Assembly: GCA_013215095.1 (NCBI GenBank)
Contig: JABSPM010000088.1
Location: forward strand, 1-64,000
Source of the DNA: Flavobacteriaceae bacterium
GTDB taxonomy: Bacteria > Bacteroidota > Bacteroidia > Flavobacteriales > Flavobacteriaceae
Direction: 5' to 3'
DNA length: 64,000 nt
The position numbers were made by a program, and so were the translations under genes. Positions 1 through 64,000 of the stretch are shown piece by piece (position 1 is the first letter of the stretch; every line of letters starts with the position of its first letter). Under the pieces are notes generated by a model. It ran no database searches and was not told the origin of the DNA. It saw only the letters and a program-made list of their open reading frames with translations.

Positions 1-913
1 CAGAACTCGATAAGCCATCGCCATTACCGGTGGCTTCTGAATCCTCAAGAAATGCACCCACAGCCATTTTAGTTCCATCACTGCTCATAGATACAGAACA
101 TCCAAACTCATCATCAGCTCCTGTATTCTCGCCTTTTAGTTTTGCTTCTTGGAGCCATGAAGCGCCAGTCTTAGAAAAAATATACACCGCACCAGAACTC
201 GACAAATCATCGCCAATCCCCGAAGCATCTGAATCCTCACCATAAGCTCCTACAGCCACTTTAGTGCCATCACTACTCATGGCGACCGAACAACCAAAAT
301 TATCACCACTATCAGCATTATTTGCTTTTAACTTGCCTTCTTGAGCCCATGAAGTACCAGTCTTAGAAAAAATATACACCGCACCAGACTGGCTGGTACT
401 ATTACCATTTCCAGCCGCATCTGAATCCTCATAACGTGATCCGACAGCAACTTTATTACCATCACCGTTAACAGCTACAGCATACCCAAAATAATCACCA
501 TCTTCCATATCATTAGCTTTTAATTTCGCCTCTTGCGTCCATGAACCATTAGTATAAGTAAATACATATAGTGCGCCAGAATTACTATATAAATCGCCAA
601 TTCCAGCCGCATTTGAATCTTCCCGATAAGCCCCAACAGCCACTATAGTACCATTACTGTTCATGGATATAGAAAACCCAAAATAGTCAAAACTTCCTGC
701 ATTATCCGCTTTTAGTTTCGCTTCTTGAGTCCAAGATTCGCCAGACTTAGAAAAGATATACACCGTACCAGAACTCGACAAGAGATCGCCATTTCCAAAG
801 GCATCTGAATCCTCACCATAAGCACCAACAGCTACTTTAGTACCATCACTGCTCATCGACACCGAAAACCCAAATGCATCCCAATTTCCCACATCATTAG
901 CTTTTAGTTTTGA
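1..913 (-). repeat. Tandem array of 192-bp coding repeats
   Basis: Equivalent codons for the EDSDA motif recur near positions 33, 225, 417, 609 and 801, a strict 192-bp (64-codon) period with no indels. Neighbouring units are similar but not identical at DNA level. The array continues beyond the left edge. Such arrays can change copy number by recombination. Confidence 0.9.
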
Positions 914-1210
914 ACTCATACTCCCTAAGGGTAATACCATACCAGCTCCTGTACAGACATTCATCCATTTGGTACCATTAAAATTCATTAAACAATTTTC
1001 ATCTGCACTAAAAGCAATAAGGCCTTCAGCAGGATTTACTATAGCATTAATTTCAAGATTGGTCATTACGGGAGTTAAGAAACCCTGGGTTGTAGATTCG
1101 AGATCTAAGATCGCAGAAGGATCAGGAGTTGTTGTGTTCACACCAACTTGGCTTTGTAAGACCTGTGCGCTTAAGACTAAGAGACAAGCGATGTAAATCT
1201 GTTTTATCAT
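1..1210 (-). CDS. FG-GAP/beta-propeller repeat surface protein, C-terminus outside window
   Basis: The reading frame starts at the ATG at 1208-1210 and stays open to the window edge, giving 403 codons. It begins with a signal peptide (about residues 1-19, ending LQSQ), then a module with the motif TPDPSAILDLES that is common at the N-terminus of flavobacterial surface proteins. From about residue 100 it is a tandem array of 64-residue units, each with a core like FGFSVSMSSDGTKVAVGAY, then EDSDAxGxGD, SSSGxVYIFSK and WTQEAKLKA. This matches integrin-alpha-like FG-GAP repeats, which fold as propeller blades on secreted or surface proteins; ligand unknown. It lies 138 bp downstream of a gene with a related N-terminus. 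The end, and any T9SS sorting signal, is not visible. Confidence 0.85.
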   Translation of the reverse strand, partial: MIKQIYIACLLVLSAQVLQSQVGVNTTTPDPSAILDLESTTQGFLTPVMTNLEINAIVNPAEGLIAFSADENCLMNFNGTKWMNVCTGAGMVLPLGSMSSKLKANDVGNWDAFGFSVSMSSDGTKVAVGAYGEDSDAFGNGDLLSSSGTVYIFSKSGESWTQEAKLKADNAGSFDYFGFSISMNSNGTIVAVGAYREDSNAAGIGDLYSNSGALYVFTYTNGSWTQEAKLKANDMEDGDYFGYAVAVNGDGNKVAVGSRYEDSDAAGNGNSTSQSGAVYIFSKTGTSWAQEGKLKANNADSGDNFGCSVAMSSDGTKVAVGAYGEDSDASGIGDDLSSSGAVYIFSKTGASWLQEAKLKGENTGADDEFGCSVSMSSDGTKMAVGAFLEDSEATGNGDGLSSS

Positions 1211-1348
1211 GTTTTCTAGGTTTTATAAATATTATGTTATTAATCAACTTTATTAAAGACTATCGTTGCCAAAACTTAACAGCCCTATGGCAGCGGTAAA
1301 CTGAATTTGACTTATCATGTAAGCGTGCTCTGAGCCCGTCAAAGCGTC

Positions 1349-3082
1349 TTAATGTTTAAGGCAACGTACCGCAGCAGCAGTAGCACGATACGTGTAGCTC
1401 CCACTTACTCCAGAACCATTGAAATCATAGTAATACGCATTAGCTCCCCCTATGCTACTGGTCCAATAGCGTCCAAGACTACCAACACTATTTACAGCTC
1501 CGTTAGTATATAGGCGTGTACCCTGGCTTGGCAAAGCTAAGGCACTATTGGCCGCGGTAGTGCGATTGATAATAGCCTCCGCATCAATTAGGTTAGTCAT
1601 CTCTATCTTAGTCGGTAAACGATAACCTTGCGGGCAAGGATTATTTGTACCCGACACACCTTGCCATAAAGCGTCTTCAACTGAATTTGGTGATACGCCA
1701 AAATCCAACCAATTAAAATCCTGAGTTACGGGACTATCATCTCCTGCATAAAAGGCAGCCGTATTCGGGTTAATGCTTGTCGCATGGTTGGTAATTAGAG
1801 TTGCCGTTTGGGGATTTCCTACTGTTGCCCCCAAGAAGTCCATTGCTTCATGACCATCGGCATAGCGTCCCCACTGAAACAGTGCGCCATATCCATTACT
1901 ATCATTATATACCAATGCCTGTTTTGTAGGGTTAAATTGCGCATGATTGACATTTGAATAATTGGCACCTAAATTATTATTTAGCCAAATGTTTCCGTCC
2001 GCTGCACTTACTGGTATATAAACAAACCTGTGGTTGGTATCGGTAAAATTTCGATCCCGTATGCCTCCTGAAACATCCAATTTTACATGTCCCTTACTAT
2101 TTCCATTAACTTTAAAATCTAAAGTTGCAATGGTTTTCTGAACTTCAAATTCTAATTGTTTCGCATTAAAGGTACCATCGCCATCCACTTCTATGGTTGC
2201 ACTTATACTTCCAGAATCTGAAAATGTCCCTGAAGGATATTTTAATCGGAAACTATTGTTTTCGCCAGGTTCACCAGTACCATCATTAAAAGGTGTATAA
2301 TCGCCAACATAAGCATCATATCCTCCAGAACCTTCCGTATATGGTATTGCTACCGTAATTCGATTTGCTTCATTATCAACTACCCCTTGAATATCTAATA
2401 GAGGTGAACCATCATTGACCGAAAGCACAACTGTGGTATAAGGTAAGGTAAAATGTGCATCTCCATTTCGGATATTAAATGTTTTTGTACAATTTAAGCT
2501 CATTTTGCTCCAAACCGCAGTTAAAGGACCTGTAGTGGACGGTGTTCCTATTAAGGAATATTCTATCACTTGTGACCCACCAGATACAATAGTTGTTTCT
2601 GTTGGACTCACAGCATTTACAGTAATTCCACTTACCCCACTTAAGACCAAATCTGCTATTGAAAAGGTCATCGTAGAATTGTATAAACTGTTGTTAGTGA
2701 TGGTTACAGAAAATTTATTAGATGCGGTAAATGGAATACCATTGACAAAAGCACCTTCAAAACCATTAGAACTACAATCACTCTCAATTGCGGATGATGA
2801 TGATGATGATGTACCGAGACAGGACCAATCTGGGTTAGACGGCGTACCTATATTAATTTGCAAACAATGCTCTTTTATATTATAAATTACCAAGCCCTCT
2901 ACAGGATTTGAAATGCCATCACGTTGTGCCGTAGTCATTCGCGGGAATAACACCCCTTTATCATTACTACTAACATCTAAAATTGATGAGGTCTCAGGAC
3001 TCGTTGTTCCTATACCTATCTGGCCGAATGCAACTTGTATGCTTATTACTAAGATACAAGTCATAAAAATACTTCTTATCAT
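1349..3082 (-). CDS. Secreted protein with FISUMP-like C-terminal domain
   Basis: 577 residues with a signal peptide (about 1-20, ending AFGQ). Residues about 21-90 hold the same N-terminal module as the downstream gene (IGIGTTSPETSSILDVSS). A Ser run follows, coded by six tandem TCA/ATC repeats (GATx6 on the + strand at 2793-2810), then Ig-like repeat regions. The last 200 residues, from WLNNNLGANY to GRYWTSS and RATAAAVRCLKH, resemble the Fibrobacter succinogenes major paralogous (FISUMP) domain found in many Bacteroidota surface proteins; function unknown. Likely exported. The spacer to the next gene is short and without a clear terminator, so the two may be co-transcribed. Confidence 0.8.
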   Translation of the reverse strand: MIRSIFMTCILVISIQVAFGQIGIGTTSPETSSILDVSSNDKGVLFPRMTTAQRDGISNPVEGLVIYNIKEHCLQINIGTPSNPDWSCLGTSSSSSSAIESDCSSNGFEGAFVNGIPFTASNKFSVTITNNSLYNSTMTFSIADLVLSGVSGITVNAVSPTETTIVSGGSQVIEYSLIGTPSTTGPLTAVWSKMSLNCTKTFNIRNGDAHFTLPYTTVVLSVNDGSPLLDIQGVVDNEANRITVAIPYTEGSGGYDAYVGDYTPFNDGTGEPGENNSFRLKYPSGTFSDSGSISATIEVDGDGTFNAKQLEFEVQKTIATLDFKVNGNSKGHVKLDVSGGIRDRNFTDTNHRFVYIPVSAADGNIWLNNNLGANYSNVNHAQFNPTKQALVYNDSNGYGALFQWGRYADGHEAMDFLGATVGNPQTATLITNHATSINPNTAAFYAGDDSPVTQDFNWLDFGVSPNSVEDALWQGVSGTNNPCPQGYRLPTKIEMTNLIDAEAIINRTTAANSALALPSQGTRLYTNGAVNSVGSLGRYWTSSIGGANAYYYDFNGSGVSGSYTYRATAAAVRCLKH

Positions 3083-3383
3083 TTTATTTTAGTTTATTGG
3101 TGTTTTTATATCATAAGTCCCCGATTAATTGTGTGGATTTTGAAGGCTCAGTTTAAGACCAATCAACGGTCACAAAAGCCTCCTCAAAATTAACCACAGC
3201 AGAGAAAATGTTGATCAACATTAAGGTTAAATCTTACAAAATACTGCTACAAAACTACATTTCATCGTATTTTTTAATCGTTTTGTCGAAAATAGTGCTT
3301 TTTACTTACACTTGCAAATTTCAACTCCATTTTTCTCACATTAGGTTCAAAATTAATTTCAAAAGGTCTTTGAATATGTTGTA

Positions 3384-3447
3384 CTTCATATAAGGTAGAA
3401 AATAACCCTATCTAAAGCTATGCGTTCATTTTCTACCTTATATGAAG
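3384..3447. repeat. Perfect 20-bp inverted repeat, 24-nt loop
   Basis: Arm CTTCATATAAGGTAGAAAAT (3384-3403) is the exact reverse complement of 3428-3447. The stem is long and symmetric and has no following T-run, so it is not a typical terminator. It lies 12 bp from the half copy of the dispersed element. It could be the end pair of a small mobile element or a recombination scar. Confidence 0.85.
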
Positions 3448-3459
3448 CAAAACATCAAC

Positions 3460-3496
3460 TTTTTCTTTTACGTTACTTTCAAATGGAAAATGGTAT
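3460..3496 (+). repeat. Dispersed element, right half (copy A)
   Basis: Matches 29715-29751 at 34 of 37 positions, ending TTTCAAATGGAAAATGGTAT, the terminal inverted repeat of the dispersed element. The left half is absent; the 20-bp hairpin stands in its place. Confidence 0.7.
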
Positions 3497-3917
3497 TACA
3501 TACACGGAGTAAAAAATAGGTTTAAACGGTTTTAACCCCATGTTTTTATCAAAAATCCCTAGGCTATAGGATAAAAAAGATGCCGATAACGTTGAACTAC
3601 TCATTTTTTAACAGCACTAATTGGTAAGAAAAAAGTTAAACGCTTAGACAGTACCTAAGGCTTCGGTGTCTACTATATTAGATTATAACGTTGATCCTAT
3701 TGCACAACTGGAAGTCGTGTAACAGAACTTATAATTAAAACAGCTCATTCGTTTAATCTCATGTAAAAAACAATTGGTATTAACTTATTGTGCATCTCTA
3801 ATTTTAAAAAATAAAAACATAACTCAGGTCTCACAACATGTATGCTAAAAATTTTGTAAAAAAGTGCACAAAAGATCATTCTACAAGGCGCATTTAAACG
3901 CGCTTAAGGTCAGCGCA

Positions 3918-4490
3918 TCACTTCTTCCATCGTATGGTTTCCATTATGCGTCGGATATCCTCTTTTAAGTAATTTGCAGCTGGTAAGATGGAATCATAAT
4001 TTGGTTTCACATTAAAATACAATGCCCCAGTAACAAAATGATTAATGCTATCTGTGGCATAAAATTGGGATTGCGATGCGGCATTACCTCCAACATCATA
4101 AAACATGCCATAGACTTTATGTTCCTCGTCAACAAAACGCTCTCCCGAAATAGCATCTGCTTTTTGTGTATGCTTTTGTGTTAAATTTTGTGCATCTAAC
4201 AAATACACCTTAATATCATCCTTTACCGCTTTATAGGTTATATAGATAGTACCTTTAATACTCGGATATTCCAAATTGACACCTTGAGTGTTGCCGTCTC
4301 TAGAAATTTTAATTTCCGAAATATCACTTGCCAAGCTATTTTTTTCAAATGAAAACGGCAATATGGTTTGGTTCACAACATATTCGGGTTTTGGATACTC
4401 TAATCTCAAATACGCTTTTGGTTTTGGAATAGCATCACTACCACAAGACACAAATAACACAGCTAGGATCAATTTTATAACTATTCTCAT
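3918..4490 (-). CDS. gldD: Gliding motility lipoprotein GldD
   Basis: 190 residues with a lipoprotein signal peptide and lipobox Cys at residue 16 (LFVSCGSD). The motif PKPKAYLRLEYPKPEY right after the lipid anchor is typical of GldD. GldD is needed for gliding and is linked to the GldKLMN/T9SS machinery in Flavobacterium; its precise biochemical role is unknown. The start codon overlaps the gldE stop (ATGA), so the two are translationally coupled. The order mutY-ssb-gldE-gldD is the usual one in Flavobacteriaceae, which supports the call. Acts at the periplasmic face of a membrane. Confidence 0.93.
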   Translation of the reverse strand: MRIVIKLILAVLFVSCGSDAIPKPKAYLRLEYPKPEYVVNQTILPFSFEKNSLASDISEIKISRDGNTQGVNLEYPSIKGTIYITYKAVKDDIKVYLLDAQNLTQKHTQKADAISGERFVDEEHKVYGMFYDVGGNAASQSQFYATDSINHFVTGALYFNVKPNYDSILPAANYLKEDIRRIMETIRWKK

Positions 4491-5797
4491 TCTTTATTTG
4501 TCGTAATTTTAATACGTTTTATTCGTTTTTTATCTAAGGCTTCTATAGTAAAAACGTATGTTTCAAAATTTATTTTACTATTAACCCTTGGAAAACCACC
4601 ATAAATTTCTAAAACAAATCCTGCAATGGTTTCGGCTTCACCTTTATTAGCTTCAAAAACAGTATCATCATCAACTTTAATAATACGATACACTTCTTTT
4701 AAAGGGGTTTTTCCTTCAAAGACATAGTTGTTATCATCTAATTTAGAATAGCTGAGATTATCCGCATCAAATTCATCACTTATATCGCCAACAATTTCTT
4801 CGATAACATCTTCTAATGACACCAATCCAGAAGTTCCGCCATACTCATCTACCACCACTGCCAAATGCACTTTTTTCTCTTGAAATTCCTGCATTAAATC
4901 ATCTAGCTTCTTGTTTTCTGGGACAAAAAATGGAGCTCTTAACAAGCTTGTCCATTCAAATTCTTTTTTATCTAAATGCGGCAATAAGTCTTTGACATAA
5001 AGCACCCCCAAAATCGTATCTACATTGTCTCTAAACACAGGAATCCTAGAGTATCCTTTTTTAATGATATCTGGAAGTATCTCGCTAAATTTTAAAGTTT
5101 CATCCAACGCAAAAATATCTATTCTTGGCTGCATGACCTGTTTAGTATCTGTATTTCCAAACGACACGATACCTTGCAAAATCTTTTGTTCTTCTTTGGT
5201 TGTAGCGTCTTCACTGGTTAATTCTAAAGCTTGAGACAAATGATCGACACTCAATTTTGATTTCTGCTTTCCTAATCTACCATGAATACGCTTTGTAATG
5301 ACCTGCATTGGCACACTAAAGGGTGAGAAAAACAGATCCAAAGCTCTTAGCGGATATGCCATAAATTTTGCAAATTTGACGTTATTTCTACTCGCATATA
5401 CTTTAGGTAAAATCTCTCCAAACAATAAAATCAAAAAGGTTACAACGACCACTTCTACTACAAATTTAAGCAGCGGTGAACTTATAGTATCGAAAAAATA
5501 GGTACTGAGATAGGCAAACAAAATCACGACTCCGATATTAATAAAATTGTTTGTAATTAAGATGGTTGCCAATAATTTATGTGGCCTTTGTAATAACTTG
5601 TATATAATTTCGAATGGTTTGGACGCTGCTTGTAACTCCTCATCAATATCAGCCTTCGACAAAGAAAATAGTGCCACCTCAGCACCAGAAATTAGAGCCG
5701 AGCAGAGCAACAGTAACAGCAGCAGCAATACTCCTGAAACAACAGTAAAATCTATTGACATTAAGGCGATAAACAAACTATAGGGCTCAGGATCCAA
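4487..5797 (-). CDS. gldE: GldE, CNNM/CorC-family membrane protein
   Basis: 436 residues. The first 190 hold a DUF21 (CNNM) transmembrane domain with a Leu-rich first helix and the motif LISGAEVALFSLSK. A pair of CBS domains follows at about 205-330 (MQPRIDIFALDE, LVSLEDVIEEIVGDISDEFD), then a CorC/HlyC domain at about 345-430. The family has been linked to Mg2+ transport and haemolysins; in flavobacteria GldE is genetically associated with GldD and gliding. It ends in an ATGA overlap with gldD. The start MDPEP fits homologues better than the internal Met at residue 13. Confidence 0.92.
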   Translation of the reverse strand: MDPEPYSLFIALMSIDFTVVSGVLLLLLLLLCSALISGAEVALFSLSKADIDEELQAASKPFEIIYKLLQRPHKLLATILITNNFINIGVVILFAYLSTYFFDTISSPLLKFVVEVVVVTFLILLFGEILPKVYASRNNVKFAKFMAYPLRALDLFFSPFSVPMQVITKRIHGRLGKQKSKLSVDHLSQALELTSEDATTKEEQKILQGIVSFGNTDTKQVMQPRIDIFALDETLKFSEILPDIIKKGYSRIPVFRDNVDTILGVLYVKDLLPHLDKKEFEWTSLLRAPFFVPENKKLDDLMQEFQEKKVHLAVVVDEYGGTSGLVSLEDVIEEIVGDISDEFDADNLSYSKLDDNNYVFEGKTPLKEVYRIIKVDDDTVFEANKGEAETIAGFVLEIYGGFPRVNSKINFETYVFTIEALDKKRIKRIKITTNKE

Positions 5798-5820
5798 ACG
5801 TGCAGGTTTTAGTTATACAA

Positions 5821-6264
5821 TTAAAATGGTAAGACATCATTATCAGCTTTAGACGCATTGACCTGCTGTGCAGTGTTTTTGGCTTTTGGTTTTTTTGGGC
5901 TTGCACCTTGACCAGAAGAAGCATCCTCCTTTGCATTTAAGAATGTAACATCTGAACAGTAAATTTCGGTAGTATATCTGTCATTACCACGATCATCTTG
6001 CCACTTTCGCGTTTTAATACGCCCTTCTACATAGACCTTATTTCCTTTACTTAAATATTTCTCACAAATTTCGGCAACCTTATTACGCACCACAATAGTA
6101 TGCCATTCTGTAGTTGTAACACGTTCATTGGTTTGTTTATTTGTATATATTTCATTGGTTGCTAAGGAAAATCTACCTACACAATTTTTAGCATCAAAAT
6201 AATGCAGCTTTACCTCATCTCCGAGATGCCCTATAAGCATCACTTTATTTAAAGTTCCAGACAT
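5821..6264 (-). CDS. ssb: Single-stranded DNA-binding protein
   Basis: 147 residues from the start MSGTLNKVMLIG, chosen because the 20 codons upstream (MLLLVLSI...) are unlike any SSB N-terminus. It has one OB fold (about 1-110) with GHLGDEVKL and EWHTIVV-type strands, a low-complexity linker, and the acidic tip DNDVLPF that recruits repair and replication proteins. It coats single-stranded DNA in replication, recombination and repair. It lies between mutY (77 bp upstream) and gldE (23 bp downstream), probably in one operon. Confidence 0.95.
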   Translation of the reverse strand: MSGTLNKVMLIGHLGDEVKLHYFDAKNCVGRFSLATNEIYTNKQTNERVTTTEWHTIVVRNKVAEICEKYLSKGNKVYVEGRIKTRKWQDDRGNDRYTTEIYCSDVTFLNAKEDASSGQGASPKKPKAKNTAQQVNASKADNDVLPF

Positions 6265-6341
6265 ACTATAGTTTTTACAACACAAAACTACTAGATTTCG
6301 TATTGACAACACTAAAAGTAACAAAAAAATATGAAACTATC

Positions 6342-7382
6342 CTATAGCTTATAGGCATCTAAGAATTTAGAAATAAGAATTGGCACTGGATAATTCCTTA
6401 TGGTATTGATCGCAATGGCATCATTTCCTAGTTGAGGTACATTGACAATCCAAAACTTTGTAAACAAATGTTGATGTGATAATTTATGAACAATGTCCTT
6501 ATCATTAAACAAGGTAATTGTGAAATTTTGGTGATTTACAATCTCTAAAAATCGTGTATTTCTAATTAATTCATCTTGGGTAGTACTGGAATCTGTTTCT
6601 ACTAAAGGCAATTGGTATAACTGCTGCCAAATACCTTTAGACAAACGCTGCTCTATTAAAACAGTATCCGTTTGAGAAAACACCGCCAAGAAATTAAAAT
6701 ACCTTTTCGTGATCTTAAGCTTTTTTAATTTAACAGGAAGGCTTCTAATGGTCGCTTTCTCTAAGGCTACACAAGAAGCATCTAAGGGACAAACTTGACA
6801 ATCAGGTGCTTTTGGTTTGCATTGGCGTGCCCCAAACTCCATTATTGCTTGATTATAATCACCAATATCTCCATTAGGCAATAATTGCTGCGCTAGACCT
6901 TTAAAGGTTTTAATGCCATTGGTCGTATTTATAGGCGTATCAATCCCAAAGTATCTAGAGAGTACACGATAGACATTTCCATCTACAACGGCAGCTGCCT
7001 CATTATAACAAATAGATGCAATAGCGCTAGCGGTATAATCGCCAACCCCTTTTAATTGCAACAAGCCTTTATAATTTTTTGGAAATTCGCCCTTAAGTTC
7101 ATTTACGACATATTTTGCCGTAAAATGCAAATTTCTAGCTCTAGAGTAATACCCCAAACCTTCCCAAAGCTTTAAAACTTCTGTTTCTTCGGCCTTGGCG
7201 AGGTCAAAAACCGTAGGATAATACGCAACAAATCTTTCGTAATAAGGCAGTCCTTGCTTTATCTGGGTCTGTTGTAGAATGATTTCGGACAGCCAAATAA
7301 AATATGGATTTTGGGTTCTACGCCATGGCAAATCACGTTTATTTACTGCATACCAACTTGTTATTGTTTTGGAAAAATTCAT
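6342..7382 (-). CDS. mutY: A/G-specific adenine glycosylase MutY
   Basis: 346 residues. It removes adenine mispaired with 8-oxoguanine or G in base excision repair. The HhH-GPD fold is clear: catalytic Glu33 (SEIILQQTQ), helix-hairpin-helix LKGVGDYTASA (110-120) and catalytic Asp134 (VVDGNV). The [4Fe-4S] cysteines 188, 195, 198 and 204 have the C-X6-C-X2-C-X5-C spacing. The C-terminal NUDIX-like domain (about 225-346) recognises 8-oxoG. It heads the mutY-ssb-gldE-gldD cluster and diverges from the HU gene. Confidence 0.96.
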   Translation of the reverse strand: MNFSKTITSWYAVNKRDLPWRRTQNPYFIWLSEIILQQTQIKQGLPYYERFVAYYPTVFDLAKAEETEVLKLWEGLGYYSRARNLHFTAKYVVNELKGEFPKNYKGLLQLKGVGDYTASAIASICYNEAAAVVDGNVYRVLSRYFGIDTPINTTNGIKTFKGLAQQLLPNGDIGDYNQAIMEFGARQCKPKAPDCQVCPLDASCVALEKATIRSLPVKLKKLKITKRYFNFLAVFSQTDTVLIEQRLSKGIWQQLYQLPLVETDSSTTQDELIRNTRFLEIVNHQNFTITLFNDKDIVHKLSHQHLFTKFWIVNVPQLGNDAIAINTIRNYPVPILISKFLDAYKL

Positions 7383-7443
7383 TTATAAAATAATCGCTTT
7401 GCAAAAATAAGTGTTTATTAGGTTAAAATTTAATGAATTAGGC

Positions 7444-7473
7444 TTGAAATGTTCAATTTTAAACATATATTTG
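7444..7473 (+). promoter_or_regulatory. Bacteroidota-type promoter of the HU gene
   Basis: TTG at 7444-7446, 19 bp, then TATATTTG at 7466-7473, matching the Bacteroidota -33/-7 consensus TTG-N19-TAnnTTTG. The start site would be about 7480, giving a leader of roughly 40 nt before the HU ATG. Confidence 0.75.
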
Positions 7474-7518
7474 CATGCCTAAAATCTAAATAGATACAAC
7501 CCTAAAAATAATACTAAA

Positions 7519-7809
7519 ATGACGAAAGCAGATTTAATAGCGAAAATTTCTGAGAAATTAGGAATTGAAAAAGGAGATGTTCAAGCAACTATTGAAACAT
7601 TTATGAGTGAAGTTAAAAATTCTTTAGAGAGCGGAGACAACGTTTATTTAAGAGGATTTGGAAGCTTTATTATCAAAACTAGAGCAGAAAAAACTGGTAG
7701 AAATATTTCTCAAAATACGACAATCAAAATTCCAGCTCACAATATACCAGCATTTAAACCAGCAAAAGTTTTTGTTGAAGGCGTAAAAACCAATGTTGCT
7801 GTTAAATAA
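7519..7809 (+). CDS. HU-family DNA-binding protein
   Basis: 96 residues. HU/IHF-like nucleoid protein that binds and bends DNA as a dimer. The N-terminal helices start MTKADLIAKISEKLGIEKG; then comes the beta-arm region with LRGFGSFIIK, GRNISQN and KIPAHNIPAFKPAKVF. Length is typical of a single HU subunit. A good promoter lies 40 bp upstream. The 29-codon basic gene and RNase G follow on the same strand, an arrangement I recall as common in Bacteroidota. HU versus IHF subtype cannot be decided by eye. Confidence 0.95.
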   Translation: MTKADLIAKISEKLGIEKGDVQATIETFMSEVKNSLESGDNVYLRGFGSFIIKTRAEKTGRNISQNTTIKIPAHNIPAFKPAKVFVEGVKTNVAVK

Positions 7810-7847
7810 ATCATTAAAAAAATATTAACTCAAAAAAAAAATCATTT

Positions 7848-7937
7848 ATGCCAAGTGGTAAAAAACGTAAGAGACACAAGGTAGCGACTCACAAGCGTAA
7901 GAAAAGAAGACGCGCTAATCGTCACAAGAAAAAATAA
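7848..7937 (+). CDS. Very basic 29-residue protein, probable Bacteroidota ribosomal protein
   Basis: ATG at 7848, TAA at 7935-7937. The product starts MPSGKKRKRHKVATHKRKKR and ends NRHKKK; about two thirds of residues are Lys, Arg or His, as in tiny ribosomal proteins. It lies 38 bp after the HU gene and is followed at once by a strong terminator, so it is expressed from the HU promoter. From memory this sequence is highly conserved in Bacteroidota between HU and rng. It may be the small large-subunit protein named bL38 in the Flavobacterium johnsoniae ribosome structure, but I could not check that. It is unlike THX (bTHX). Confidence 0.8.
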   Translation: MPSGKKRKRHKVATHKRKKRRRANRHKKK

Positions 7938-7940
7938 TTT

Positions 7941-7980
7941 GAAAAAGTAGTTAGTTTTTTAACTACTTTTTCGGTTTTTA
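7941..7980 (+). terminator. Rho-independent terminator after the HU/29-aa genes
   Basis: A 12-bp stem (GAAAAAGTAGTT, loop, AACTACTTTTTC at 7941-7972) followed by a T-rich tail. Confidence 0.85.
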
Positions 7981-8226
7981 TTAAAATCGTTCTTTGATAT
8001 CAAATTCATGTGCTTAAAATTGTAGTACTACCTTACAATTCATGAATTTCTCGGATTAAAATCCTGTGATCAAAAATTAATGTTCAATCCATCTGTACAA
8101 TTCTAGGTGATACTTTATTTGAACGCTTAGCTCTATTTTAGCGGTATTATAATTTTAATTATACGCTTTTTATTGCATTTTCGTCATGTACTGTTCACTC
8201 ATAGTGTATGGATAAAAATTAACACC

Positions 8227-9771
8227 ATGAATAAAGAATTAATTATTCGTTCTAGTTCTAATAATGTTGATTTTGCCTTATTAAAAGATGGAAAACTAAT
8301 CGAATTACAAAAAGATGAAGACGATAACAAGTTTTCTGTTGGTGATGTGTTTATAGCCAAAATCAGAAAACCTGTACAAGGACTTAATGCTGCATTTGTT
8401 AATGTAGGTCATGAAAAAGATGCGTTTTTGCATTATCATGACTTAGGTCCAAAACTCCCTTCACTTTTAAAATTCGTAAAACGTGTAAGCACAGGTAAAC
8501 TTAAAGATTATTCTTTAAAGGATTTTCCATTTGAAAAAGAAATTGATAAAGGCGGAAAGATTAATGACGTCTTAAAATCAAATCAATCTGTATTAGTACA
8601 AATCGTAAAAGAACCTATATCCACTAAGGGTCCAAGAATCAGCTCAGAAATATCTATTGCTGGACGTTACTTAGTCTTAGTTCCTTTTTCTGAGCGCATT
8701 TCTATTTCACAAAAAATTGAAACACGCGAAGAGAAAGATCGTCTTAAACGGTTGGTAAAAAGTATTACTCCAAAAGGATTTGGAGTCATTGTACGTACTG
8801 TTGCAGAAGGCAAAAAAGTAGCAGAACTAGATAAAGATTTACAAAATTTGTACAGTCGTTGGACTGCAATGTGTAAACAGCTACATAAAGCACATCATCC
8901 CAGTAAGGTACTCGGAGAAATGAATAAAGCCTCTTCTATTTTAAGAGACATTTTTAATGATACATTTACTTCGATAACTGTTGATGATGAAACGCTTTTT
9001 TATCAAATTAAAGATTACGTGCAAGAAATTGCACCCAAAAAAGAATCCATAGTTAAGTTATATGAGTCTAATGTTCCTATTTTTGAAAAATTTGGAATAG
9101 AAAGACAAATAAAAACGTCATTTGGAAAAACCGTATCCATGGCCAAAGGAGCCTATTTAGTGATAGAACACACAGAAGCTTTGCATGTTATAGATGTAAA
9201 CAGTGGTAACCGTTCTAACAAAGCTAAAAGTCAAGAAGACACAGCTCTCGAAGTTAACCTCATTGCTGCTACCGAGTTAGCACGACAATTGCGCTTGCGC
9301 GATATGGGAGGTATTGTAGTGGTAGATTTTATAGATATGAGCCATGCCGAAAACAGAAAAAAACTCTTTAATCATCTTAGAGATGAAATGAAAGATGACA
9401 GGGCTAAACATAAAATTTTACCACCAAGTAAATTTGGATTAATACAAATGACCAGACAACGTGTACGACCAGAAATGAATATTAAAACTAGAGAAGAGCA
9501 CCCTAATGGTGTTCAGGGTAAAGAAGTTGAAGCCACTATAGTTTTAGTAGAAAAAATCAATCACGAACTGGAACAACTATTAAAAAAAGACTACAAAAAG
9601 ATAACCTTAAACACACATCCTTTTATAGCAGCCTTTTTAACGAAAGGTTTTCCATCTATACGTTCAAAATGGTTTTTTGAACACAAAAAATGGGTAAAAA
9701 TACAACCAAGAGATGCTTACACATACTTAGAGTATCATTTTTATGACAAAGATGGTTCTCAAATTAAATAA
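8227..9771 (+). CDS. rng: Ribonuclease G/E family endoribonuclease
   Basis: 514 residues from MNKELIIRSSSNNVDFAL, chosen over an upstream in-frame Met because this is the conserved RNase G N-terminus. It has an S1 RNA-binding domain (about 38-130, with VGDVFIAKIRK and LNAAFVNVG). The catalytic core holds both metal-binding motifs: IDVNSG (near residue 322) and VVDFIDM (near 366). The size fits RNase G, without the long RNase E degradosome tail. It cleaves single-stranded RNA in rRNA processing and mRNA decay. A 254-bp spacer without a gene precedes it and a terminator follows. Confidence 0.94.
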   Translation: MNKELIIRSSSNNVDFALLKDGKLIELQKDEDDNKFSVGDVFIAKIRKPVQGLNAAFVNVGHEKDAFLHYHDLGPKLPSLLKFVKRVSTGKLKDYSLKDFPFEKEIDKGGKINDVLKSNQSVLVQIVKEPISTKGPRISSEISIAGRYLVLVPFSERISISQKIETREEKDRLKRLVKSITPKGFGVIVRTVAEGKKVAELDKDLQNLYSRWTAMCKQLHKAHHPSKVLGEMNKASSILRDIFNDTFTSITVDDETLFYQIKDYVQEIAPKKESIVKLYESNVPIFEKFGIERQIKTSFGKTVSMAKGAYLVIEHTEALHVIDVNSGNRSNKAKSQEDTALEVNLIAATELARQLRLRDMGGIVVVDFIDMSHAENRKKLFNHLRDEMKDDRAKHKILPPSKFGLIQMTRQRVRPEMNIKTREEHPNGVQGKEVEATIVLVEKINHELEQLLKKDYKKITLNTHPFIAAFLTKGFPSIRSKWFFEHKKWVKIQPRDAYTYLEYHFYDKDGSQIK

Positions 9772-9775
9772 TTTT

Positions 9776-9812
9776 AAAAAAACGCCTTGTTATTAAACTT
9801 GGCGTTTTTTTT
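9776..9812 (+). terminator. Terminator of rng
   Basis: Stem with arms AAACGCC and GGCGTTT around a 14-nt AT-rich loop, followed by eight T. It starts a few bases after the rng stop. Confidence 0.8.
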
Positions 9813-10255
9813 ATCTGCTACTCCAGCACGAGCCCGCCCTTGTTTTCTTCTGAAATTTAGGGTTATTTATAACGGTTTCATACCGTGCCCAATTTGGACG
9901 TAATACGCTTTTTGTACTGTGTTAAAAAGCAAGCTTCAATTGTAGTTTTTTATATGAAGCCATAGCAATATTAATACACAGCAACCGCTATTGCATCAGA
10001 TAAGCACTAGATACATAAAGCCATCAACCCTAAAACTGATGACTCTAATACCATTTTTCAATTGAAATTACTTGAATAAAACGCCTTTTCCCCTTTCTCT
10101 TTCCATCTAAAAAGAAACCCTAGCTGAGGCTATACTTTCATTTCCTAATTTAACTTTTATAATATTTTCAAACTGAAAACAATATAATTATCTTATAAGA
10201 CTTAGAGCTCAAAAAGCAGTCATTTCTTAGCTTGTCTAGGCTAATGGGCTTTATC
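9813..10255. other. 443-bp spacer between convergent genes, with element copy B
   Basis: No supported gene. It holds a partial copy of the dispersed element (10048-10112). The rest is AT-rich; the short open frames on both strands look random. Confidence 0.6.
10048..10112 (+). repeat. Dispersed element, left part (copy B)
   Basis: Starts ATACCATTTTTCAATTGAAA, the left terminal repeat, then ACTTGAATAAAACGCC (10070-10085), identical to 29690-29705. The right end is degenerate. Confidence 0.75.
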
Positions 10256-11293
10256 CTAAGGAGCTGGATTGGGTATTATAGCATGTATGGCATTAATTTT
10301 TTCTAATATTTCCGCACTTAATTCGACATTAATACTTCCAATATTTTCCTTTAATTGTTGCATATTAGTTGCTCCAATAATATTACTCGTTACAAATGGC
10401 TGTTGGGTTACAAAAGCTAAAGACAATTGTGCCAAACTCATATTATAAGCCTTTGCTAACTCTAAGTAGTGTTGTGTTGCCACCGTAGCTTGTGCACTAC
10501 TATAACGTGCAAATCTAGGAAACAGTTTTAATCTCGACTTAGGTGTAGCTTTGCCCTCAATATACTTTCCTGATAAGACCCCAAATGCCATCGGCGAATA
10601 GGCGAGCAAACCAAGTCCTTCTCTTAACGATACCTCTGCCATATCACCTTCAAAGACTCGATTTAACAAGGAGTAGGCATTCTGTATGGTTTTCATTCTT
10701 GGTAAATTATGGTTTTTAGATTCTTCTAGATAGCGCATTGCTCCCCAAGCTTTTTCGTTAGATAAGCCCACATGTCTTATCTTTCCAGCCCTTATCATCT
10801 CATCCAGTGTATGTAAAACTTCATTGAAGTTATCTGTCCAAGGATCATTAGCGTTATGCGTATAATCTCTTACTCCAAACGTATTGGTTTGGCGCTCTGG
10901 CCAATGCAACTGGTACACATCTATATAGTCTGTTTGTAAGCGCTCTAGCTCTGCATTTACAGCACTTTTTATAGATTTTGGACAGAAACCAGTACTTCTA
11001 ATATGCGCTGTATAGTCTCCCGGACCAGCAATTTTACTCGCCAATACCAGGCGTTCTCTATATCCTGTCTTTTTTAGCCAAGATCCGATAATTTTACTGG
11101 TACGACCTTGAGTTTCGGCGGTTGCTGGTACGGGATATAATTCGGCAGTATCAATAAAATTAACACCTTGATTAAAGGCATAATCCAATTGCTCATGAGC
11201 TTCTGCCTCTGTATTCTGATTGCCCCAAGTCATTGAGCCTAAACAAATCTTGCTGACTTTTATAGTTGTATGTGGGAGTCTACTGTACTTCAT
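10256..11293 (-). CDS. Aldo/keto reductase, Tas-like
   Basis: 345 residues, an AKR (beta/alpha)8 barrel. Visible tetrad motifs: FIDTAELYPVP (Asp and Tyr), LASKI (Lys) and YQLHWPER (His). The N-terminus KYSRLPHTTIKVSKICLGSMTWG and the NADPH-binding end IIGATNMQQLKENI match Tas-type NADP(H)-dependent reductases that reduce aldehydes or ketones; substrate unknown. It starts 12 bp after the OmpA-like gene, so co-transcription is likely. Confidence 0.92.
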   Translation of the reverse strand: MKYSRLPHTTIKVSKICLGSMTWGNQNTEAEAHEQLDYAFNQGVNFIDTAELYPVPATAETQGRTSKIIGSWLKKTGYRERLVLASKIAGPGDYTAHIRSTGFCPKSIKSAVNAELERLQTDYIDVYQLHWPERQTNTFGVRDYTHNANDPWTDNFNEVLHTLDEMIRAGKIRHVGLSNEKAWGAMRYLEESKNHNLPRMKTIQNAYSLLNRVFEGDMAEVSLREGLGLLAYSPMAFGVLSGKYIEGKATPKSRLKLFPRFARYSSAQATVATQHYLELAKAYNMSLAQLSLAFVTQQPFVTSNIIGATNMQQLKENIGSINVELSAEILEKINAIHAIIPNPAP

Positions 11294-11305
11294 AAATTAA
11301 AGGGG

Positions 11306-12265
11306 TTACATTTCATTTAATAACTCAGAAATCTCATCTAACTTTGGTGTTAGAATAACTTCTATACGTCTATTTTTTGCTTTGCCTTCTGACGTATCAT
11401 TTGCAGACACTGGTGCAAATTCTCCACGGCCTGCTGCTGTTAAGTTTTCTGGATGAATGCCCTTATGCTCTCTAAGTATTTTTACAATAGCCGTTGCACG
11501 CTTAGTAGACAAGTCCCAATTTCCTCTAATTTGTCCATTTCCGCCATAAGGAACGTTATCCGTATGCCCCTCAATCAAGACTGCAATCTCTGAGTTTTCA
11601 GCCAACCCTGTTCCTAGTTGCTTTACGGCTTTACGTCCTTCGGTTCCAACTGCCCAGCTTCCTGATTTAAATAAGAGTTTATTTTCCATAGAAACATATA
11701 CTTTTCCGTCTCTTTGCTCTACCGTCAACCCTTTGCCTTCAAAATCTGTGAGTGCCCTAGAAATCGCCTCTTTTAAAGCGTTCATTGCTTTATCTTTAGC
11801 CTCCATTAAACTTTCCAATTCATTAACTCTATTGGAACGTTCAGCGAGATCTTTTTCAAGGTGTTGTAAACGCTCATTTTCTTTCAACAATGCCTGTTCT
11901 TTGGCTTCCAATTGCTCTAACAAGGCTCTATTGGTCTTGGCATTTGCCGCTATTGCACTAGAACTATTTTTTTCTAGGGCTTCATAGGATTTGTTAAGTT
12001 TTTCATGTTTGGATTTTAATGCGCTCAAATCACTTTGCAATTGATCTCGCTTTGCTAAAGCGTCATTATATTGACTTTGTAAGGCAGAAAATTCTTTCTC
12101 TAATTGTACTTTATCCTTACTTAAGCCTTTATTTTGATTTTCAATTTTTCTATGCGATTTTTTGAGATTGGCATATTTATCTTCTAACTCTTTATACACT
12201 TTTGAAGAAACGCAAGACATTGCAAACACTCCAATTAATACTCCTGTTGCTACTTTTTTTATCAT
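11306..12265 (-). CDS. OmpA-family lipoprotein with long coiled coil
   Basis: 319 residues from MIKKVATGVLIGVFAMSC, chosen because it gives a lipoprotein signal with lipobox Cys18; the longer frame starts inside the preceding gene's end. Residues about 22-180 are heptad-rich coiled coil (Lys/Glu/Leu/Gln). The OmpA/MotB domain (about 205-310) has IEGHTDNVPYGG, WDLSTKRAT and NRRIEVIL, with the Asp and Arg that hold diaminopimelate of peptidoglycan. It probably tethers the outer membrane to the wall or acts as a periplasmic spacer. It starts 17 bp after the broken xth gene and precedes the aldo/keto reductase. Confidence 0.9.
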   Translation of the reverse strand: MIKKVATGVLIGVFAMSCVSSKVYKELEDKYANLKKSHRKIENQNKGLSKDKVQLEKEFSALQSQYNDALAKRDQLQSDLSALKSKHEKLNKSYEALEKNSSSAIAANAKTNRALLEQLEAKEQALLKENERLQHLEKDLAERSNRVNELESLMEAKDKAMNALKEAISRALTDFEGKGLTVEQRDGKVYVSMENKLLFKSGSWAVGTEGRKAVKQLGTGLAENSEIAVLIEGHTDNVPYGGNGQIRGNWDLSTKRATAIVKILREHKGIHPENLTAAGRGEFAPVSANDTSEGKAKNRRIEVILTPKLDEISELLNEM

Positions 12266-12282
12266 TCTAAATATTATATTTT

Positions 12283-13041
12283 TTAAACTATTTCTACTAA
12301 AATGGGACAATGATCACTATGTATCGCTTCGGTTAAAATCACTGCACGTTTTATGCGTTCTTTTAAAGGTTGACTTACCATGGTATAATCCAAACGCCAG
12401 CCTTTATTATTTGCGCGTGCGTTAGCGCGATAACTCCACCAACTAAAGGTTTGGTTTTGTGGATGCAAGTACCTGAACGCATCAATAAATCCACTATTGA
12501 TAAATTGTCCCAGCCACTCACGTTCTTCGGGTAAAAATCCAGATACACCTTTCATTTTGGGGTTATGAATATCAATCGCTTCATGACATATATTCTAATC
12601 GCCACAAACTATGAGGTTTGGAACGGTCTTTCTTAAATCATTTAAGTACTCATAAATCCTATCCATGTAATCAAACTTATGCTGTAAACGTGCAGCATTG
12701 GTTCCAGATGGTAAATACATACTCATAATAGAGACCTCATCATAATCTACTCTAAGGTTTCTCCCTTCAAAATCCATAGTTTCTATCCCAGTGCCATAAG
12801 CAATATGATTGGGCTCAGATTTGCACAAAATGGCAACACCGCTATATCCTTTTTTTTGAGCACTAAACCAGTAGCTATACTTATAACCGGCTTCTTCAAC
12901 CAGGTTGAGATCTAATTGTGATTCCATGGCTTTAATCTCTTGCAAGCAAATCACGTCTGGATCTGCACTTACCAACCATTCTATAAAGCCTTTATTGATG
13001 GCTGCTCGTATTCCATTTACATTATAGGATATAATCTTCAT
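12283..13041 (-). pseudogene. xth: Exodeoxyribonuclease III interrupted by one in-frame TAG
   Basis: The frame runs 252 codons, the normal ExoIII length, with a single TAG at 12595-12597. The first 148 residues (MKIISYNVNGIRAA, ICLQEIKA) end at LIVCGD; after the stop the same frame reads NICHEAIDIHNPKMKG and runs to SDHCPILVEIV. Homologues have a Tyr or another residue between GD and N, so one base change from a Tyr codon explains it. The break falls in the catalytic GDxN motif and removes the Trp-rich segment and the final catalytic SDH. The upstream half alone would be inactive. A sequencing error at one base is the alternative. Confidence 0.88.
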
Positions 13042-13161
13042 AAATTCAACTTAGATTTTCAGCTAAAATAAATAAAGCACTACTTTTACAATGTATATTT
13101 TAAACAGTTTTAACGAAATCCTCAATAAAATATATTAATTAGATTTTAGTTTACTTAAAAG

Positions 13162-16100
13162 ATGCGGTTTTTATTGTCCTTTTTTACGTTATGTTTTTGC
13201 TTGTCCTTGTTTTCGCAAGAACAACAGTCCAACTATAGGATAAAAAAAGTAAGAGTAGCTCAAGTTATACAGGTAGACTCTGTAAGTCTCAATTCGAGTT
13301 GGTTTATTTTAAAGTCTAAATTTGGAAAACCAATAGACACTACCTATTATAACATTGACTTTAAAACTGCGACACTAACTCTAAAACAGCCTCTTGAAAC
13401 AGACTCTTTAATTATATCATATTTAAAATATCCCGATTTTATAACCAAAACCTACAAACAATTAGATAAAGGTATTATTGTTACACCAACTGGAGGTATG
13501 AAGCGACTGTATCAATTATCCCAGCCAAGTGAAACAAAGGTTTTTAAGCCTTTTGATGGCTTAACAACTTCTGGAAGCATTTCTAGAGGCGTTACTATAG
13601 GTAACAATCAAAACGCTGTACTCAATAGTGAGCTCGACTTACAACTCTCGGGTAAACTAAGTGATAAAGTATCCTTACGTGCATCTATACAAGATGCTAA
13701 TATTCCGTTGCAACAAAGCGGATATTCTCAACGTCTGGATGAATTTGACCAGGTATTTATAGAGGTATTTAGTAAAAATTGGAACATCAGAGCTGGTGAT
13801 ATTGATTTGCAAAATTCAAACTCGTATTTCGCTAATTTTTCTAAACGTGTTCAAGGCTTGTCGGTTAATACGACAATAAATCACTTAGATTCTAAAACCA
13901 ATATTTTTGTTTCAGGAGCTTTGGTTAGAGGTCAATTTGCACGAAGTCAAATTTCTGCCGAAGAGGGAAATCAAGGCCCTTATAAACTTAGAGGACAAAA
14001 TGGAGAGTTATTTGTTTTAATTGTATCTGGAAGTGAGACTGTATATAGTAATGGCATCGCTTTAAAACGTGGAGAAAACAAGGATTATATCATTGATTAC
14101 AACGCTGGAGAAATCATATTTAACGCCACATATCCTATTACTTCTGAAATGCGTATTACAGTAGATTACCAATTTAGTGATCGTAATTACTCGCGTTTCA
14201 TTGTATACGGTGGAGGAGCTTATGACAGTGAAAAACTAAACATGTCTGTGAATGTATATTCTGAAAATGACGCAAAAAATCAGCCTTTACAGCAGAATTT
14301 ATCTTCGGAATATATTGGAGTTCTTTCGGATGCTGGTGACAATACCGATTTAATGACTGCCCCATCCGCTTTTTCCGAAACCTATAATGCTAATAGAATT
14401 CTCTATAAAAAGGAAGTCGTTAATGGCGTTGAAACTTTTGTATTTTCTAACAACCCAAATGATGCCCTGTTTAGTGTAAACTTCAAAAATGTAGGCGATG
14501 GGAAAGGAAATTATAAGGTTGCTACTGAGATTGATGGGCAAACCATAACTGCTATTCAAACTATTTATGAATATGTAGCTCCAATAAATGGTGCGTTGCA
14601 AGGTAGTTTTGAGCCTATTATTCAATTAATTGCGCCAACCCGACTTCAGCTTGCGGTTGTTAATGGCATTTATCAGCCCACAGAACAGACCACTATTAAC
14701 TTTGAATTAACTGGGAGTAAAAATGATCTTAACTTATTTTCGAGTCTTGATGATGATGATAATGATGGCTTTGCAGCAACCTTTAAAGCGACGCAAAACA
14801 TTATTAAAAACGATAGTTTATGGAATTTAGATGTCTTTGTCAATAGCGATTATATTGACACTAATTTTAAAACTATTGAGCAACTTTACAACGCCGAATT
14901 TAATAGAGATTGGAATATTGAAACCACTCTAGGTCATCAAACACTAATTAAAAGCGGCCTAAACCTTAAACATCATAAAAAAGGGAATTTAAACTATCAG
15001 TTTGAACACTTGAACTTTTCTGAAAACTTTAACGGTAATAGGCATGTAGCTTTTGGAAATCTTCATCATAGAACGTTTCATATTTTTACAAATTCGAGTT
15101 TCTTAACTGCAAAATCGAACCTTAATTCCTCGACCTTTTTAAGATCTTTTAACCGTATTACCTACCAGCACAAAAAAGGTTGGATAGGTACTAAAATTTC
15201 TTTAGAAGACAATGTACAACGGGAGCTCGAAACAGAAACGCTTACCGACTTGAGTCAACGCTATAAAAGCTATGAGCTATTTACTGGAATTGGAGATAGT
15301 ACTGCTGTTTTTATAGAGATTGGCTATAAAAACAGAACCAATGACAGTATTAAGAATATGAGTCTTCAAAAGGTAAATACCTCTAACACGTACTATCTAA
15401 AATCTAAATTAATTGAAAATGACAAAACGAATCTCGCTTTGTATGCAAATTATAGAACTTTAGATTATGAAGACGAAACTATAGAAAAGGAGCAGTCTTT
15501 AAATAGTCGTTTATTATATAACCAAAAGGCTTTTAACCAAGTGTTATTATTAAATAGCATTTATGAAACCAACTCTGGTACCTTACCTCAACAAGAATTT
15601 ACTTATGTTGAAGTGGAGTCAGGGCAAGGCACTTATACCTGGATTGATTATAATGACAATGGTATTCAGGAGTTGGAGGAGTTTGAAGTTGCTCAATTTC
15701 AAGATGAAGGCAATTATATAAAAGTCCTTTTACCCAACCAAATTTTCTTAAAAACGCATCAAAACAGGCTTAGTCAAACCCTAACCTTTAATCCAATTTC
15801 ATGGTCGGGAAGATCTCATAAAATTAAAAATTTCTTCTCACATTTCTACAATCAAATCTCGTATTTGATTGACCGTAAATTAAAGCGAGAAGGTAACAAT
15901 TTCAACCTCAATCCTTTTGAAAATTCAGAAGAAGATCAACTTGGGCTACAGCATAACTTTAGAAATATCTTCTTTTTTAATAGAGGAAAACAAAGGTACA
16001 CCACTTCATATACTTATCTTTCGAATAAAACGCGTAATGTACTCTCCTTTGGTTTCATAGAACATCATCTAAAAAGTCATCAGTTCAACCTTATCCATAA

Positions 16101-16590
16101 GGTTAAAAAAAGTTGGCTATTTAATTTCAAATCTACTTTTGAAAACAACGAAAGTATCAGTCAAAACTTTGAGAGCAAAAATTTCAATATTGATGAATTC
16201 AGTTTAAAACCAAAACTTTCCTATTTGCATGATAACAAACTTCGCTTTGATGTATTTGCGCATTATGCAAGCAAAGTAAATACAATTCGTGATATGGAGA
16301 CTTTAGAGCAACAAAACTACGGGCTCTCATTTTCGTATAACAATACTACAAAATCAGCTCTAAGTATGGAATTTAATTATATCCTTAATGCTTTTGAAGG
16401 CGATACCAATACACCTGTTGGCTATCAAATGATGGATGGTTTACAAAATGGCAAGAACTACACCTGGACCATTATTGCTCAAAAGAAATTGACTAAATTT
16501 TTAGATTTAAATCTCAATTACTTTGGACGTAAAACAGAACTTAGTGAGGTCATCCATACTGGAACAGTACAGCTAAAAGCATACTTCTAA
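13162..16590 (+). CDS. Large outer-membrane beta-barrel protein, SprA-like region
   Basis: 1142 residues with a signal peptide (about 1-18, ending LFSQ). Residues about 135-200 (SGSISRGVTIGNNQN, LQLSGKLSDKVSLRASIQD, LDEFDQVFIEV) resemble the region in the T9SS translocon SprA where it is described as SRG...NNQ...LSG. The segment about 250-345 (QGPYKLRGQNGE, YIIDYNAGEIIF, ITVDYQFSDRNYSRF) is also shared with that family. The last 500 residues are alternating beta strands ending in aromatic LKAYF, as in outer-membrane barrels. It is far shorter than SprA (over 2000 residues), so it is a related porin-like protein of unknown function. It stands alone, divergent from xth. Confidence 0.75.
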   Translation: MRFLLSFFTLCFCLSLFSQEQQSNYRIKKVRVAQVIQVDSVSLNSSWFILKSKFGKPIDTTYYNIDFKTATLTLKQPLETDSLIISYLKYPDFITKTYKQLDKGIIVTPTGGMKRLYQLSQPSETKVFKPFDGLTTSGSISRGVTIGNNQNAVLNSELDLQLSGKLSDKVSLRASIQDANIPLQQSGYSQRLDEFDQVFIEVFSKNWNIRAGDIDLQNSNSYFANFSKRVQGLSVNTTINHLDSKTNIFVSGALVRGQFARSQISAEEGNQGPYKLRGQNGELFVLIVSGSETVYSNGIALKRGENKDYIIDYNAGEIIFNATYPITSEMRITVDYQFSDRNYSRFIVYGGGAYDSEKLNMSVNVYSENDAKNQPLQQNLSSEYIGVLSDAGDNTDLMTAPSAFSETYNANRILYKKEVVNGVETFVFSNNPNDALFSVNFKNVGDGKGNYKVATEIDGQTITAIQTIYEYVAPINGALQGSFEPIIQLIAPTRLQLAVVNGIYQPTEQTTINFELTGSKNDLNLFSSLDDDDNDGFAATFKATQNIIKNDSLWNLDVFVNSDYIDTNFKTIEQLYNAEFNRDWNIETTLGHQTLIKSGLNLKHHKKGNLNYQFEHLNFSENFNGNRHVAFGNLHHRTFHIFTNSSFLTAKSNLNSSTFLRSFNRITYQHKKGWIGTKISLEDNVQRELETETLTDLSQRYKSYELFTGIGDSTAVFIEIGYKNRTNDSIKNMSLQKVNTSNTYYLKSKLIENDKTNLALYANYRTLDYEDETIEKEQSLNSRLLYNQKAFNQVLLLNSIYETNSGTLPQQEFTYVEVESGQGTYTWIDYNDNGIQELEEFEVAQFQDEGNYIKVLLPNQIFLKTHQNRLSQTLTFNPISWSGRSHKIKNFFSHFYNQISYLIDRKLKREGNNFNLNPFENSEEDQLGLQHNFRNIFFFNRGKQRYTTSYTYLSNKTRNVLSFGFIEHHLKSHQFNLIHKVKKSWLFNFKSTFENNESISQNFESKNFNIDEFSLKPKLSYLHDNKLRFDVFAHYASKVNTIRDMETLEQQNYGLSFSYNNTTKSALSMEFNYILNAFEGDTNTPVGYQMMDGLQNGKNYTWTIIAQKKLTKFLDLNLNYFGRKTELSEVIHTGTVQLKAYF

Positions 16591-16656
16591 ATCTAAACCT
16601 TGCCTACTATCCATACCACAATTAATCGTGCAATGTACTACTCAAAATAAGCTTTA

Positions 16657-16676
16657 ATGCCATTTTACATTTGAAA
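16657..16676 (+). repeat. Dispersed element, left terminal repeat only (copy C)
   Basis: ATGCCATTTTACATTTGAAA differs from the left end of the full copy at two positions. Nothing after it matches, so it is a solo end in the 220-bp spacer. Confidence 0.55.
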
Positions 16677-16813
16677 CCTATAATACTTTGGTTCAAAAAA
16701 CACCTATACATCAACGTCAATCAACTCCAAATCAACACGATAAAAGTCCTAAAACTAAAACTTATAAATTAGGCATGTTTTTTGTATCTTGTAATTAAAA
16801 CTATACATTAATT

Positions 16814-17191
16814 ATGAAAACTATGTTTTTAAAAACGACAACCTTAGTTCTTCTCAGCTTTGTACTATCATGTAACACGACAAAGCAATCTGTAGAAACA
16901 ACTAATGCGCAAGACACTGAAGCAACAACAATGGATAAAGATGATTTAAAAGAAGGTTATACTATGGGAACAATTACGTATCATAAAGACAGTAAATGTA
17001 CTTATATTATAACAGTGGAAAAATCTGGTATTAAATTTGATCCTATTAACATAGACATGGAGGCATATAACCCGTTTAAAGTCGATGGCGCAAACATTTA
17101 TTTTAAATACAGACCACTTAGGATGAAAAATCGTTGCACAGAGGCACAACCCATAGCTTTGGAAGCTATAAAAAAAAGAGAAGCTGAATAG
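16814..17191 (+). CDS. Small lipoprotein of unknown function
   Basis: 125 residues. The signal peptide has lipobox Cys20 (SFVLSCNTT), then a Thr/Gln/Asp-rich linker to about residue 45. The C-terminal half, with YHKDSKCTYIITVEKSG and FKVDGANIYFKYRPL, looks like a small beta domain with Cys residues that could pair (SKC, NRC). I do not recognise a characterised family. Its stop codon lies inside its own terminator hairpin. It is convergent with the T9SS cargo gene. Confidence 0.8.
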   Translation: MKTMFLKTTTLVLLSFVLSCNTTKQSVETTNAQDTEATTMDKDDLKEGYTMGTITYHKDSKCTYIITVEKSGIKFDPINIDMEAYNPFKVDGANIYFKYRPLRMKNRCTEAQPIALEAIKKREAE

Positions 17192-17204
17192 CTTCTCTTT
17201 TTTT
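17171..17204 (+). terminator. Terminator overlapping the lipoprotein stop codon
   Basis: Stem AAAAAAAGAGAAGC / GCTTCTCTTTTTTT with a 6-nt loop. The left arm is the last codons of the lipoprotein gene. The symmetric A and T tracts let it also serve the convergent gene. Confidence 0.88.
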
Positions 17205-17224
17205 GTACTAGTTCTTGGGATATG

Positions 17225-19909
17225 TTATTCAACAATAATCTTTCCTGTTTCAAAGACATCGCCTTTTCCTAGTTTTACAATATAAACACCACTAGATGCA
17301 TAAGACATATCTAATTCATATCTAAACACTCCATTTTCTTTAGAGATATTGTTAAATACAACTTGTTGTCCTAAAACGTTAAATAAACTAAATGACAAAT
17401 CTTTATCATACCCTGTTTTCAAAACGATTTCATACTGGTTATTTGGCAATGATACAATACTAAACTCAGACGCATCTAAAGTAAAATCATTAACATTTAA
17501 AGCTGTATCAACAATATTCACCATATAGTCATGCACCTCTCCGTAGTCGAAGTCAGAACAAGGATCTAAAACATCTCCTGAAGCAGAACCGTCAATTGCT
17601 TTTGCTCTTAATACGTGATTGCCTAGAGCCCCATCAACAGGAATATTCAATGTAAAATCAGACAATGCAACTGCAGCAGTAAAAGTTTCTCCTGAAATTA
17701 AACGTTCAGATGATTCAAAAGTACCATTGTCATCAAAATCAATCCATACAGAAAGTTGTTCAACACCTATCCCTGATGTCCAGTTTTGCTGTGCTTGCAA
17801 TAAATGTGCATTACTTCCAGATGCGCGATCTAAATCTGTAAGCATATCTCTACGATCTACATATCCTTGACCATTTCCGTTACATCCATTCCCACCATCA
17901 TCTGCATCAATGGTTCCTAAAACAAATTTCTTTATTCCATCTAAATTACATCCAAGTGTTGCTGCAGGTTCACATAATGTCGCTGCATTAGTAACATTTT
18001 TACTCATACTATCATTATTATTATTCTCATCACCTGTTAAATTGGTTGTAGCTACAATTGCATAAGTTTGGTTGGCTACAGATAAATCCGCCGTTTGGGT
18101 AAATGTATATGATTCTGTCGTTCCCGCTGCAATAGTACCAGTATAAGTTTCATTAACAGCTGCACCACCATCAATAGTATAACTTACTGGGACATTAGAC
18201 TGTGCATTTGTTCCAAAGTTCATAATAGAAATCGTAACTGCTTCTGTGGCTCCAAGAACCCCTGAATTTGGTGAATCAATACTAGACACACCAACATCAT
18301 TTGGAGAAGGTTCAACTATATCAAACACACCAACCATATCCGCTCTATTTGGATTAAAATACTCAGAAACGAACCAAAAAGAACCATCTGTTGGGTCTAT
18401 AGTTAAATGCGAATAATCTGCGTATCTAAGATTTGGATTATCTCCTGTACTTTGAACAATTAAGCCTTCGGCTGACGACATAACACCTAGAGCGTCACCA
18501 TCTAAACGTCCTGTGTAACGCAATGATATGCTTTCTGTGTTACTCAAAGAAGAATATCCCATTCCTATATCACCATCGGCATTCATTCCTATACTTGCTG
18601 CAAATGCATGTCTACCACCTGGGGCCGTATAAGTCCCTTCTTGATAAATAGTCCAAGGCTGACCATCAGCTGTTTGTCGCATCTCATACCATCTTACTCC
18701 AGCTAGTTCTCCACCGCTACCATCAGTATTTACTACAAAGTTAAATACAGCGGAGTTGTGAGTAGTGAATTTTCTGAATTGTGCTTGATTCATTATTGTA
18801 GCTTGCATAGCATCGATATCTGGACCACTTGGTTGTGCTAGATTTGAAAAACTACCGCCATCAAAAACACCTGTAAATGCAGTAACATCAACCTCAGTTG
18901 GTGCAGAAATGGTTGAATTTCCAGAATTAGTCCAATCTATGTTTAATGTCCATAATTTTAGGTGGTCTGTAGCTACACCTGCCCATGCATCATCTTGCTG
19001 ATACACCACTGTAGCGTTACCTGAAGCTGGATGCGCACCTCCTGATATGTTAAATACTTGAGGACTGTAAAATCCATTGGTTACGATACCCGTTAAGTTA
19101 AATGCTTGAATACTTGCACTAGTGTCTCCAACAAGCATTTTATCTCTTTCTAATGCCCATAATTGACCATTTCCTCCACTGATATTGGCAGTCACATAAT
19201 ATCCATCTGACCAAATGGAAATTTTTTGATAATCTGGAAATCCATTTCCTGTTCCAAAACTAGTAGGAGAATAAACATGCCAACCACTATTTACAGGGTC
19301 ACTACCTTGAGAAATTGCAATATGGAATCCATTTGTAGTCCCACCGACATCAGGACCGTCAAATTCCATAACAATAAATCGATCTGCTTCTTCATCATAC
19401 AACACTACAGGATCTCCTGGTGCAGTTCCAAAAAGGGTAGATAATGATGCTGCCGCAGTTGCAGGCGTACCATCTTTATTAAAAATTCTCCAAGCCGTAT
19501 TCCATGATGCTACATAATGATTAGGTCCTACGGCTCCTGTTGGATCTGAAGGTGTTGACGTTGATGCTGTTGTTTCAAATGTTAATGTTGGCGATTTTAT
19601 CGCTCTCTGACCAGCACTTCTGTTTGAACTTTCTAATAATGGATCTGGTCCTTTAGGCAAACCTTTCCCAGGTACGACTTTATTACCATGCCACCTTTTA
19701 TCTTTTCCAATCATCTTTTTATCGCTAACTGGATCGGCAGGAATAAAAGTTCCATCTTTAATTTGCTGCGCAATACTAGGAACAAATTTATAATTTAGTG
19801 TTCCGGACCACACTGGCTTTTGATTGTCATTATTTACTTTTTGCGCTGAAATTGAGCTAAAACTCAAAACAAAACAAAAAGTAAAAAACCATAGTAGATT
19901 TTTCTTCAT
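17225..19909 (-). CDS. Secreted T9SS cargo with CARDB-like and GEVED domains
   Basis: 894 residues. Signal peptide (about 1-22, ending ISAQ), then a region of about 500 residues resembling a propeller-like secreted domain (SDPTGAVGPNHYVASWNTAW, FPDYQKISIWSDGYY, YSHLTIDPTDGSFWFVSEY). Residues about 535-640 are CARDB-like (DVGVSSIDSPNSG, VTISIMNFGTN). A GEVED domain follows (SVWIDFDDNGTFE, FDYGEVHDYMVNI near 790). The last 80 residues (FSLFNVLGQQV, SSGVYIVKL, KIIVE) are a type A T9SS C-terminal sorting domain, removed during export. The protein should be secreted or surface attached; substrate unknown. A CAAA-repeat leader precedes the start. Confidence 0.85.
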   Translation of the reverse strand: MKKNLLWFFTFCFVLSFSSISAQKVNNDNQKPVWSGTLNYKFVPSIAQQIKDGTFIPADPVSDKKMIGKDKRWHGNKVVPGKGLPKGPDPLLESSNRSAGQRAIKSPTLTFETTASTSTPSDPTGAVGPNHYVASWNTAWRIFNKDGTPATAAASLSTLFGTAPGDPVVLYDEEADRFIVMEFDGPDVGGTTNGFHIAISQGSDPVNSGWHVYSPTSFGTGNGFPDYQKISIWSDGYYVTANISGGNGQLWALERDKMLVGDTSASIQAFNLTGIVTNGFYSPQVFNISGGAHPASGNATVVYQQDDAWAGVATDHLKLWTLNIDWTNSGNSTISAPTEVDVTAFTGVFDGGSFSNLAQPSGPDIDAMQATIMNQAQFRKFTTHNSAVFNFVVNTDGSGGELAGVRWYEMRQTADGQPWTIYQEGTYTAPGGRHAFAASIGMNADGDIGMGYSSLSNTESISLRYTGRLDGDALGVMSSAEGLIVQSTGDNPNLRYADYSHLTIDPTDGSFWFVSEYFNPNRADMVGVFDIVEPSPNDVGVSSIDSPNSGVLGATEAVTISIMNFGTNAQSNVPVSYTIDGGAAVNETYTGTIAAGTTESYTFTQTADLSVANQTYAIVATTNLTGDENNNNDSMSKNVTNAATLCEPAATLGCNLDGIKKFVLGTIDADDGGNGCNGNGQGYVDRRDMLTDLDRASGSNAHLLQAQQNWTSGIGVEQLSVWIDFDDNGTFESSERLISGETFTAAVALSDFTLNIPVDGALGNHVLRAKAIDGSASGDVLDPCSDFDYGEVHDYMVNIVDTALNVNDFTLDASEFSIVSLPNNQYEIVLKTGYDKDLSFSLFNVLGQQVVFNNISKENGVFRYELDMSYASSGVYIVKLGKGDVFETGKIIVE

Positions 19910-19925
19910 AATTGTTGTGATTTAA

Positions 19926-19965
19926 TTTGTTTGTTTGTTTGATTGTTTGTTTGATTGTTTGTTTA
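19926..19965 (-). repeat. Tetranucleotide repeat (CAAA/CAAT) in the 5' leader
   Basis: Ten consecutive 4-mers: TTTG x4, ATTG, TTTG x2, ATTG, TTTG, TTTA on the + strand, which is CAAA-type on the coding strand. It ends 16 bp before the ATG of the T9SS cargo gene. It is outside the frame, so a change in copy number could alter spacing or translation but not reading frame. Confidence 0.9.
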
Positions 19966-20311
19966 TCTGGGCTAAAGTTATTACTTTTTTCGTTATTTTT
20001 TGTAAGTTAAAAGCGATGATTATACTATTTTTTTGACTTATTTCTTCTAATTAAATATACTTTTTTAGATAATCACCTACATATCAATACCTATATTTAA
20101 GATTACAAGTTTAATCTCACATAATAAAAACATAAGACTATAGACATTTCTTTATGGAAATATATCACTATACATTTTATCTTTCACATTATTAACAGGT
20201 AAATTAATATCTCTAATGATCCTTTTGTGAAATTAATTTGCTAAATTACAGCTACTTGACATACAAATTCATCAACTATAAATCTTAAAAAACATGGTAT
20301 TGTTAAGTTCA

Positions 20312-20415
20312 TGGGTGGTAAGTATTCCTGCCGAAAAAGCGTGTTATTTGTATCGAGACTTGTTTTCAAGCTGATATCCGCAAGGAAAACCACCTTGAAA
20401 AACAAACAAATAACA
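20312..20415 (+). ncRNA. Candidate structured RNA (unidentified)
   Basis: Nested complementary segments: TGTTATTTGT (20342-20351) with ACAAATAACA (20406-20415), and inside it TTGTTTTCAAG (20360-20370) with 20394-20405, one bulged base. GGTGG near 20314-20318 can pair with CCACC at 20390-20394 as an alternative. The stems bracket the most GC-rich part of an AT-rich spacer. TTG at 20256-20258 and TATAAATC 18 bp later could be a promoter on the + strand. The strand is not certain. A 6S-like RNA is possible, but I cannot identify the family. Confidence 0.35.
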
Positions 20416-20543
20416 ATTGTAGTTTGCTATTCATAATTAGGTTTTAATTAATAATGGTTAATTCATCTATTGGATAAATTTAATGTTTTATTTAAAAAAA
20501 CAACAATTAATCAATTTAATTTCAGTTTTTTAACATAAAAACA

Positions 20544-20575
20544 GAAAAAGTCATCAGCAACCTAATGACTTTTTC
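20544..20575 (-). terminator. Terminator of glyS
   Basis: Stem GAAAAAGTCAT / ATGACTTTTTC with a 10-nt loop, starting 20 bp after the glyS stop; T-run on the minus strand. Confidence 0.85.
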
Positions 20576-20594
20576 AAAATGTTACGATTATCTT

Positions 20595-22136
20595 TTACAT
20601 CTTCATCAACCAAAATTTCACATCTACCTCCTGCTTAATAATATCTCTTAATGCATTAATTTTTACGCGTTTTTGCGCCATTGTATCTCTATAACGAATA
20701 GTTACAGAATGATCTTCTAGGGTATCATGATCCACTGTAATACAAAATGGCGTTCCTGCAGCATCTTGACGTCTATAACGTTTACCTACCGCATCTTTCT
20801 CATCGTATATAACATTGAAGTCCCATTTCAATTCTTCTACAATTTCTCTTGCCATATCTGGGAGGCCGTCTTTCTTTACTAAGGGGAAAATTGCTGCTTT
20901 TACAGGTGCTAATACAGCTGGAAGTCTTAATACGGTTCTTATACTTCCATCTTCCAAAGTTTCATCTATTAATGCATTAGAAAACACTGCCAAGAACATC
21001 CTATCTAGGCCAATAGAAGTTTCTAACACATAAGGCACATAACTTTTATTTTCTTCTGGATCAAAAAATTGCAGTTTCTTACCAGAATGTTCTTGATGTG
21101 CTTTTAAATCAAAATCTGTACGCGAATGAATACCTTCCAGTTCTTTAAATCCGAATGGAAATTTGAACTCAATATCAGCCGCGGCATCTGCATAATGTGC
21201 TAATTTTTCGTGATCATGAAAACGATAATTATCTTCTCCCATTCCTAATGACAAGTGCCATTTCATACGAGTTTCTTTCCAATGCTCATACCATTTTTGC
21301 TGTGTTCCTGGTTTTATAAAGAACTGCATTTCCATTTGCTCAAACTCACGCATTCTGAAAATAAATTGTCTCGCAACAATTTCATTCCTAAAAGCTTTTC
21401 CTGTTTGCGCTATCCCAAATGGAATTTTTAAACGCCCTGTTTTTTGAACATTAGCAAAATTGACAAATATTCCTTGTGCTGTTTCTGGTCGTAGATACAA
21501 ATCCATAGCGTTATCAGCGGAAGCACCTAACTTAGTTCCAAACATTAAATTGAATTGCTTAACATCTGTCCAATTCTTACTTCCTGTCATAGGATCTGCA
21601 ATTCCGAGTTCTTCGATTAACGCTTTCACATCCGCCAAATCTTCCTGTTCTAAAGATTTTGCCATACGCGATAAGATGCGATGTATGTTTTCTTGATAGC
21701 CTAGCACTCTGCTATTTGTAGACAGAAATTCCTCTTTATTAAACGCGTCTCCAAAACGTTTTGCAGCTTTCTTAACTTCTTTTTCAATCTTGCCCTCTAT
21801 CTTAGCACAATAATCTTCTATTAAAACATCTGCTCTATAGCGTTTTTTAGAATCTTTATTATCAATTAAGGGATCATTAAATGCATCGACGTGGCCAGAG
21901 GCTTTCCATGTTGTCGGATGCATAAAAATTGCGGCGTCTATACCCACAATATTCTCGTTCATCTGCACCATCGCTTTCCACCAATAGTCGCGAATATTTT
22001 TCTTTAACTCCACTCCATTTTGAGCGTAATCATAAACAGCACTTAAGCCATCATAAATTTCACTACTCTGAAACACATAACCATACTCTTTTGCATGAGC
22101 GATTACTTTTTTGAATTTGTCATCTTTATTTGCCAT
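20595..22136 (-). CDS. glyS: Glycyl-tRNA synthetase, alpha2 type
   Basis: 513 residues, class II synthetase charging tRNA-Gly. Motifs: MFGTKLG, YLRPETAQGIFVNFANV, FGIAQTGKAFRNEIVARQFIFRMREFEQME (motif 2 region), FYEH-like EWEHWKETR variant, and YVLETSIGLDRMFLAVFSNA (motif 3). The C-terminal anticodon domain spans about 410-513 (DMAREIVEELK, RYRRQDAAGTPFCITVDHDT). This is the homodimeric type, not the GlyQ/GlyS tetramer. It has its own terminator and stands downstream of a broken gene. Confidence 0.95.
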   Translation of the reverse strand: MANKDDKFKKVIAHAKEYGYVFQSSEIYDGLSAVYDYAQNGVELKKNIRDYWWKAMVQMNENIVGIDAAIFMHPTTWKASGHVDAFNDPLIDNKDSKKRYRADVLIEDYCAKIEGKIEKEVKKAAKRFGDAFNKEEFLSTNSRVLGYQENIHRILSRMAKSLEQEDLADVKALIEELGIADPMTGSKNWTDVKQFNLMFGTKLGASADNAMDLYLRPETAQGIFVNFANVQKTGRLKIPFGIAQTGKAFRNEIVARQFIFRMREFEQMEMQFFIKPGTQQKWYEHWKETRMKWHLSLGMGEDNYRFHDHEKLAHYADAAADIEFKFPFGFKELEGIHSRTDFDLKAHQEHSGKKLQFFDPEENKSYVPYVLETSIGLDRMFLAVFSNALIDETLEDGSIRTVLRLPAVLAPVKAAIFPLVKKDGLPDMAREIVEELKWDFNVIYDEKDAVGKRYRRQDAAGTPFCITVDHDTLEDHSVTIRYRDTMAQKRVKINALRDIIKQEVDVKFWLMKM

Positions 22137-22148
22137 GTCACAAAAATA

Positions 22149-22180
22149 AAAAACCGCTCCAAACTAATGGAAGGGTTTTA
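22149..22180 (-). terminator. Terminator after the broken coiled-coil gene
   Basis: Arms AAAACC and GGTTTT with inner TCCA/TGGA pairs, separated by mismatches, and a T-run on the minus strand. It separates glyS from the gene at 22199-23060. Confidence 0.65.
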
Positions 22181-22198
22181 AAATTTTTATTTATCGAA

Positions 22199-23060
22199 TT
22201 ACTTCAACACAATTTCTGTACTCCCAAGTCTTCGTTGTTCTTCATATACATTTACATTGTAGGTTCCTTTTTTTAATGTATCTTCTTCATATACACTTAC
22301 GCAAATATGCATAGCTTCATTTTGGAAATTTACAGTAGCTTTTGAGTTGTAAATTAAAAGTGAGTCTCCAAATTTTACCGCGCCTTGATCTGAAACAACA
22401 TTACCATCTGGACCAATAATTTGCACAGATCAATCTTTATGCGATTTTTCTGCAATCACAAAACACACTTCAAAAACATCTGAATTAAAAGCAACAATAG
22501 TTTCCAAATTTCTTTTGGCATGTTTTCTTTATTAAGTCTTTTACTTCCAATGTATTTACCTGTAACACCTGTGCTGCTTCAAGACTCTGTTTTAAACTCC
22601 TATTTTCTGCTTCCAGAATAACGTTTTTATTTTCTTGTCTATTTAACGCTTCTAAAAGCGATGATTTTTCTTCTAACACTATATTATACTGCTTTAAGGC
22701 AAAGGCTTCTTGTCGTTGTAATGCTTCATTTTTTTCTTCCAAAAAGACCACTTGTTTTGCAGCGGATACTTCAGATCCATTAAGCTTTATTCGATTTAAA
22801 GAATCTAATATAGATTGTGCTTTTTTTCGCGTATTCTCAAGCTCTATTCTTAGAGCATTGTTCCTAGAACTTATCTTTTCATACTCATTTATGATTTCGA
22901 CAAGCTCGTGTTGTTGAATCAATTTTTCTTGCTCCAACTGCATTCTTTTGGACTTAGCAGAACTAAAACTTGAAAAAAGATATACAGTAAGCATTGCAAC
23001 AAAAAAAATAGAGGTTCCTATTGCAATTCTGTATCTAAATGACTGAGGGTTGATTATCAT
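22199..23060 (-). pseudogene. Broken coiled-coil membrane protein (frameshift plus TGA)
   Basis: The N-terminal frame (MIINPQSFRYRIAIG) has one membrane helix (about 12-32) and a coiled coil to about residue 175, then reads out of frame to NYCCF and stops. Shifting one base in the A4 run at 22523-22526 restores RNLETIVAFNSDVFEVCFV; that frame meets a TGA at 22430-22432 (HKD stop SVQIIGPDG) and continues to RRLGSTEIVLK. The 862-bp length fits 287 codons plus one inserted base. The family, a membrane coiled coil with a small C-terminal beta domain, is familiar from Flavobacteriaceae but has no function known to me. Two separate lesions argue for real decay. Confidence 0.85.
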
Positions 23061-23139
23061 TTTAAACTAAAATTTGGATATTAATTAACTCTGTTTAAAT
23101 TAAATATTAATTTTGTAACACATAAATTTAATCGTCCAA

Positions 23140-23829
23140 ATGATAAAAAACTTACACAACTTGTTTTTTCCTGAGTTTTGTTTAGCCTGTAGTAAGTATT
23201 TACTAGACAATGAATCAGAAATATGCACGTCGTGTAGACATGAATTACCTACAACAGGATTTCATCATATAAAAAACAATCCTTTTGAAAAAGTGTTTTA
23301 TGGGCGGGTAAAAATTGAGCATGCTACCGCATTATTCTTTTTTCAAAAGAAAGGTAGTGTTCAGCAACTTCTTCATAATTTGAAATACAGAGGGCATGAG
23401 CGTATAGGTACGCTCCTTGGGAAATGGCTCGGACATGAACTCTCACAATCAGACTATTATAACGCTATTGATTTGATAATTCCAGTACCACTTCATAAGG
23501 CAAGATTAAGACAAAGAGGCTATAATCAGGTTGAAAAATTTGCACAAGAAATTGCGGTTTCATTGGGAGTTCAATACCATTCAAACATTCTTATCAAAAC
23601 AAGTTCTACCTCAACACAAGTGTTTAAAAAACGTTTAGAAAGATTAAACAGTTCTAAAGCTTCTTTTAAGGTTATAAATGCAGATATTTTAGCAGGGAAA
23701 CACATCTTACTCGTGGACGACATTATTACGACAGGCGCAACTATAGAAGCCTGTGCAAACCAACTTTTTACAGCAAACTTTAATAAAAATCTTAAAATTA
23801 GCGTTGCTACTATGGCAATTGCACAATAA
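23140..23829 (+). CDS. comF: ComF-family phosphoribosyltransferase-like protein
   Basis: 229 residues. N-terminal zinc-ribbon cysteines (FCLACSKYL, ICTSCRHEL) are followed by a PRTase fold with IDLIIPVPLHKARLRQRGYNQ and the PRPP-binding loop LLVDDIITTGAT near 190-201. The family supports DNA uptake and competence in other bacteria; the exact reaction is unknown. A -7-like TAATTTTG lies at 23108-23115. The gene starts 80 bp divergently from the broken coiled-coil gene. Confidence 0.9.
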   Translation: MIKNLHNLFFPEFCLACSKYLLDNESEICTSCRHELPTTGFHHIKNNPFEKVFYGRVKIEHATALFFFQKKGSVQQLLHNLKYRGHERIGTLLGKWLGHELSQSDYYNAIDLIIPVPLHKARLRQRGYNQVEKFAQEIAVSLGVQYHSNILIKTSSTSTQVFKKRLERLNSSKASFKVINADILAGKHILLVDDIITTGATIEACANQLFTANFNKNLKISVATMAIAQ

Positions 23830-23857
23830 GTTGTTTCTTTGCCTAAAATTTAGGTCC

Positions 23858-25468
23858 ATGAAGCGTTTTCTCTATCCTTTACTTCTATCATTGAGTGTTT
23901 TCTTAGCGCTTTACAGTTGTGCTAACAGAGGAAATCCAACGGGTGGCGAAAAAGATGTAGACCCTCCAATCATTATAAAATCAAAACCCGAAAATTTTTC
24001 CACAAACTTTAGGGGTGATGAAATTATAGTCTATTTTGACGAATATGTGAAAATTAAGGACTTACAAAAACATCTGATTATTTCTCCACCAATGGATGTT
24101 CAGCCTCAAATTACGCCTTTGGGTAACGCTAGCAAATACATCAAAATAAAAATTAAAGATACGCTTAAACCCAATACAACATATAGCTTTAATTTTGGAG
24201 AAAGCATTATTGACAATAACGAAGAAAATCCGTATCCTTATTACAAATATGTATGTTCTACAGGTGACTATATTGACTCTTTAAAATTGAAAGGCACCGT
24301 TAAAGATGCTTATAATTACACCACTGATGCTTTTATCGCAGTTGGTTTATATGAAAAAGATTCGACATACACAGATTCTATTATTTATAAAGAAAAGCCA
24401 AAATATGTGACAAGCACCTTAGACTCTACTGCCTTTGAGTTACAAAACATAAAAGCGGGCAACTATCTACTAGTGGCTTATAAAGAAGAGAACACCGATT
24501 ACATCTTTCAACCAAAAACTGATAAGATTGGTTTTATAAAAGAGGACATTACAATTCCATCGGATAGTACTTTTGAACTCAAGATGTTTAAAGAGCATTT
24601 AGATTTCAAAATGATTAGACCCAAGTTAATATCTGGCCAAAAGATTCTGTTTCCATTTGAGGGCACCCCAGACAAAACCTTAAAAATAAACCTTATTTCT
24701 ACTGCTCCTGATAATTACAATTCGACACTTATTAAGGATGCTAAAAAGGATTCGTTATATTATTTTTATGCTCCAAAAATTGAAAGCGACTCCTTACTAT
24801 TTACAGTCACAAACAAAAAAGAGATAGATACATTTACCGTGCGACTAAAGGCGCAAAAAATAGACTCTTTAATCCTAAACACACATCCTATAGGCGTACT
24901 CAACTTTAAAGATACTTTAGCAATTGGCGCCAACAACCCACTTTCTGGTATAGACATCAACAAAATTAGTATCATAGACAAGGATTCTGTTCAGGTTCCG
25001 TTTACTACCACTTTTGACAAAACTGCAAACAAGTATCAGTTCATTTTTGATAAAACTGAACAAAACCGCTATAGCATGACGGTGTTACCTGGTGCAATGA
25101 TTGATTTTTTTGAGCAACAAAACGACACGCTCAAAATCAAATTAAATACAAAATCTGAAGCTGAATATGGCAATATTCGTTTAACGCTAAAAAATGCAAA
25201 ATACCCCTTACGTATTGAATTAATAGGAAAACAGAATGGCACTATTGTTTCATCGTTTTATGCCCATAAAGACCAGCCGGTAGATTTGAGGCATATCCCA
25301 GCAGGAATGTACCACCTAAGAGTAATTTATGACACCAACAACAACAATATATTTGACACGGGTAGTTTCTTAAAACAACAACAACCCGAGCGTGTTAGCT
25401 TTTACCCAGAAGTATTAGAAATTAGATCGGGATGGGACAAGATTATTGAGTTTCAATTACAAGATTAA
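23858..25468 (+). CDS. Lipoprotein with SbsA-type Ig-like domain
   Basis: 536 residues from MKRFLYPLLLSLS, chosen because it gives a lipoprotein signal with Cys21 (LYSCANRG); the longer frame starts inside comF. Residues about 40-125 (DPPIIIKSKPENFSTNF, EIIVYFDEYVKIKDL, LKPNTTYSFNFGESI) are a bacterial Ig-like SbsA domain. The rest is beta rich and ends with a carboxypeptidase-regulatory-like segment (AGMYHLRVIYDTNNNNIFD). Probably outer-membrane anchored; function unknown. The 3' end overlaps the convergent amidase gene by 26 bp. Confidence 0.85.
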   Translation: MKRFLYPLLLSLSVFLALYSCANRGNPTGGEKDVDPPIIIKSKPENFSTNFRGDEIIVYFDEYVKIKDLQKHLIISPPMDVQPQITPLGNASKYIKIKIKDTLKPNTTYSFNFGESIIDNNEENPYPYYKYVCSTGDYIDSLKLKGTVKDAYNYTTDAFIAVGLYEKDSTYTDSIIYKEKPKYVTSTLDSTAFELQNIKAGNYLLVAYKEENTDYIFQPKTDKIGFIKEDITIPSDSTFELKMFKEHLDFKMIRPKLISGQKILFPFEGTPDKTLKINLISTAPDNYNSTLIKDAKKDSLYYFYAPKIESDSLLFTVTNKKEIDTFTVRLKAQKIDSLILNTHPIGVLNFKDTLAIGANNPLSGIDINKISIIDKDSVQVPFTTTFDKTANKYQFIFDKTEQNRYSMTVLPGAMIDFFEQQNDTLKIKLNTKSEAEYGNIRLTLKNAKYPLRIELIGKQNGTIVSSFYAHKDQPVDLRHIPAGMYHLRVIYDTNNNNIFDTGSFLKQQQPERVSFYPEVLEIRSGWDKIIEFQLQD

Positions 25469-26231
25469 ATTCATCTTTATCATTTAAAAATCGAAATTTA
25501 TTTCTCTGTTCTGATAAGTCTGTTTTATGCAGTGCTATCGTTTTCGTTTTGGCTTGAGCTGCTTCAAAGACGAGCAAGGTTTTACCTAAAGCATCATATA
25601 CAGCGCTATGCCCTACATACTCTAAGTTATTGGCGTCTGTTCCTACACGGTTTACACCAACACAATAGCTCATGTTTTCAATAGCTCTTGCCCTTAATAG
25701 TGTATCCCAAGCGTGTATCCTTTCTTTTGGCCAATTAGCAACATACACCAAAACATCATAATCTTGTGTATTTCTTGCCCATACAGGAAAACGCAAATCG
25801 TAACAAATCAAGGGACATATCTTCCACCCTTTATATGCAATAATTATTTGATTGACACCTCGTTTATACACCTTACCCTCTCCAGTCAATGTAAATGTAT
25901 GACGCTTATCATAAGAGGTGATTTTTCCGGATGGCTCAACAAACACAAAGCGATTAAAATACTCCGCGTCGTCTTTAATAGCTAGGCTACCACAAATTGC
26001 AACTTGCAAGTCATTGGACAACTTCAGTAACCAAGATATGGTTTCGCCTTGCATAGATTCTGCTACCTTTTGCGCGTTCATGGTAAACCCAGATGTAAAC
26101 ATCTCTGGCAAGATTATAATATCTGCTTTAGCTATGGAACGTATTTCTTTTTCTAATAATACGCGGTTCGCTTTAGCGTCCTCCCAAACCAATACGGTCT
26201 GAACTAAAGCTATATTTAGAATAGGCTTCAT
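25443..26231 (-). CDS. Nitrilase-family omega-amidase
   Basis: 262 residues. The nitrilase catalytic triad is in place: Glu43 (LPEMFTSGF), Lys109 (YDKRHTF) and Cys143 (LICYDLRFP). FTSGF and RFPVWARN are typical of the YafV/Nit2 group, which hydrolyses alpha-ketoglutaramate and related omega-amides. It follows the aminotransferase by 4 bp. Together they would transaminate with glutamine as donor and then pull the reaction by deamidating the keto product, as described for YbdL/YafV-type methionine salvage. Confidence 0.9.
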   Translation of the reverse strand: MKPILNIALVQTVLVWEDAKANRVLLEKEIRSIAKADIIILPEMFTSGFTMNAQKVAESMQGETISWLLKLSNDLQVAICGSLAIKDDAEYFNRFVFVEPSGKITSYDKRHTFTLTGEGKVYKRGVNQIIIAYKGWKICPLICYDLRFPVWARNTQDYDVLVYVANWPKERIHAWDTLLRARAIENMSYCVGVNRVGTDANNLEYVGHSAVYDALGKTLLVFEAAQAKTKTIALHKTDLSEQRNKFRFLNDKDEFNLVIETQ

Positions 26232-26235
26232 TAGA

Positions 26236-27378
26236 TTATATTTGATTTAAAATTTCAGCAGCACGTTTTAAAGTATCATCGGTTTTTGCAAAACAAATTC
26301 TCAACATGTTTTGATCGTATTTATCATGATTAAACACAGAAACAGGAATTACTGCCACCCCTTTTTCTACCGTCATCCATTTTGCAAACTTTTCATCATT
26401 TTCATTACTAATTGCACTGTAATTTACGGTCTGGAAATAAGTGCCTTGAGCAGGCACACAAAACAACCGAGAATCCTTTATCAAGTTTAAAAACAAGTCA
26501 CGTTTTTTCTGATAAAATTCGGATAGCGCTTCATAGTAGTTTGGATTTTGCAAATATACTGCCAATGCTTTTTGCACAGGATGATTAACACTAAACACAT
26601 TATACTGATGTACTTTGACAAACTCTTGCATTAATTCTTTTGGCCCACAACAATAACCAACTTTCCAACCTGTATTATGAAATGTTTTCCCAAAGGATGC
26701 AACAATAATGCTGCGTGACTTTAATTCGGGAAAAAGACACACACTTTGGTGGGCTTGATCATCAAAAATAATATGCTCATATACCTCATCACTCAAGACC
26801 ACAATGTTTGTATTTCTAGTAATATCTTGCAACTTCATCATATCTTCTTTCGTACATATAGCTCCACTAGGATTATGTGGTGTATTGACAATAATCATCT
26901 TGGTTTTAGCGGTTACTTTTACCTTTAGCATTTCCCAATCAATCTTATAGTTTGGCGCCTCTAACTGTATAGAAACAGATGTTCCACCATTGAGTTTTAT
27001 CGCTGGCACATAACAATCATAAGCTGGTGTAAACACAATTACTTCATCCCCTGGTCTTATAAAAGCGGTTATTGCGGTATAAATGGCTTGTGTTGCTCCA
27101 GCGGTTACAATAATTTCGGTCTCTGGATGATAGGTACTCTCGTAAAGGTGATCAAATTTTTGTGCAATAGCATTACGTAACCCAAAAGTTCCTAGCATTG
27201 GTGCATATTGATTATACCCATCGCGCATTGCTTGTGTTACTAACTTATGAAGTGTTTTATCACTTTGAAAATCTGGAAACCCTTGCGATAGATTAATGGC
27301 TTTATGCTGTTGCGCTAAGGAACTCATTACTGAGAATATTGTCGTTTCTAAATTGGGAAGTTTCGATCTATGCTGCAT
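26236..27378 (-). CDS. ybdL: Methionine aminotransferase, class I PLP enzyme
   Basis: 380 residues, fold type I aminotransferase. It shows NLSQGFPDFQ near the start, IIVNTPHNPSGAI, LSDEVYEHIIFDD and the PLP lysine in ASFGKTFHNTGWKVGYC. This pattern fits YbdL, which transaminates methionine, with glutamine and aromatic amino acids as other possible substrates. It forms a tight pair with the omega-amidase downstream. The gene starts 96 bp divergently from the S46 peptidase. The symbol rests on similarity; kynurenine-type aminotransferases are close relatives. Confidence 0.88.
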   Translation of the reverse strand: MQHRSKLPNLETTIFSVMSSLAQQHKAINLSQGFPDFQSDKTLHKLVTQAMRDGYNQYAPMLGTFGLRNAIAQKFDHLYESTYHPETEIIVTAGATQAIYTAITAFIRPGDEVIVFTPAYDCYVPAIKLNGGTSVSIQLEAPNYKIDWEMLKVKVTAKTKMIIVNTPHNPSGAICTKEDMMKLQDITRNTNIVVLSDEVYEHIIFDDQAHQSVCLFPELKSRSIIVASFGKTFHNTGWKVGYCCGPKELMQEFVKVHQYNVFSVNHPVQKALAVYLQNPNYYEALSEFYQKKRDLFLNLIKDSRLFCVPAQGTYFQTVNYSAISNENDEKFAKWMTVEKGVAVIPVSVFNHDKYDQNMLRICFAKTDDTLKRAAEILNQI

Positions 27379-27474
27379 TTCATCTCAATTAAAAATATTA
27401 GGTGTTTAAAATAACAAAAAAGTATCAAATTAAAACAACCTTTTCTATCTTTGAGAACTATAAATTTTATAAAA

Positions 27475-29565
27475 ATGAAATATTTAAAATTCTTATTATG
27501 CTTTGTTATTATTCAAGTTTCTGCACAGCAAGGAGGCATGTGGATTCCATCCTTATTAGAAGGCATGAATGAAGATGAAATGCAAGCGCTTGGCAGTGAA
27601 ATGACTGCTAAAGACATTTACGACGTTAACAACTCTAGTCTTAAAGATGCCATTGGACATTTTAACGGTGGCTGTACCAGTGAAATTATATCTTCAAAAG
27701 GCCTAGTGTTAACCAATCATCATTGTGGTTATGGGGAAATACAATCTCATTCTTCATTAGAAAATGACTATTTGAAACACGGCTTTTGGGCAATGCGTCT
27801 AGAAGATGAATTACCTAATGACGATTTATTTATAGAATTTATTGTTCGTATTGAAGATGTGACTGCGCAAGTTTTAAATGGAATGACCGCTAGCATGACA
27901 GAAAAAGATAAGCAATCATTAATAACTAAAAACAGTAATGCCATTCAAAAATTGGTGAAAAAAGAATCTTGGCAGGACAGCAAAATAAAGCCTTTTTATA
28001 AAGGCAACAAATATTTTATGTTTATCACTGAGCGATTTGAAGACATTCGATTAGTAGGTGCGCCACCAAGCAGTATTGGAAAATTTGGTAGCGACACTGA
28101 CAATTGGGTATGGCCGAGACATACTGGAGACTTTTCATTATTTAGAATCTATGCTAACAAAGACAATCGTCCAGCTAAATATAGTAAGGAAAACGTGCCT
28201 TATAAACCAAAACATTATTTACCAATATCCTTAGATGGTGTTGAAGAAGGTGATTTTACTTTGGTCTTTGGGTTTCCAGGACGCACTAATGAATATTTAC
28301 CCGCAGTAGCTCTTGCACATATCACGCAAGATTATAACCCTAGTAATATTGCTATTAGAGAAGCCGCTTTAAAAGTTATAGATACTAAGATGAAATCTAG
28401 TGATGCTATTCGAATTAAATATGCCTCTAAACAGGCTAGAATTGCCAATGCGTGGAAAAAATGGATTGGAGAAAACCTCGGTATAGCAAAAAGTGATGCG
28501 GTTAACCAACGTATCCAATTTGAAGATAGCTTTAAAAAAGCACTCAAAGCAAAAGGACTTGAAAACAAATACGGACATATTTTACCTGAATTTGATAGGC
28601 TTTACAAAGATTTTGCCAGTGTTCATAAAGAACGCCGCAATTTCATTGAAGTATTCTTTGTAACTAATGAACTCATGGAATTAACATACAGAGCTTACCA
28701 AATGGAAACCACAATCCTAAAAGACCCTAAAAACACTGATAAAGCAAAGGCTACTTTTAGTAATCATTTAAAACGTATTCATAAAAACTATGACATTACT
28801 GTAGATAGAGAAGTCCATAAAGTTGTCATGCCATTTATAGGTCAACAACCTGATATTTCTATGTATAGCAATAGTGCTCTTGTAAACTTAGATAGCGCAG
28901 AAGACTTATTAAAAACTAATGACAAAAAGTTATTGAAAGCCCTAAATAAAGATGCTGCTTACCAATATGCAAAACCTATTATTGAGCATTTTATGACGGT
29001 AACCAACACCATGTATATTAAAAAAAATGAGCCTATTTCTGCCTTACAAACCCAATATATGACCGCTTTAATGGAAGCATTACCAGATGCACGTTACTTT
29101 CCAGATGCCAATAGCACTTTGCGTGTAACCTATGGCCAAGTTCGCGGCTATACCCCAAGAGATGCCGTCTATTACAACCCTATAACCTATTTGGATGGTG
29201 TTATGGAAAAATATGTGCCAGGAGATTATGAATTTGACGTACCAGAGAAATTGCGCCGTTTACATAACACTAAAGATTATGGACAATATGCAGATGCTAA
29301 TGGTCAACTTCCTATTTGTTTCTTAGGAACCAATCATACGACTGGAGGTAACTCTGGAAGTCCAGCTATTGATGCGAAGGGTAATTTGATAGGATTAAAC
29401 TTTGATCGCGTTTGGGAAGGCACTATGAGTGATATTAATTACGACCCAGAAATTTGTAGAAATATCATGGTGGATCTTCGTTATGTATTATTTATAATTG
29501 AAAAATACGGCGGTGCCAACCATCTTATTGAAGAAATGGATTTAGTACATCCTAAGAAAAAATAA
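27475..29565 (+). CDS. Family S46 dipeptidyl-peptidase (DPP7/DPP11-like)
   Basis: 696 residues from MKYLKFLLCFVIIQ, which gives a signal peptide ending VSAQ. The catalytic His is H83 in TNHHCGYGEIQS, the Ser lies near residue 627 in TGGNSGSPAID, and the region FEDIRLVGAPP holds S46 family landmarks. The enzymes remove dipeptides from oligopeptide N-termini in the periplasm and feed amino-acid use. Which of DPP7 or DPP11 it is depends on the S1 pocket and cannot be read reliably here. A -7-like TATCTTTG lies at 27446-27453, and a terminator follows. Confidence 0.93.
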   Translation: MKYLKFLLCFVIIQVSAQQGGMWIPSLLEGMNEDEMQALGSEMTAKDIYDVNNSSLKDAIGHFNGGCTSEIISSKGLVLTNHHCGYGEIQSHSSLENDYLKHGFWAMRLEDELPNDDLFIEFIVRIEDVTAQVLNGMTASMTEKDKQSLITKNSNAIQKLVKKESWQDSKIKPFYKGNKYFMFITERFEDIRLVGAPPSSIGKFGSDTDNWVWPRHTGDFSLFRIYANKDNRPAKYSKENVPYKPKHYLPISLDGVEEGDFTLVFGFPGRTNEYLPAVALAHITQDYNPSNIAIREAALKVIDTKMKSSDAIRIKYASKQARIANAWKKWIGENLGIAKSDAVNQRIQFEDSFKKALKAKGLENKYGHILPEFDRLYKDFASVHKERRNFIEVFFVTNELMELTYRAYQMETTILKDPKNTDKAKATFSNHLKRIHKNYDITVDREVHKVVMPFIGQQPDISMYSNSALVNLDSAEDLLKTNDKKLLKALNKDAAYQYAKPIIEHFMTVTNTMYIKKNEPISALQTQYMTALMEALPDARYFPDANSTLRVTYGQVRGYTPRDAVYYNPITYLDGVMEKYVPGDYEFDVPEKLRRLHNTKDYGQYADANGQLPICFLGTNHTTGGNSGSPAIDAKGNLIGLNFDRVWEGTMSDINYDPEICRNIMVDLRYVLFIIEKYGGANHLIEEMDLVHPKKK

Positions 29566-29587
29566 AGTGCCTTTATACCAAAACATA

Positions 29588-29630
29588 AAAAGTCTTTAAA
29601 TTATATGCTTTTAATTTAGAGGCTTTTGTC
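29588..29630 (+). terminator. Terminator of the S46 peptidase gene
   Basis: A 16-bp stem with two G-T pairs (AAAAGTCTTTAAATTA with TAATTTAGAGGCTTTT) and an 8-nt loop, 22 bp after the stop. The T tail is short. Confidence 0.7.
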
Positions 29631-29953
29631 TTTAATTACAATCATTTAGATCTTGTCACTAATTCCAATGCCATTTTCCATTTCAAATGACTTGAATAAA
29701 ACGCCCTTTTCCCATTTTTCTTTTACGGTACTTGCAAATGGAAAATCGTATAAAGTTCAAAATCCAACATTACGAAGCTACCGAAGTGGTTTCGATACAA
29801 AATGGCTGCGCCGTTATATTACGGGTTAACCTAGCTAATGTTTAGGTGCTTTAACAAGGCTTGTTATATTGTTAAAAATGAAGTATATACAAATTATTGG
29901 TATCATACGTCGTATTCTCCTATTTTAGTACTCCAATAAAACTACACCAAATT
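29631..29953. other. 323-bp spacer with the full copy of the dispersed element
   Basis: Holds the 84-bp element (29668-29751). The rest is non-coding and AT-rich, and must contain the promoter of the thioredoxin/TPR gene, which I cannot place with confidence. Confidence 0.6.
29668..29751 (+). repeat. Dispersed inverted-repeat element, full copy (D)
   Basis: 84 bp. The left end ATGCCATTTTCCATTTCAAA and right end TTGCAAATGGAAAATCGTAT are imperfect inverted repeats of about 20 bp. The core is ACTTGAATAAAACGCC followed by a C/T-rich stretch. Parts recur at 3460, 10048 and 16657, always between genes. It has no coding capacity, so it would be a non-autonomous MITE or REP-like element. Confidence 0.75.
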
Positions 29954-30844
29954 ATGAAACATCTCTTAACCGTCATTATCATTCATTTCTGGATTCTAGC
30001 TAGCATTGGTCAGACTATAAATTATTCTACTAAAGACGCAGAAGGCAAGACTAAACTCTTAGGAAAAATAAACAAGGAAGGACTAAGTCAAGCCCCTTTT
30101 AACGACTGGTTTTCTAAGAACTACGCTAACTATTCCGTTGATAAAACCCTCGCAAAATCTATAAAAAAAGAACTTAACAGTTATTCTATTAAGGTATTTT
30201 TAGGAACTTGGTGCAGCGATAGTAAACGTCAAGTACCACGCCTTTACAAAGTATTAGAAGCTATAGATTTTCCGAAAGAACAACTTGAGGTTTATGCTTT
30301 AGACAACTCAAAAACGGCTTACAAGCAAAGTCCGAATGGTGAAGAAAAAGGTCTAAATATTCATCACGTACCTACCTTTATTTTTTATAAAAATGGAGAG
30401 GAAATTAATCGCATTATAGAGTCTCCAAAAGTCACTTTTGAAAATGATATCTCTGCAATACTAAAAGGAGACTACAGGTCCAATTATCACATAGCCAACT
30501 ACGTTCACACACTTCTCCAAGACCATGAGATACATGAGCTCAAAGCCATGGAACCCCATTTATTGCCTCAATTATTAGAATATGTTAAAGGAAGTAGGGA
30601 GCTTAATGCTCTAGGATATGTCAAGCTGCGTAATGGCAACGTTGATGCTGCTATTTATATTTTTGATCTAAACGTCAAAATGTTTCCGTATAAATCTCAA
30701 GTATATAATAGTATAGCTGAAGCCTATTATATCAATAAAAATTATCACGATGCTTTAAAGAACTATAATACCGTATTAAGTATGACACCTAAAGATAAAA
30801 ACGCTAAAAAAATGATAAGAGTCCTTAGAAAACTCTTAAAATAG
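29954..30844 (+). CDS. Secreted thioredoxin-like protein with C-terminal TPR
   Basis: 296 residues from MKHLLTVIIIHFWIL, giving a signal peptide ending SIGQ; the upstream in-frame Met is not preceded by a plausible leader. Residues about 75-180 are thioredoxin-like (IKVFLGTWCSDSKRQVPRL, HHVPTFIFYKNGEE with the cis-Pro). The active site reads WCSDS, so only one Cys of the usual CXXC remains; a classic disulfide reductase role is doubtful. The C-terminal 80 residues hold TPR-like helices (AAIYIFDLNVKMFPYKSQVY, HDALKNYNTVL). It precedes the truncated TPR gene by 11 bp. Confidence 0.82.
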   Translation: MKHLLTVIIIHFWILASIGQTINYSTKDAEGKTKLLGKINKEGLSQAPFNDWFSKNYANYSVDKTLAKSIKKELNSYSIKVFLGTWCSDSKRQVPRLYKVLEAIDFPKEQLEVYALDNSKTAYKQSPNGEEKGLNIHHVPTFIFYKNGEEINRIIESPKVTFENDISAILKGDYRSNYHIANYVHTLLQDHEIHELKAMEPHLLPQLLEYVKGSRELNALGYVKLRNGNVDAAIYIFDLNVKMFPYKSQVYNSIAEAYYINKNYHDALKNYNTVLSMTPKDKNAKKMIRVLRKLLK

Positions 30845-30855
30845 CGCTACAAATT

Positions 30856-31206
30856 ATGATTCACAAAAGCGTCTATATTATTCTAGCAACAAATTTTTTA
30901 TGTTGTAAAAACCATGAAAAAAATGCATGTTCCACTTCAAAATCACTATCAGAAGATAACATCATAAACAGTTATTTAAAGGCAGGTGCCTGGAAGTATC
31001 ATTATTTAGATAATCGTTTTACCCAATGGATAGACAAAGGTATTGCACAAGATTCTACCATTGCCTATTTATGGCAACAAAAAGCGTTACCTTTATGGAA
31101 ACAGCATCGCTATGATGAAGCCATAGGTTATTATGAAAAGGCAACTGCACTCAAGCCTGAAGTATGGCTATCGCGTTTGGGGTACTTAAAATGTGTATTT
31201 GCCAAA
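30856..31206 (+). pseudogene. Truncated TPR lipoprotein
   Basis: The frame (MIHKSVYIILATNFLCC) has a likely lipobox Cys in its first 17 residues, then a TPR region (AYLWQQKALPLWKQHRYDEA, IGYYEKATALKPEVW). From memory the family is about 230-250 residues and continues past the KCIF motif with more TPR helices. Here similarity ends at LKCVFAK (31206). The frame runs on through foreign sequence to HLWHPLH and stops at 31230. That foreign sequence belongs to a MutS-family gene on the other strand, so the 3' half was lost in a deletion. Confidence 0.75.
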
Positions 31207-31851
31207 CACCTTTGGCACCCATTGCATTGATTTTGGAAAAAACGGTTGATAGCTATTCAACCAATTCACAATCTGATTTACTGGGATTTCTGCTTCTATT
31301 AGGGTTGCCTTAGCCGTAAACATTTGACGCCATTTTGGCATATCAGCTAACTCTTTAATAGCTTTCTTGTCTTTCATCTATAGCTGCTATATTGTTTGAT
31401 TTAAGAAGGCTAACTAATGTTTCCTTTCCTTAATCTAGAGCTGTTCTATCGAGATATTGAAAAAAGACCCTTTACCAAAAAGGTCAATATCATCTCAAAA
31501 CGCGTGCGTATAATCTTGAAACATTTTGCCTTCATTCCGATCTTTAAAGCTCCCTTCAGAAATTTGAAATTCTTCTATATTAATATCCAACAACGCTCTA
31601 TATAACTTACGTTTAGTCTTTAAGTTGATATGCCGTACAAGTAGTAACAAAAAAACAACAACTGCAATTATGGCTAAAGGAATAACAATATGCAATTCAT
31701 AAAAATAAATATAAACACCAATTACACCAGCTATATAAACGAGTATTCTCGCAAGGCTATAAGTGCGAAATTTTAGTTTAAAATTGTTGAGCGTAGCCTG
31801 ATATAATTGTATTTGAGATCTATAAAACTTTTTAGAGTGGTGATTTGTCAT
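31198..31851 (-). pseudogene. Decayed MutS-family gene, N-terminal remnant
   Basis: Reading from MTNHHSKKFYRSQI, two membrane helices (about 30-75) precede MFQDYTHAF, as in the membrane-anchored MutS-like proteins of Bacteroidota (about 590 residues). Lesions, in order: TGA at 31495-31497 inside HAF-DDIDLFG; loss of one T in the run at 31460-31465, after which the next frame reads FFQYLDRTALD; TAA at 31430-31432, followed by GKETLVSLLKSNNIAAIDER; one extra A at 31363-31365, after which the first frame resumes with AIKELADMPKWRQMFTAKAT; then truncation after WVPKVFG. The MutS ATPase part is gone. Family assignment is by recall, but the rejoined protein is convincing. Confidence 0.82.
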
Positions 31852-32096
31852 GCTCGCAAAATACAAAACATCTTACACAAAATATTATATTTCAAATAAA
31901 ATGCAGCACTCAATAAAACACAAAAACTTACAAAACAAATAGTTAAATAACATCCTATAACTATTTAAGACAATTTAGTCTGCGTTATTTTCAACTAACA
32001 CCTATGACATTTCACTAATTATGGTATACATACAGTTATAATATTCTATTAGAATAAGCATATCCCTATTTAGCTTATGCCTCATACAATTTAGCA

Positions 32097-32471
32097 TTAA
32101 GCTTGTAGCAAAATAACACTTAGGCCTAGTATAGCTAGTGGTAATAATAAAAGTAAATATATGCTGTAAGATTTAGATTTAACTCCGGTTTTCTTTGCAT
32201 TTAATGCAACGCGCTTCTTACCACTGTATGCTATCCAATTTTTGAAATATAAGCCTATAGCAGCAACGCAAAACAGCATCCAAACCTTATCGCTTGCCAT
32301 ACTAGACATCTTCATTTGCTTTAAAAACACTATAAAAAAAACACTCACAAACAAAAGTACAGTAGATTGTAGAAGCGTAATATAAAATATAGCAATACTA
32401 TTAGCTTTCTTAGGGCAACGTTTCTTATAATAATTAAAAATATTGAAAAAAAATTGATCAAATGTAGTCAT
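32097..32471 (-). CDS. Small membrane protein of unknown function
   Basis: 124 residues from MTTFDQFFFNIFNYYK, chosen because the upstream 8 codons overlap a terminator hairpin. Three hydrophobic segments (about 28-50, 60-78 and 100-122) suggest an integral inner-membrane protein with basic loops (SGKKRVALNAKKTGVKSKS). I recognise no family. It stands alone between a decayed MutS gene and the terminator of the upstream gene. Confidence 0.7.
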   Translation of the reverse strand: MTTFDQFFFNIFNYYKKRCPKKANSIAIFYITLLQSTVLLFVSVFFIVFLKQMKMSSMASDKVWMLFCVAAIGLYFKNWIAYSGKKRVALNAKKTGVKSKSYSIYLLLLLPLAILGLSVILLQA

Positions 32472-32481
32472 GCGATAAAAA

Positions 32482-32512
32482 TAAAAAAACCACATGAAAA
32501 CTCATGTGGTTT
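32482..32512 (-). terminator. Terminator after the DUF5689 locus
   Basis: Stem AACCACATGA / TCATGTGGTT (32488-32511) with a 4-nt loop and a run of seven T on the minus strand. Confidence 0.88.
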
Positions 32513-32532
32513 CTTAAAATATAGTTATACTA

Positions 32533-33974
32533 TTAATTTGCAAATACTCTAAAATCATCGATCATAAACGATCCATCTAAAGTGTCATCGTTACCTGAGC
32601 CATTAACTCTAAACCCAACATATAAATTACCCGAATATGACGAGATATCTATAAATCCAGAATCTATAAATTCATACCATGAAGTTGATTACCTTGGGAA
32701 GTTCGCATTTAACTCATCCCAAGTTGCTTCCGTCACATTAGTACCATCAAAATCCGTAGAGACAAATACCTTTATTCCATTATTCTCAGAGTCAACATCT
32801 AAATGATGTTGTGCAACTTTAAAATTTAAAAATTCATTAGATTGTGCATCCATATCAATAGCTGGAGAAATTAACCATCCAATATTAGAATCTTCATAAG
32901 TATTGTATGAAGAAAATTCAGTGTATCCATTACCGTTATACTCTTGCTCGGTCCATAGTTCAGTCCCTTCTTCAGCAAAATTAATCCAATCTGCAATATC
33001 TAAATTTGTATCATCAGCTTCTTGAAAGTCCTGAGAAGATATTACATTAAAATCAGCGATATCTATAAGCTACAACGTGCTTCTGTCATATTCACATCAT
33101 CAGTAGTATTTAATGCCATAATCAAAGTGTCTCCAGTATAATCTTTTGAGATAATACCAGCAATAGATCCATTACCTGTAGGTAATTGTTCATTTTTAAA
33201 ATTTGAATAAGAACTCGTCTCTAATATCATTGTAGTATATGTAGAACCTTCACAAGCTTGCATTGTTCTTTGAGTATCATAATCTTCTATTGGATCAAAA
33301 TAAGCCAAACCATTTAAATCATCCTCAAATTCGGCACCATCTACTTGAACAAACATTCCAATATGTTCATCGGTAATTGAGCTAAATGTTTTGGTTAAAG
33401 GCACCAATTCCATAGTGCTAGAACTTCTTAGAATTTTTGCATTGGTAAGGTTTTCCCCTAAGCTTGTCACTGTAGTTCCATACTCATCCGTCTCTGTACC
33501 CGCTCCAATCGTAATAACATTATTTCCTGTACGCTCTTCTCCAATATATAAACCTATAAGGTTGATATAAACCTCACGACCTTTATTATACTTATTATTC
33601 AGATCTGTTTGATTAATGATAACTTTAATTGCAGCTGTAGGATCTTCAAAATTATCTTGTATATAAATCTCTTCATAGAAATTACCTGTCAAATCAGAAG
33701 AACTTACATATCCTTTAACATATATATTGGTATCTACTTGAAACGGTAGGGCATCTGAATGATAATTATCATTATTAGGATCATTATCATACATTGCTTT
33801 TAGATCTAGTATCGATACCTCTTCTGCATTACCGTTTAACATATCTTGCAATGCTTCATTTTCTTCAGCTCCCACACTATTAGGAACAGTAAAATCATCA
33901 TCTTGAACACAAGCTGTAATTACCATTATAGCAAAAATAGCGAGTGCTCTATTTAATATTCTGTTTGTTTTCAT
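32533..33974 (-). pseudogene. DUF5689 lipoprotein, frameshifted and stopped early
   Basis: The start MKTNRILNRALAI gives a lipoprotein signal with Cys22 (ITACVQDDD). The DUF5689 domain runs to MTEARCSL, then stops at 33063. Moving to the next frame near 33066 gives LIDIADFNVISSQDF and a further 170 residues of the usual C-terminal choice-of-anchor-J domain (WINFAEEG, FLNFKVAQHH, GSFMIDDFRVFAN). That part is itself interrupted by TAA at 32689-32691. The 5' part would still give a lipoprotein with the first domain. It lies 10-30 bp after a TonB receptor, the usual arrangement of a receptor with its surface lipoprotein. Confidence 0.85.
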
Positions 33975-34004
33975 AAAATTAATGTTATTTTTCATCGTTG
34001 TTTT

Positions 34005-36800
34005 TTAAAATCTAAAATATATATTTAAAAAATATGTTGTGCCTCTTCCGTACCAGTACTTAGGTCCAAAAAGTCGCTTAGGATTATTTACATCTTCTAA
34101 TAATTCAGTGTAATTTGCATTTCTTGCTTGTTCAAACCCCCCACTCTTGTATTCCTTATTCAAAAGGTTATTTACGGTTGCAAAAAATCCCACCAAATAA
34201 TCCCCAATTTTCCAAGATTTACCACCAACAAGATTTACCACCATATAATCATCAAATTGCTCTTGTTTTAGTAATTCTCTAGCCACATTAGGGTCATAAT
34301 CATTCAGAGGTAAGCCGTCTGTTGGATCCAGATAAAAACTACTTGTTCTTGTCACAGGACTAACATCTATATATGTCTTAGAGAAAAAGTTTGACGTAGC
34401 TCCAAACCACCAATAATCAGGGTCTCTATATTCAAATCCAATCGAGGCTGCTTGTTGTGGTCCACCGGACACTTTATAGTCTTTTAAATTTGTAGTTCCA
34501 TCTCCATAAGTTACTACTTTATCGTCCACAGACAAATAAAAGTTCGGATTATTATCATAAGTATATTGCCCAAGCGATGCTGCACCTTTTAACTTAATTG
34601 TTGGTGTAACCTGAGCTTCTATACCAAATTCTGCGCCTATATGCTTCTTATCTACACCCTGCAATACCTCTGACACAAATTCATTGGTCTGGACAATACC
34701 ATTTTCATCCTCAAAACCTCCTATTCCATCTGCATAATAGAATGAGACTTCATTAGCATCTTGCATCTTTGTATAGAACCCTGTTAATCGTGCATTAACT
34801 AAAGGTGATCTAAAAATATAACTCGCGTCCAATGAAGTAATTTTTTCTTCCGTAATTTCATCTCCAGTAATATTTACTCCATTTACAACTCCTGCAATGT
34901 CATGGTTAGACCTTGCATTAGTAAATGTATTTCTTAATGATGGTGCTTTAGTTAAATAAGCAGCATTTATATCAATTAAATGCTTACCTGTGATTTTAAA
35001 GGTAAATCCACCTTTTGCACCTAAGCCGTTAAATTTAACTTTTGATCCTTTTCCGAATGAGTTTCCAATATTGGCACCATTCTCAAATAAACCTTCGCGC
35101 TGATATTCTGTTTTTGCATAACTCCCCGCTACATAAAAATCAATTTTATTATACTTGAATAAAGCTTGCACATGACCACTATAAACCTTCGAAAACAGGT
35201 TGTAATTATATCTAAACTTGTCCCCTTCGCTTGCCACAAAATATGGGTTATTCGTGTCAAATGCGAAACCATCAAATGCATCTCGATTGAGATAGCCGGT
35301 AGTACTTCCTAACATGTCGATAATTTCTGCAAAATTCTCAGACTTTAAATTTCTATAATTTAGAGAAGCATTAAGCACAATATTCTCACTCAATTCACTA
35401 GAAAAAATCGTATTTGCTGTAAACTGTGAATCATCCACGCGATCTTCATACAATACATATGCTGCATAATTACCTGAAGCGTTATTAGTTAAATTGGCAT
35501 CATAAATGCGATTCCAGTCAATTTGACCGTTATTTATAAAATTTTGTTCAGCTTCATAAGCACCTGCTAAATCAGGGGCATCATCATCTGCCAAGAAGTA
35601 ACTTGGTAATTTTTGATAATATGCTGGGCTTGGGTTGGCACCGCCACCAAAATCTAATCTACTATTTGAGAGTTCACCCCATTGATATGCAAAATTTGTA
35701 TTCAAACTTGTCTTTTCACTCAAATTCCAATAATGATTTAGCATCACTATAGGTTCTTCTACTCTTTTTATTCTAGAATTACGTTTCTCACCATCGTGCC
35801 ATCCCCAGTACTCGTTATATCTAATATCTTTTAGGTCGTAAACCTCTTGAGTATTTGGTGACGATTTACCTCTTCTATTTGGCGCATAAACTCCTGCAAT
35901 ATTTAAACTATGTTTATCGTTAATTTTTTTCTCTACAGAAACAAAGAATGAATTTGCATCATAAAAGGTAGCATCTTGATAACCTTCATCCCCCCATCGC
36001 CTTCCAATAGATAATGAATATGACCATCCACCTTCAACCAAACCAGAAGCATAACTTGCCATTAATCTGTTGGTGTAACTTCGGTTGGATGATGAATATG
36101 TAATTCTACCGCCTTTTCTATAATGCGACGCTCTCACATCGATGTTAGTTGTTCCTAAAATACCACCAAAGTTATAAGCTGAAGGGGTAAGTCCTGTGGT
36201 GAATTCTTGATTTCTCATCACATCATTTAATCCTCCCCAATTACTCCATTGTGGTCTTCCATTAAACATTTTATTCATCTCAACACCATTCATAAGAACG
36301 GTACCGTTTTCAGAATCTAATCCACGTACTCTAAAGAAGGATGAACTAAATTCAAAAGCAGCTGTACGCTGAAATATATCTTGAGATGATGATAGTAAGC
36401 CAGAAATATTGTCTGCGCCACTTGTATCATCATTAAGCTCATCATCAGATAAAGTAATGGTAAACAAGTCTGGACTATCAGAGACGTCTATTTTTAAAAA
36501 CATGTCTGTAATCTCAAGTGTTTGGGCTTGATTGACAACTATCGGAAATCTTGCAGTTATATAACCACTTTTAGAGAGGCTTAACACATGCTCTCCTAAA
36601 GGTACATTTTCTGTAAATACGAATTCTCCAGAAGCGTCTGTGGTTGTAAATTGTGAAGTTCCCTCAATAGTTATTGTTACATTAGGGATTAATTCTCCTG
36701 TGACTGCATCTTTTACACTACCTTTTATAATAGTTTGTTGCGCGACAGATGAAAACGCAGTGAAAATTCCTAATAAGAAAACAAAAAAAAAATTTTTCAT
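34005..36800 (-). CDS. TonB-dependent receptor
   Basis: 931 residues. Signal peptide ending SSVAQ, then a carboxypeptidase-regulatory-like domain (about 22-110, KGSVKDAVTGELIPNVTI). A plug follows (RVRGLDSENGTVLMNGVEM, about 155-250), and a long beta barrel ends TYFLNIYFRF. It imports an unknown substrate across the outer membrane with TonB energy. A DUF5689 lipoprotein follows and a secreted nuclease/phosphatase-like gene diverges upstream. This suggests uptake of a phosphorus- or nucleic-acid-derived substrate; that is inference. It is intact although its partner gene is broken. Confidence 0.9.
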   Translation of the reverse strand: MKNFFFVFLLGIFTAFSSVAQQTIIKGSVKDAVTGELIPNVTITIEGTSQFTTTDASGEFVFTENVPLGEHVLSLSKSGYITARFPIVVNQAQTLEITDMFLKIDVSDSPDLFTITLSDDELNDDTSGADNISGLLSSSQDIFQRTAAFEFSSSFFRVRGLDSENGTVLMNGVEMNKMFNGRPQWSNWGGLNDVMRNQEFTTGLTPSAYNFGGILGTTNIDVRASHYRKGGRITYSSSNRSYTNRLMASYASGLVEGGWSYSLSIGRRWGDEGYQDATFYDANSFFVSVEKKINDKHSLNIAGVYAPNRRGKSSPNTQEVYDLKDIRYNEYWGWHDGEKRNSRIKRVEEPIVMLNHYWNLSEKTSLNTNFAYQWGELSNSRLDFGGGANPSPAYYQKLPSYFLADDDAPDLAGAYEAEQNFINNGQIDWNRIYDANLTNNASGNYAAYVLYEDRVDDSQFTANTIFSSELSENIVLNASLNYRNLKSENFAEIIDMLGSTTGYLNRDAFDGFAFDTNNPYFVASEGDKFRYNYNLFSKVYSGHVQALFKYNKIDFYVAGSYAKTEYQREGLFENGANIGNSFGKGSKVKFNGLGAKGGFTFKITGKHLIDINAAYLTKAPSLRNTFTNARSNHDIAGVVNGVNITGDEITEEKITSLDASYIFRSPLVNARLTGFYTKMQDANEVSFYYADGIGGFEDENGIVQTNEFVSEVLQGVDKKHIGAEFGIEAQVTPTIKLKGAASLGQYTYDNNPNFYLSVDDKVVTYGDGTTNLKDYKVSGGPQQAASIGFEYRDPDYWWFGATSNFFSKTYIDVSPVTRTSSFYLDPTDGLPLNDYDPNVARELLKQEQFDDYMVVNLVGGKSWKIGDYLVGFFATVNNLLNKEYKSGGFEQARNANYTELLEDVNNPKRLFGPKYWYGRGTTYFLNIYFRF

Positions 36801-36941
36801 TGTTAAATTTATAGTTAGTAATCGATTTTCCTTTAAAATAATAAATATTTAAAGCCTGCAAATCTACATTATTTCTGATTAATAATTACTTTTGGTGCAA
36901 GATTTGATTAATGAATTAACACAAACATAATCACACAAAAC

Positions 36942-38018
36942 ATGAAAAAATTAAGTTTAATCTTTCTTGGTATTTGTTTTTTTTCAGCCTTAAGTATTAA
37001 TGCTCAGGAAAAAAGAAAATTTAAAATTCATACTATTGCATTTTATAATGTAGAGAATTTGTTTGACCCATTAGATGACCCAAATAAATTAGATGAAAGA
37101 AGTCCTATAATGGAAATGAGTTTTGATAGAGAAAACATTTACAAAAAAAAGGTGAATAATATGGCGAGAGTTATTTCTGAAATAGGCGCTGATATCTCAA
37201 GAAATGCGCCCGCAATCATAGGAATTTGTGAAGTTGAAAATCGCAAAGTCGTTGATGATTTAGCTAATGATGATAACTTAGTAAAAAAAGACTATGGTAT
37301 TGTCCATTTTGATTCGCCAGATGCACGTGGGATAGATGTCGCTTTAATGTATCAAAAATCGCTGTTTGTACCTATAGACGCTAGCAAACATGCACTAAAA
37401 ATTTACGATGACTCCTCCAAAGAACGCATATATACTAGAGACCAATTACTCGTAAGTGGTCAGCTTGAAGGAGAACTTATACATATTATTGTAAATCACT
37501 GGCCTTCTCGCCGAGGTGGAGAAGCTAGAAGTAGGCCAAAACGTGTAGCCGCTGCAAAACTAAATAAACGTATTATAGATTCGCTGCAAGCCATTAATCC
37601 TTATGCTAAAATATTTACTATGGGTGATTTGAATGACAACCCAACAAATACGAGTGTAAAAAAGATACTTAATGCAAAAAAGGATAAAGAAGATGTACAG
37701 CTTAAAGGTATCTACAACCCTATGGAAGCATTCTTTAAAAAAGGTCTTGGCTCCAATGCTTATCGCGATGCATGGAGTTTATTTGACCAAATAATGATTA
37801 CAGAGCCCCTTTTAGAAAAAGAGTATTCGTCATTTAGATTTTACAAAGCAGGAATATATAATGCGCATTATTTAACCAATAAAAAAGGGAGATATAAGGG
37901 GTATCCTTTACGAAGTTTTGCTAACGGCAGTTTTACAAATGGTTTTAGTGACCACTTTCCTGTATATGTTCATATCATCAAAGAAGTTTCTAAGAAGAAT
38001 AAAAATACAGGAAGCTAA
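36942..38018 (+). CDS. Secreted endonuclease/exonuclease/phosphatase-family protein
   Basis: 358 residues, signal peptide ending SINAQ. The EEP fold shows FYNVENLFDPLDD, IGICEVENRKV (metal-binding Glu), VNHWPSRRGG, MGDLNDNPTN (catalytic Asp/Asn) and SDHFPVYV (catalytic His). The family includes DNases, phosphodiesterases and phosphatases; as a secreted protein it may release phosphate or nucleosides. It diverges from the TonB receptor, with 141 bp between start codons. TACTTTTG at 36887-36894 is a possible -7 element. Confidence 0.88.
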   Translation: MKKLSLIFLGICFFSALSINAQEKRKFKIHTIAFYNVENLFDPLDDPNKLDERSPIMEMSFDRENIYKKKVNNMARVISEIGADISRNAPAIIGICEVENRKVVDDLANDDNLVKKDYGIVHFDSPDARGIDVALMYQKSLFVPIDASKHALKIYDDSSKERIYTRDQLLVSGQLEGELIHIIVNHWPSRRGGEARSRPKRVAAAKLNKRIIDSLQAINPYAKIFTMGDLNDNPTNTSVKKILNAKKDKEDVQLKGIYNPMEAFFKKGLGSNAYRDAWSLFDQIMITEPLLEKEYSSFRFYKAGIYNAHYLTNKKGRYKGYPLRSFANGSFTNGFSDHFPVYVHIIKEVSKKNKNTGS

Positions 38019-38054
38019 AAAAAGTGCTGTAAACTCTGCTTACAGCACTTTTTT
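38017..38054 (+). terminator. Bidirectional terminator after the EEP gene
   Basis: Stem of about 15 bp with arms AAAAAAGTGCTGTAA and TTACAGCACTTTTTT; it lies between convergent genes and has A and T tracts on both sides. Confidence 0.9.
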
Positions 38055-38068
38055 GTTCGATTTTGTTG

Positions 38069-38509
38069 CTACCAGTTTAACCACATACGATAGGGAATTC
38101 TTGACGCCAATAAAACCAAACCTATGAGGTAAAACAGGGCTATTATTTTATATTTTACCTTAGAGTTTCTCTTTTTTTTGTGCTTAGAATAGCCCTTTGT
38201 GATACACACAATCGCAAGAATATTAACAATAGGATGCTCTACAAGATACAATCTTGCTAAGGAGTTACTCATGACTCCTGCACCCAATTCTCCCCACAAG
38301 GCAAATCTTGGAGATACAAAATACAGTATCATCCCAATCATTAGCTGCAAGTGAGAAACAATTAATCCAAAAAGTGCTAATCTAAAGGCTTTTGCTGTGT
38401 AGACCTTTTTAGAGGCCAAACCTATAAAAGCTCCTACTACGGTAACCACTATGACCCCAAGCACCAAAAATGCCCAATACGAATGTAAATTTTTGATTAG
38501 ATTATACAT
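38069..38509 (-). CDS. Four-helix membrane protein with conserved-looking histidines
   Basis: 146 residues with four hydrophobic helices. His9 (NLHSYWAFL), His53 (VSHLQLMIG) and His92 (VEHPIVNI) lie in or at helix ends, as in cytochrome b-like proteins, so haem binding is possible but unproven. A basic loop (KGYSKHKKKRNSKVKYK) faces the cytoplasm. I recall the family as common and uncharacterised in Bacteroidota. It stands alone between two terminators. Confidence 0.75.
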   Translation of the reverse strand: MYNLIKNLHSYWAFLVLGVIVVTVVGAFIGLASKKVYTAKAFRLALFGLIVSHLQLMIGMILYFVSPRFALWGELGAGVMSNSLARLYLVEHPIVNILAIVCITKGYSKHKKKRNSKVKYKIIALFYLIGLVLLASRIPYRMWLNW

Positions 38510-38705
38510 AAAGATATTTCATTAGTTCTGATCACACACCTTTTTTGAAAATAACAGTTTGGCTCTGGACATTACATTCTCTTCTATTTCTTAATAAAAA
38601 CAAATCGCAGCTATTATTAGCTCTAGAAATAAAAGTCGTCCGTTCCGAAATCAAACAATTACAAAAAAGAAATGGCTTATCACGCTAAAATAACGAATTA
38701 TAGAC

Positions 38706-38735
38706 ATAAAAAAACCTGCTCATTGAGCAGGTTTT
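38706..38735 (-). terminator. Terminator of the second TonB receptor
   Basis: An 11-bp stem AAAACCTGCTC / GAGCAGGTTTT with a 3-nt loop and a minus-strand T-run, 36 bp after the stop. Confidence 0.9.
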
Positions 38736-38770
38736 CTAATATTTTTTGATTCTAAATAACAGATTCGAAA

Positions 38771-41470
38771 TTAGAATTTATAACGCAAACTTACATTCCA
38801 AGTTCTACCAAATCCAAAGAACCCTTGGTTTGCCGTATCAATACCTTTGTACGTAACTCCAGAGGCATCTTCATCCCCTTCTTGTATATTAGATCTCAAC
38901 TCAGACAAGTACACATTATCAAATATGTTATTGATGTTTACTCTAAAATTTAAAGATTTATCCTTGTCTTTTCCTAATTCTAATTTGTAAGATACACCAG
39001 CATCCACTAAATTGTAGCTTGGCAATTCTAAATTACTACTTACAGCTCCAACATTTGCATATAACTTATCGTAGTATCTAAAATCAGCATCTATAGATAG
39101 GTTTTTCACTATATTATAATCTGCACCTAACCCTAAAGTAAATTGTGCAGCATCACCAACTTCGCCACCATCGATATCTTCCTCTTCTGTGCTTTCTATA
39201 TTTTGCTCATCATCTCTAATTTGAGTTACAACTGTGCCTTTATACTTCCAATCACCAACTGATACAAATCCTTTAACTTTCAATACATCCATTGGTTTCG
39301 CTGTAAAATCTAACTCTACCCCTTGGTGAAGTTGCTCAACCCCAAAATTAGTCCTGTATTTTAACACGCCATCTTCAACAAACGAACTACCTTCAACTCT
39401 ATCTTTCCATTGTGTTCTATATAAATTTAGGTTTGCAGAAAAGAATTCACTCTTGAATGCATAACCTGCCTCCAAACCAAAAATAGTTTCATTTTCTGCT
39501 AAAGGAAATCTTTGGTTTGTATATTCAGGAAAGATGTTATCAAAAAATGGTTGTCTACTATATAATCCTGTATTTGCATAAACATGATGAGCCTCTGTAA
39601 ATTTATAACTCCCACCTAATTTTAAATTGTAACCAAACTCAGAAACTTTCTCAGAATCTGTTCCTGCTGTAATTTCATCTGGTAATGGCGTTGTAGTTCC
39701 TTGCGATGATGTACCGTTTATCAAATCGGCATCCGCATATTGATAATAATCAAAACGCTGATACCATTGATTATTAACAGCACCTTGGAAAAATGCTGAG
39801 AACTCATCTTTAGAATATTCAAGTTGTCCAAACACTCCTCCATAAGAAATACGCTCCGCTGTATCATAAGCGATTCTATCTTCACGATCTATGTTGGCAA
39901 ATAATGCCGACCACGGATTTGCAGACATAGACTCTGAAGTTTCAACAAACTTATAATCGCCATAACTTCCATAAATTTGGTGATTGTTATTTTGATCTAT
40001 TAAACCGATTTCTTCTCTCCAAGAGCTTAAGCCATGAAAATCTTCTACAATTCTAAAGTGCTCGCCAAAATAAGTTCTTACATCAAATCCTATATTAAAA
40101 GTCAAGTTTTCAGTAATCGTATTTTCTAAATTAGACACTACGCCATACCAGTTATGCATGTTCATAGAAGAACGTGTAATATAACCTCCACCAGCTGTAT
40201 AATATCCTCCTGCTCCATTTTCCACGCTATTATTAAAGGCATATATTGCATCATAATCTATTTGCCCGTCTGGTGTTGCATCGCCTTGGTCACCTCTTGG
40301 TCCAGTTCCTCCACCACGACCCCAAGACGCATATAATACAGTAGATATTTCAGTCTTTTCATTTATTTTGAAATCCCAGTTTAAATTTGCAATTGGTTTA
40401 TGATAGAAATTTCTTCTAGAAGTCATATACTCGCCTCCATAAGTTCCCCAATTACTATTAAAACGTCGTCCTCTTTCAAGATAAGTACCAATCTCTTCTG
40501 AAAACGCTTGATCATGTCGTTGAGGTGCACCAGTTAATAAGAAATTAAAATTATGCTTATCATTTGGCGTATAACCCAAAGAAAAGAAGTATGTCTGTCC
40601 TTCTCCAAAAGTACCATCCATGTAACCATCACCTTGCCAATGCGATAACATAAAAGAAGCACCCCATCCTTTTTCGTTTTTTCCTGTATTATACATTACC
40701 GTTGTTTTAAGATAATCATCATTTGCAATTCCTGCATACATATATCCACCTTCGGTTTTATTAGTCGTTCTCATCACAAAATTCACAGTACCTCCTACAG
40801 AAGAAATTGCTAATTTTGAAGCTCCAAGTCCTCTTTGGATTTGCACCGCAGCCGCAATGTCATTAATTCCTGACCAGTTAGACCAGTACATTCTACCATC
40901 TTCCATACCATTAATAGGTTGCCCGTTTAATAAATACGCCGTATTTGTTTGATCAAAACCACGTACATTAATTCTAGAATCTCCAAATCCTCCTGTTTGA
41001 CCAGCTACATAAACAGATGGTGTATTTACCAATGTCATTGTTACATCTTGTGCTCCAATTTTATTTTGGATTTCACTCGCTTTAATAGTAGATACTGCTA
41101 CAGGTGTTTTTCTGTCTTCAGCCAAATCAATAACCCCTGTACCAACAATCACTATTTCATCTAAAGAATTATCTGCTGATAAGGCAACATTACTAAGGTT
41201 TGTATTTCCATTAAAAGCTACAGTTACTGTAGCGTAACCCACAAAAGAAATCACAATCTCACCTGAGGATGATTGCGTCTTTAATGTAAACTTCCCATCA
41301 AAATCAGTTGTCGTTCCGTTTTGAGTTCCTTTTTCAATAACGTTGGCTCCAGGAAGCGGAGCATTAAGATCAGAATCCATAACAGTTCCTGTAACTGTAC
41401 TTTGTGACATTGCTGCGGTAGAAGTAAACATTACTACAGCGACTAACAAAAATTGAGTAATTTTTCTCAT
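38771..41470 (-). CDS. TonB-dependent receptor with CarboxypepD-like domain
   Basis: 899 residues. Signal peptide ending AAMSQ, carboxypeptidase-regulatory-like domain (about 23-110, TGTVMDSDLNAPLPGANV and TTTDFDGKFTLK). A TonB-box-like DEIVIVGTG lies near 105-115. The plug has INVRGFDQTNTAYLLNGQPI and the barrel ends FGRTWNVSLRYKF. It has no adjacent SusD or lipoprotein gene, and it is followed by its own terminator, so it is monocistronic. Substrate unknown. A palindrome lies in its promoter region. Confidence 0.92.
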   Translation of the reverse strand: MRKITQFLLVAVVMFTSTAAMSQSTVTGTVMDSDLNAPLPGANVIEKGTQNGTTTDFDGKFTLKTQSSSGEIVISFVGYATVTVAFNGNTNLSNVALSADNSLDEIVIVGTGVIDLAEDRKTPVAVSTIKASEIQNKIGAQDVTMTLVNTPSVYVAGQTGGFGDSRINVRGFDQTNTAYLLNGQPINGMEDGRMYWSNWSGINDIAAAVQIQRGLGASKLAISSVGGTVNFVMRTTNKTEGGYMYAGIANDDYLKTTVMYNTGKNEKGWGASFMLSHWQGDGYMDGTFGEGQTYFFSLGYTPNDKHNFNFLLTGAPQRHDQAFSEEIGTYLERGRRFNSNWGTYGGEYMTSRRNFYHKPIANLNWDFKINEKTEISTVLYASWGRGGGTGPRGDQGDATPDGQIDYDAIYAFNNSVENGAGGYYTAGGGYITRSSMNMHNWYGVVSNLENTITENLTFNIGFDVRTYFGEHFRIVEDFHGLSSWREEIGLIDQNNNHQIYGSYGDYKFVETSESMSANPWSALFANIDREDRIAYDTAERISYGGVFGQLEYSKDEFSAFFQGAVNNQWYQRFDYYQYADADLINGTSSQGTTTPLPDEITAGTDSEKVSEFGYNLKLGGSYKFTEAHHVYANTGLYSRQPFFDNIFPEYTNQRFPLAENETIFGLEAGYAFKSEFFSANLNLYRTQWKDRVEGSSFVEDGVLKYRTNFGVEQLHQGVELDFTAKPMDVLKVKGFVSVGDWKYKGTVVTQIRDDEQNIESTEEEDIDGGEVGDAAQFTLGLGADYNIVKNLSIDADFRYYDKLYANVGAVSSNLELPSYNLVDAGVSYKLELGKDKDKSLNFRVNINNIFDNVYLSELRSNIQEGDEDASGVTYKGIDTANQGFFGFGRTWNVSLRYKF

Positions 41471-41501
41471 TTTAAATTAAAATTGGTTTTAATATTTTTG
41501 G

Positions 41502-41534
41502 CAAAACTACATAATAATTCACATTTTATGTGAA
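41502..41534 (-). promoter_or_regulatory. -7 element and palindromic operator candidate upstream of the TonB receptor
   Basis: TAGTTTTG on the minus strand (41502-41509) fits the Bacteroidota -7 element. Directly upstream is the palindrome TTCACAT-TTT-ATGTGAA (41518-41534), in the -12 to -35 zone where a bound regulator would block or help polymerase. There is no clear -33 TTG, which would suit an activator-dependent promoter. Confidence 0.5.
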
Positions 41535-41629
41535 CTAAATGTTAAGAAAATTTTTCTGAATTAAAATCACACATCTTAACAAAACACTGATTATCAATAC
41601 AACTAAGACTTGTGTTTTCTATTTCACAA

Positions 41630-43276
41630 CTAATGTGTTAAATTTTTGAAGATATCTATTAACTTTCTAGTTGAAGCGTCATGTTTGTTAATTTCCGATG
41701 TTTGAATTTCCTTAAGAATTCTACCTTCTAATTGCTTACCAAGTTCTACTCCAAATTGGTCATAACTAAAAATATTCCAAATGACACCCTGAACAAATAT
41801 CTTATGCTCATACATTGCTATAAGTTTACCTAAGCTTTCTGGTGTTAATTGATCTATTAAGATTGTCGTTGTTGGTTTGTTGCCTTCAAATGTTTTAAAT
41901 GGGGTTAATTGACCAATCTTATCGTCATTAATCTTAAGACGCTCTAATTCAAACAATACCTCATCACCTGTTTTACCTTTTAATAGTGCCTCTGTTTGCG
42001 CAAAACAACTAGACATTAACTTATTTTGATGCACTTTATTACCATAAAGTGAATTGGCAAACCCAATAAAATCTGCCGGAATTAATTTTGTACCTTGATG
42101 AATAAGCTGAAAAAAGGCGTGCTGTGCATTTGTTCCAGGAGCACCCCAAATAATATTACCCGTTTGAAAGCTCGCTGCTTTACCATTTCGCATTACCTGT
42201 TTTCCATTACTTTCCATAATGGCTTGTTGTAAATATGCTGAAAAGGAATTCAAATGCTGAGAATAAGGAATGATTGCCTCCGTTTCTGCTTTAAAAAAAT
42301 TATTATACCAGATACTTATAAAACTTAATATTACAGGTATATTGGCATCAAAAGAACGTGTTCTAAAGTGCTTATCCATTTTATAGCCACCATGAAGCAG
42401 TGCCTCATAATTACTATAACCTAAAGCCAGACTTATACTTAAACCTACCGCACTCCACAATGAAAATCTGCCACCAACCCAATTCCACATTGGGAATATA
42501 TTCTCTTGATCAATACCGAATTTTTTCACCAATTCACTATTTGATGATACGGCTACAAAATGTGTTGCTATATCCGCTTCTGAAGCTTGCTCCAAAAACC
42601 ATTGTTTCACTGTATTTGCATTAGTGATTGTTTCTTGCGTACTAAAACTTTTTGAAACGATTATAAATAGCGTTGTTTCAGGGTTCAATTGCTCTAAAAT
42701 TTCAAACACATGATCTCCATCAACATTATGTATATAATGCGTGTTTAAATGATTCTTGTAGTACTTTAGAGCCTCTACAACCATTGACGGCCCAAGGTTT
42801 GAGCCTCCTATTCCAATACTTACAATGTCTGTAAATGCTTTATTGGTAAAGCCTTTTTTCTCTCCATCTACAACGGCATTTGTAAATGCTTCAATCTTTG
42901 CTCTTACCTTATAAATCTGTGGTACCACATCATTGTTATCCACATATATCTTAGCACTTTTCGGCGCTCTTAATGCGGTGTGCAATACAGCACGTTCTTC
43001 TGTTTCATTAATTCTATCGCCTTCAAAATAACGTTCTATTGCGTCTTTTAGCCCCACAGTCTCAGCTAATATTTCAAAAAGGTGTAAAGTTTGGGCCGTT
43101 ATCCTATTTTTTGAATAATCTACATAGAAATCCTCCCATTGCATTGAAAGCGTCTTTGCCCTATCGTTATCCTGTGCAAACCAATCTTTCATATGCGCAT
43201 CTTTAACGCTATCAAAGTGGGTTTTTAAAGCTTCCCAAGCTTTGGTTTTTGTTGGATCGACAGACTGTAATGCCAT
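41630..43276 (-). CDS. pgi: Glucose-6-phosphate isomerase
   Basis: 548 residues. Interconverts glucose-6-P and fructose-6-P in the cytoplasm. Motifs: SIGIGGSNLGPSMVVEAL, FIIVSKSFSTQETITN, VGGRFSLWSAVG and GAPGTNAQHAFFQLIHQG. Length is normal. It is the last gene of a run DUF3108-TDO-M23-pgi and starts 1 bp after the M23 stop, so it is probably co-transcribed. Confidence 0.96.
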   Translation of the reverse strand: MALQSVDPTKTKAWEALKTHFDSVKDAHMKDWFAQDNDRAKTLSMQWEDFYVDYSKNRITAQTLHLFEILAETVGLKDAIERYFEGDRINETEERAVLHTALRAPKSAKIYVDNNDVVPQIYKVRAKIEAFTNAVVDGEKKGFTNKAFTDIVSIGIGGSNLGPSMVVEALKYYKNHLNTHYIHNVDGDHVFEILEQLNPETTLFIIVSKSFSTQETITNANTVKQWFLEQASEADIATHFVAVSSNSELVKKFGIDQENIFPMWNWVGGRFSLWSAVGLSISLALGYSNYEALLHGGYKMDKHFRTRSFDANIPVILSFISIWYNNFFKAETEAIIPYSQHLNSFSAYLQQAIMESNGKQVMRNGKAASFQTGNIIWGAPGTNAQHAFFQLIHQGTKLIPADFIGFANSLYGNKVHQNKLMSSCFAQTEALLKGKTGDEVLFELERLKINDDKIGQLTPFKTFEGNKPTTTILIDQLTPESLGKLIAMYEHKIFVQGVIWNIFSYDQFGVELGKQLEGRILKEIQTSEINKHDASTRKLIDIFKNLTH

Positions 43277-43277
43277 T

Positions 43278-44564
43278 TTAATGCTCTAATTGTGTGATTG
43301 TAGATTCTGATAATTCTTCGTGAATAGGCTCTGGATATGTAACAGCATCTATACGTGCTTTTAAAGGTTCAATATAGGTTTTATATTTAGCTTTTAATGT
43401 ATCTGGAATTGCTTCTGCTGCAGGTAACTTTTGCTTGAATGGATCAACTTGTTCTCCATTTTTCCAAAAACGATAACATACGTGAGGTCCTCCTGTATTA
43501 CCAGTCATTCCTACCCAGCCAATAACGTCTCCTTGTTTTACATAATCTCCTTTTTTTACATTTTGGGCTTTCATATGTAAATACTGTGTACTATAAGTCG
43601 AATTGTGTTTGATTTTGACATATTTGCCATTACCTCCACGTCGTGTTGATTCTGTGACCGTTCCATTTGCGGTAGCAATAATTGGGGTTCCTATAGCAGC
43701 AGCAAAGTCAGTTCCTTTGTGTGGTCTTATTTTATTACCATAATATGCTATTCTTCTATTCAGATTATAACGCGAAGAAATTCTATACTTAAATTTTATT
43801 GGAGAAGTTAAAAACGTTCGACGTAGACTATTCGCATTTTCATCAAAATAATCTTCGACCTGGCGTGTTTCATCTACCATAAATTTAAAAGCATATAAGG
43901 GTTCGTTTTTATGCTCAAAATAGGTCGCATCAATACTTTCAATTCCTGCATGAATACTATCTTCAATAAAACGTTGTTTATATAAAATTTTAAAACGATC
44001 TCCTTTTTGAAGCTTATAAAAATCTAAAGTCCAAGCATAAACATCTGCCACATTATATGTTAAATCTGTAGGCAACCCGAGATTATCCATAGTTTCAGAA
44101 AAACTAGATTCTATAACACCTGATGCTTCCTTCTCAACAATCGTAATAGGCTTTCTTTCTTTGTAAACCACAATAGAATCACAAAATTCAATCACCACAT
44201 ACTCTACTTTATTTAATTGATAAATAAAACTTTGCGGCTGTTGCAACGTGTCTTTGCTACAGAGCAACATATATGGTTTTCCTATTTGTAGTTTTCTTAT
44301 ATCAAAGGAGTCTTTAGCTTTTTCTGCAATTTGAAATATTTTTGGATAACCCAGTCGGTTTCGTTCTAAAATTTCCCCAAAACTATCCCCATTTTTTATG
44401 GTATCTCTTATTACTTTGAAGTTATTAAGGTTATACCCAAACTCTATAACTTCTTTAAAATTTGATGCTATATACTTTTTTGATGCACCCGTTGTTTTAT
44501 TAGTATCACAAGCAAAAAAACAAATACATATAACAAGTACCCCTAAAAATTTAAAACGCTTCAT
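43278..44564 (-). CDS. M23-family peptidoglycan peptidase, lipoprotein
   Basis: 428 residues with lipobox Cys19 (CICFFACDTN). The C-terminal LytM/M23 domain (about 270-390) has the zinc motif RPHKGTDFAAAIGTPI (His and Asp), NGKYVKIKHNSTYSTQYLHM and the fold end WVGMTGNTGGPHVCYRFW with the second His. The preceding 200 residues are a LysM-like or OapA-like region seen in related proteins. It cleaves peptide cross-links of the wall or regulates an amidase. It sits between tryptophan dioxygenase and pgi with 20- and 1-bp gaps. Confidence 0.9.
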   Translation of the reverse strand: MKRFKFLGVLVICICFFACDTNKTTGASKKYIASNFKEVIEFGYNLNNFKVIRDTIKNGDSFGEILERNRLGYPKIFQIAEKAKDSFDIRKLQIGKPYMLLCSKDTLQQPQSFIYQLNKVEYVVIEFCDSIVVYKERKPITIVEKEASGVIESSFSETMDNLGLPTDLTYNVADVYAWTLDFYKLQKGDRFKILYKQRFIEDSIHAGIESIDATYFEHKNEPLYAFKFMVDETRQVEDYFDENANSLRRTFLTSPIKFKYRISSRYNLNRRIAYYGNKIRPHKGTDFAAAIGTPIIATANGTVTESTRRGGNGKYVKIKHNSTYSTQYLHMKAQNVKKGDYVKQGDVIGWVGMTGNTGGPHVCYRFWKNGEQVDPFKQKLPAAEAIPDTLKAKYKTYIEPLKARIDAVTYPEPIHEELSESTITQLEH

Positions 44565-44584
44565 TATAAATATTTCCTTAATAG

Positions 44585-45517
44585 TTAAAGGTTCATTCCC
44601 CAGTTATCTTTTTCTTCTTGGGTCCAAAGTTCAGGAAAAAATATTCTTTTTTGGTATTTTGGATGCATATATTTTTGCCAATCACTACCTCCAGTTGCTT
44701 CACCACCACCATCTGGCCCTAAAATATAATGTTTAGCGGCATTATAATGCGCCATCACCCAAGTAATATTCACGGTATAATCATAATGTCTCATGGCTTT
44801 TACGAGATTTTGATTTTGTTGATCTTCTTGAGGCAATTCTTTAAATCTAGACCAAAGGTTTTTGGTGTTATAAACCTTCATAAAGGTAATGAACTCCTCT
44901 TTGTATCGCATTTCAAAATTAACCAGTAATTTTGACTTTTCACCAGTTTTATAATCTTTCCCAGCAGCTTGCCAATATAAATGTTCAAAAGCATGTTCAA
45001 AAGGTGTATTTCTATCAATAGTGGCTCTAAATCTATTATCTATTAGGTTTATAAGCTCCGTTGAAGCAAATTCAATCTTTCTATATTGACCGCTTTGAAA
45101 GCCACTTGCAGGAGTTAAAGTGTGTCTAAATTTATTATACTGAGCACGATCCATACCTTTTTTCATAATATCAAAAGAGGTCGTTAACATATCAAAATAA
45201 CGGCTAATACGCATAAGTCTTTCTTCAAAAAAGTTGACATCTAGATCTTTTTTTTCTGCAAGCTGACGTATTTCCCAAAGAATCATTTTAAACAATAATT
45301 CATTAATTTGATGATAGGTAATAAATACCATTTCATCTGGAAAGGTTGTGCGTTGTATTTGCAAACCTAGCAAGGCATCGGTCTGAATATAATCCCAATA
45401 GGTAATAGAATTTGAATACAAAAGTCCTTCTAGATAGTGTTCTGTATTTTCGCTTTCAGCATCATATTTTTTCTGTATCTCATGTAGTAAGTTTGCGTAA
45501 TCTGGTTGGTCTGACAT
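44585..45517 (-). CDS. kynA: Tryptophan 2,3-dioxygenase
   Basis: 310 residues. A haem enzyme that opens the indole ring of tryptophan to N-formylkynurenine. Landmarks: MVFITYHQINELLFKMILWEI, FRHTLTPASGFQSGQYRKIE (substrate and haem region) and GGEATGGSDWQKYMHPKY near the C-terminus. The rest of the kynurenine pathway is not in the window. The gene lies 1 bp after the DUF3108 gene and near the tyrosine genes hppD and hmgA, so this stretch is an aromatic amino acid catabolism neighbourhood. Confidence 0.94.
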   Translation of the reverse strand: MSDQPDYANLLHEIQKKYDAESENTEHYLEGLLYSNSITYWDYIQTDALLGLQIQRTTFPDEMVFITYHQINELLFKMILWEIRQLAEKKDLDVNFFEERLMRISRYFDMLTTSFDIMKKGMDRAQYNKFRHTLTPASGFQSGQYRKIEFASTELINLIDNRFRATIDRNTPFEHAFEHLYWQAAGKDYKTGEKSKLLVNFEMRYKEEFITFMKVYNTKNLWSRFKELPQEDQQNQNLVKAMRHYDYTVNITWVMAHYNAAKHYILGPDGGGEATGGSDWQKYMHPKYQKRIFFPELWTQEEKDNWGMNL

Positions 45518-45518
45518 A

Positions 45519-46295
45519 TTAAAATTTTATGTTGAATGGATGTTTTAATCCTTTAAAAGCTATTAAATCTGCTCTTAAAGAACCAACGGCTAAATCTGCT
45601 TTTACCTTTAGTGGTATTTTATTCTCATCAGCACTTACCCATAAGGTTAAACTTTCTTCTTCTTTAAACACTCGTCCTGCCATAACATAGGGTCTAAATT
45701 TTAAGCACTTGACTTTACCAAAATTCGTTTTTATAGTTTCCCTGCCTAAAAATTTAAGCTTAAATTTGAAATTCTCATAATCAAAAAACATATTTAAGCT
45801 TACTTCATCTCCAGACTTAATAGAAACGGTATCATAATGGTTTCTAAGGTAATAAAAGGCAGATACCATGTCTTGTACATTAGGTTCAATATGTGTTGTG
45901 GTTTTCTTCTTTCTTTTAAGATTATTTACATGTGCCTTACCTAGATTATGATCAAAATGTATTTCTAAGTTCTTGGTATGTCCACCTTCATCAATATCTC
46001 TGACAAATTTATAAGGTAATCCCGTATGTTTATCAAAATAGCTTTCATAGCGATCTTCTACCTTAAAAAACCATTTTACAGCACCTACTGTAACGCCATT
46101 ACCTATCACATGATATACAGACTTACCATTAAATACGTCTTCTTTAACTTGCAATGTTGCTTCTCCAGCTTTCATCCAACCACTATAACTCATTTTAAAT
46201 TTGAACCACTCTCCAGCTTCAAACGCAGATTGATCTTGCGCATTTGAAAACAGGATAAATAGAAAAGCTAAGCTAAGTAATATTGTGTTTTTCAT
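45519..46295 (-). CDS. DUF3108 periplasmic protein
   Basis: 258 residues, signal peptide ending FSNAQ. It has the DUF3108 pattern: FEAGEWFKFKMSYSGWMKAG, DRYESYFDKHTGLPYKFVRD, ETIKTNFGKVKCLKFRPYV and LTLWVSADENKIPLKVKADL near the C-terminus. It is a lipocalin-like beta fold of unknown function, often next to dioxygenase genes in Flavobacteriaceae. It is the first gene of the run to pgi and follows the hppD terminator. Confidence 0.88.
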   Translation of the reverse strand: MKNTILLSLAFLFILFSNAQDQSAFEAGEWFKFKMSYSGWMKAGEATLQVKEDVFNGKSVYHVIGNGVTVGAVKWFFKVEDRYESYFDKHTGLPYKFVRDIDEGGHTKNLEIHFDHNLGKAHVNNLKRKKKTTTHIEPNVQDMVSAFYYLRNHYDTVSIKSGDEVSLNMFFDYENFKFKLKFLGRETIKTNFGKVKCLKFRPYVMAGRVFKEEESLTLWVSADENKIPLKVKADLAVGSLRADLIAFKGLKHPFNIKF

Positions 46296-46355
46296 AGTGT
46301 GAATAATTGTAATAGTTACGTTTTTACAATTACTATTCCAAAAGTATTAAAACAG

Positions 46356-46388
46356 AAAAACTCTGTGCACTATATCGACAGAGTTTTT
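46356..46388 (-). terminator. Terminator after hppD
   Basis: Stem AAAAACTCTGT / ACAGAGTTTTT with an 11-nt loop and a T-run in both directions. It separates hppD from the DUF3108 operon. Confidence 0.85.
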
Positions 46389-46411
46389 TTGTTTTTTTTA
46401 TTAAAATTTTG

Positions 46412-47572
46412 TTAAAGCGTCCCTCTATTGGCTTGTTCTCTCTCAATAGATTCGAAAAGCGCTTTAAAGTTTCCTGCTCCAAATCCTCTTGCACCCATTC
46501 TTTGAATGATTTCAAAAAACAAGGTTGGTCTATCTTCAACTGGCTTTGTAAAAATTTGAAGCAAATACCCTTCCTCATCGGCATCAATCATAATACCCAA
46601 ATTCTTTAATTTTCCTATATCCTCTCTCAATTCATGGTCGTGCTCATGTAGTCTTCCAGGAACTGCTTTATAATAGGCTTCTGGTGGCGTTGACAAAAAC
46701 TCTACTCCTCTTGCTCTCATTTGAGATACGGTACTAATAATATCATCTGTTGCAACGGCAATATGCTGTACACCTGGACCTTCATAAAAATCTAAATACT
46801 CTTCAATTTGCGATCTTTTCTTTCCTTCAGCTGGCTCATTAATTGGAAATTTAATACGCCCATTTCCATTACTCATCACTTTACTCATTAGGGCTGAATA
46901 TTCGGTATGAATTTGAGTATCATCAAAAGACAAGAAGTTTTCAAAACCCATAACATCTTCGTACCATTTCACCCATAAATTCATTTCGCCCCAACCTACA
47001 TTACCAACCATATGGTCTATATATTTTAATCCTACTGCTGAAGGCTTATAATCGGATTCCCATGTTCTATAGCCTGGTAAGAAAGGTCCATTGTAGTTTT
47101 TGCGTTCAATAAACATATGAACTGTTTCTCCATAAGTATGAATTCCCGCTTTTACAATTTCTCCAAATTCATCTTCTTCTACGGTTGGCTCAAGATAAGG
47201 TTTGGCGCCTCTACTGGTTGTTTCTTCATAGGCACTGCGCACATCATCTACCCATAGTGCTACGAACTTTACACCATCGCCATGTTTTACAATATGATCA
47301 TTAATTTCAGAACTACTATTTAGAGGGGTTGTTAATACCAATCTAATTTTATCTTGAACTAACACATAACTCACTCTATCTTTCAGACCTGTCTCCAACC
47401 CCGCATAAGCTAAAGATTGAAATCCAAATGCAGTTTTATAAAAATGAGCTGCCTGCTTCGCATTTCCTACATAAAACTCCACATAATCTGTTCCTAAAAG
47501 TGGCAAGAAGTCTTGCGCACCTTCAAATATTTTCTCTAAACCGTAGTTAATTGATTTTACTTCTTTTGCCAT
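46412..47572 (-). CDS. hppD: 4-hydroxyphenylpyruvate dioxygenase
   Basis: 386 residues, Fe(II) extradiol-type enzyme converting 4-hydroxyphenylpyruvate to homogentisate. Iron ligands visible: His in YIDHMVGNVGWGEM, His in PGVQHIAVATDD and Glu in TLFFEIIQRMG. The C-terminal helix GFGAGNFKALFESIEREQ gates the active site. It lies downstream of hmgA on the same strand, so the two steps of tyrosine breakdown are next to each other, separated by 298 bp. Confidence 0.96.
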   Translation of the reverse strand: MAKEVKSINYGLEKIFEGAQDFLPLLGTDYVEFYVGNAKQAAHFYKTAFGFQSLAYAGLETGLKDRVSYVLVQDKIRLVLTTPLNSSSEINDHIVKHGDGVKFVALWVDDVRSAYEETTSRGAKPYLEPTVEEDEFGEIVKAGIHTYGETVHMFIERKNYNGPFLPGYRTWESDYKPSAVGLKYIDHMVGNVGWGEMNLWVKWYEDVMGFENFLSFDDTQIHTEYSALMSKVMSNGNGRIKFPINEPAEGKKRSQIEEYLDFYEGPGVQHIAVATDDIISTVSQMRARGVEFLSTPPEAYYKAVPGRLHEHDHELREDIGKLKNLGIMIDADEEGYLLQIFTKPVEDRPTLFFEIIQRMGARGFGAGNFKALFESIEREQANRGTL

Positions 47573-47747
47573 GATATTCGATGATTAGTTGATTTGTTCT
47601 TTGATATTTTACAGCATTGCATATTCGCCTATTAACTTTATTTTAAAGTAACTCTTTCAAATCATTGCAATATTCTGATTTTATCTTCTATTAATCCTTT
47701 ATTATTGGGTTATTCCTTTGATTATACAAATGGTCTAAAAACATGCT

Positions 47748-47863
47748 TTATTTTTCTGCTTCATTTACAGCTATTCTCTCAATGAAAGCATCTACTTTTC
47801 GTACTAAATTTTGGTTGTACTGCGTATTTACAATACGTGCGTTTACGCTCGAGTTAATTCTAT
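47748..47863 (-). other. Open stretch between hmgA and hppD, possible gene remnant
   Basis: After the hmgA stop the same frame meets two more stops and then stays open for about 38 codons, reading RINSSVNARIVNTQYNQN and VRKVDAFIERIAVNEAEK before TAA at 47748-47750. The composition is protein-like, but there is no start codon and I recognise no family. It could be the tail of a lost gene in the cluster or chance. The rest of the 298-bp spacer shows nothing else. Confidence 0.3.
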
Positions 47864-47870
47864 GCTATTA

Positions 47871-49028
47871 CTATTCCATCCAAGATTTATAATAGTTTTC
47901 GTCGGCTATTTTCAAAGCTTCTTCTGTGACTTGAAGTGGTTTAAAGGTATCCACCATTACTGCTAACTCAAGTGTTTCGGTTTTCCCGATGCTGCGCTCC
48001 ATAGCACCTGGATGTGGTCCGTGAGGTATTCCTGCTGGGTGTAATGAAATATGTCCTGCTTCAATATCATTTCGACTCATAAAATCACCATCTACATAAT
48101 ACAACACCTCATCACTATCTATATTACTATGATTATAAGGCGCTGGAATGGATTGTGGATGATAATCATATAAGCGCGGCACAAAACTACATACCACAAA
48201 TGCATTGGTCTCAAACGTTTGATGTATTGGTGGCGGCATATGTATGCGGCCAGTTAAAGGCTCAAAATCATGAATTGAAAACGCATAAGGATAGTTAAAT
48301 CCATCATATCCTATAACATCAAAAGGATGTGAGCCATATACCATCTCTATAATTTCGCCTTGTTTTTTGACCTTAATTACAAAATCTCCTTTTTGATTAT
48401 AGGTCTCTAATTCTTCTGGTCGTCTGATATCACGTTCACAAAATGGTGAATGTTCTAGCAATTGTCCAAACCAATTTCTATAGCGTTTTGGTGTATATAT
48501 TGGACTATAAGACTCAACAATAAACAAACGATTATCTTCGGTATCAAAATCAATTTTGTAAATCATACCGCGAGGAATAATCAAATAATCTCCATATTTA
48601 AAATCAAGATTCCCGTACATCGTACGGAGCTTACCTATTCCTTTATGGATAAAAATCATTTCATCCGCATCTGTGTTTTTGTAAAAATAATCCTGAGTTG
48701 GATCTGTTGGCGCAGATAAGATAATATTGCAATCGTTATTGGTTAAAACAACTTTTCTACTACTTAGATAATCAGCCTCAGGCTTTACTTGGAAACCTCT
48801 AAAACGATAGGATTGTATATTGTTTGCTTTTGCAATTTTTGGTGCTACACTATATTGTTTTCTAATTTCTTTTACCATGGTTGGGCGATGCTCATGGTAG
48901 CTATTAGTAGACATCCCATCAAAACCAATTGTTCCAAACAATTGTTCGTAATAGTAGTCTCCATTCGGTTTTTTAAAAATAGTGTGTCTTTTAGGCGGAA
49001 TACTTCCTAATTTATGATAAAAAGGCAT
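47871..49028 (-). CDS. hmgA: Homogentisate 1,2-dioxygenase
   Basis: 385 residues from MPFYHKLGSIPPKRH, the conserved start; the extra nine upstream codons are unlikely. It opens the homogentisate ring to maleylacetoacetate. Cupin motifs hold the iron ligands: GHISLHPAGIPHGPHPGAM and DEVLYYVDGDF. Length is short compared with the animal enzyme (about 445) but normal for this bacterial group. It lies upstream of hppD and is preceded by an AT-rich region with repeated TATATAC-like motifs. It ends with TAG. Confidence 0.94.
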   Translation of the reverse strand: MPFYHKLGSIPPKRHTIFKKPNGDYYYEQLFGTIGFDGMSTNSYHEHRPTMVKEIRKQYSVAPKIAKANNIQSYRFRGFQVKPEADYLSSRKVVLTNNDCNIILSAPTDPTQDYFYKNTDADEMIFIHKGIGKLRTMYGNLDFKYGDYLIIPRGMIYKIDFDTEDNRLFIVESYSPIYTPKRYRNWFGQLLEHSPFCERDIRRPEELETYNQKGDFVIKVKKQGEIIEMVYGSHPFDVIGYDGFNYPYAFSIHDFEPLTGRIHMPPPIHQTFETNAFVVCSFVPRLYDYHPQSIPAPYNHSNIDSDEVLYYVDGDFMSRNDIEAGHISLHPAGIPHGPHPGAMERSIGKTETLELAVMVDTFKPLQVTEEALKIADENYYKSWME

Positions 49029-49097
49029 TTCAAAAATTGTTAGTTTGTTAGACAATTAAATGTTAGAGATTAGATGCGATAAACACCTAATTTAAAG

Positions 49098-49148
49098 GTA
49101 TATAAATATACAAAAACTTTATATACTAAAAATTATACAGTATATAAT
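49098..49148 (-). promoter_or_regulatory. Repeated TATATAC motifs upstream of hmgA
   Basis: GTATATAAATATAC (49098-49111) is nearly palindromic; TTTATATACT and CAGTATATAATG follow within 40 bp. Three phased AT-rich half-sites 70-120 bp before the start could bind an Lrp/AsnC-type regulator, but no promoter consensus is clear. Confidence 0.35.
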
Positions 49149-49301
49149 GCCTATTCAGGATTTCTCTTGATAAGAAAATGTAAGTGCAGTAATAAATATT
49201 TCCAGAATAATTTCATCTGTCTAAAATTATAAAAAAAATTAGAATAGCAAAAATTTACACGAATACTACTATTTATTTAGAATGATTATAAATAGATGTG
49301 A

Positions 49302-51536
49302 TTAAAACCAAAATCCCAAATTAAAAAACCATTTGGCATTTTTGGTTTCTGGAGACCAGGTGTATTTCAACTCTACTGGCCCAAAAAAGGTTTCTACACC
49401 ATAGCCAATTGCATAACCACTAAACTCTGGAGCGCTAAGCCATTTATCTGTGCTCTCAAAAACACCATCGGCAACATGTGCATAATTTGCAGCAACGCTG
49501 AAATGTTGTTTATTTAAGAATTCATAATCCATCGCAGCCATTCCCTTTATAAAGCTATTCCCTGTTAAAGATATATAGTCATAGCCATAGAATGAAACAA
49601 AGTTATTGATAAAATTACGCCCATAACCCCCTAAGGCAAAGTTTAAGGATTTGTTCGAATTTTCTCCAATTTTAAACCCTGCCTGAGACACCACATTAAA
49701 CGATAAGTTTTCAAGCAATGAAAATGCATAACCCAATTCGCCCTTAGCAAAAGAGAATTGGGAAAAATTATTATTATAATCGGAAGAGGCTAAAAAGATT
49801 TGAAAATTGCCCTCAAAATAAAATCCAGTATTAGGATAGTATATATGATCATAAGTATCAAATTTAAGCGCTCCAAGCACACTAAAATAATCACTCTTTT
49901 CAAACACTGTTTTATCTTGTTGAGAATTCTCTTCCAAAATCGTTTCTGAGGATACATTAAGTCTTTTATGCTCTGCCCCCATTTTTAACGAAAAATCACG
50001 TCTTAAAAAGGTTTGTACAAAAAACTGATTTGTAAAATCACTTAATTCAATATCTATTTTATTAATAGCTTGAGTACTTAGTTGCGATTCCTCCAATACT
50101 AATGATGCACTAATATTCTTATGAAAAGTATTATACCTCGAACGCACTCCAATACTCCAATAGAAGCCTTTATCAATAAAGTAGTCGAAATTATACCTCA
50201 TATTATCGCCCAATATTATATCTAAAGATGCAACATCATTATCAAATAAAATGCGTTTTTGCGTTAGGTTAAGTAATGCCGCACTCTTGTACAAATCATC
50301 ATAATGTACGCTAAATCTAAATAATGTTTTTGTCGCACTCTCTTTAACATATGCTGTTAGCAAATAACCATCCTTATTATCGCCTTTAAAATCATACTGA
50401 AAACTATCAAAATTATTAGTTGCCATAAGGTTGTTAACGCCTTTATTAAAATCGTTATAACTCACTTTTTCTCCAGACTTAAGCTTAAGCTTACCCAGCA
50501 GATAAGATCGGGTGTACTTATCCAAACCTATAACGCGAATCATATTAATCTTTATACTATCTACTGGGACAATCTTAACTTTTTTTAGATCTTTAGCCTT
50601 TTGTTTTGCTTTCAATTCAGACAATGCTTTACGATGTTTTAGAGCGGCATTTTCTCCGTTTTTAATGATGTTTTGTCCTTTATCAAAAGAGATCAAATTA
50701 AATGCTTCAATATCAGGTTTAATATAGATATCTGTAAGCTTTGATTTGGCATCCATAGCTTTAATCGCATGAAAATTGTTGATTTGAAATAAAACTCCTG
50801 TTGCCGACACAAGTTCATCCTTAGACATTAAGCCATCTTGAACATCAACCCCAATAACACGGTCTACACCTTTACTTTTCAAGATTTCTATAGGGTAATT
50901 ATCAACAACACCTCCATCTGTTAAAATGTTACCATCTATAAACACGGGTTGAAATAAGGTAGGCAATGCTCCACTTGCAGCAATAGCCTGAGGTAAATTC
51001 CCCTTATCTAAAATCACTTTAGCACCTGTTTCTATATTGGTTGCAATGCAAAAAAAAGGAATAGGTAAGTCTTCAAAATTTTCAACATCACTCACATGCA
51101 ACAGTAGCTTTGAAAAAAGATTATAGACATTCTGACCCCTAGACAAGGCCGAAGGCAACTGTATTTTCATTTTTTTGACAGGCAAAGTAATCGCGTATTT
51201 TTCAGCATTATCGCGTTCATAAAAAGTTTTGGACTCGCGTGGAATATCATCACTTATAAGCGTTTCAAAATCCAAATCTCTAAAAATTGAATCTAATTGT
51301 TTACCCGAATATCCCGATGCATATAACCCTCCAATTATAGCTCCCATACTTGTTCCTGCCACATAATCTACTTTTAAACCTAAGCTATCTAAGGTTTTTA
51401 AAACACCTATATGTGCCAAACCTTTTGCACCGCCTCCACTTAGTACCACGCCAACTTTAAGATCTTTTTCTTGGCTTTGCTGCGCAAAGCTAACATTCGT
51501 CAAAAGCACAACTATGAAGATTATTATTTTATTCAT
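49302..51536 (-). CDS. Patatin-like phospholipase with POTRA and outer-membrane barrel
   Basis: 744 residues from MNKIIIFIVVLLTN, giving a signal peptide ending VSFAQ; the 20 codons upstream lie in uvrC. The patatin domain (about 30-300) has the oxyanion loop SGGGAKGLAHIG, nucleophile motif GTSMG and Asp in LTDGGVVDN. A POTRA-like domain follows (IRVIGLDKYTRSYLLGKLKL, about 325-400), then a 16-strand-type barrel ending FNLGFWF. This is the layout of type Vd autotransporters (PlpD/FplA). It should expose an acyl hydrolase at the surface. It overlaps the uvrC stop by 8 bp. Confidence 0.9.
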   Translation of the reverse strand: MNKIIIFIVVLLTNVSFAQQSQEKDLKVGVVLSGGGAKGLAHIGVLKTLDSLGLKVDYVAGTSMGAIIGGLYASGYSGKQLDSIFRDLDFETLISDDIPRESKTFYERDNAEKYAITLPVKKMKIQLPSALSRGQNVYNLFSKLLLHVSDVENFEDLPIPFFCIATNIETGAKVILDKGNLPQAIAASGALPTLFQPVFIDGNILTDGGVVDNYPIEILKSKGVDRVIGVDVQDGLMSKDELVSATGVLFQINNFHAIKAMDAKSKLTDIYIKPDIEAFNLISFDKGQNIIKNGENAALKHRKALSELKAKQKAKDLKKVKIVPVDSIKINMIRVIGLDKYTRSYLLGKLKLKSGEKVSYNDFNKGVNNLMATNNFDSFQYDFKGDNKDGYLLTAYVKESATKTLFRFSVHYDDLYKSAALLNLTQKRILFDNDVASLDIILGDNMRYNFDYFIDKGFYWSIGVRSRYNTFHKNISASLVLEESQLSTQAINKIDIELSDFTNQFFVQTFLRRDFSLKMGAEHKRLNVSSETILEENSQQDKTVFEKSDYFSVLGALKFDTYDHIYYPNTGFYFEGNFQIFLASSDYNNNFSQFSFAKGELGYAFSLLENLSFNVVSQAGFKIGENSNKSLNFALGGYGRNFINNFVSFYGYDYISLTGNSFIKGMAAMDYEFLNKQHFSVAANYAHVADGVFESTDKWLSAPEFSGYAIGYGVETFFGPVELKYTWSPETKNAKWFFNLGFWF

Positions 51537-53334
51537 GTATTGTATCACTATTATAATAGTTATAAATTTTCTTTGCTCTAGATACACCAACCACATCTTC
51601 TAACTCATCCAACGTTGCATAAGACACACGTTTTGCAGATTTGAAATGTTTTAACAACATTACGATACTTTTTTCTCCTATTCCTGAAATGGTTTCTAAC
51701 TCTGTATGCAACGCATTTTTACTTCGTTTGTTTCGATGGTGCTCAATTCCAAAACGATGGGCTTCATTTCTCAGTTGTTGAATGATTTTAAGCGTTTGAC
51801 TTTTCTTATCTAAATATAAGGGTATTGGGTCGTTTGGATAGAACAATTCTTCCAAACGTTTTGCTATTCCAATTATAGCAATTTTACCTCTTAAATTTAA
51901 ATCATCTAAACTTTTTAAAGCTGCAGATAACTGTCCTTTTCCGCCATCAATAACAATTAACTGCGGTAGAGGTTTATCCTCGTCTAACAAACGTTTATAG
52001 CGTCTATATACCACTTCAGTCATTGAAGCAAAATCATCAGGTCCTTCAACTGTTTTTATATTAAAATGACGATAATCGCGCTTACTCGGCTTGCCATTTT
52101 TAAAAACCACACAAGCTGCAACAGGGTGTGTTCCTTGTATATTAGAATTATCAAAGCACTCAATATGTCGAGGTTCTTCAGACAATCTCAAATCTGCTTT
52201 CATCTGCACCATAAGGCGATTAAAGTGACGCTCTGGATCAGTTATTTTAATTTGCTTTAGACGCTCAAGACGATGATATTTAGCATTGCGCTCAGACAGG
52301 TTTAAAATATGCTTTTTATCCCCGAGCTTGGGAATCGTAACTTTGATACTTTCTCCTAAATTCACCTTAAAAGGTACATATATTTCTTTAGAATTCGAAT
52401 TAAAACGTTGCCTTAACTCAGTAATTCCTAGTTCTAAAAGCGCTTTGTCAGATTCCTCAAGTTTTTTCTTTAATTCTAAAGTATGCGAACGCACGATAGC
52501 ACCATATGAAATCTGCAAAAAATTAACAAATGCAGCGCTCTCATCACTTACAATAGAAAACACATCTACATTACTTATTTTTGGATTCACAATTGTTGAT
52601 TTTGCCTGATAATTTTCTAAAAGGGCAATCTTTTCTTTTAAAACTTGTGCTTTTTCAAATTCCAACTGCGATGCATAAGTTTTCATTTCCGCCTTAAATT
52701 GCTGCAATGAGGTTTTAAAATTTCCCTTAAGAATATTCCTTACAGCATCTAAGGTCGTTTTATATGCCGCTTCACTAACCAAACCACCACAAGCACCGTT
52801 ACACACATGAATGTGATACCCCAAACAGAGTTTGGTTTTGCCTTCTGCTATTTTTTCTGGTGTAATTCGCGTTTCACAAGTCCTCAACGTATACAAACTC
52901 TTAATAACTTCTAGGAGTGTATGAATTGTCTTCATACTAGTATATGGTCCAAAATATTCCGAGCCATCTTTGATATAACGTCGTGTTGGAAAAATCCTTG
53001 GAAAATGTTCATTCTTAATACACAACCAAGGATAGGTTTTATCATCTTTCAGCAATACATTATAACGTGGTTTGTATTTCTTTATGAGATTGTTTTCTAA
53101 TAATAATGCGTCGGTTTCAGTATCTACAACAATATGCTTGATTTTAACTATTTTCTTTACTAAAACTCGCGTCTTTCCATACTCGTGGTTTTTAGTAAAA
53201 TAAGAGCTCACACGTTTTTTTAAACGCTTTGCTTTTCCTACATAAATTACAGTATCCTTAGCATCAATATAGAGATACACCCCTGGTAAATTGGGCAGTG
53301 TTTTAAGTTGTATTTCTAAAGAAGTTTCATACAT
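51529..53334 (-). CDS. uvrC: UvrABC excinuclease subunit C
   Basis: 601 residues from MYETSLEIQLKTL; three more codons upstream are possible. It makes both incisions in nucleotide excision repair. The GIY-YIG domain (LPGVYLYIDAKDTVIYVGKA) is followed by a UVR motif near 195-230 and the RNase H-like endonuclease (ECFDNSNIQGTHPVA, VIDGGKGQL). The C-terminal helix-hairpin-helix pair is LETISGIGEKSI and LEDVVGVSRAKKI. The patatin gene starts inside its last codons. Confidence 0.96.
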   Translation of the reverse strand: MYETSLEIQLKTLPNLPGVYLYIDAKDTVIYVGKAKRLKKRVSSYFTKNHEYGKTRVLVKKIVKIKHIVVDTETDALLLENNLIKKYKPRYNVLLKDDKTYPWLCIKNEHFPRIFPTRRYIKDGSEYFGPYTSMKTIHTLLEVIKSLYTLRTCETRITPEKIAEGKTKLCLGYHIHVCNGACGGLVSEAAYKTTLDAVRNILKGNFKTSLQQFKAEMKTYASQLEFEKAQVLKEKIALLENYQAKSTIVNPKISNVDVFSIVSDESAAFVNFLQISYGAIVRSHTLELKKKLEESDKALLELGITELRQRFNSNSKEIYVPFKVNLGESIKVTIPKLGDKKHILNLSERNAKYHRLERLKQIKITDPERHFNRLMVQMKADLRLSEEPRHIECFDNSNIQGTHPVAACVVFKNGKPSKRDYRHFNIKTVEGPDDFASMTEVVYRRYKRLLDEDKPLPQLIVIDGGKGQLSAALKSLDDLNLRGKIAIIGIAKRLEELFYPNDPIPLYLDKKSQTLKIIQQLRNEAHRFGIEHHRNKRSKNALHTELETISGIGEKSIVMLLKHFKSAKRVSYATLDELEDVVGVSRAKKIYNYYNSDTIHE

Positions 53335-53423
53335 AAGTACCAAAGGTATATTAAATCGTTTTATTGTAAAAATTCATCATCGATTTTTAGTATATTGCCA
53401 TACCCATTTGTACTATTTTACCA

Positions 53424-54299
53424 ATGAATATTGTTATACTCTCTAGAAACGAACATTTGTACTCTACAAGTCGCTTGATTGAAGAAGGCGAAACACGCGG
53501 TCATGAAGTGGAAGTTATCGACCCTTTGAAATGCGACCTTATTATTGAAAAAGAAAAACCAACCATTTATTACAATGACCGTTATTTAGATTATATAGAT
53601 GCTATTATTCCAAGGATTGGTGCTTCTGTTACATTTTTTGGATCGGCGGTAGTCCGTCAATTTGAAATGATGAATGTTTTTACCACCGTAACTTCAGATG
53701 CCATTATAAGATCTAGAGATAAACTCAAAAGTTTTCAACGCTTATCCAAAGCAGGAATAGGCATGCCAAAAACGGTTTTTACCAACTACTCTAGAGATGT
53801 TGAAGAAGTCATTGCGCATCTTGGTGGAACGCCAGTAATTATTAAACTATTGGAAGGAACACAAGGTCTTGGTGTGGTTTTAGCAGAAACTAAAAATGCT
53901 GCAGAATCTGTATTGGAAGCCTTTAACGGATTACAAGCGCGAGCATTGGTCCAAGAATATATTGCCGAAGCCAAAGGTGCAGATATTAGAGCATTAATTG
54001 TAGATGGACAGGTGGTTGGAGCTATGAAACGTCAAGGACGAGAAGGCGAGTTTAGATCTAATCTACACCGAGGAGGCAGTGCAGAGTACATCAAACTTTC
54101 TGATGCCGAATTAAAACTCGCTGTAAAAACAGCTCGCACCTTAAAGCTTCCTGTTTGTGGCGTAGATATGCTACAATCTCATAAAGGTCCCTTACTTTTA
54201 GAAGTGAATTCCACGCCAGGACTTGAAGGTATAGAAAAAGCAACTGGTAAAAATATTGCAAAAGCAATTATCACTTTTATTGAACGAAATAGGCGTTAA
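53424..54299 (+). CDS. rimK: RimK, ribosomal protein S6 glutamate ligase
   Basis: 291 residues, ATP-grasp ligase that adds glutamate residues to the C-terminus of ribosomal protein S6. N-terminal pre-ATP-grasp domain [18 protein letters not shown], then [36 protein letters not shown] (ATP loop), [14 protein letters not shown]-type loop and [14 protein letters not shown] (metal and ATP site). Its stop overlaps the next start by one base. It is the first gene of a three-gene overlapping operon. Confidence 0.94.
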
Positions 54300-55273
54300 T
54301 GACCACAACTCAAACCGACATATTACATATACTTGGTGAAGACATTCCGCTCGGAGCACACAAGGAAATTAACTTTAGCGTGGCCCGTTTACACTCAGCA
54401 ACAAAAGTAGAAGTTCCTGTGATTATTGAACGTTCCAAAAAGCCTGGTCCTATCGTATTGTTTACAGCAGGTATACATGGTGATGAAATTAATGGTGTAG
54501 AAATTGTAAGACAAATTATATCAAAAGGAATTAACAAGCCAAGGAAAGGCACAATTATCTGCATACCTGTCATTAATATCTTTGGATTTCTACATATGGA
54601 ACGTGAAACCCCAGATGGTAGGGATTTAAATCGGGTTTTCCCAGGTTCAAAAAAAGGTTCTTTAGCAAGTCAAATAGCCTATAAGCTGATGACTGAAATT
54701 GTACCTCAAGTGGATTTAATTGTCGACCATCATACTGGTGGTTCTGACCGATTTAATGCACCACAAATACGCGTTGTGCGAGATGAAGCTTTTTTACAAA
54801 AACTAGCGCGAATTTATGGCGCACCTTTTGTGTTATATTCTAAAAACATTACTAAATCCTTTAGAGCAGCTTGTTATAAGCAAAGCATTCCTATGTTACT
54901 TTTTGAGGGTGGAAAGTCATTACACTTTAGCTCCAATGTAATAAATACTGGTGTAAATGGCGCAAAGCGTGTTTTAAGTCACCTAGGCATGTTACATCAT
55001 AAGTTTAAGGTCTCTATACCAAAAAAATCTTGCGTTTTTATTGAAGAAAGTAGATGGATACGTGCCAAATACTCAGGAATGTTCAAAGCTATAATTAAGA
55101 TTAATGCCTATGTTGAAAAAGGAGACACTTTAGGAAATATCACTGATCCTTTTGGTAAATTCAACCACTTCATAAAAGCAGATTATACGGGATACATTAT
55201 CAATGTCAATGACGCGCCGTTAGTTTATAAAGGCGATGCATTATTTCATATGTCTACAGCACTAGAATCATGA
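54299..55273 (+). CDS. AstE/AspA-like zinc deacylase
   Basis: 324 residues of the succinylglutamate desuccinylase/aspartoacylase group in the M14 fold. Zinc-site motifs: FTAGIHGDEINGVEI (His and Glu) and VDLIVDHHTGGSD (His), with DGRDLNRVFPGSK (substrate Arg). The C-terminal part has a lipoyl-like sandwich (KINAYVEKGDTLGNITDP). It overlaps rimK by 1 bp and fau by 4 bp. Pairing with rimK is widespread; it may trim a glutamyl or acyl product, but the substrate is unknown. Confidence 0.9.
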   Translation: MTTTQTDILHILGEDIPLGAHKEINFSVARLHSATKVEVPVIIERSKKPGPIVLFTAGIHGDEINGVEIVRQIISKGINKPRKGTIICIPVINIFGFLHMERETPDGRDLNRVFPGSKKGSLASQIAYKLMTEIVPQVDLIVDHHTGGSDRFNAPQIRVVRDEAFLQKLARIYGAPFVLYSKNITKSFRAACYKQSIPMLLFEGGKSLHFSSNVINTGVNGAKRVLSHLGMLHHKFKVSIPKKSCVFIEESRWIRAKYSGMFKAIIKINAYVEKGDTLGNITDPFGKFNHFIKADYTGYIINVNDAPLVYKGDALFHMSTALES

Positions 55274-55845
55274 ACAAAAAAGAACTTCGAAAACACTATA
55301 AAAAATTACGTCAAAATTTAAGTCTTGACACTATTGAAGACCAAAGCTTAGCTATCGCAAATACCTTATTAAAACTTCCTATATGGAACAAGAACTACTA
55401 CCATATTTTTTTAAGCATTAAGCCGCTAAGAGAAATAAATACGGAGTTTATACTCAATATACTGTCGGGAAAAGACAAAAATATCATCATACCAAAAACA
55501 GATTTTGATAACAATTCAATGTCACACTACCTGCTAACAGATAGCACTATTTTGAAAATAAACCAATGGAACATTACAGAGCCAGTAGATGGAGTTCTAA
55601 TTCCAGAACACATGATTAATGTCGTTTTTATACCCCTATTAGCATTTGATAAAAAGGGCAATCGTGTAGGCTATGGCAAAGGGTTTTATGATCATTTTTT
55701 AAATCGATGCAACCCAGACACTATAAAAATTGGCTTGTCACTTTTTGAAGCTGAAGATCGTATTATAGACGTGTCTGACAATGACATTCCTTTAGATTTT
55801 TGTGTTACTCCATCAAAAGTCTATACCTTTCATCAGGAGCACTAA
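55270..55845 (+). CDS. fau: 5-formyltetrahydrofolate cyclo-ligase
   Basis: 191 residues. Uses ATP to convert 5-formyl-THF to 5,10-methenyl-THF. The N-terminus MNKKELRKHYKKLRQNLS and the motif KKGNRVGYGKGFYDHFLNRC are typical, with the substrate region PLLAFDK just before. It is the third gene of the rimK operon (4-bp overlap) and its end overlaps the convergent lspA by 41 bp. Confidence 0.94.
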   Translation: MNKKELRKHYKKLRQNLSLDTIEDQSLAIANTLLKLPIWNKNYYHIFLSIKPLREINTEFILNILSGKDKNIIIPKTDFDNNSMSHYLLTDSTILKINQWNITEPVDGVLIPEHMINVVFIPLLAFDKKGNRVGYGKGFYDHFLNRCNPDTIKIGLSLFEAEDRIIDVSDNDIPLDFCVTPSKVYTFHQEH

Positions 55846-56452
55846 AGGCTTTTTTATTAAAGACTAACAAAATACCAACACCAGTACTTATGGCAACATC
55901 AGCAATATTAAAAACAGGTTGAAAAAAAGTAAAGGCCTCACCACCAAAAAATGGCATCCAAGTTGGAAATGTTCCATTCCAAATTGGAAAATGAAGCATA
56001 TCTACAACTTTACCATGAAACCAACCCGCATAGCCCCCTCCTTCTGGTAAAAATTCAGCCACATTACCATAACTGTCATTAAATATAACCCCATAGAATA
56101 CACTATCAATAATATTACCCAATGCTCCAGCAAAAATTAATGCTACCGCTATAACAAGGGTTTTGTTTGCTCCTTTTTTTATAGACATGCAAAACCAATA
56201 ACCAATTCCAGTTACGGCAAAAATTCGAAATACAGTCAACACCACTTTGGCTGTTTCATCCGACAAAAAGATGAAAACATCACTCAACTTGGCACCCCAA
56301 GCCATACCAGGGTTTTCTACAAAGAATATTTTGAACCAACTAAACACTTCAACATCTTCTTGCAGCATAAAATTGGTCTTGATATAAATCTTTGAAACCT
56401 GATCTAATACCAAAATAATTATAATAAATAAGGTAGCATTCTTAAGCGACAT
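55805..56452 (-). CDS. lspA: Lipoprotein signal peptidase (signal peptidase II)
   Basis: 215 residues, four membrane helices. The two catalytic Asp are in GALGNIIDSVFYG and FQPVFNIADVAISTGVG. It cleaves the signal peptide of prolipoproteins before the lipidated Cys. The insert GGGYAGWFHGKVVDMLHFP between helices 3 and 4 and the extra C-terminal tail make it longer than the E. coli enzyme (164), as in many Bacteroidota. It follows ileS and the dksA-like gene, as in related genomes. Confidence 0.95.
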   Translation of the reverse strand: MSLKNATLFIIIILVLDQVSKIYIKTNFMLQEDVEVFSWFKIFFVENPGMAWGAKLSDVFIFLSDETAKVVLTVFRIFAVTGIGYWFCMSIKKGANKTLVIAVALIFAGALGNIIDSVFYGVIFNDSYGNVAEFLPEGGGYAGWFHGKVVDMLHFPIWNGTFPTWMPFFGGEAFTFFQPVFNIADVAISTGVGILLVFNKKAFSAPDERYRLLME

Positions 56453-56470
56453 AAGGCATCCTTTTTTGTC

Positions 56471-56515
56471 AAAAATATAAAAACACCTCTATTTTAGACG
56501 TGTTTTTATATTTTT
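56471..56515 (-). terminator. Long hairpin between the dksA-like gene and lspA
   Basis: Perfect 16-bp stem AAAAATATAAAAACAC / GTGTTTTTATATTTTT with a 13-nt loop. The T-run suits a minus-strand terminator or attenuator, which would partly insulate lspA from ileS. Confidence 0.8.
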
Positions 56516-56525
56516 TCGTAAGACT

Positions 56526-56909
56526 TTACTTCTGCATATTTTTAGCTTCAATACTTAGAGTAGCATGAGGCACTAATTCTAATCGTTTTTTGTTAATTAG
56601 CTTTCCTGTTACACGACAAACACCGTAGGTCTTATTTTCGATACGAATTAATGCATTCTTTAAGTCACGAATGAATTTTTCTTGCCTAATAGCTAACTGC
56701 GAATTATACTCCTTGCTCATTACAGCACTCCCCTCATCAAAAGCTTTAAAAGTAGGCGCTGTATCTTCTGTACCATTATTATGGTCATTCATATAAGCGC
56801 TTTTAATAAGCTGCAAATCGTGTTGTGCTTTTTCAATTTTTTCTTGAATCAATAGTCTAAATTCTTCTAAATCTTTATCAGAGTATCTGTTATTTTTATC
56901 TGATGACAT
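56526..56909 (-). CDS. DksA/TraR-family protein lacking the zinc cysteines
   Basis: 127 residues. N-terminal coiled-coil (DKDLEEFRLLIQEKIEKAQ) and the DksA C-terminal region (IENKTYGVCRVTGKLINKKR, LVPHATLSIEAK). In DksA this region holds four zinc-binding Cys; here only one Cys exists in the whole protein (YGVC). The fold may be kept without metal. DksA proteins bind RNA polymerase in the stringent response. The place between ileS (4 bp) and lspA is common in Bacteroidota. Confidence 0.88.
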   Translation of the reverse strand: MSSDKNNRYSDKDLEEFRLLIQEKIEKAQHDLQLIKSAYMNDHNNGTEDTAPTFKAFDEGSAVMSKEYNSQLAIRQEKFIRDLKNALIRIENKTYGVCRVTGKLINKKRLELVPHATLSIEAKNMQK

Positions 56910-56913
56910 AATC

Positions 56914-59900
56914 TTAATGTTTTTGAATAAATAATTTGGTACTTATATTGTCAAAAGCAATTTCTATACCATTATTTACAAGTTCAACAATTTTCAATTC
57001 TTCGGTTAAGGTTTCTGTTTTAATATACTCAATGTTGGCGCTTACGGATTTCATGATATCATCTTCTTTTTGGAGTAGCACATCAATCCTATCTGTGACT
57101 TCAAACCCAGAATCCTTACGTAAGTTTTGAATACGATTTACAAGTTCTCTTGCAATCCCTTCTTGGCGCAACTCTTCTGATATGGTTACATCTAATGCCA
57201 CAGTTAATGCACCTTCATTTGCTACTAGCCAACCTTCTATATCTTGGGATTTGATCTCAACATCTTCTCGAACTAATGTAATCTTTTTTCCATTAATATC
57301 AATATCAATTTCTCCGCTTTGTTCTATTTTTTTAATATCATTAGAAGAAAATCCATTTACAGCATTTGCTACTAATTTCATCTCTTTTCCAAAACGTGGC
57401 CCTAAAGCTTTAAAATTAGGCTTAATTGTTTTTACAAGAATATCAGAAGCGTCTTCCATAAGCTCTATAGTTTTGACATTTACTTCTTGTTTTATCAAAT
57501 CACTCACCGCAAGGATTTCTTCCTTTTGTGCTTCCGAGTCCACAGGAATCATAATTTTTTGCAATGGTTGACGTACTTTTATACGTTTATTTGCTCTTAA
57601 TGATAACACCAATGATGATATTGTTTGCGCATTCTCCATCTTACGCTCCAATATTTTATCTACAAACCTTAGGTCATATTCTGGAAAATCTGCTAAATGT
57701 ACACTTTCAAATTTTTCTTTTTGTGAAACCGATGTTAAATCTCTGTAAAGCTTGTCCATATAAAATGGTGCAATTGGGGCGCCCAGTTTAGCAATGGTTA
57801 GCATACACGTGTACAAGGTTTGATAAGCCGAAATTTTATCTTGTTGGTAATCGCCTTTCCAAAAACGTCTTCTACTCAATCTTACAAACCAGTTGCTTAG
57901 ATATTCTTGTGTAAAGAATGCAATAGCTCTTGCCGCTTTTGTTGGCTCATATTCGGCATAAAACGCATCTACTTTTTTAATCAAAGTATGTAATTCTGAC
58001 AAAATCCATCGGTCCAATTCTGGACGTTCTTCTAATGCAATATCCGCTTCAGCATAGCTAAAGTTATCCAAATTGGTATAAAGCGCAAAGAATGCATACG
58101 TATTGTAAAGTGTTCCAAAGAACTTACGACGTACCTCTTCTATTCCAGCTTCATCGAATTTTAAATTATCCCAAGGATTAGCATTACTAATCATGTACCA
58201 ACGCGTCGCATCAGCGCCATATTTAGATAAATTTTCAAAAGGCTCTACTGCATTTCCTAAACGCTTAGACATCTTTTGTCCATTCTTATCTAATACCAAT
58301 CCGTTAGATACTACATTTTTATAAGCTACAGAATCAAAGACCATTGTACCAATAGCATGCAGCGTATAAAACCATCCGCGTGTTTGATCTACACCTTCAG
58401 CAATAAAATCTGCTGGATATGATGTTTTATTATCAATTAATTCTTTGTTTTCAAAAGGATAATGCCATTGCGCATAAGGCATTGACCCAGAGTCAAACCA
58501 CACATCAATCAAATCGCTTTCTCTTGTCATAGCTTGCCCTGACGGCGACACTAACGTAATACGATCTACCACATTTTTATGCAAATCAACAGTATCATAA
58601 TTTGCTTCAGACATATTTCCTACTTCAAAGTCGGCAAAAATAGCTTCAGACATTACTCCTGCTTCAACAGCTTTTTCAATTTCAGCTTTTAATTCTTCAA
58701 CAGAACCAATACAGATTTCTTCTTTACCATCTTCAGTTCTCCAAATTGGTAATGGAATTCCCCAAAAACGAGAACGTGATAAATTCCAGTCATTCGCATT
58801 AGCTAACCAATTTCCAAAACGTCCTTCACCTGTTGATTTTGGCTTCCAGTTGATGGTTTCATTTAATTCAAACATACGCTGTTTGACATCTGTGGCTTTA
58901 ATAAACCAAGAATCTAATGGGTAATACAAAATTGGTTTATCTGTACGCCAACAGTTGGGGTAACTGTGTTTATATTTTTCAACTTTAAACGCTTTATTTT
59001 CTGTTTTAAGCTGAATTGCCAACTCTACATCAACTGATTTATCAGGAGCTTCTCCTTCATTATAATATTCATTCTTCACATACTTCCCTGCATAATCTCC
59101 CATCTCTGGCCTAAAACGTCCTTGTAAATCTACTAAAGGCACTAAATTTCCATTCTCGTCCTTTACTAACATTGGCGGCACCTCTGGTCTAGCTTGCTTA
59201 GCTGCCATGGCATCATCCGCACCAAAAGTTGGCGCGGTATGTACAATTCCTGTTCCATCTTCTGTCGTCACAAAATCTCCAGAAATTACTCTAAAGGCGT
59301 GTTCTGGATTATCATTTGGTAATGCAAATGGCAATAACTGCTCATAAGTAATACCAACTAAATCTGCACCTTTAAAAGATTTGCCAACATAAAATGGAAT
59401 CTTTTTATCACCAGAATTATAACTTTCTAATTCTGAAGCAGTTTCTACTTCAACATATTTCCCAGAAAACTGTTTTCCAACAAGCTTTCTTGCCAAAACA
59501 ACATTGATGGGTTCAAAAGTATATTGATTAAATGTATTTACAAGAACATACTCTATTTTTGAACCAACGGTTAATGCCGTATTACTTGACAAGGTCCAAG
59601 GTGTCGTTGTCCAAGCCAAAAAATGAATGACACCTTCGTGTTGTAAAAATGAAGGTAAACTGGCTTCATTTACTTTAAACTGTGCGACTACTGTAGTATC
59701 TGTGACATCTTGATAAGTTCCTGGTTGATTCAACTCATGCGAGCTTAAACCTGTTCCTGCTTTTGGTGAATATGGCTGAATTGTATAACCTTTATACAAT
59801 AAATTTTTATTATAAATTTGCTTTAATAACCACCATACACTTTCCATATATTTTGACTTATAAGTAATATAGGGGTTATCCATATCTACCCAATAGCCCA

Positions 59901-60318
59901 TTTTTTGCGTAAGGTCATTCCAAACATCTGTATAACGCATCACCGCTTTTTTACAAGCTGTATTATAAGCTTCAACTGTGATCTTCTTACCAATATCTTC
60001 TTTGATAATTCCAAGTTCTTTTTCTACACCAAGCTCAATTGGTAAACCATGAGTATCCCAACCCGCTTTACGCTTTACTTGATATCCTTTTTGAGTTTTA
60101 TAACGACAAAAAATATCCTTAATAGCACGCGCCATTACATGATGAATACCTGGTAATCCATTTGCTGAAGGTGGACCTTCGAAAAATACAAATGGTTGGT
60201 TTCCTTCACGTGTTGTGATACTTTTTTCAAAGATATTTTGGTCTTCCCAATAGTTCTGAATTTCTTCTGCTACTTTTGGTAAGTTAAGTCCTTTATACTC
60301 AGGAAATCTTGCGCTCAT
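56914..60318 (-). CDS. ileS: Isoleucyl-tRNA synthetase
   Basis: 1134 residues, class I synthetase for tRNA-Ile. Nucleotide-binding motif GPPSANGLPGIHHVMAR (HIGH variant GIHH), editing domain (TTTPWTLSSNTAL, GTGIVHTAPTFGADDA), SWFIKATDVKQRMFELNE, and the KMSKS loop KNGQKMSKRLGN. The anticodon domain and an extended C-terminus follow. The long form is the eukaryote-like type usual in Bacteroidota. It heads the ileS-dksA-like-lspA run. Confidence 0.96.
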   Translation of the reverse strand: MSARFPEYKGLNLPKVAEEIQNYWEDQNIFEKSITTREGNQPFVFFEGPPSANGLPGIHHVMARAIKDIFCRYKTQKGYQVKRKAGWDTHGLPIELGVEKELGIIKEDIGKKITVEAYNTACKKAVMRYTDVWNDLTQKMGYWVDMDNPYITYKSKYMESVWWLLKQIYNKNLLYKGYTIQPYSPKAGTGLSSHELNQPGTYQDVTDTTVVAQFKVNEASLPSFLQHEGVIHFLAWTTTPWTLSSNTALTVGSKIEYVLVNTFNQYTFEPINVVLARKLVGKQFSGKYVEVETASELESYNSGDKKIPFYVGKSFKGADLVGITYEQLLPFALPNDNPEHAFRVISGDFVTTEDGTGIVHTAPTFGADDAMAAKQARPEVPPMLVKDENGNLVPLVDLQGRFRPEMGDYAGKYVKNEYYNEGEAPDKSVDVELAIQLKTENKAFKVEKYKHSYPNCWRTDKPILYYPLDSWFIKATDVKQRMFELNETINWKPKSTGEGRFGNWLANANDWNLSRSRFWGIPLPIWRTEDGKEEICIGSVEELKAEIEKAVEAGVMSEAIFADFEVGNMSEANYDTVDLHKNVVDRITLVSPSGQAMTRESDLIDVWFDSGSMPYAQWHYPFENKELIDNKTSYPADFIAEGVDQTRGWFYTLHAIGTMVFDSVAYKNVVSNGLVLDKNGQKMSKRLGNAVEPFENLSKYGADATRWYMISNANPWDNLKFDEAGIEEVRRKFFGTLYNTYAFFALYTNLDNFSYAEADIALEERPELDRWILSELHTLIKKVDAFYAEYEPTKAARAIAFFTQEYLSNWFVRLSRRRFWKGDYQQDKISAYQTLYTCMLTIAKLGAPIAPFYMDKLYRDLTSVSQKEKFESVHLADFPEYDLRFVDKILERKMENAQTISSLVLSLRANKRIKVRQPLQKIMIPVDSEAQKEEILAVSDLIKQEVNVKTIELMEDASDILVKTIKPNFKALGPRFGKEMKLVANAVNGFSSNDIKKIEQSGEIDIDINGKKITLVREDVEIKSQDIEGWLVANEGALTVALDVTISEELRQEGIARELVNRIQNLRKDSGFEVTDRIDVLLQKEDDIMKSVSANIEYIKTETLTEELKIVELVNNGIEIAFDNISTKLFIQKH

Positions 60319-60629
60319 TGTTTATTGTTTATTTAAGAATGCGAAATTAATGAATTTTGAATTAACTAAAGTTTAAATACTAGGAAAAACCATGATTTTA
60401 TAGGGAAACAGATACGCCACGTATTTAGATTGTGATTTAAGAGTTCTAAAGCAGAAGGCATAAAACACATAACATTGCAAAATAGTATTGGCGATTATAA
60501 TAATAGTGAACTTTAAACCTCTCAATCTAAAGGCGTATCTCCAGTATATTTTTAACTGTTTATGCCGTATTTATCAAAAACTGATCCCTTTTTCACACCA
60601 AAAACCTACCACAAATCAACCTAGATAAA
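60319..60629. other. 311-bp spacer with an interrupted inverted repeat
   Basis: No gene. It contains AGATACGCC plus TTTAGATTG (60410-60432), complementary to CAATCTAAA plus GGCGTATCT (60523-60540), with a 5-nt bulge and about 90 nt between the arms. Upstream of ileS, so it should also hold the ileS promoter, which I cannot place. Confidence 0.6.
60410..60540. repeat. Inverted repeat with 18 paired bases around 90 bp
   Basis: Left arm AGATACGCC-acgta-TTTAGATTG, right arm CAATCTAAAGGCGTATCT. The five bases acgta are unpaired. The arms could be ends of a 131-bp non-autonomous element or a long leader structure. No second copy is visible in the window. Confidence 0.6.
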
Positions 60630-61400
60630 TCAAGGGTTATGATTACGCTGATGCCATGCACTATCTTTAGCCTTCAACGCCTTTAAAATCCCCGAAAGAT
60701 GACGTCTACCGTAAATAACAATAATTTTATCATGTGTTGTAGCTTCAATAGTCTTTGCTAAATATTGGTTTCTATAATCTAAAATGAATTTATCTTTAAA
60801 TACCTTATAATTTTTAGGATGTGTTTCTTTTAAGGAGTTGCAAATTATATATGATGCATCTAAAGATGTATTTATATCACAAGAATCTAATGCTATGTTT
60901 TGCGTTTCTTCTTCAAAATTACTTATAAAATCTTCCAAAAGCACATCTACAATTTTAGGTTGTGCAGCTTCAGAAACTAGCTCCAAATAATCTAGTTGAT
61001 TTACATACTTCTTGGAGATTTTATATTTCCCCATAAACAACTGATTTGTGGTATCTATATAACTGCTCTTATCCAAATAGTACCCTAACATTTTTCACCA
61101 TTTACGTAAGAGCAAGTCTAATTCTAAAGTATCTTTAACCCTAGTATCTATACCTTCACAAAAAGCTACATAGCCCAAACGTCCTAAAGAATCAGTAAGA
61201 CGATGTACATCATCATAAAAAGCTTTTTTACCCACATGATGCATTCCAATAAAATGAACTGTTTTTGTTTTAGATTTTAAAACACGTCGTTCTGCTGAGG
61301 ATGCATTAGCTCCAAGAGACCTCAAAGCAATTGACAAACAAGACTGCAACAGAAAAATTGAAACTAGGCATACAACACATTTAAATGCAGATAATTTCAT
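60630..61400 (-). pseudogene. TraB/GumN-like lipoprotein split by one in-frame TGA
   Basis: The frame is continuous for 256 codons except for a TGA at 61095-61097. The first part has a lipoprotein signal (LLQSC, Cys21) and TVHFIGMHHVGKKAFYDDV, VAFCEGIDT, as in TraB/GumN-type proteins. It ends LDLLLRKW; after the stop the same frame reads KMLGYYLDKSSY and runs to IIVIYGRRHLSGILKAL, the C-terminal family motif. A CGA-to-TGA change would explain it. An internal Met two codons after the stop could restart translation, but without a signal peptide. A single base error in the data remains possible. Confidence 0.8.
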
Positions 61401-61432
61401 AATTATGGTGATTTATAAGTTTAGAATATCTC

Positions 61433-62794
61433 CTAAACCATCAAATGTCCCGCCACATCTTCAATCTTAGAGACCAATTGAATTTTTATATTGGTGTTTT
61501 TCACAGAAATTTTATTGTATTTAGACACAAAAATCGTAGCAAAACCCAACTTTTCAGCTTCCAAAATACGCTGCTCTACACGTTGTACAGGACGAATTTC
61601 TCCAGACAAGCCCACTTCGCCTGCGAAACAATAATCTTTTTGAATAGCTTCATCTTCATTAGAGGATAAAATTGCAGCTACTACTGCCAAATCGATGGCG
61701 GGGTCATCTACATTAATTCCACCAGTAATATTCAAAAACACATCTTTTGCGCCCAATCTAAAACCAGCACGTTTTTCTAAGACAGCCAAAAGCATATTCA
61801 AACGCTTAGCATTAAAACCAGTTGCACTACGTTGTGGCGTTCCATAAACCGCTGTACTTACCAAAGCTTGCACTTCAATTAATAAAGGACGCATTCCTTC
61901 TAAAGTTACAGCAACGGCATTTCCTGATAACTCTTCATCCTTTTTAGAAATTAAAATATCACTAGGATTGGATACTTCTCTCAATCCCGAACCTTGCATT
62001 TCATAAATCCCAAGTTCATTAGTAGAACCAAATCTATTTTTATGCGCTCTTAAAATGCGAAACACATGATTGCGATCGCCCTCAAATTGCAAGACCGTAT
62101 CTACCATATGTTCCAAAATTTTTGGACCCGCAATATGACCATCTTTTGTAATGTGACCAATTAGCAACACTGGAGTTGCAGTTTCTTTAGCAAATTTAAT
62201 GAGTTCGGTTGTACATTCTTTAATTTGTGAAACACTACCTGCTGAAGTTTCAATATAATCACTATGTAAGGTTTGAATAGAATCTATAATTACAACTTCG
62301 GGTTCTAAAACTTCTATTTGTTTAAAAATGTGTTGTGTTTTAGTTTCGGTAAGAATATAGCACATCTCATTATTTGCATTAATACGTTGTGCTCGCATTT
62401 TAATTTGCTTTTGACTTTCTTCACCAGAAACGTATAGTGTTTTATAGGGCAAGTTTAATGATACTTGAAGTAATAGCGTACTCTTTCCAATTCCTGGTTC
62501 TCCACCAAGAAGTATTAATGAACCTGGCACTATTCCTCCGCCAAGCACTCGATTAAACTCTGCATCATATGTATTAAGTCGTGCTTCTTCTGAAGCGTCA
62601 ATATCTTGTACTCTTAAAGGTTTTGAAACACGATTTTTTACCGTTGTTGTCGATTTCCAAGCCTTTTTTTCCATCTTCTGAACCACCTCTTCAACGATGG
62701 AATTCCATTGTTTACAGGAGGAACATTGCCCTTGCCATTTGGGATATTGACTCCCACAATTCTGACAGAAATAGGTCGTTTTTACTTTAGCCAT
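61433..62794 (-). CDS. radA: DNA repair protein RadA
   Basis: 453 residues. C4 zinc finger Cys10, 13, 24 and 27 (YFCQNCGSQYPKWQGQCSSC), Walker A LGGEPGIGKSTLLLQ near 95-108, the RadA-specific KNRFG (AHKNRFGSTNE) and a C-terminal Lon-protease-like domain (DPAIDLAVVAAILSS). It drives branch migration in recombination. It follows the esterase-like gene by 34 bp on the same strand. Confidence 0.96.
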   Translation of the reverse strand: MAKVKTTYFCQNCGSQYPKWQGQCSSCKQWNSIVEEVVQKMEKKAWKSTTTVKNRVSKPLRVQDIDASEEARLNTYDAEFNRVLGGGIVPGSLILLGGEPGIGKSTLLLQVSLNLPYKTLYVSGEESQKQIKMRAQRINANNEMCYILTETKTQHIFKQIEVLEPEVVIIDSIQTLHSDYIETSAGSVSQIKECTTELIKFAKETATPVLLIGHITKDGHIAGPKILEHMVDTVLQFEGDRNHVFRILRAHKNRFGSTNELGIYEMQGSGLREVSNPSDILISKKDEELSGNAVAVTLEGMRPLLIEVQALVSTAVYGTPQRSATGFNAKRLNMLLAVLEKRAGFRLGAKDVFLNITGGINVDDPAIDLAVVAAILSSNEDEAIQKDYCFAGEVGLSGEIRPVQRVEQRILEAEKLGFATIFVSKYNKISVKNTNIKIQLVSKIEDVAGHLMV

Positions 62795-62828
62795 ATATTG
62801 TTAACTACAAAATAGAACATCTTGTGTT

Positions 62829-63977
62829 TTAGTTTCCAAAATCTTTTTTGATAGCATCCGCTCTTCGCAACATATCATCTTTAGTGTATCCACCTATTTC
62901 ACTCAAAATATACGCCGAACGATAGGTTTTCATGGCCTTTTTTGGATTCCCAGATTCTTCATAAAAACGCGCAAAATAAAAATGCCCAAGCAAAGTATCT
63001 GGATATTCTTTTCTGGCTATTTTACCTAAATCTTCATAGTACTCATAGTTTTCACTCTTTTCAATGGCTGCCGCAATGGCTTTAAAGTCATTGATAATGA
63101 TTTGTTTTTTAAAACTGAACAAATCCTCGATCATCTGATACTTCTCCTGAAGATACTCTACGGGAGAAGTATCTAAAGTAAGAATACGTTCTTTATATTC
63201 CTTCTTACTAATTGGTTGAAACACAAAGAAGATACTCTCTAAAGCGTTTGGTAATGCATGCGCAGGGTTGGAATAATGCGATGGCCCGTCAAAACTATCA
63301 AATTCATATAACAGGTTCTTATTATCCAATTTAGATAAGCTATTATGTAAAACTTCAGCATCTTCCATCACAGCTTTCAAATCATTATTTGACGTTGCCA
63401 TATAATAAAACACTTTACTCTGAACTTCCTGTAAACGCTCTGGAATATACTGTAACATATCTGGTGCTAAAAATGGACTAACATTAATGTATGCATTAAA
63501 CAAGGGACTATCTTTCAATAGGTAATAATTGATAAAGTTAGCTGTATCTCCATGACCTACAGCAACCCTAAATTCTGCCAAACGATAATTGCGATTCATG
63601 TAAGGAATCAACTCTATACTTATAAACTCAAAAAACTTTGTTCCAGAATCCATTGGCAATGAATTTTGCTCCGAATACAGACAATCTCTATCTCTGCTTT
63701 CTACTTGATTTATACCAACCACGATTGCTTCTGGGATATCTTCCCAATACGAGTAATAATCTACATTTCCAACAACTGCTTCAAACATATAATCACCATC
63801 CAAAACCACAAAAAGCGGATAGGACTTATCGGTATTCTCGGTATAGTTTCTTGGTAACTGAATTTTCAATTCTCTTGATTCTCCAAGCTTATAAGAATCA
63901 AATTTCTTATAAATGGTCTGCGAATTTATACTATTTAAACTGCAAAACAGCAACAATAAACATAAGGAATATCTCAT
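62829..63977 (-). CDS. Esterase-D-like alpha/beta protein without the usual Ser nucleophile
   Basis: 382 residues, signal peptide ending NSINSQ. Residues about 22-270 resemble the putative esterase (PF00756-type) fold: SRELKIQLPRNYTE, YPLFVVLDGDYMFEAVVGN, FEFISIELIPYMNRNYRLAE and the His region FDGPSHYSNPAHALPNAL. The elbow reads VGHGDTANF where esterases have GxSxG, so the Ser is replaced. From memory relatives in this family also lack it; the protein may be a non-catalytic binding protein. The C-terminal 100 residues look like TPR helices (GHFYFARFYEESGNPKKAMK). Located upstream of radA. Confidence 0.85.
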   Translation of the reverse strand: MRYSLCLLLLFCSLNSINSQTIYKKFDSYKLGESRELKIQLPRNYTENTDKSYPLFVVLDGDYMFEAVVGNVDYYSYWEDIPEAIVVGINQVESRDRDCLYSEQNSLPMDSGTKFFEFISIELIPYMNRNYRLAEFRVAVGHGDTANFINYYLLKDSPLFNAYINVSPFLAPDMLQYIPERLQEVQSKVFYYMATSNNDLKAVMEDAEVLHNSLSKLDNKNLLYEFDSFDGPSHYSNPAHALPNALESIFFVFQPISKKEYKERILTLDTSPVEYLQEKYQMIEDLFSFKKQIIINDFKAIAAAIEKSENYEYYEDLGKIARKEYPDTLLGHFYFARFYEESGNPKKAMKTYRSAYILSEIGGYTKDDMLRRADAIKKDFGN

Positions 63978-64000
63978 TTTATTTTAAGATTTATGATTTT

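Follow-up and report, generated by a model that had tools for sequence, protein, structure and literature searches.

The window analysed here, a 64,000-nucleotide stretch from a Flavobacteriaceae bacterium, holds copies of an intergenic repeat that very probably represents a family of non-autonomous hairpin DNA transposons, about 160 bp long when intact, old and decaying in this genome and carrying a folded core. The mobility of the element is well supported: a 3-bp target is duplicated at its ends, and some other genera show recent amplification. Its fold is kept across genera by compensatory changes.

Copies in the window

The earlier note on this DNA, made from the sequence alone, had described a dispersed inverted-repeat element with a full copy at 29668-29751 and partial copies at 3460-3496, 10048-10112 and 16657-16676. 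Matching sequence is present at all of these places, although its extent proved different (Table 1). The supposed full copy has the inverted ends but lacks the centre of the unit of about 160 bp, and two of the supposed partial copies are in fact much longer than proposed. At the remaining site the end sequence was confirmed, as a single end, and this may be a remnant of the element. All four sites lie between open reading frames (ORFs) of at least 80 aa, as had been claimed.

Table 1. Element copies and parts of copies in the 64-kb window. R1, sequence model; R3, core model with structure.
Feature	Position	Strand	Details
Element copy, centre deleted, 82 bp	29669..29750	+	left end 29669-29687, right end 29732-29750
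Element copy, 136 bp, centre present, right end degraded	10049..10184	+	R1 E=6e-20
Element copy, 152 bp, left end degraded, right end intact	3344..3495	+	R1 E=2e-18, R3 E=4e-6
Inner hairpin of the 3344-3495 copy	3376..3455	.	arms 3376-3403/3428-3455 (28-bp inverted repeat), 93% complementary
Lone left end, 2 mismatches	16658..16676	+	end-sequence match

The 3344-3495 copy is flanked by TTA on both sides (3341-3343 and 3496-3498) and the 10049-10184 copy, on which the core model R3 scores weakly (E=0.1), by TAA on both sides (10046-10048 and 10185-10187). The 29669-29750 copy has CAA on its left (29666-29668) and TAA on its right (29751-29753). With up to 3 mismatches allowed, 6 end-sequence matches were observed in the window, where 0.11 would be expected; a match at 8518, inside an ORF, is probably due to chance. 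A weak R1 match (19 bits) at 4870-4993, also within an ORF, is probably chance too. The window further contains a tandem array with a 192-bp period (17-892), perhaps encoding protein-domain repeats.

Copies in the rest of the genome

The window belongs to contig 106 of a draft genome of 3.07 Mb. When this genome was searched by blastn with 29640-29880, 71 matching pieces were obtained at E ≤ 10, of which 51 had E < 1e-3; the query is counted among them, and left-half and right-half pieces of one copy are counted separately. Two doubts raised in the earlier note, that there might be no further copies and that copies might align by A/T runs alone, are thereby removed, the matches extending beyond such runs. 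Many of them consist of a left half and a right half with a variable gap between. End sites numbered 126 with up to 3 mismatches, compared with 3 for a reversed control, and 92 with up to 2 mismatches, compared with 0.

For the alignment of copies from this genome, 36 stretches were fetched in addition to the window. The 28 copies with two ends measure 64-161 bp, 13 of them falling at 146-161 bp and 15 at 64-123 bp; these 15, the 29669-29750 copy among them, have no centre. Six full-length copies are just 81.5% identical on average, and the family is therefore old in this genome, its copies having diverged and in many cases lost the centre or one end. Two routes of decay were seen, central deletion and, in genome G149, fusion of ends. 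The latter gives 24-bp palindromes (G149:C2:771970-771993 and three like sites) composed of two fused element ends, which look like the products of deletion between short direct repeats present in both.

A second type of element, which has ends TACCATCTCTACTCC... and shares the subterminal motif, occurs in the genome at loci L063, L080 and L089 (contigs C93 and C5), sometimes beside or within first-type copies; L087 and L108 seemingly combine one end of each. None of this second type was found in the window.

Length, ends and core

Outside the window's own genome the length of the element is nearly constant. Among delimited copies elsewhere 50 of 51 measure 158-161 bp, a set made up of best matches to a model of 159/160 positions, in which short copies are under-sampled. 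Free of this choice, and alone among our length data in that respect, are the end sites of G051, where 40 of the 48 sites can be paired, giving 20 pairs (17 of 160 bp, 2 of 159 bp and 1 of 76 bp), and 8 are single. The 51 copies were retained from 59, the other 8 having no ACCA/TGGT at their ends; truncated or core-only model matches had been dropped earlier (among them L196, L201, L202, L221, L222, L235-L238, L240-L243, L253-L257, L267, L268 and L270).

Between genera the ends differ at positions 9-13, and the centre, CGTAGC-NNNN-GCTATG with the A/T blocks around it, is almost invariant. In the four copies of G486 (L254-L257) the core lies, by eye, between quite different inverted ends, and G025 has two end types in one genome. 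On rough ORF calls of at least 70 aa, no overlap was found for 44 copies from other genomes, one for 22 from the window's genome (22 of the 30 blastn loci) and two for 29 in a second set, these last lying within ORFs of just 74 and 79 aa. A near-constant length outside the window's genome, one long compensated hairpin and wobble mostly on one strand (see below) are all features unusual for a miniature inverted-repeat transposable element (MITE).

Distribution

Presence across genomes is sporadic. With the sequence model R1 (E ≤ 1e-4) the element was detected in 83 of 397 genomes sampled from the family, representing 67 of 237 genera, and with model R2 in 20 of 395 genomes of a sample of the order, which added two further families (f2 and f7); both counts include the window's own genome. 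In a phylum sample holding many genomes of the same family, the core model R3 matched 8 of 395, seven of them from that family (the window's genome again included) and the eighth, G897, from another order of the class, with at least 10 core matches. Matches thus fall in four families overall, one of them by the core model alone. End sites with up to 2 mismatches, counted in a sample of 299 genomes, reached 13 in G072, 8 in G152 and 4 in G191, most others having 0-3, near the control level. The sample of relatives comprised 39 other genomes, each of a different genus from the window's. Copy numbers from the 40-genome searches are lower bounds, since the best 7-10 candidates were scored per genome, and several copy sets are not independent, because some genomes contribute more than one copy.

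Searches with the exact core pattern of the window's subfamily, which is too strict for relatives in other genera, gave no match among viral contigs and one in genome_contigs (84,980 species, perhaps without the window's own). The latter, in a Campylobacterales metagenome-assembled genome, was taken as chance, the rest of the element being absent. Plasmids and phages searched with a G259 copy gave no match.

Target duplication and mobility

The earlier note had proposed looking for target-site duplications, and a 3-bp TWA duplication was found both in the window's genome and elsewhere. The test set from the window's genome consisted of 43 copies: 28 of 41 aligned entries (30 were kept, of which L037 and L062 were dropped for shifted ends) and 15 of 17 further pairs (L085 and L105 dropped; for 23 of 40 loci no second end lay within the limits). 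Most triplets flanking TACC...GGTA read TAA or TTA, with the left triplet differing from these in 15 of the 43 copies and in 18 of 51 elsewhere. The middle base agrees between the two sides in 34 of 43 copies (18.4±3.0 when shuffled; reached in 0 of 5000 shuffles) and the whole triplet in 20 of 43 (10.6±2.5; 1 of 5000), and agreement over 4 bp was not seen in these copies. In other genomes the flanking triplets are identical in 28 of 51 copies, against 14.4±2.6 when shuffled (0 of 5000). The middle bases agree as the same base (A/A in 19 copies and T/T in 14) and hardly ever as complements (A/T in 2, T/A in 1), which indicates a duplication and not the pairing of a stem or hairpin.

A search of 398 genomes of a single genus yielded one empty site: G1151 lacks a 159-bp unit that is present in its congener G500. 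The flanks are 88% identical over 426 bp on the left and 95% over 701 bp on the right, the two pieces overlapping by 2 bp, and the left copy of the duplication at this locus reads TA, not TAA. The site fits insertion or precise loss alike. Six copies each from G149 and G051 have mean identities of 96.5% and 94.7% within the genome, compared with 71% between genomes, so the family has multiplied within genomes and its amplification in some genera other than the window's is recent.

The element thus has the terminal inverted repeats and the target-site duplication of a MITE and is short and without coding capacity, and the description of it as an old MITE holds: its ends are inverted, it is mostly intergenic and non-coding with a 3-bp duplication, and its full-length copies in the window's genome have diverged to the 81.5% identity given above. 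The 3-bp TWA/TNA duplication expected of IS5 and PIF/Harbinger elements is also present, and we take duplication of TWA to be linked to IS5- or PIF/Harbinger-like transposases. In the scheme that we favour, a transposase supplied in trans would recognise the inverted ends TACCATTT.../...AAATGGTA, and the unit would be inserted at a TWA triplet, which would be duplicated in the process. To judge from that duplication, the enzyme would be of the DDE type. A fitting transposase would be one whose own element has ends TACCATTTC... and duplicates TWA.

Search for a partner transposase

The earlier note had also suggested looking for a transposase with matching ends, and none was found among PF01609 proteins of the window's genome or PF13586 proteins of seven genomes. 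The window's genome has 12 PF01609 loci, some of them cut by contig ends, and none has matching ends. PF13586 matches occur in four of seven genomes that carry the element; G149, a carrier of recent copies, has none. Where ends could be defined (five copies in G234 and seven in G676) they differ from those of the element, and the PF13586 elements of both genomes, presumably IS1182-like, were rejected as partners. G676 contains 24 near-identical copies of a 450-aa transposase; for seven of them the ends were read, and these do not resemble the ends of the hairpin element.

Among the G051 end sites, which never pair at more than 160 bp, no long element sharing the ends of the hairpin was detected. 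For a longer element in G149 left-type ends alone are detectable, the right end lying beyond the allowed mismatches. A gene beside an end in G191, by eye what we take to be IS66-like, was set aside, as its second end was not found and the contig ends nearby. One copy in G139 (L253; G139:C1:2487710-2489877) is interrupted at about position 61-64 by a 2-kb insert, by eye a group II intron with its reverse transcriptase; because it encodes that enzyme it was rejected as an autonomous element.

A hairpin kept across genera

The whole unit is predicted to fold on itself. In an alignment of 33 copies from 31 genomes, the nine column pairs that rank highest by corrected mutual information lie on nested antidiagonals running from the ends to the inner stem. 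Under its default settings RNAalifold predicts 12 central pairs at -0.8 kcal/mol; a hairpin of 62 pairs emerges when RIBOSUM scoring is used and the penalty for non-standard pairs is halved. In this hairpin 88.3% of cells pair, against 81.2 when shuffled (0 of 500 shuffles), and 30 pairs have changes on both sides, against 15.4 (0 of 500); this structure comes from the very alignment on which it is tested, and rows that are related may exceed shuffles without any structure. Cells changed on both sides number 133 against 40.2±4.9 when shuffled (0 of 500) and 23-30 in slid registers, the latter being the stronger control. Fold energies of the 33 sequences, with 60 shuffles each, have mean z values of -4.8 on the plus strand and -6.7 on the reverse strand, single sequences being as weak as -0.6 on the reference strand and -2.5 on the other. 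With default RNAalifold, 13 copies from the window's genome gave no consensus fold and no pairs; a larger alignment, A3 (19 of these copies and 3 others), likewise gave no pairs, with a weak excess of covariation. This is expected if dead copies are no longer held to the fold.

Sixty pairs are predicted on both strands. Their 1945 cells comprise 1700 Watson-Crick combinations, 129 A.C, 21 G.T and 95 others, compared with a shuffled expectation of 143.5 A.C and 55.2 G.T, so that the excess of A.C largely reflects column make-up and G.T is the type avoided. The asymmetry is weaker with the reference-strand structure (129:56) than with that of the other strand (188:22). Counted by pair A.C prevails over G.T 31:6 (34:8 for the union of structures), and counted by sequence 31:2. 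In 24 copies outside the alignment, several per genome, it recurs as 115 A.C against 29 G.T (23 of 24 sequences; 30:9 by pair). The outer helix carries more of it (80:10) than the inner (49:11; 93:43 on the union), and a fixed central G.T at columns 74/87 (32 of 33 rows) runs against it. Since an A.C mismatch corresponds to G.U on the opposite strand, the reverse strand is seemingly the one that folds. Substitutions among 19 copies of the window's genome are even between strands (T>C 0.038 and A>G 0.037; G>A 0.149 and C>T 0.138), which argues against mutation bias as the simple cause.

Interpretation

Because the fold is kept by compensatory changes, the folded form of the strand opposite the reference probably matters, as RNA or as single-stranded DNA, and we infer that the fold may serve the element or its host. 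A stronger version, which we offer tentatively and hold to be possible at best, is a mobile structured module: within a hairpin of almost constant length, the core of about 90 nt around CGTAGC-NNNN-GCTATG would act as a folded single strand, either RNA or DNA, and mobility would persist over long spans of evolution through swapping of the ends, so that unrelated transposases could carry the same core. The foreign ends of G486, the two end types of G025 and the core matches of G897 in another order would fit this idea.

The best-surviving alternative, though doubtful, is that the element is an ordinary MITE with a functionless fold, its palindrome being maintained by copying of one arm from the other (template switching in quasi-palindromes) and the centre shared by common descent. 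Symmetry of the whole hairpin is usual in MITEs, RNAalifold finds little structure by default, and many pairs switch between A-T and T-A (for example columns 19/146, 59/103 and 60/102), which single wobble steps could not achieve. However, copying between arms should remove mismatches, yet bulges, a C.C mismatch at 72/89 (in most rows, by eye) and the G.T at 74/87 stay fixed across genera. Nor does this account predict more A.C than G.T, and the even substitution rates do not supply the difference.

It is rather unlikely that the element is instead a spread chromosomal regulatory RNA or terminator, transcribed from the opposite strand and acting in the messages of neighbouring genes. The intergenic sites, often near gene ends, and the wobble on the opposite strand would suit such a role, as would a first context set in which the reverse strand was sense with both neighbours 17:3; but a second set gave 8:7, the two pooled 25:10 (p=0.017) and the window's genome 8:6, and presence is as sporadic as the 20 of 395 genomes in the order sample. 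Orientation relative to genes was thus strongly biased in the first set but not in the second, and was not built upon. Transposition through a folded single strand, as for IS200/IS605 or integron cassettes, would explain why one strand folds better and tolerates wobble, but those systems are not known to leave a target duplication and a 3-bp one is present here, which makes this route highly improbable. The REP-type label of the earlier note, and with it REP/BIME-like repeats made by a RAYT transposase, can be given almost no weight, for although the element is intergenic, palindromic and high in copy number, it measures about 160 bp and duplicates TWA, compared with palindromes of 20-40 bp in the text of PMC3733652 available to us.

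Relation to known families

The preferred reading, a non-autonomous hairpin transposon with a folded core, invites comparison with described repeats. At gathering cut-offs Rfam gave no match, Flavo-1 (RF01705) included, in the window and 15 loci with copies, and the 22 matches at a loose threshold were all under their family cut-offs. Flavo-1 RNA, a flavobacterial motif, was rejected as the identity of the element, being above its cut-off at two other loci of the genome alone (G000:C36:2486-2578 and C82:14009-14079). The earlier note had recognised no described name, and none was found here in the open-licence literature on MITEs and repeats in flavobacteria or Bacteroidetes.

To our knowledge, the bacterial MITEs and hairpin repeats compared here are confined to one species group, one genus or a few. 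With ERIC, NEMIS and bcr1 our element shares small size, intergenic position, folding and mobility. ERIC duplicates a TA target; NEMIS/Correia has inverted ends, a TA duplication and a range of one genus; and Cardinium belongs to the same phylum as the host of our element. Likened by description, ERIC (enterobacteria, 127 bp) resembles the element in being intergenic, in forming one long stem-loop and in having copies with lost ends, an erosion of inverted ends that the accessible part of PMC2267715 describes for cholerae copies; it differs in that our element spans many genera. NEMIS/Correia (Neisseria, 106-158 bp), whose size range and type are tabulated in the same part of PMC2267715, is similar by description in its two length classes and intergenic position. 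Of similar size is bcr1 of the Bacillus cereus group (~150 bp), again likened by description, which is mobile with a conserved fold; in excerpts of PMC2267715 its length is 167 bp by that study's count and 147 bp according to the literature, and a shared structure is predicted, and an excerpt of PMC6542083 gives up to 130 copies, a TTTAT motif and confinement to that group. Our element has instead a TWA duplication, palindromic ends and a range of many genera. MITECca01 of Cardinium (240 bp) is a mostly intergenic MITE too, but its likely parent, of the IS982 family, is known, it comes from one strain, and the portion of PMC9769881 available to us mentions no conserved fold. As far as we know, then, the family is new relative to the literature searched and wider in range than the known kinds that it resembles: it keeps its length, fold and core over many genera of one family, with core matches reaching another order. 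It offers a testable case of a mobile element with a constrained, non-coding, folded interior, and a convenient sign by which mobility can be recognised in the unannotated intergenic DNA of these bacteria.
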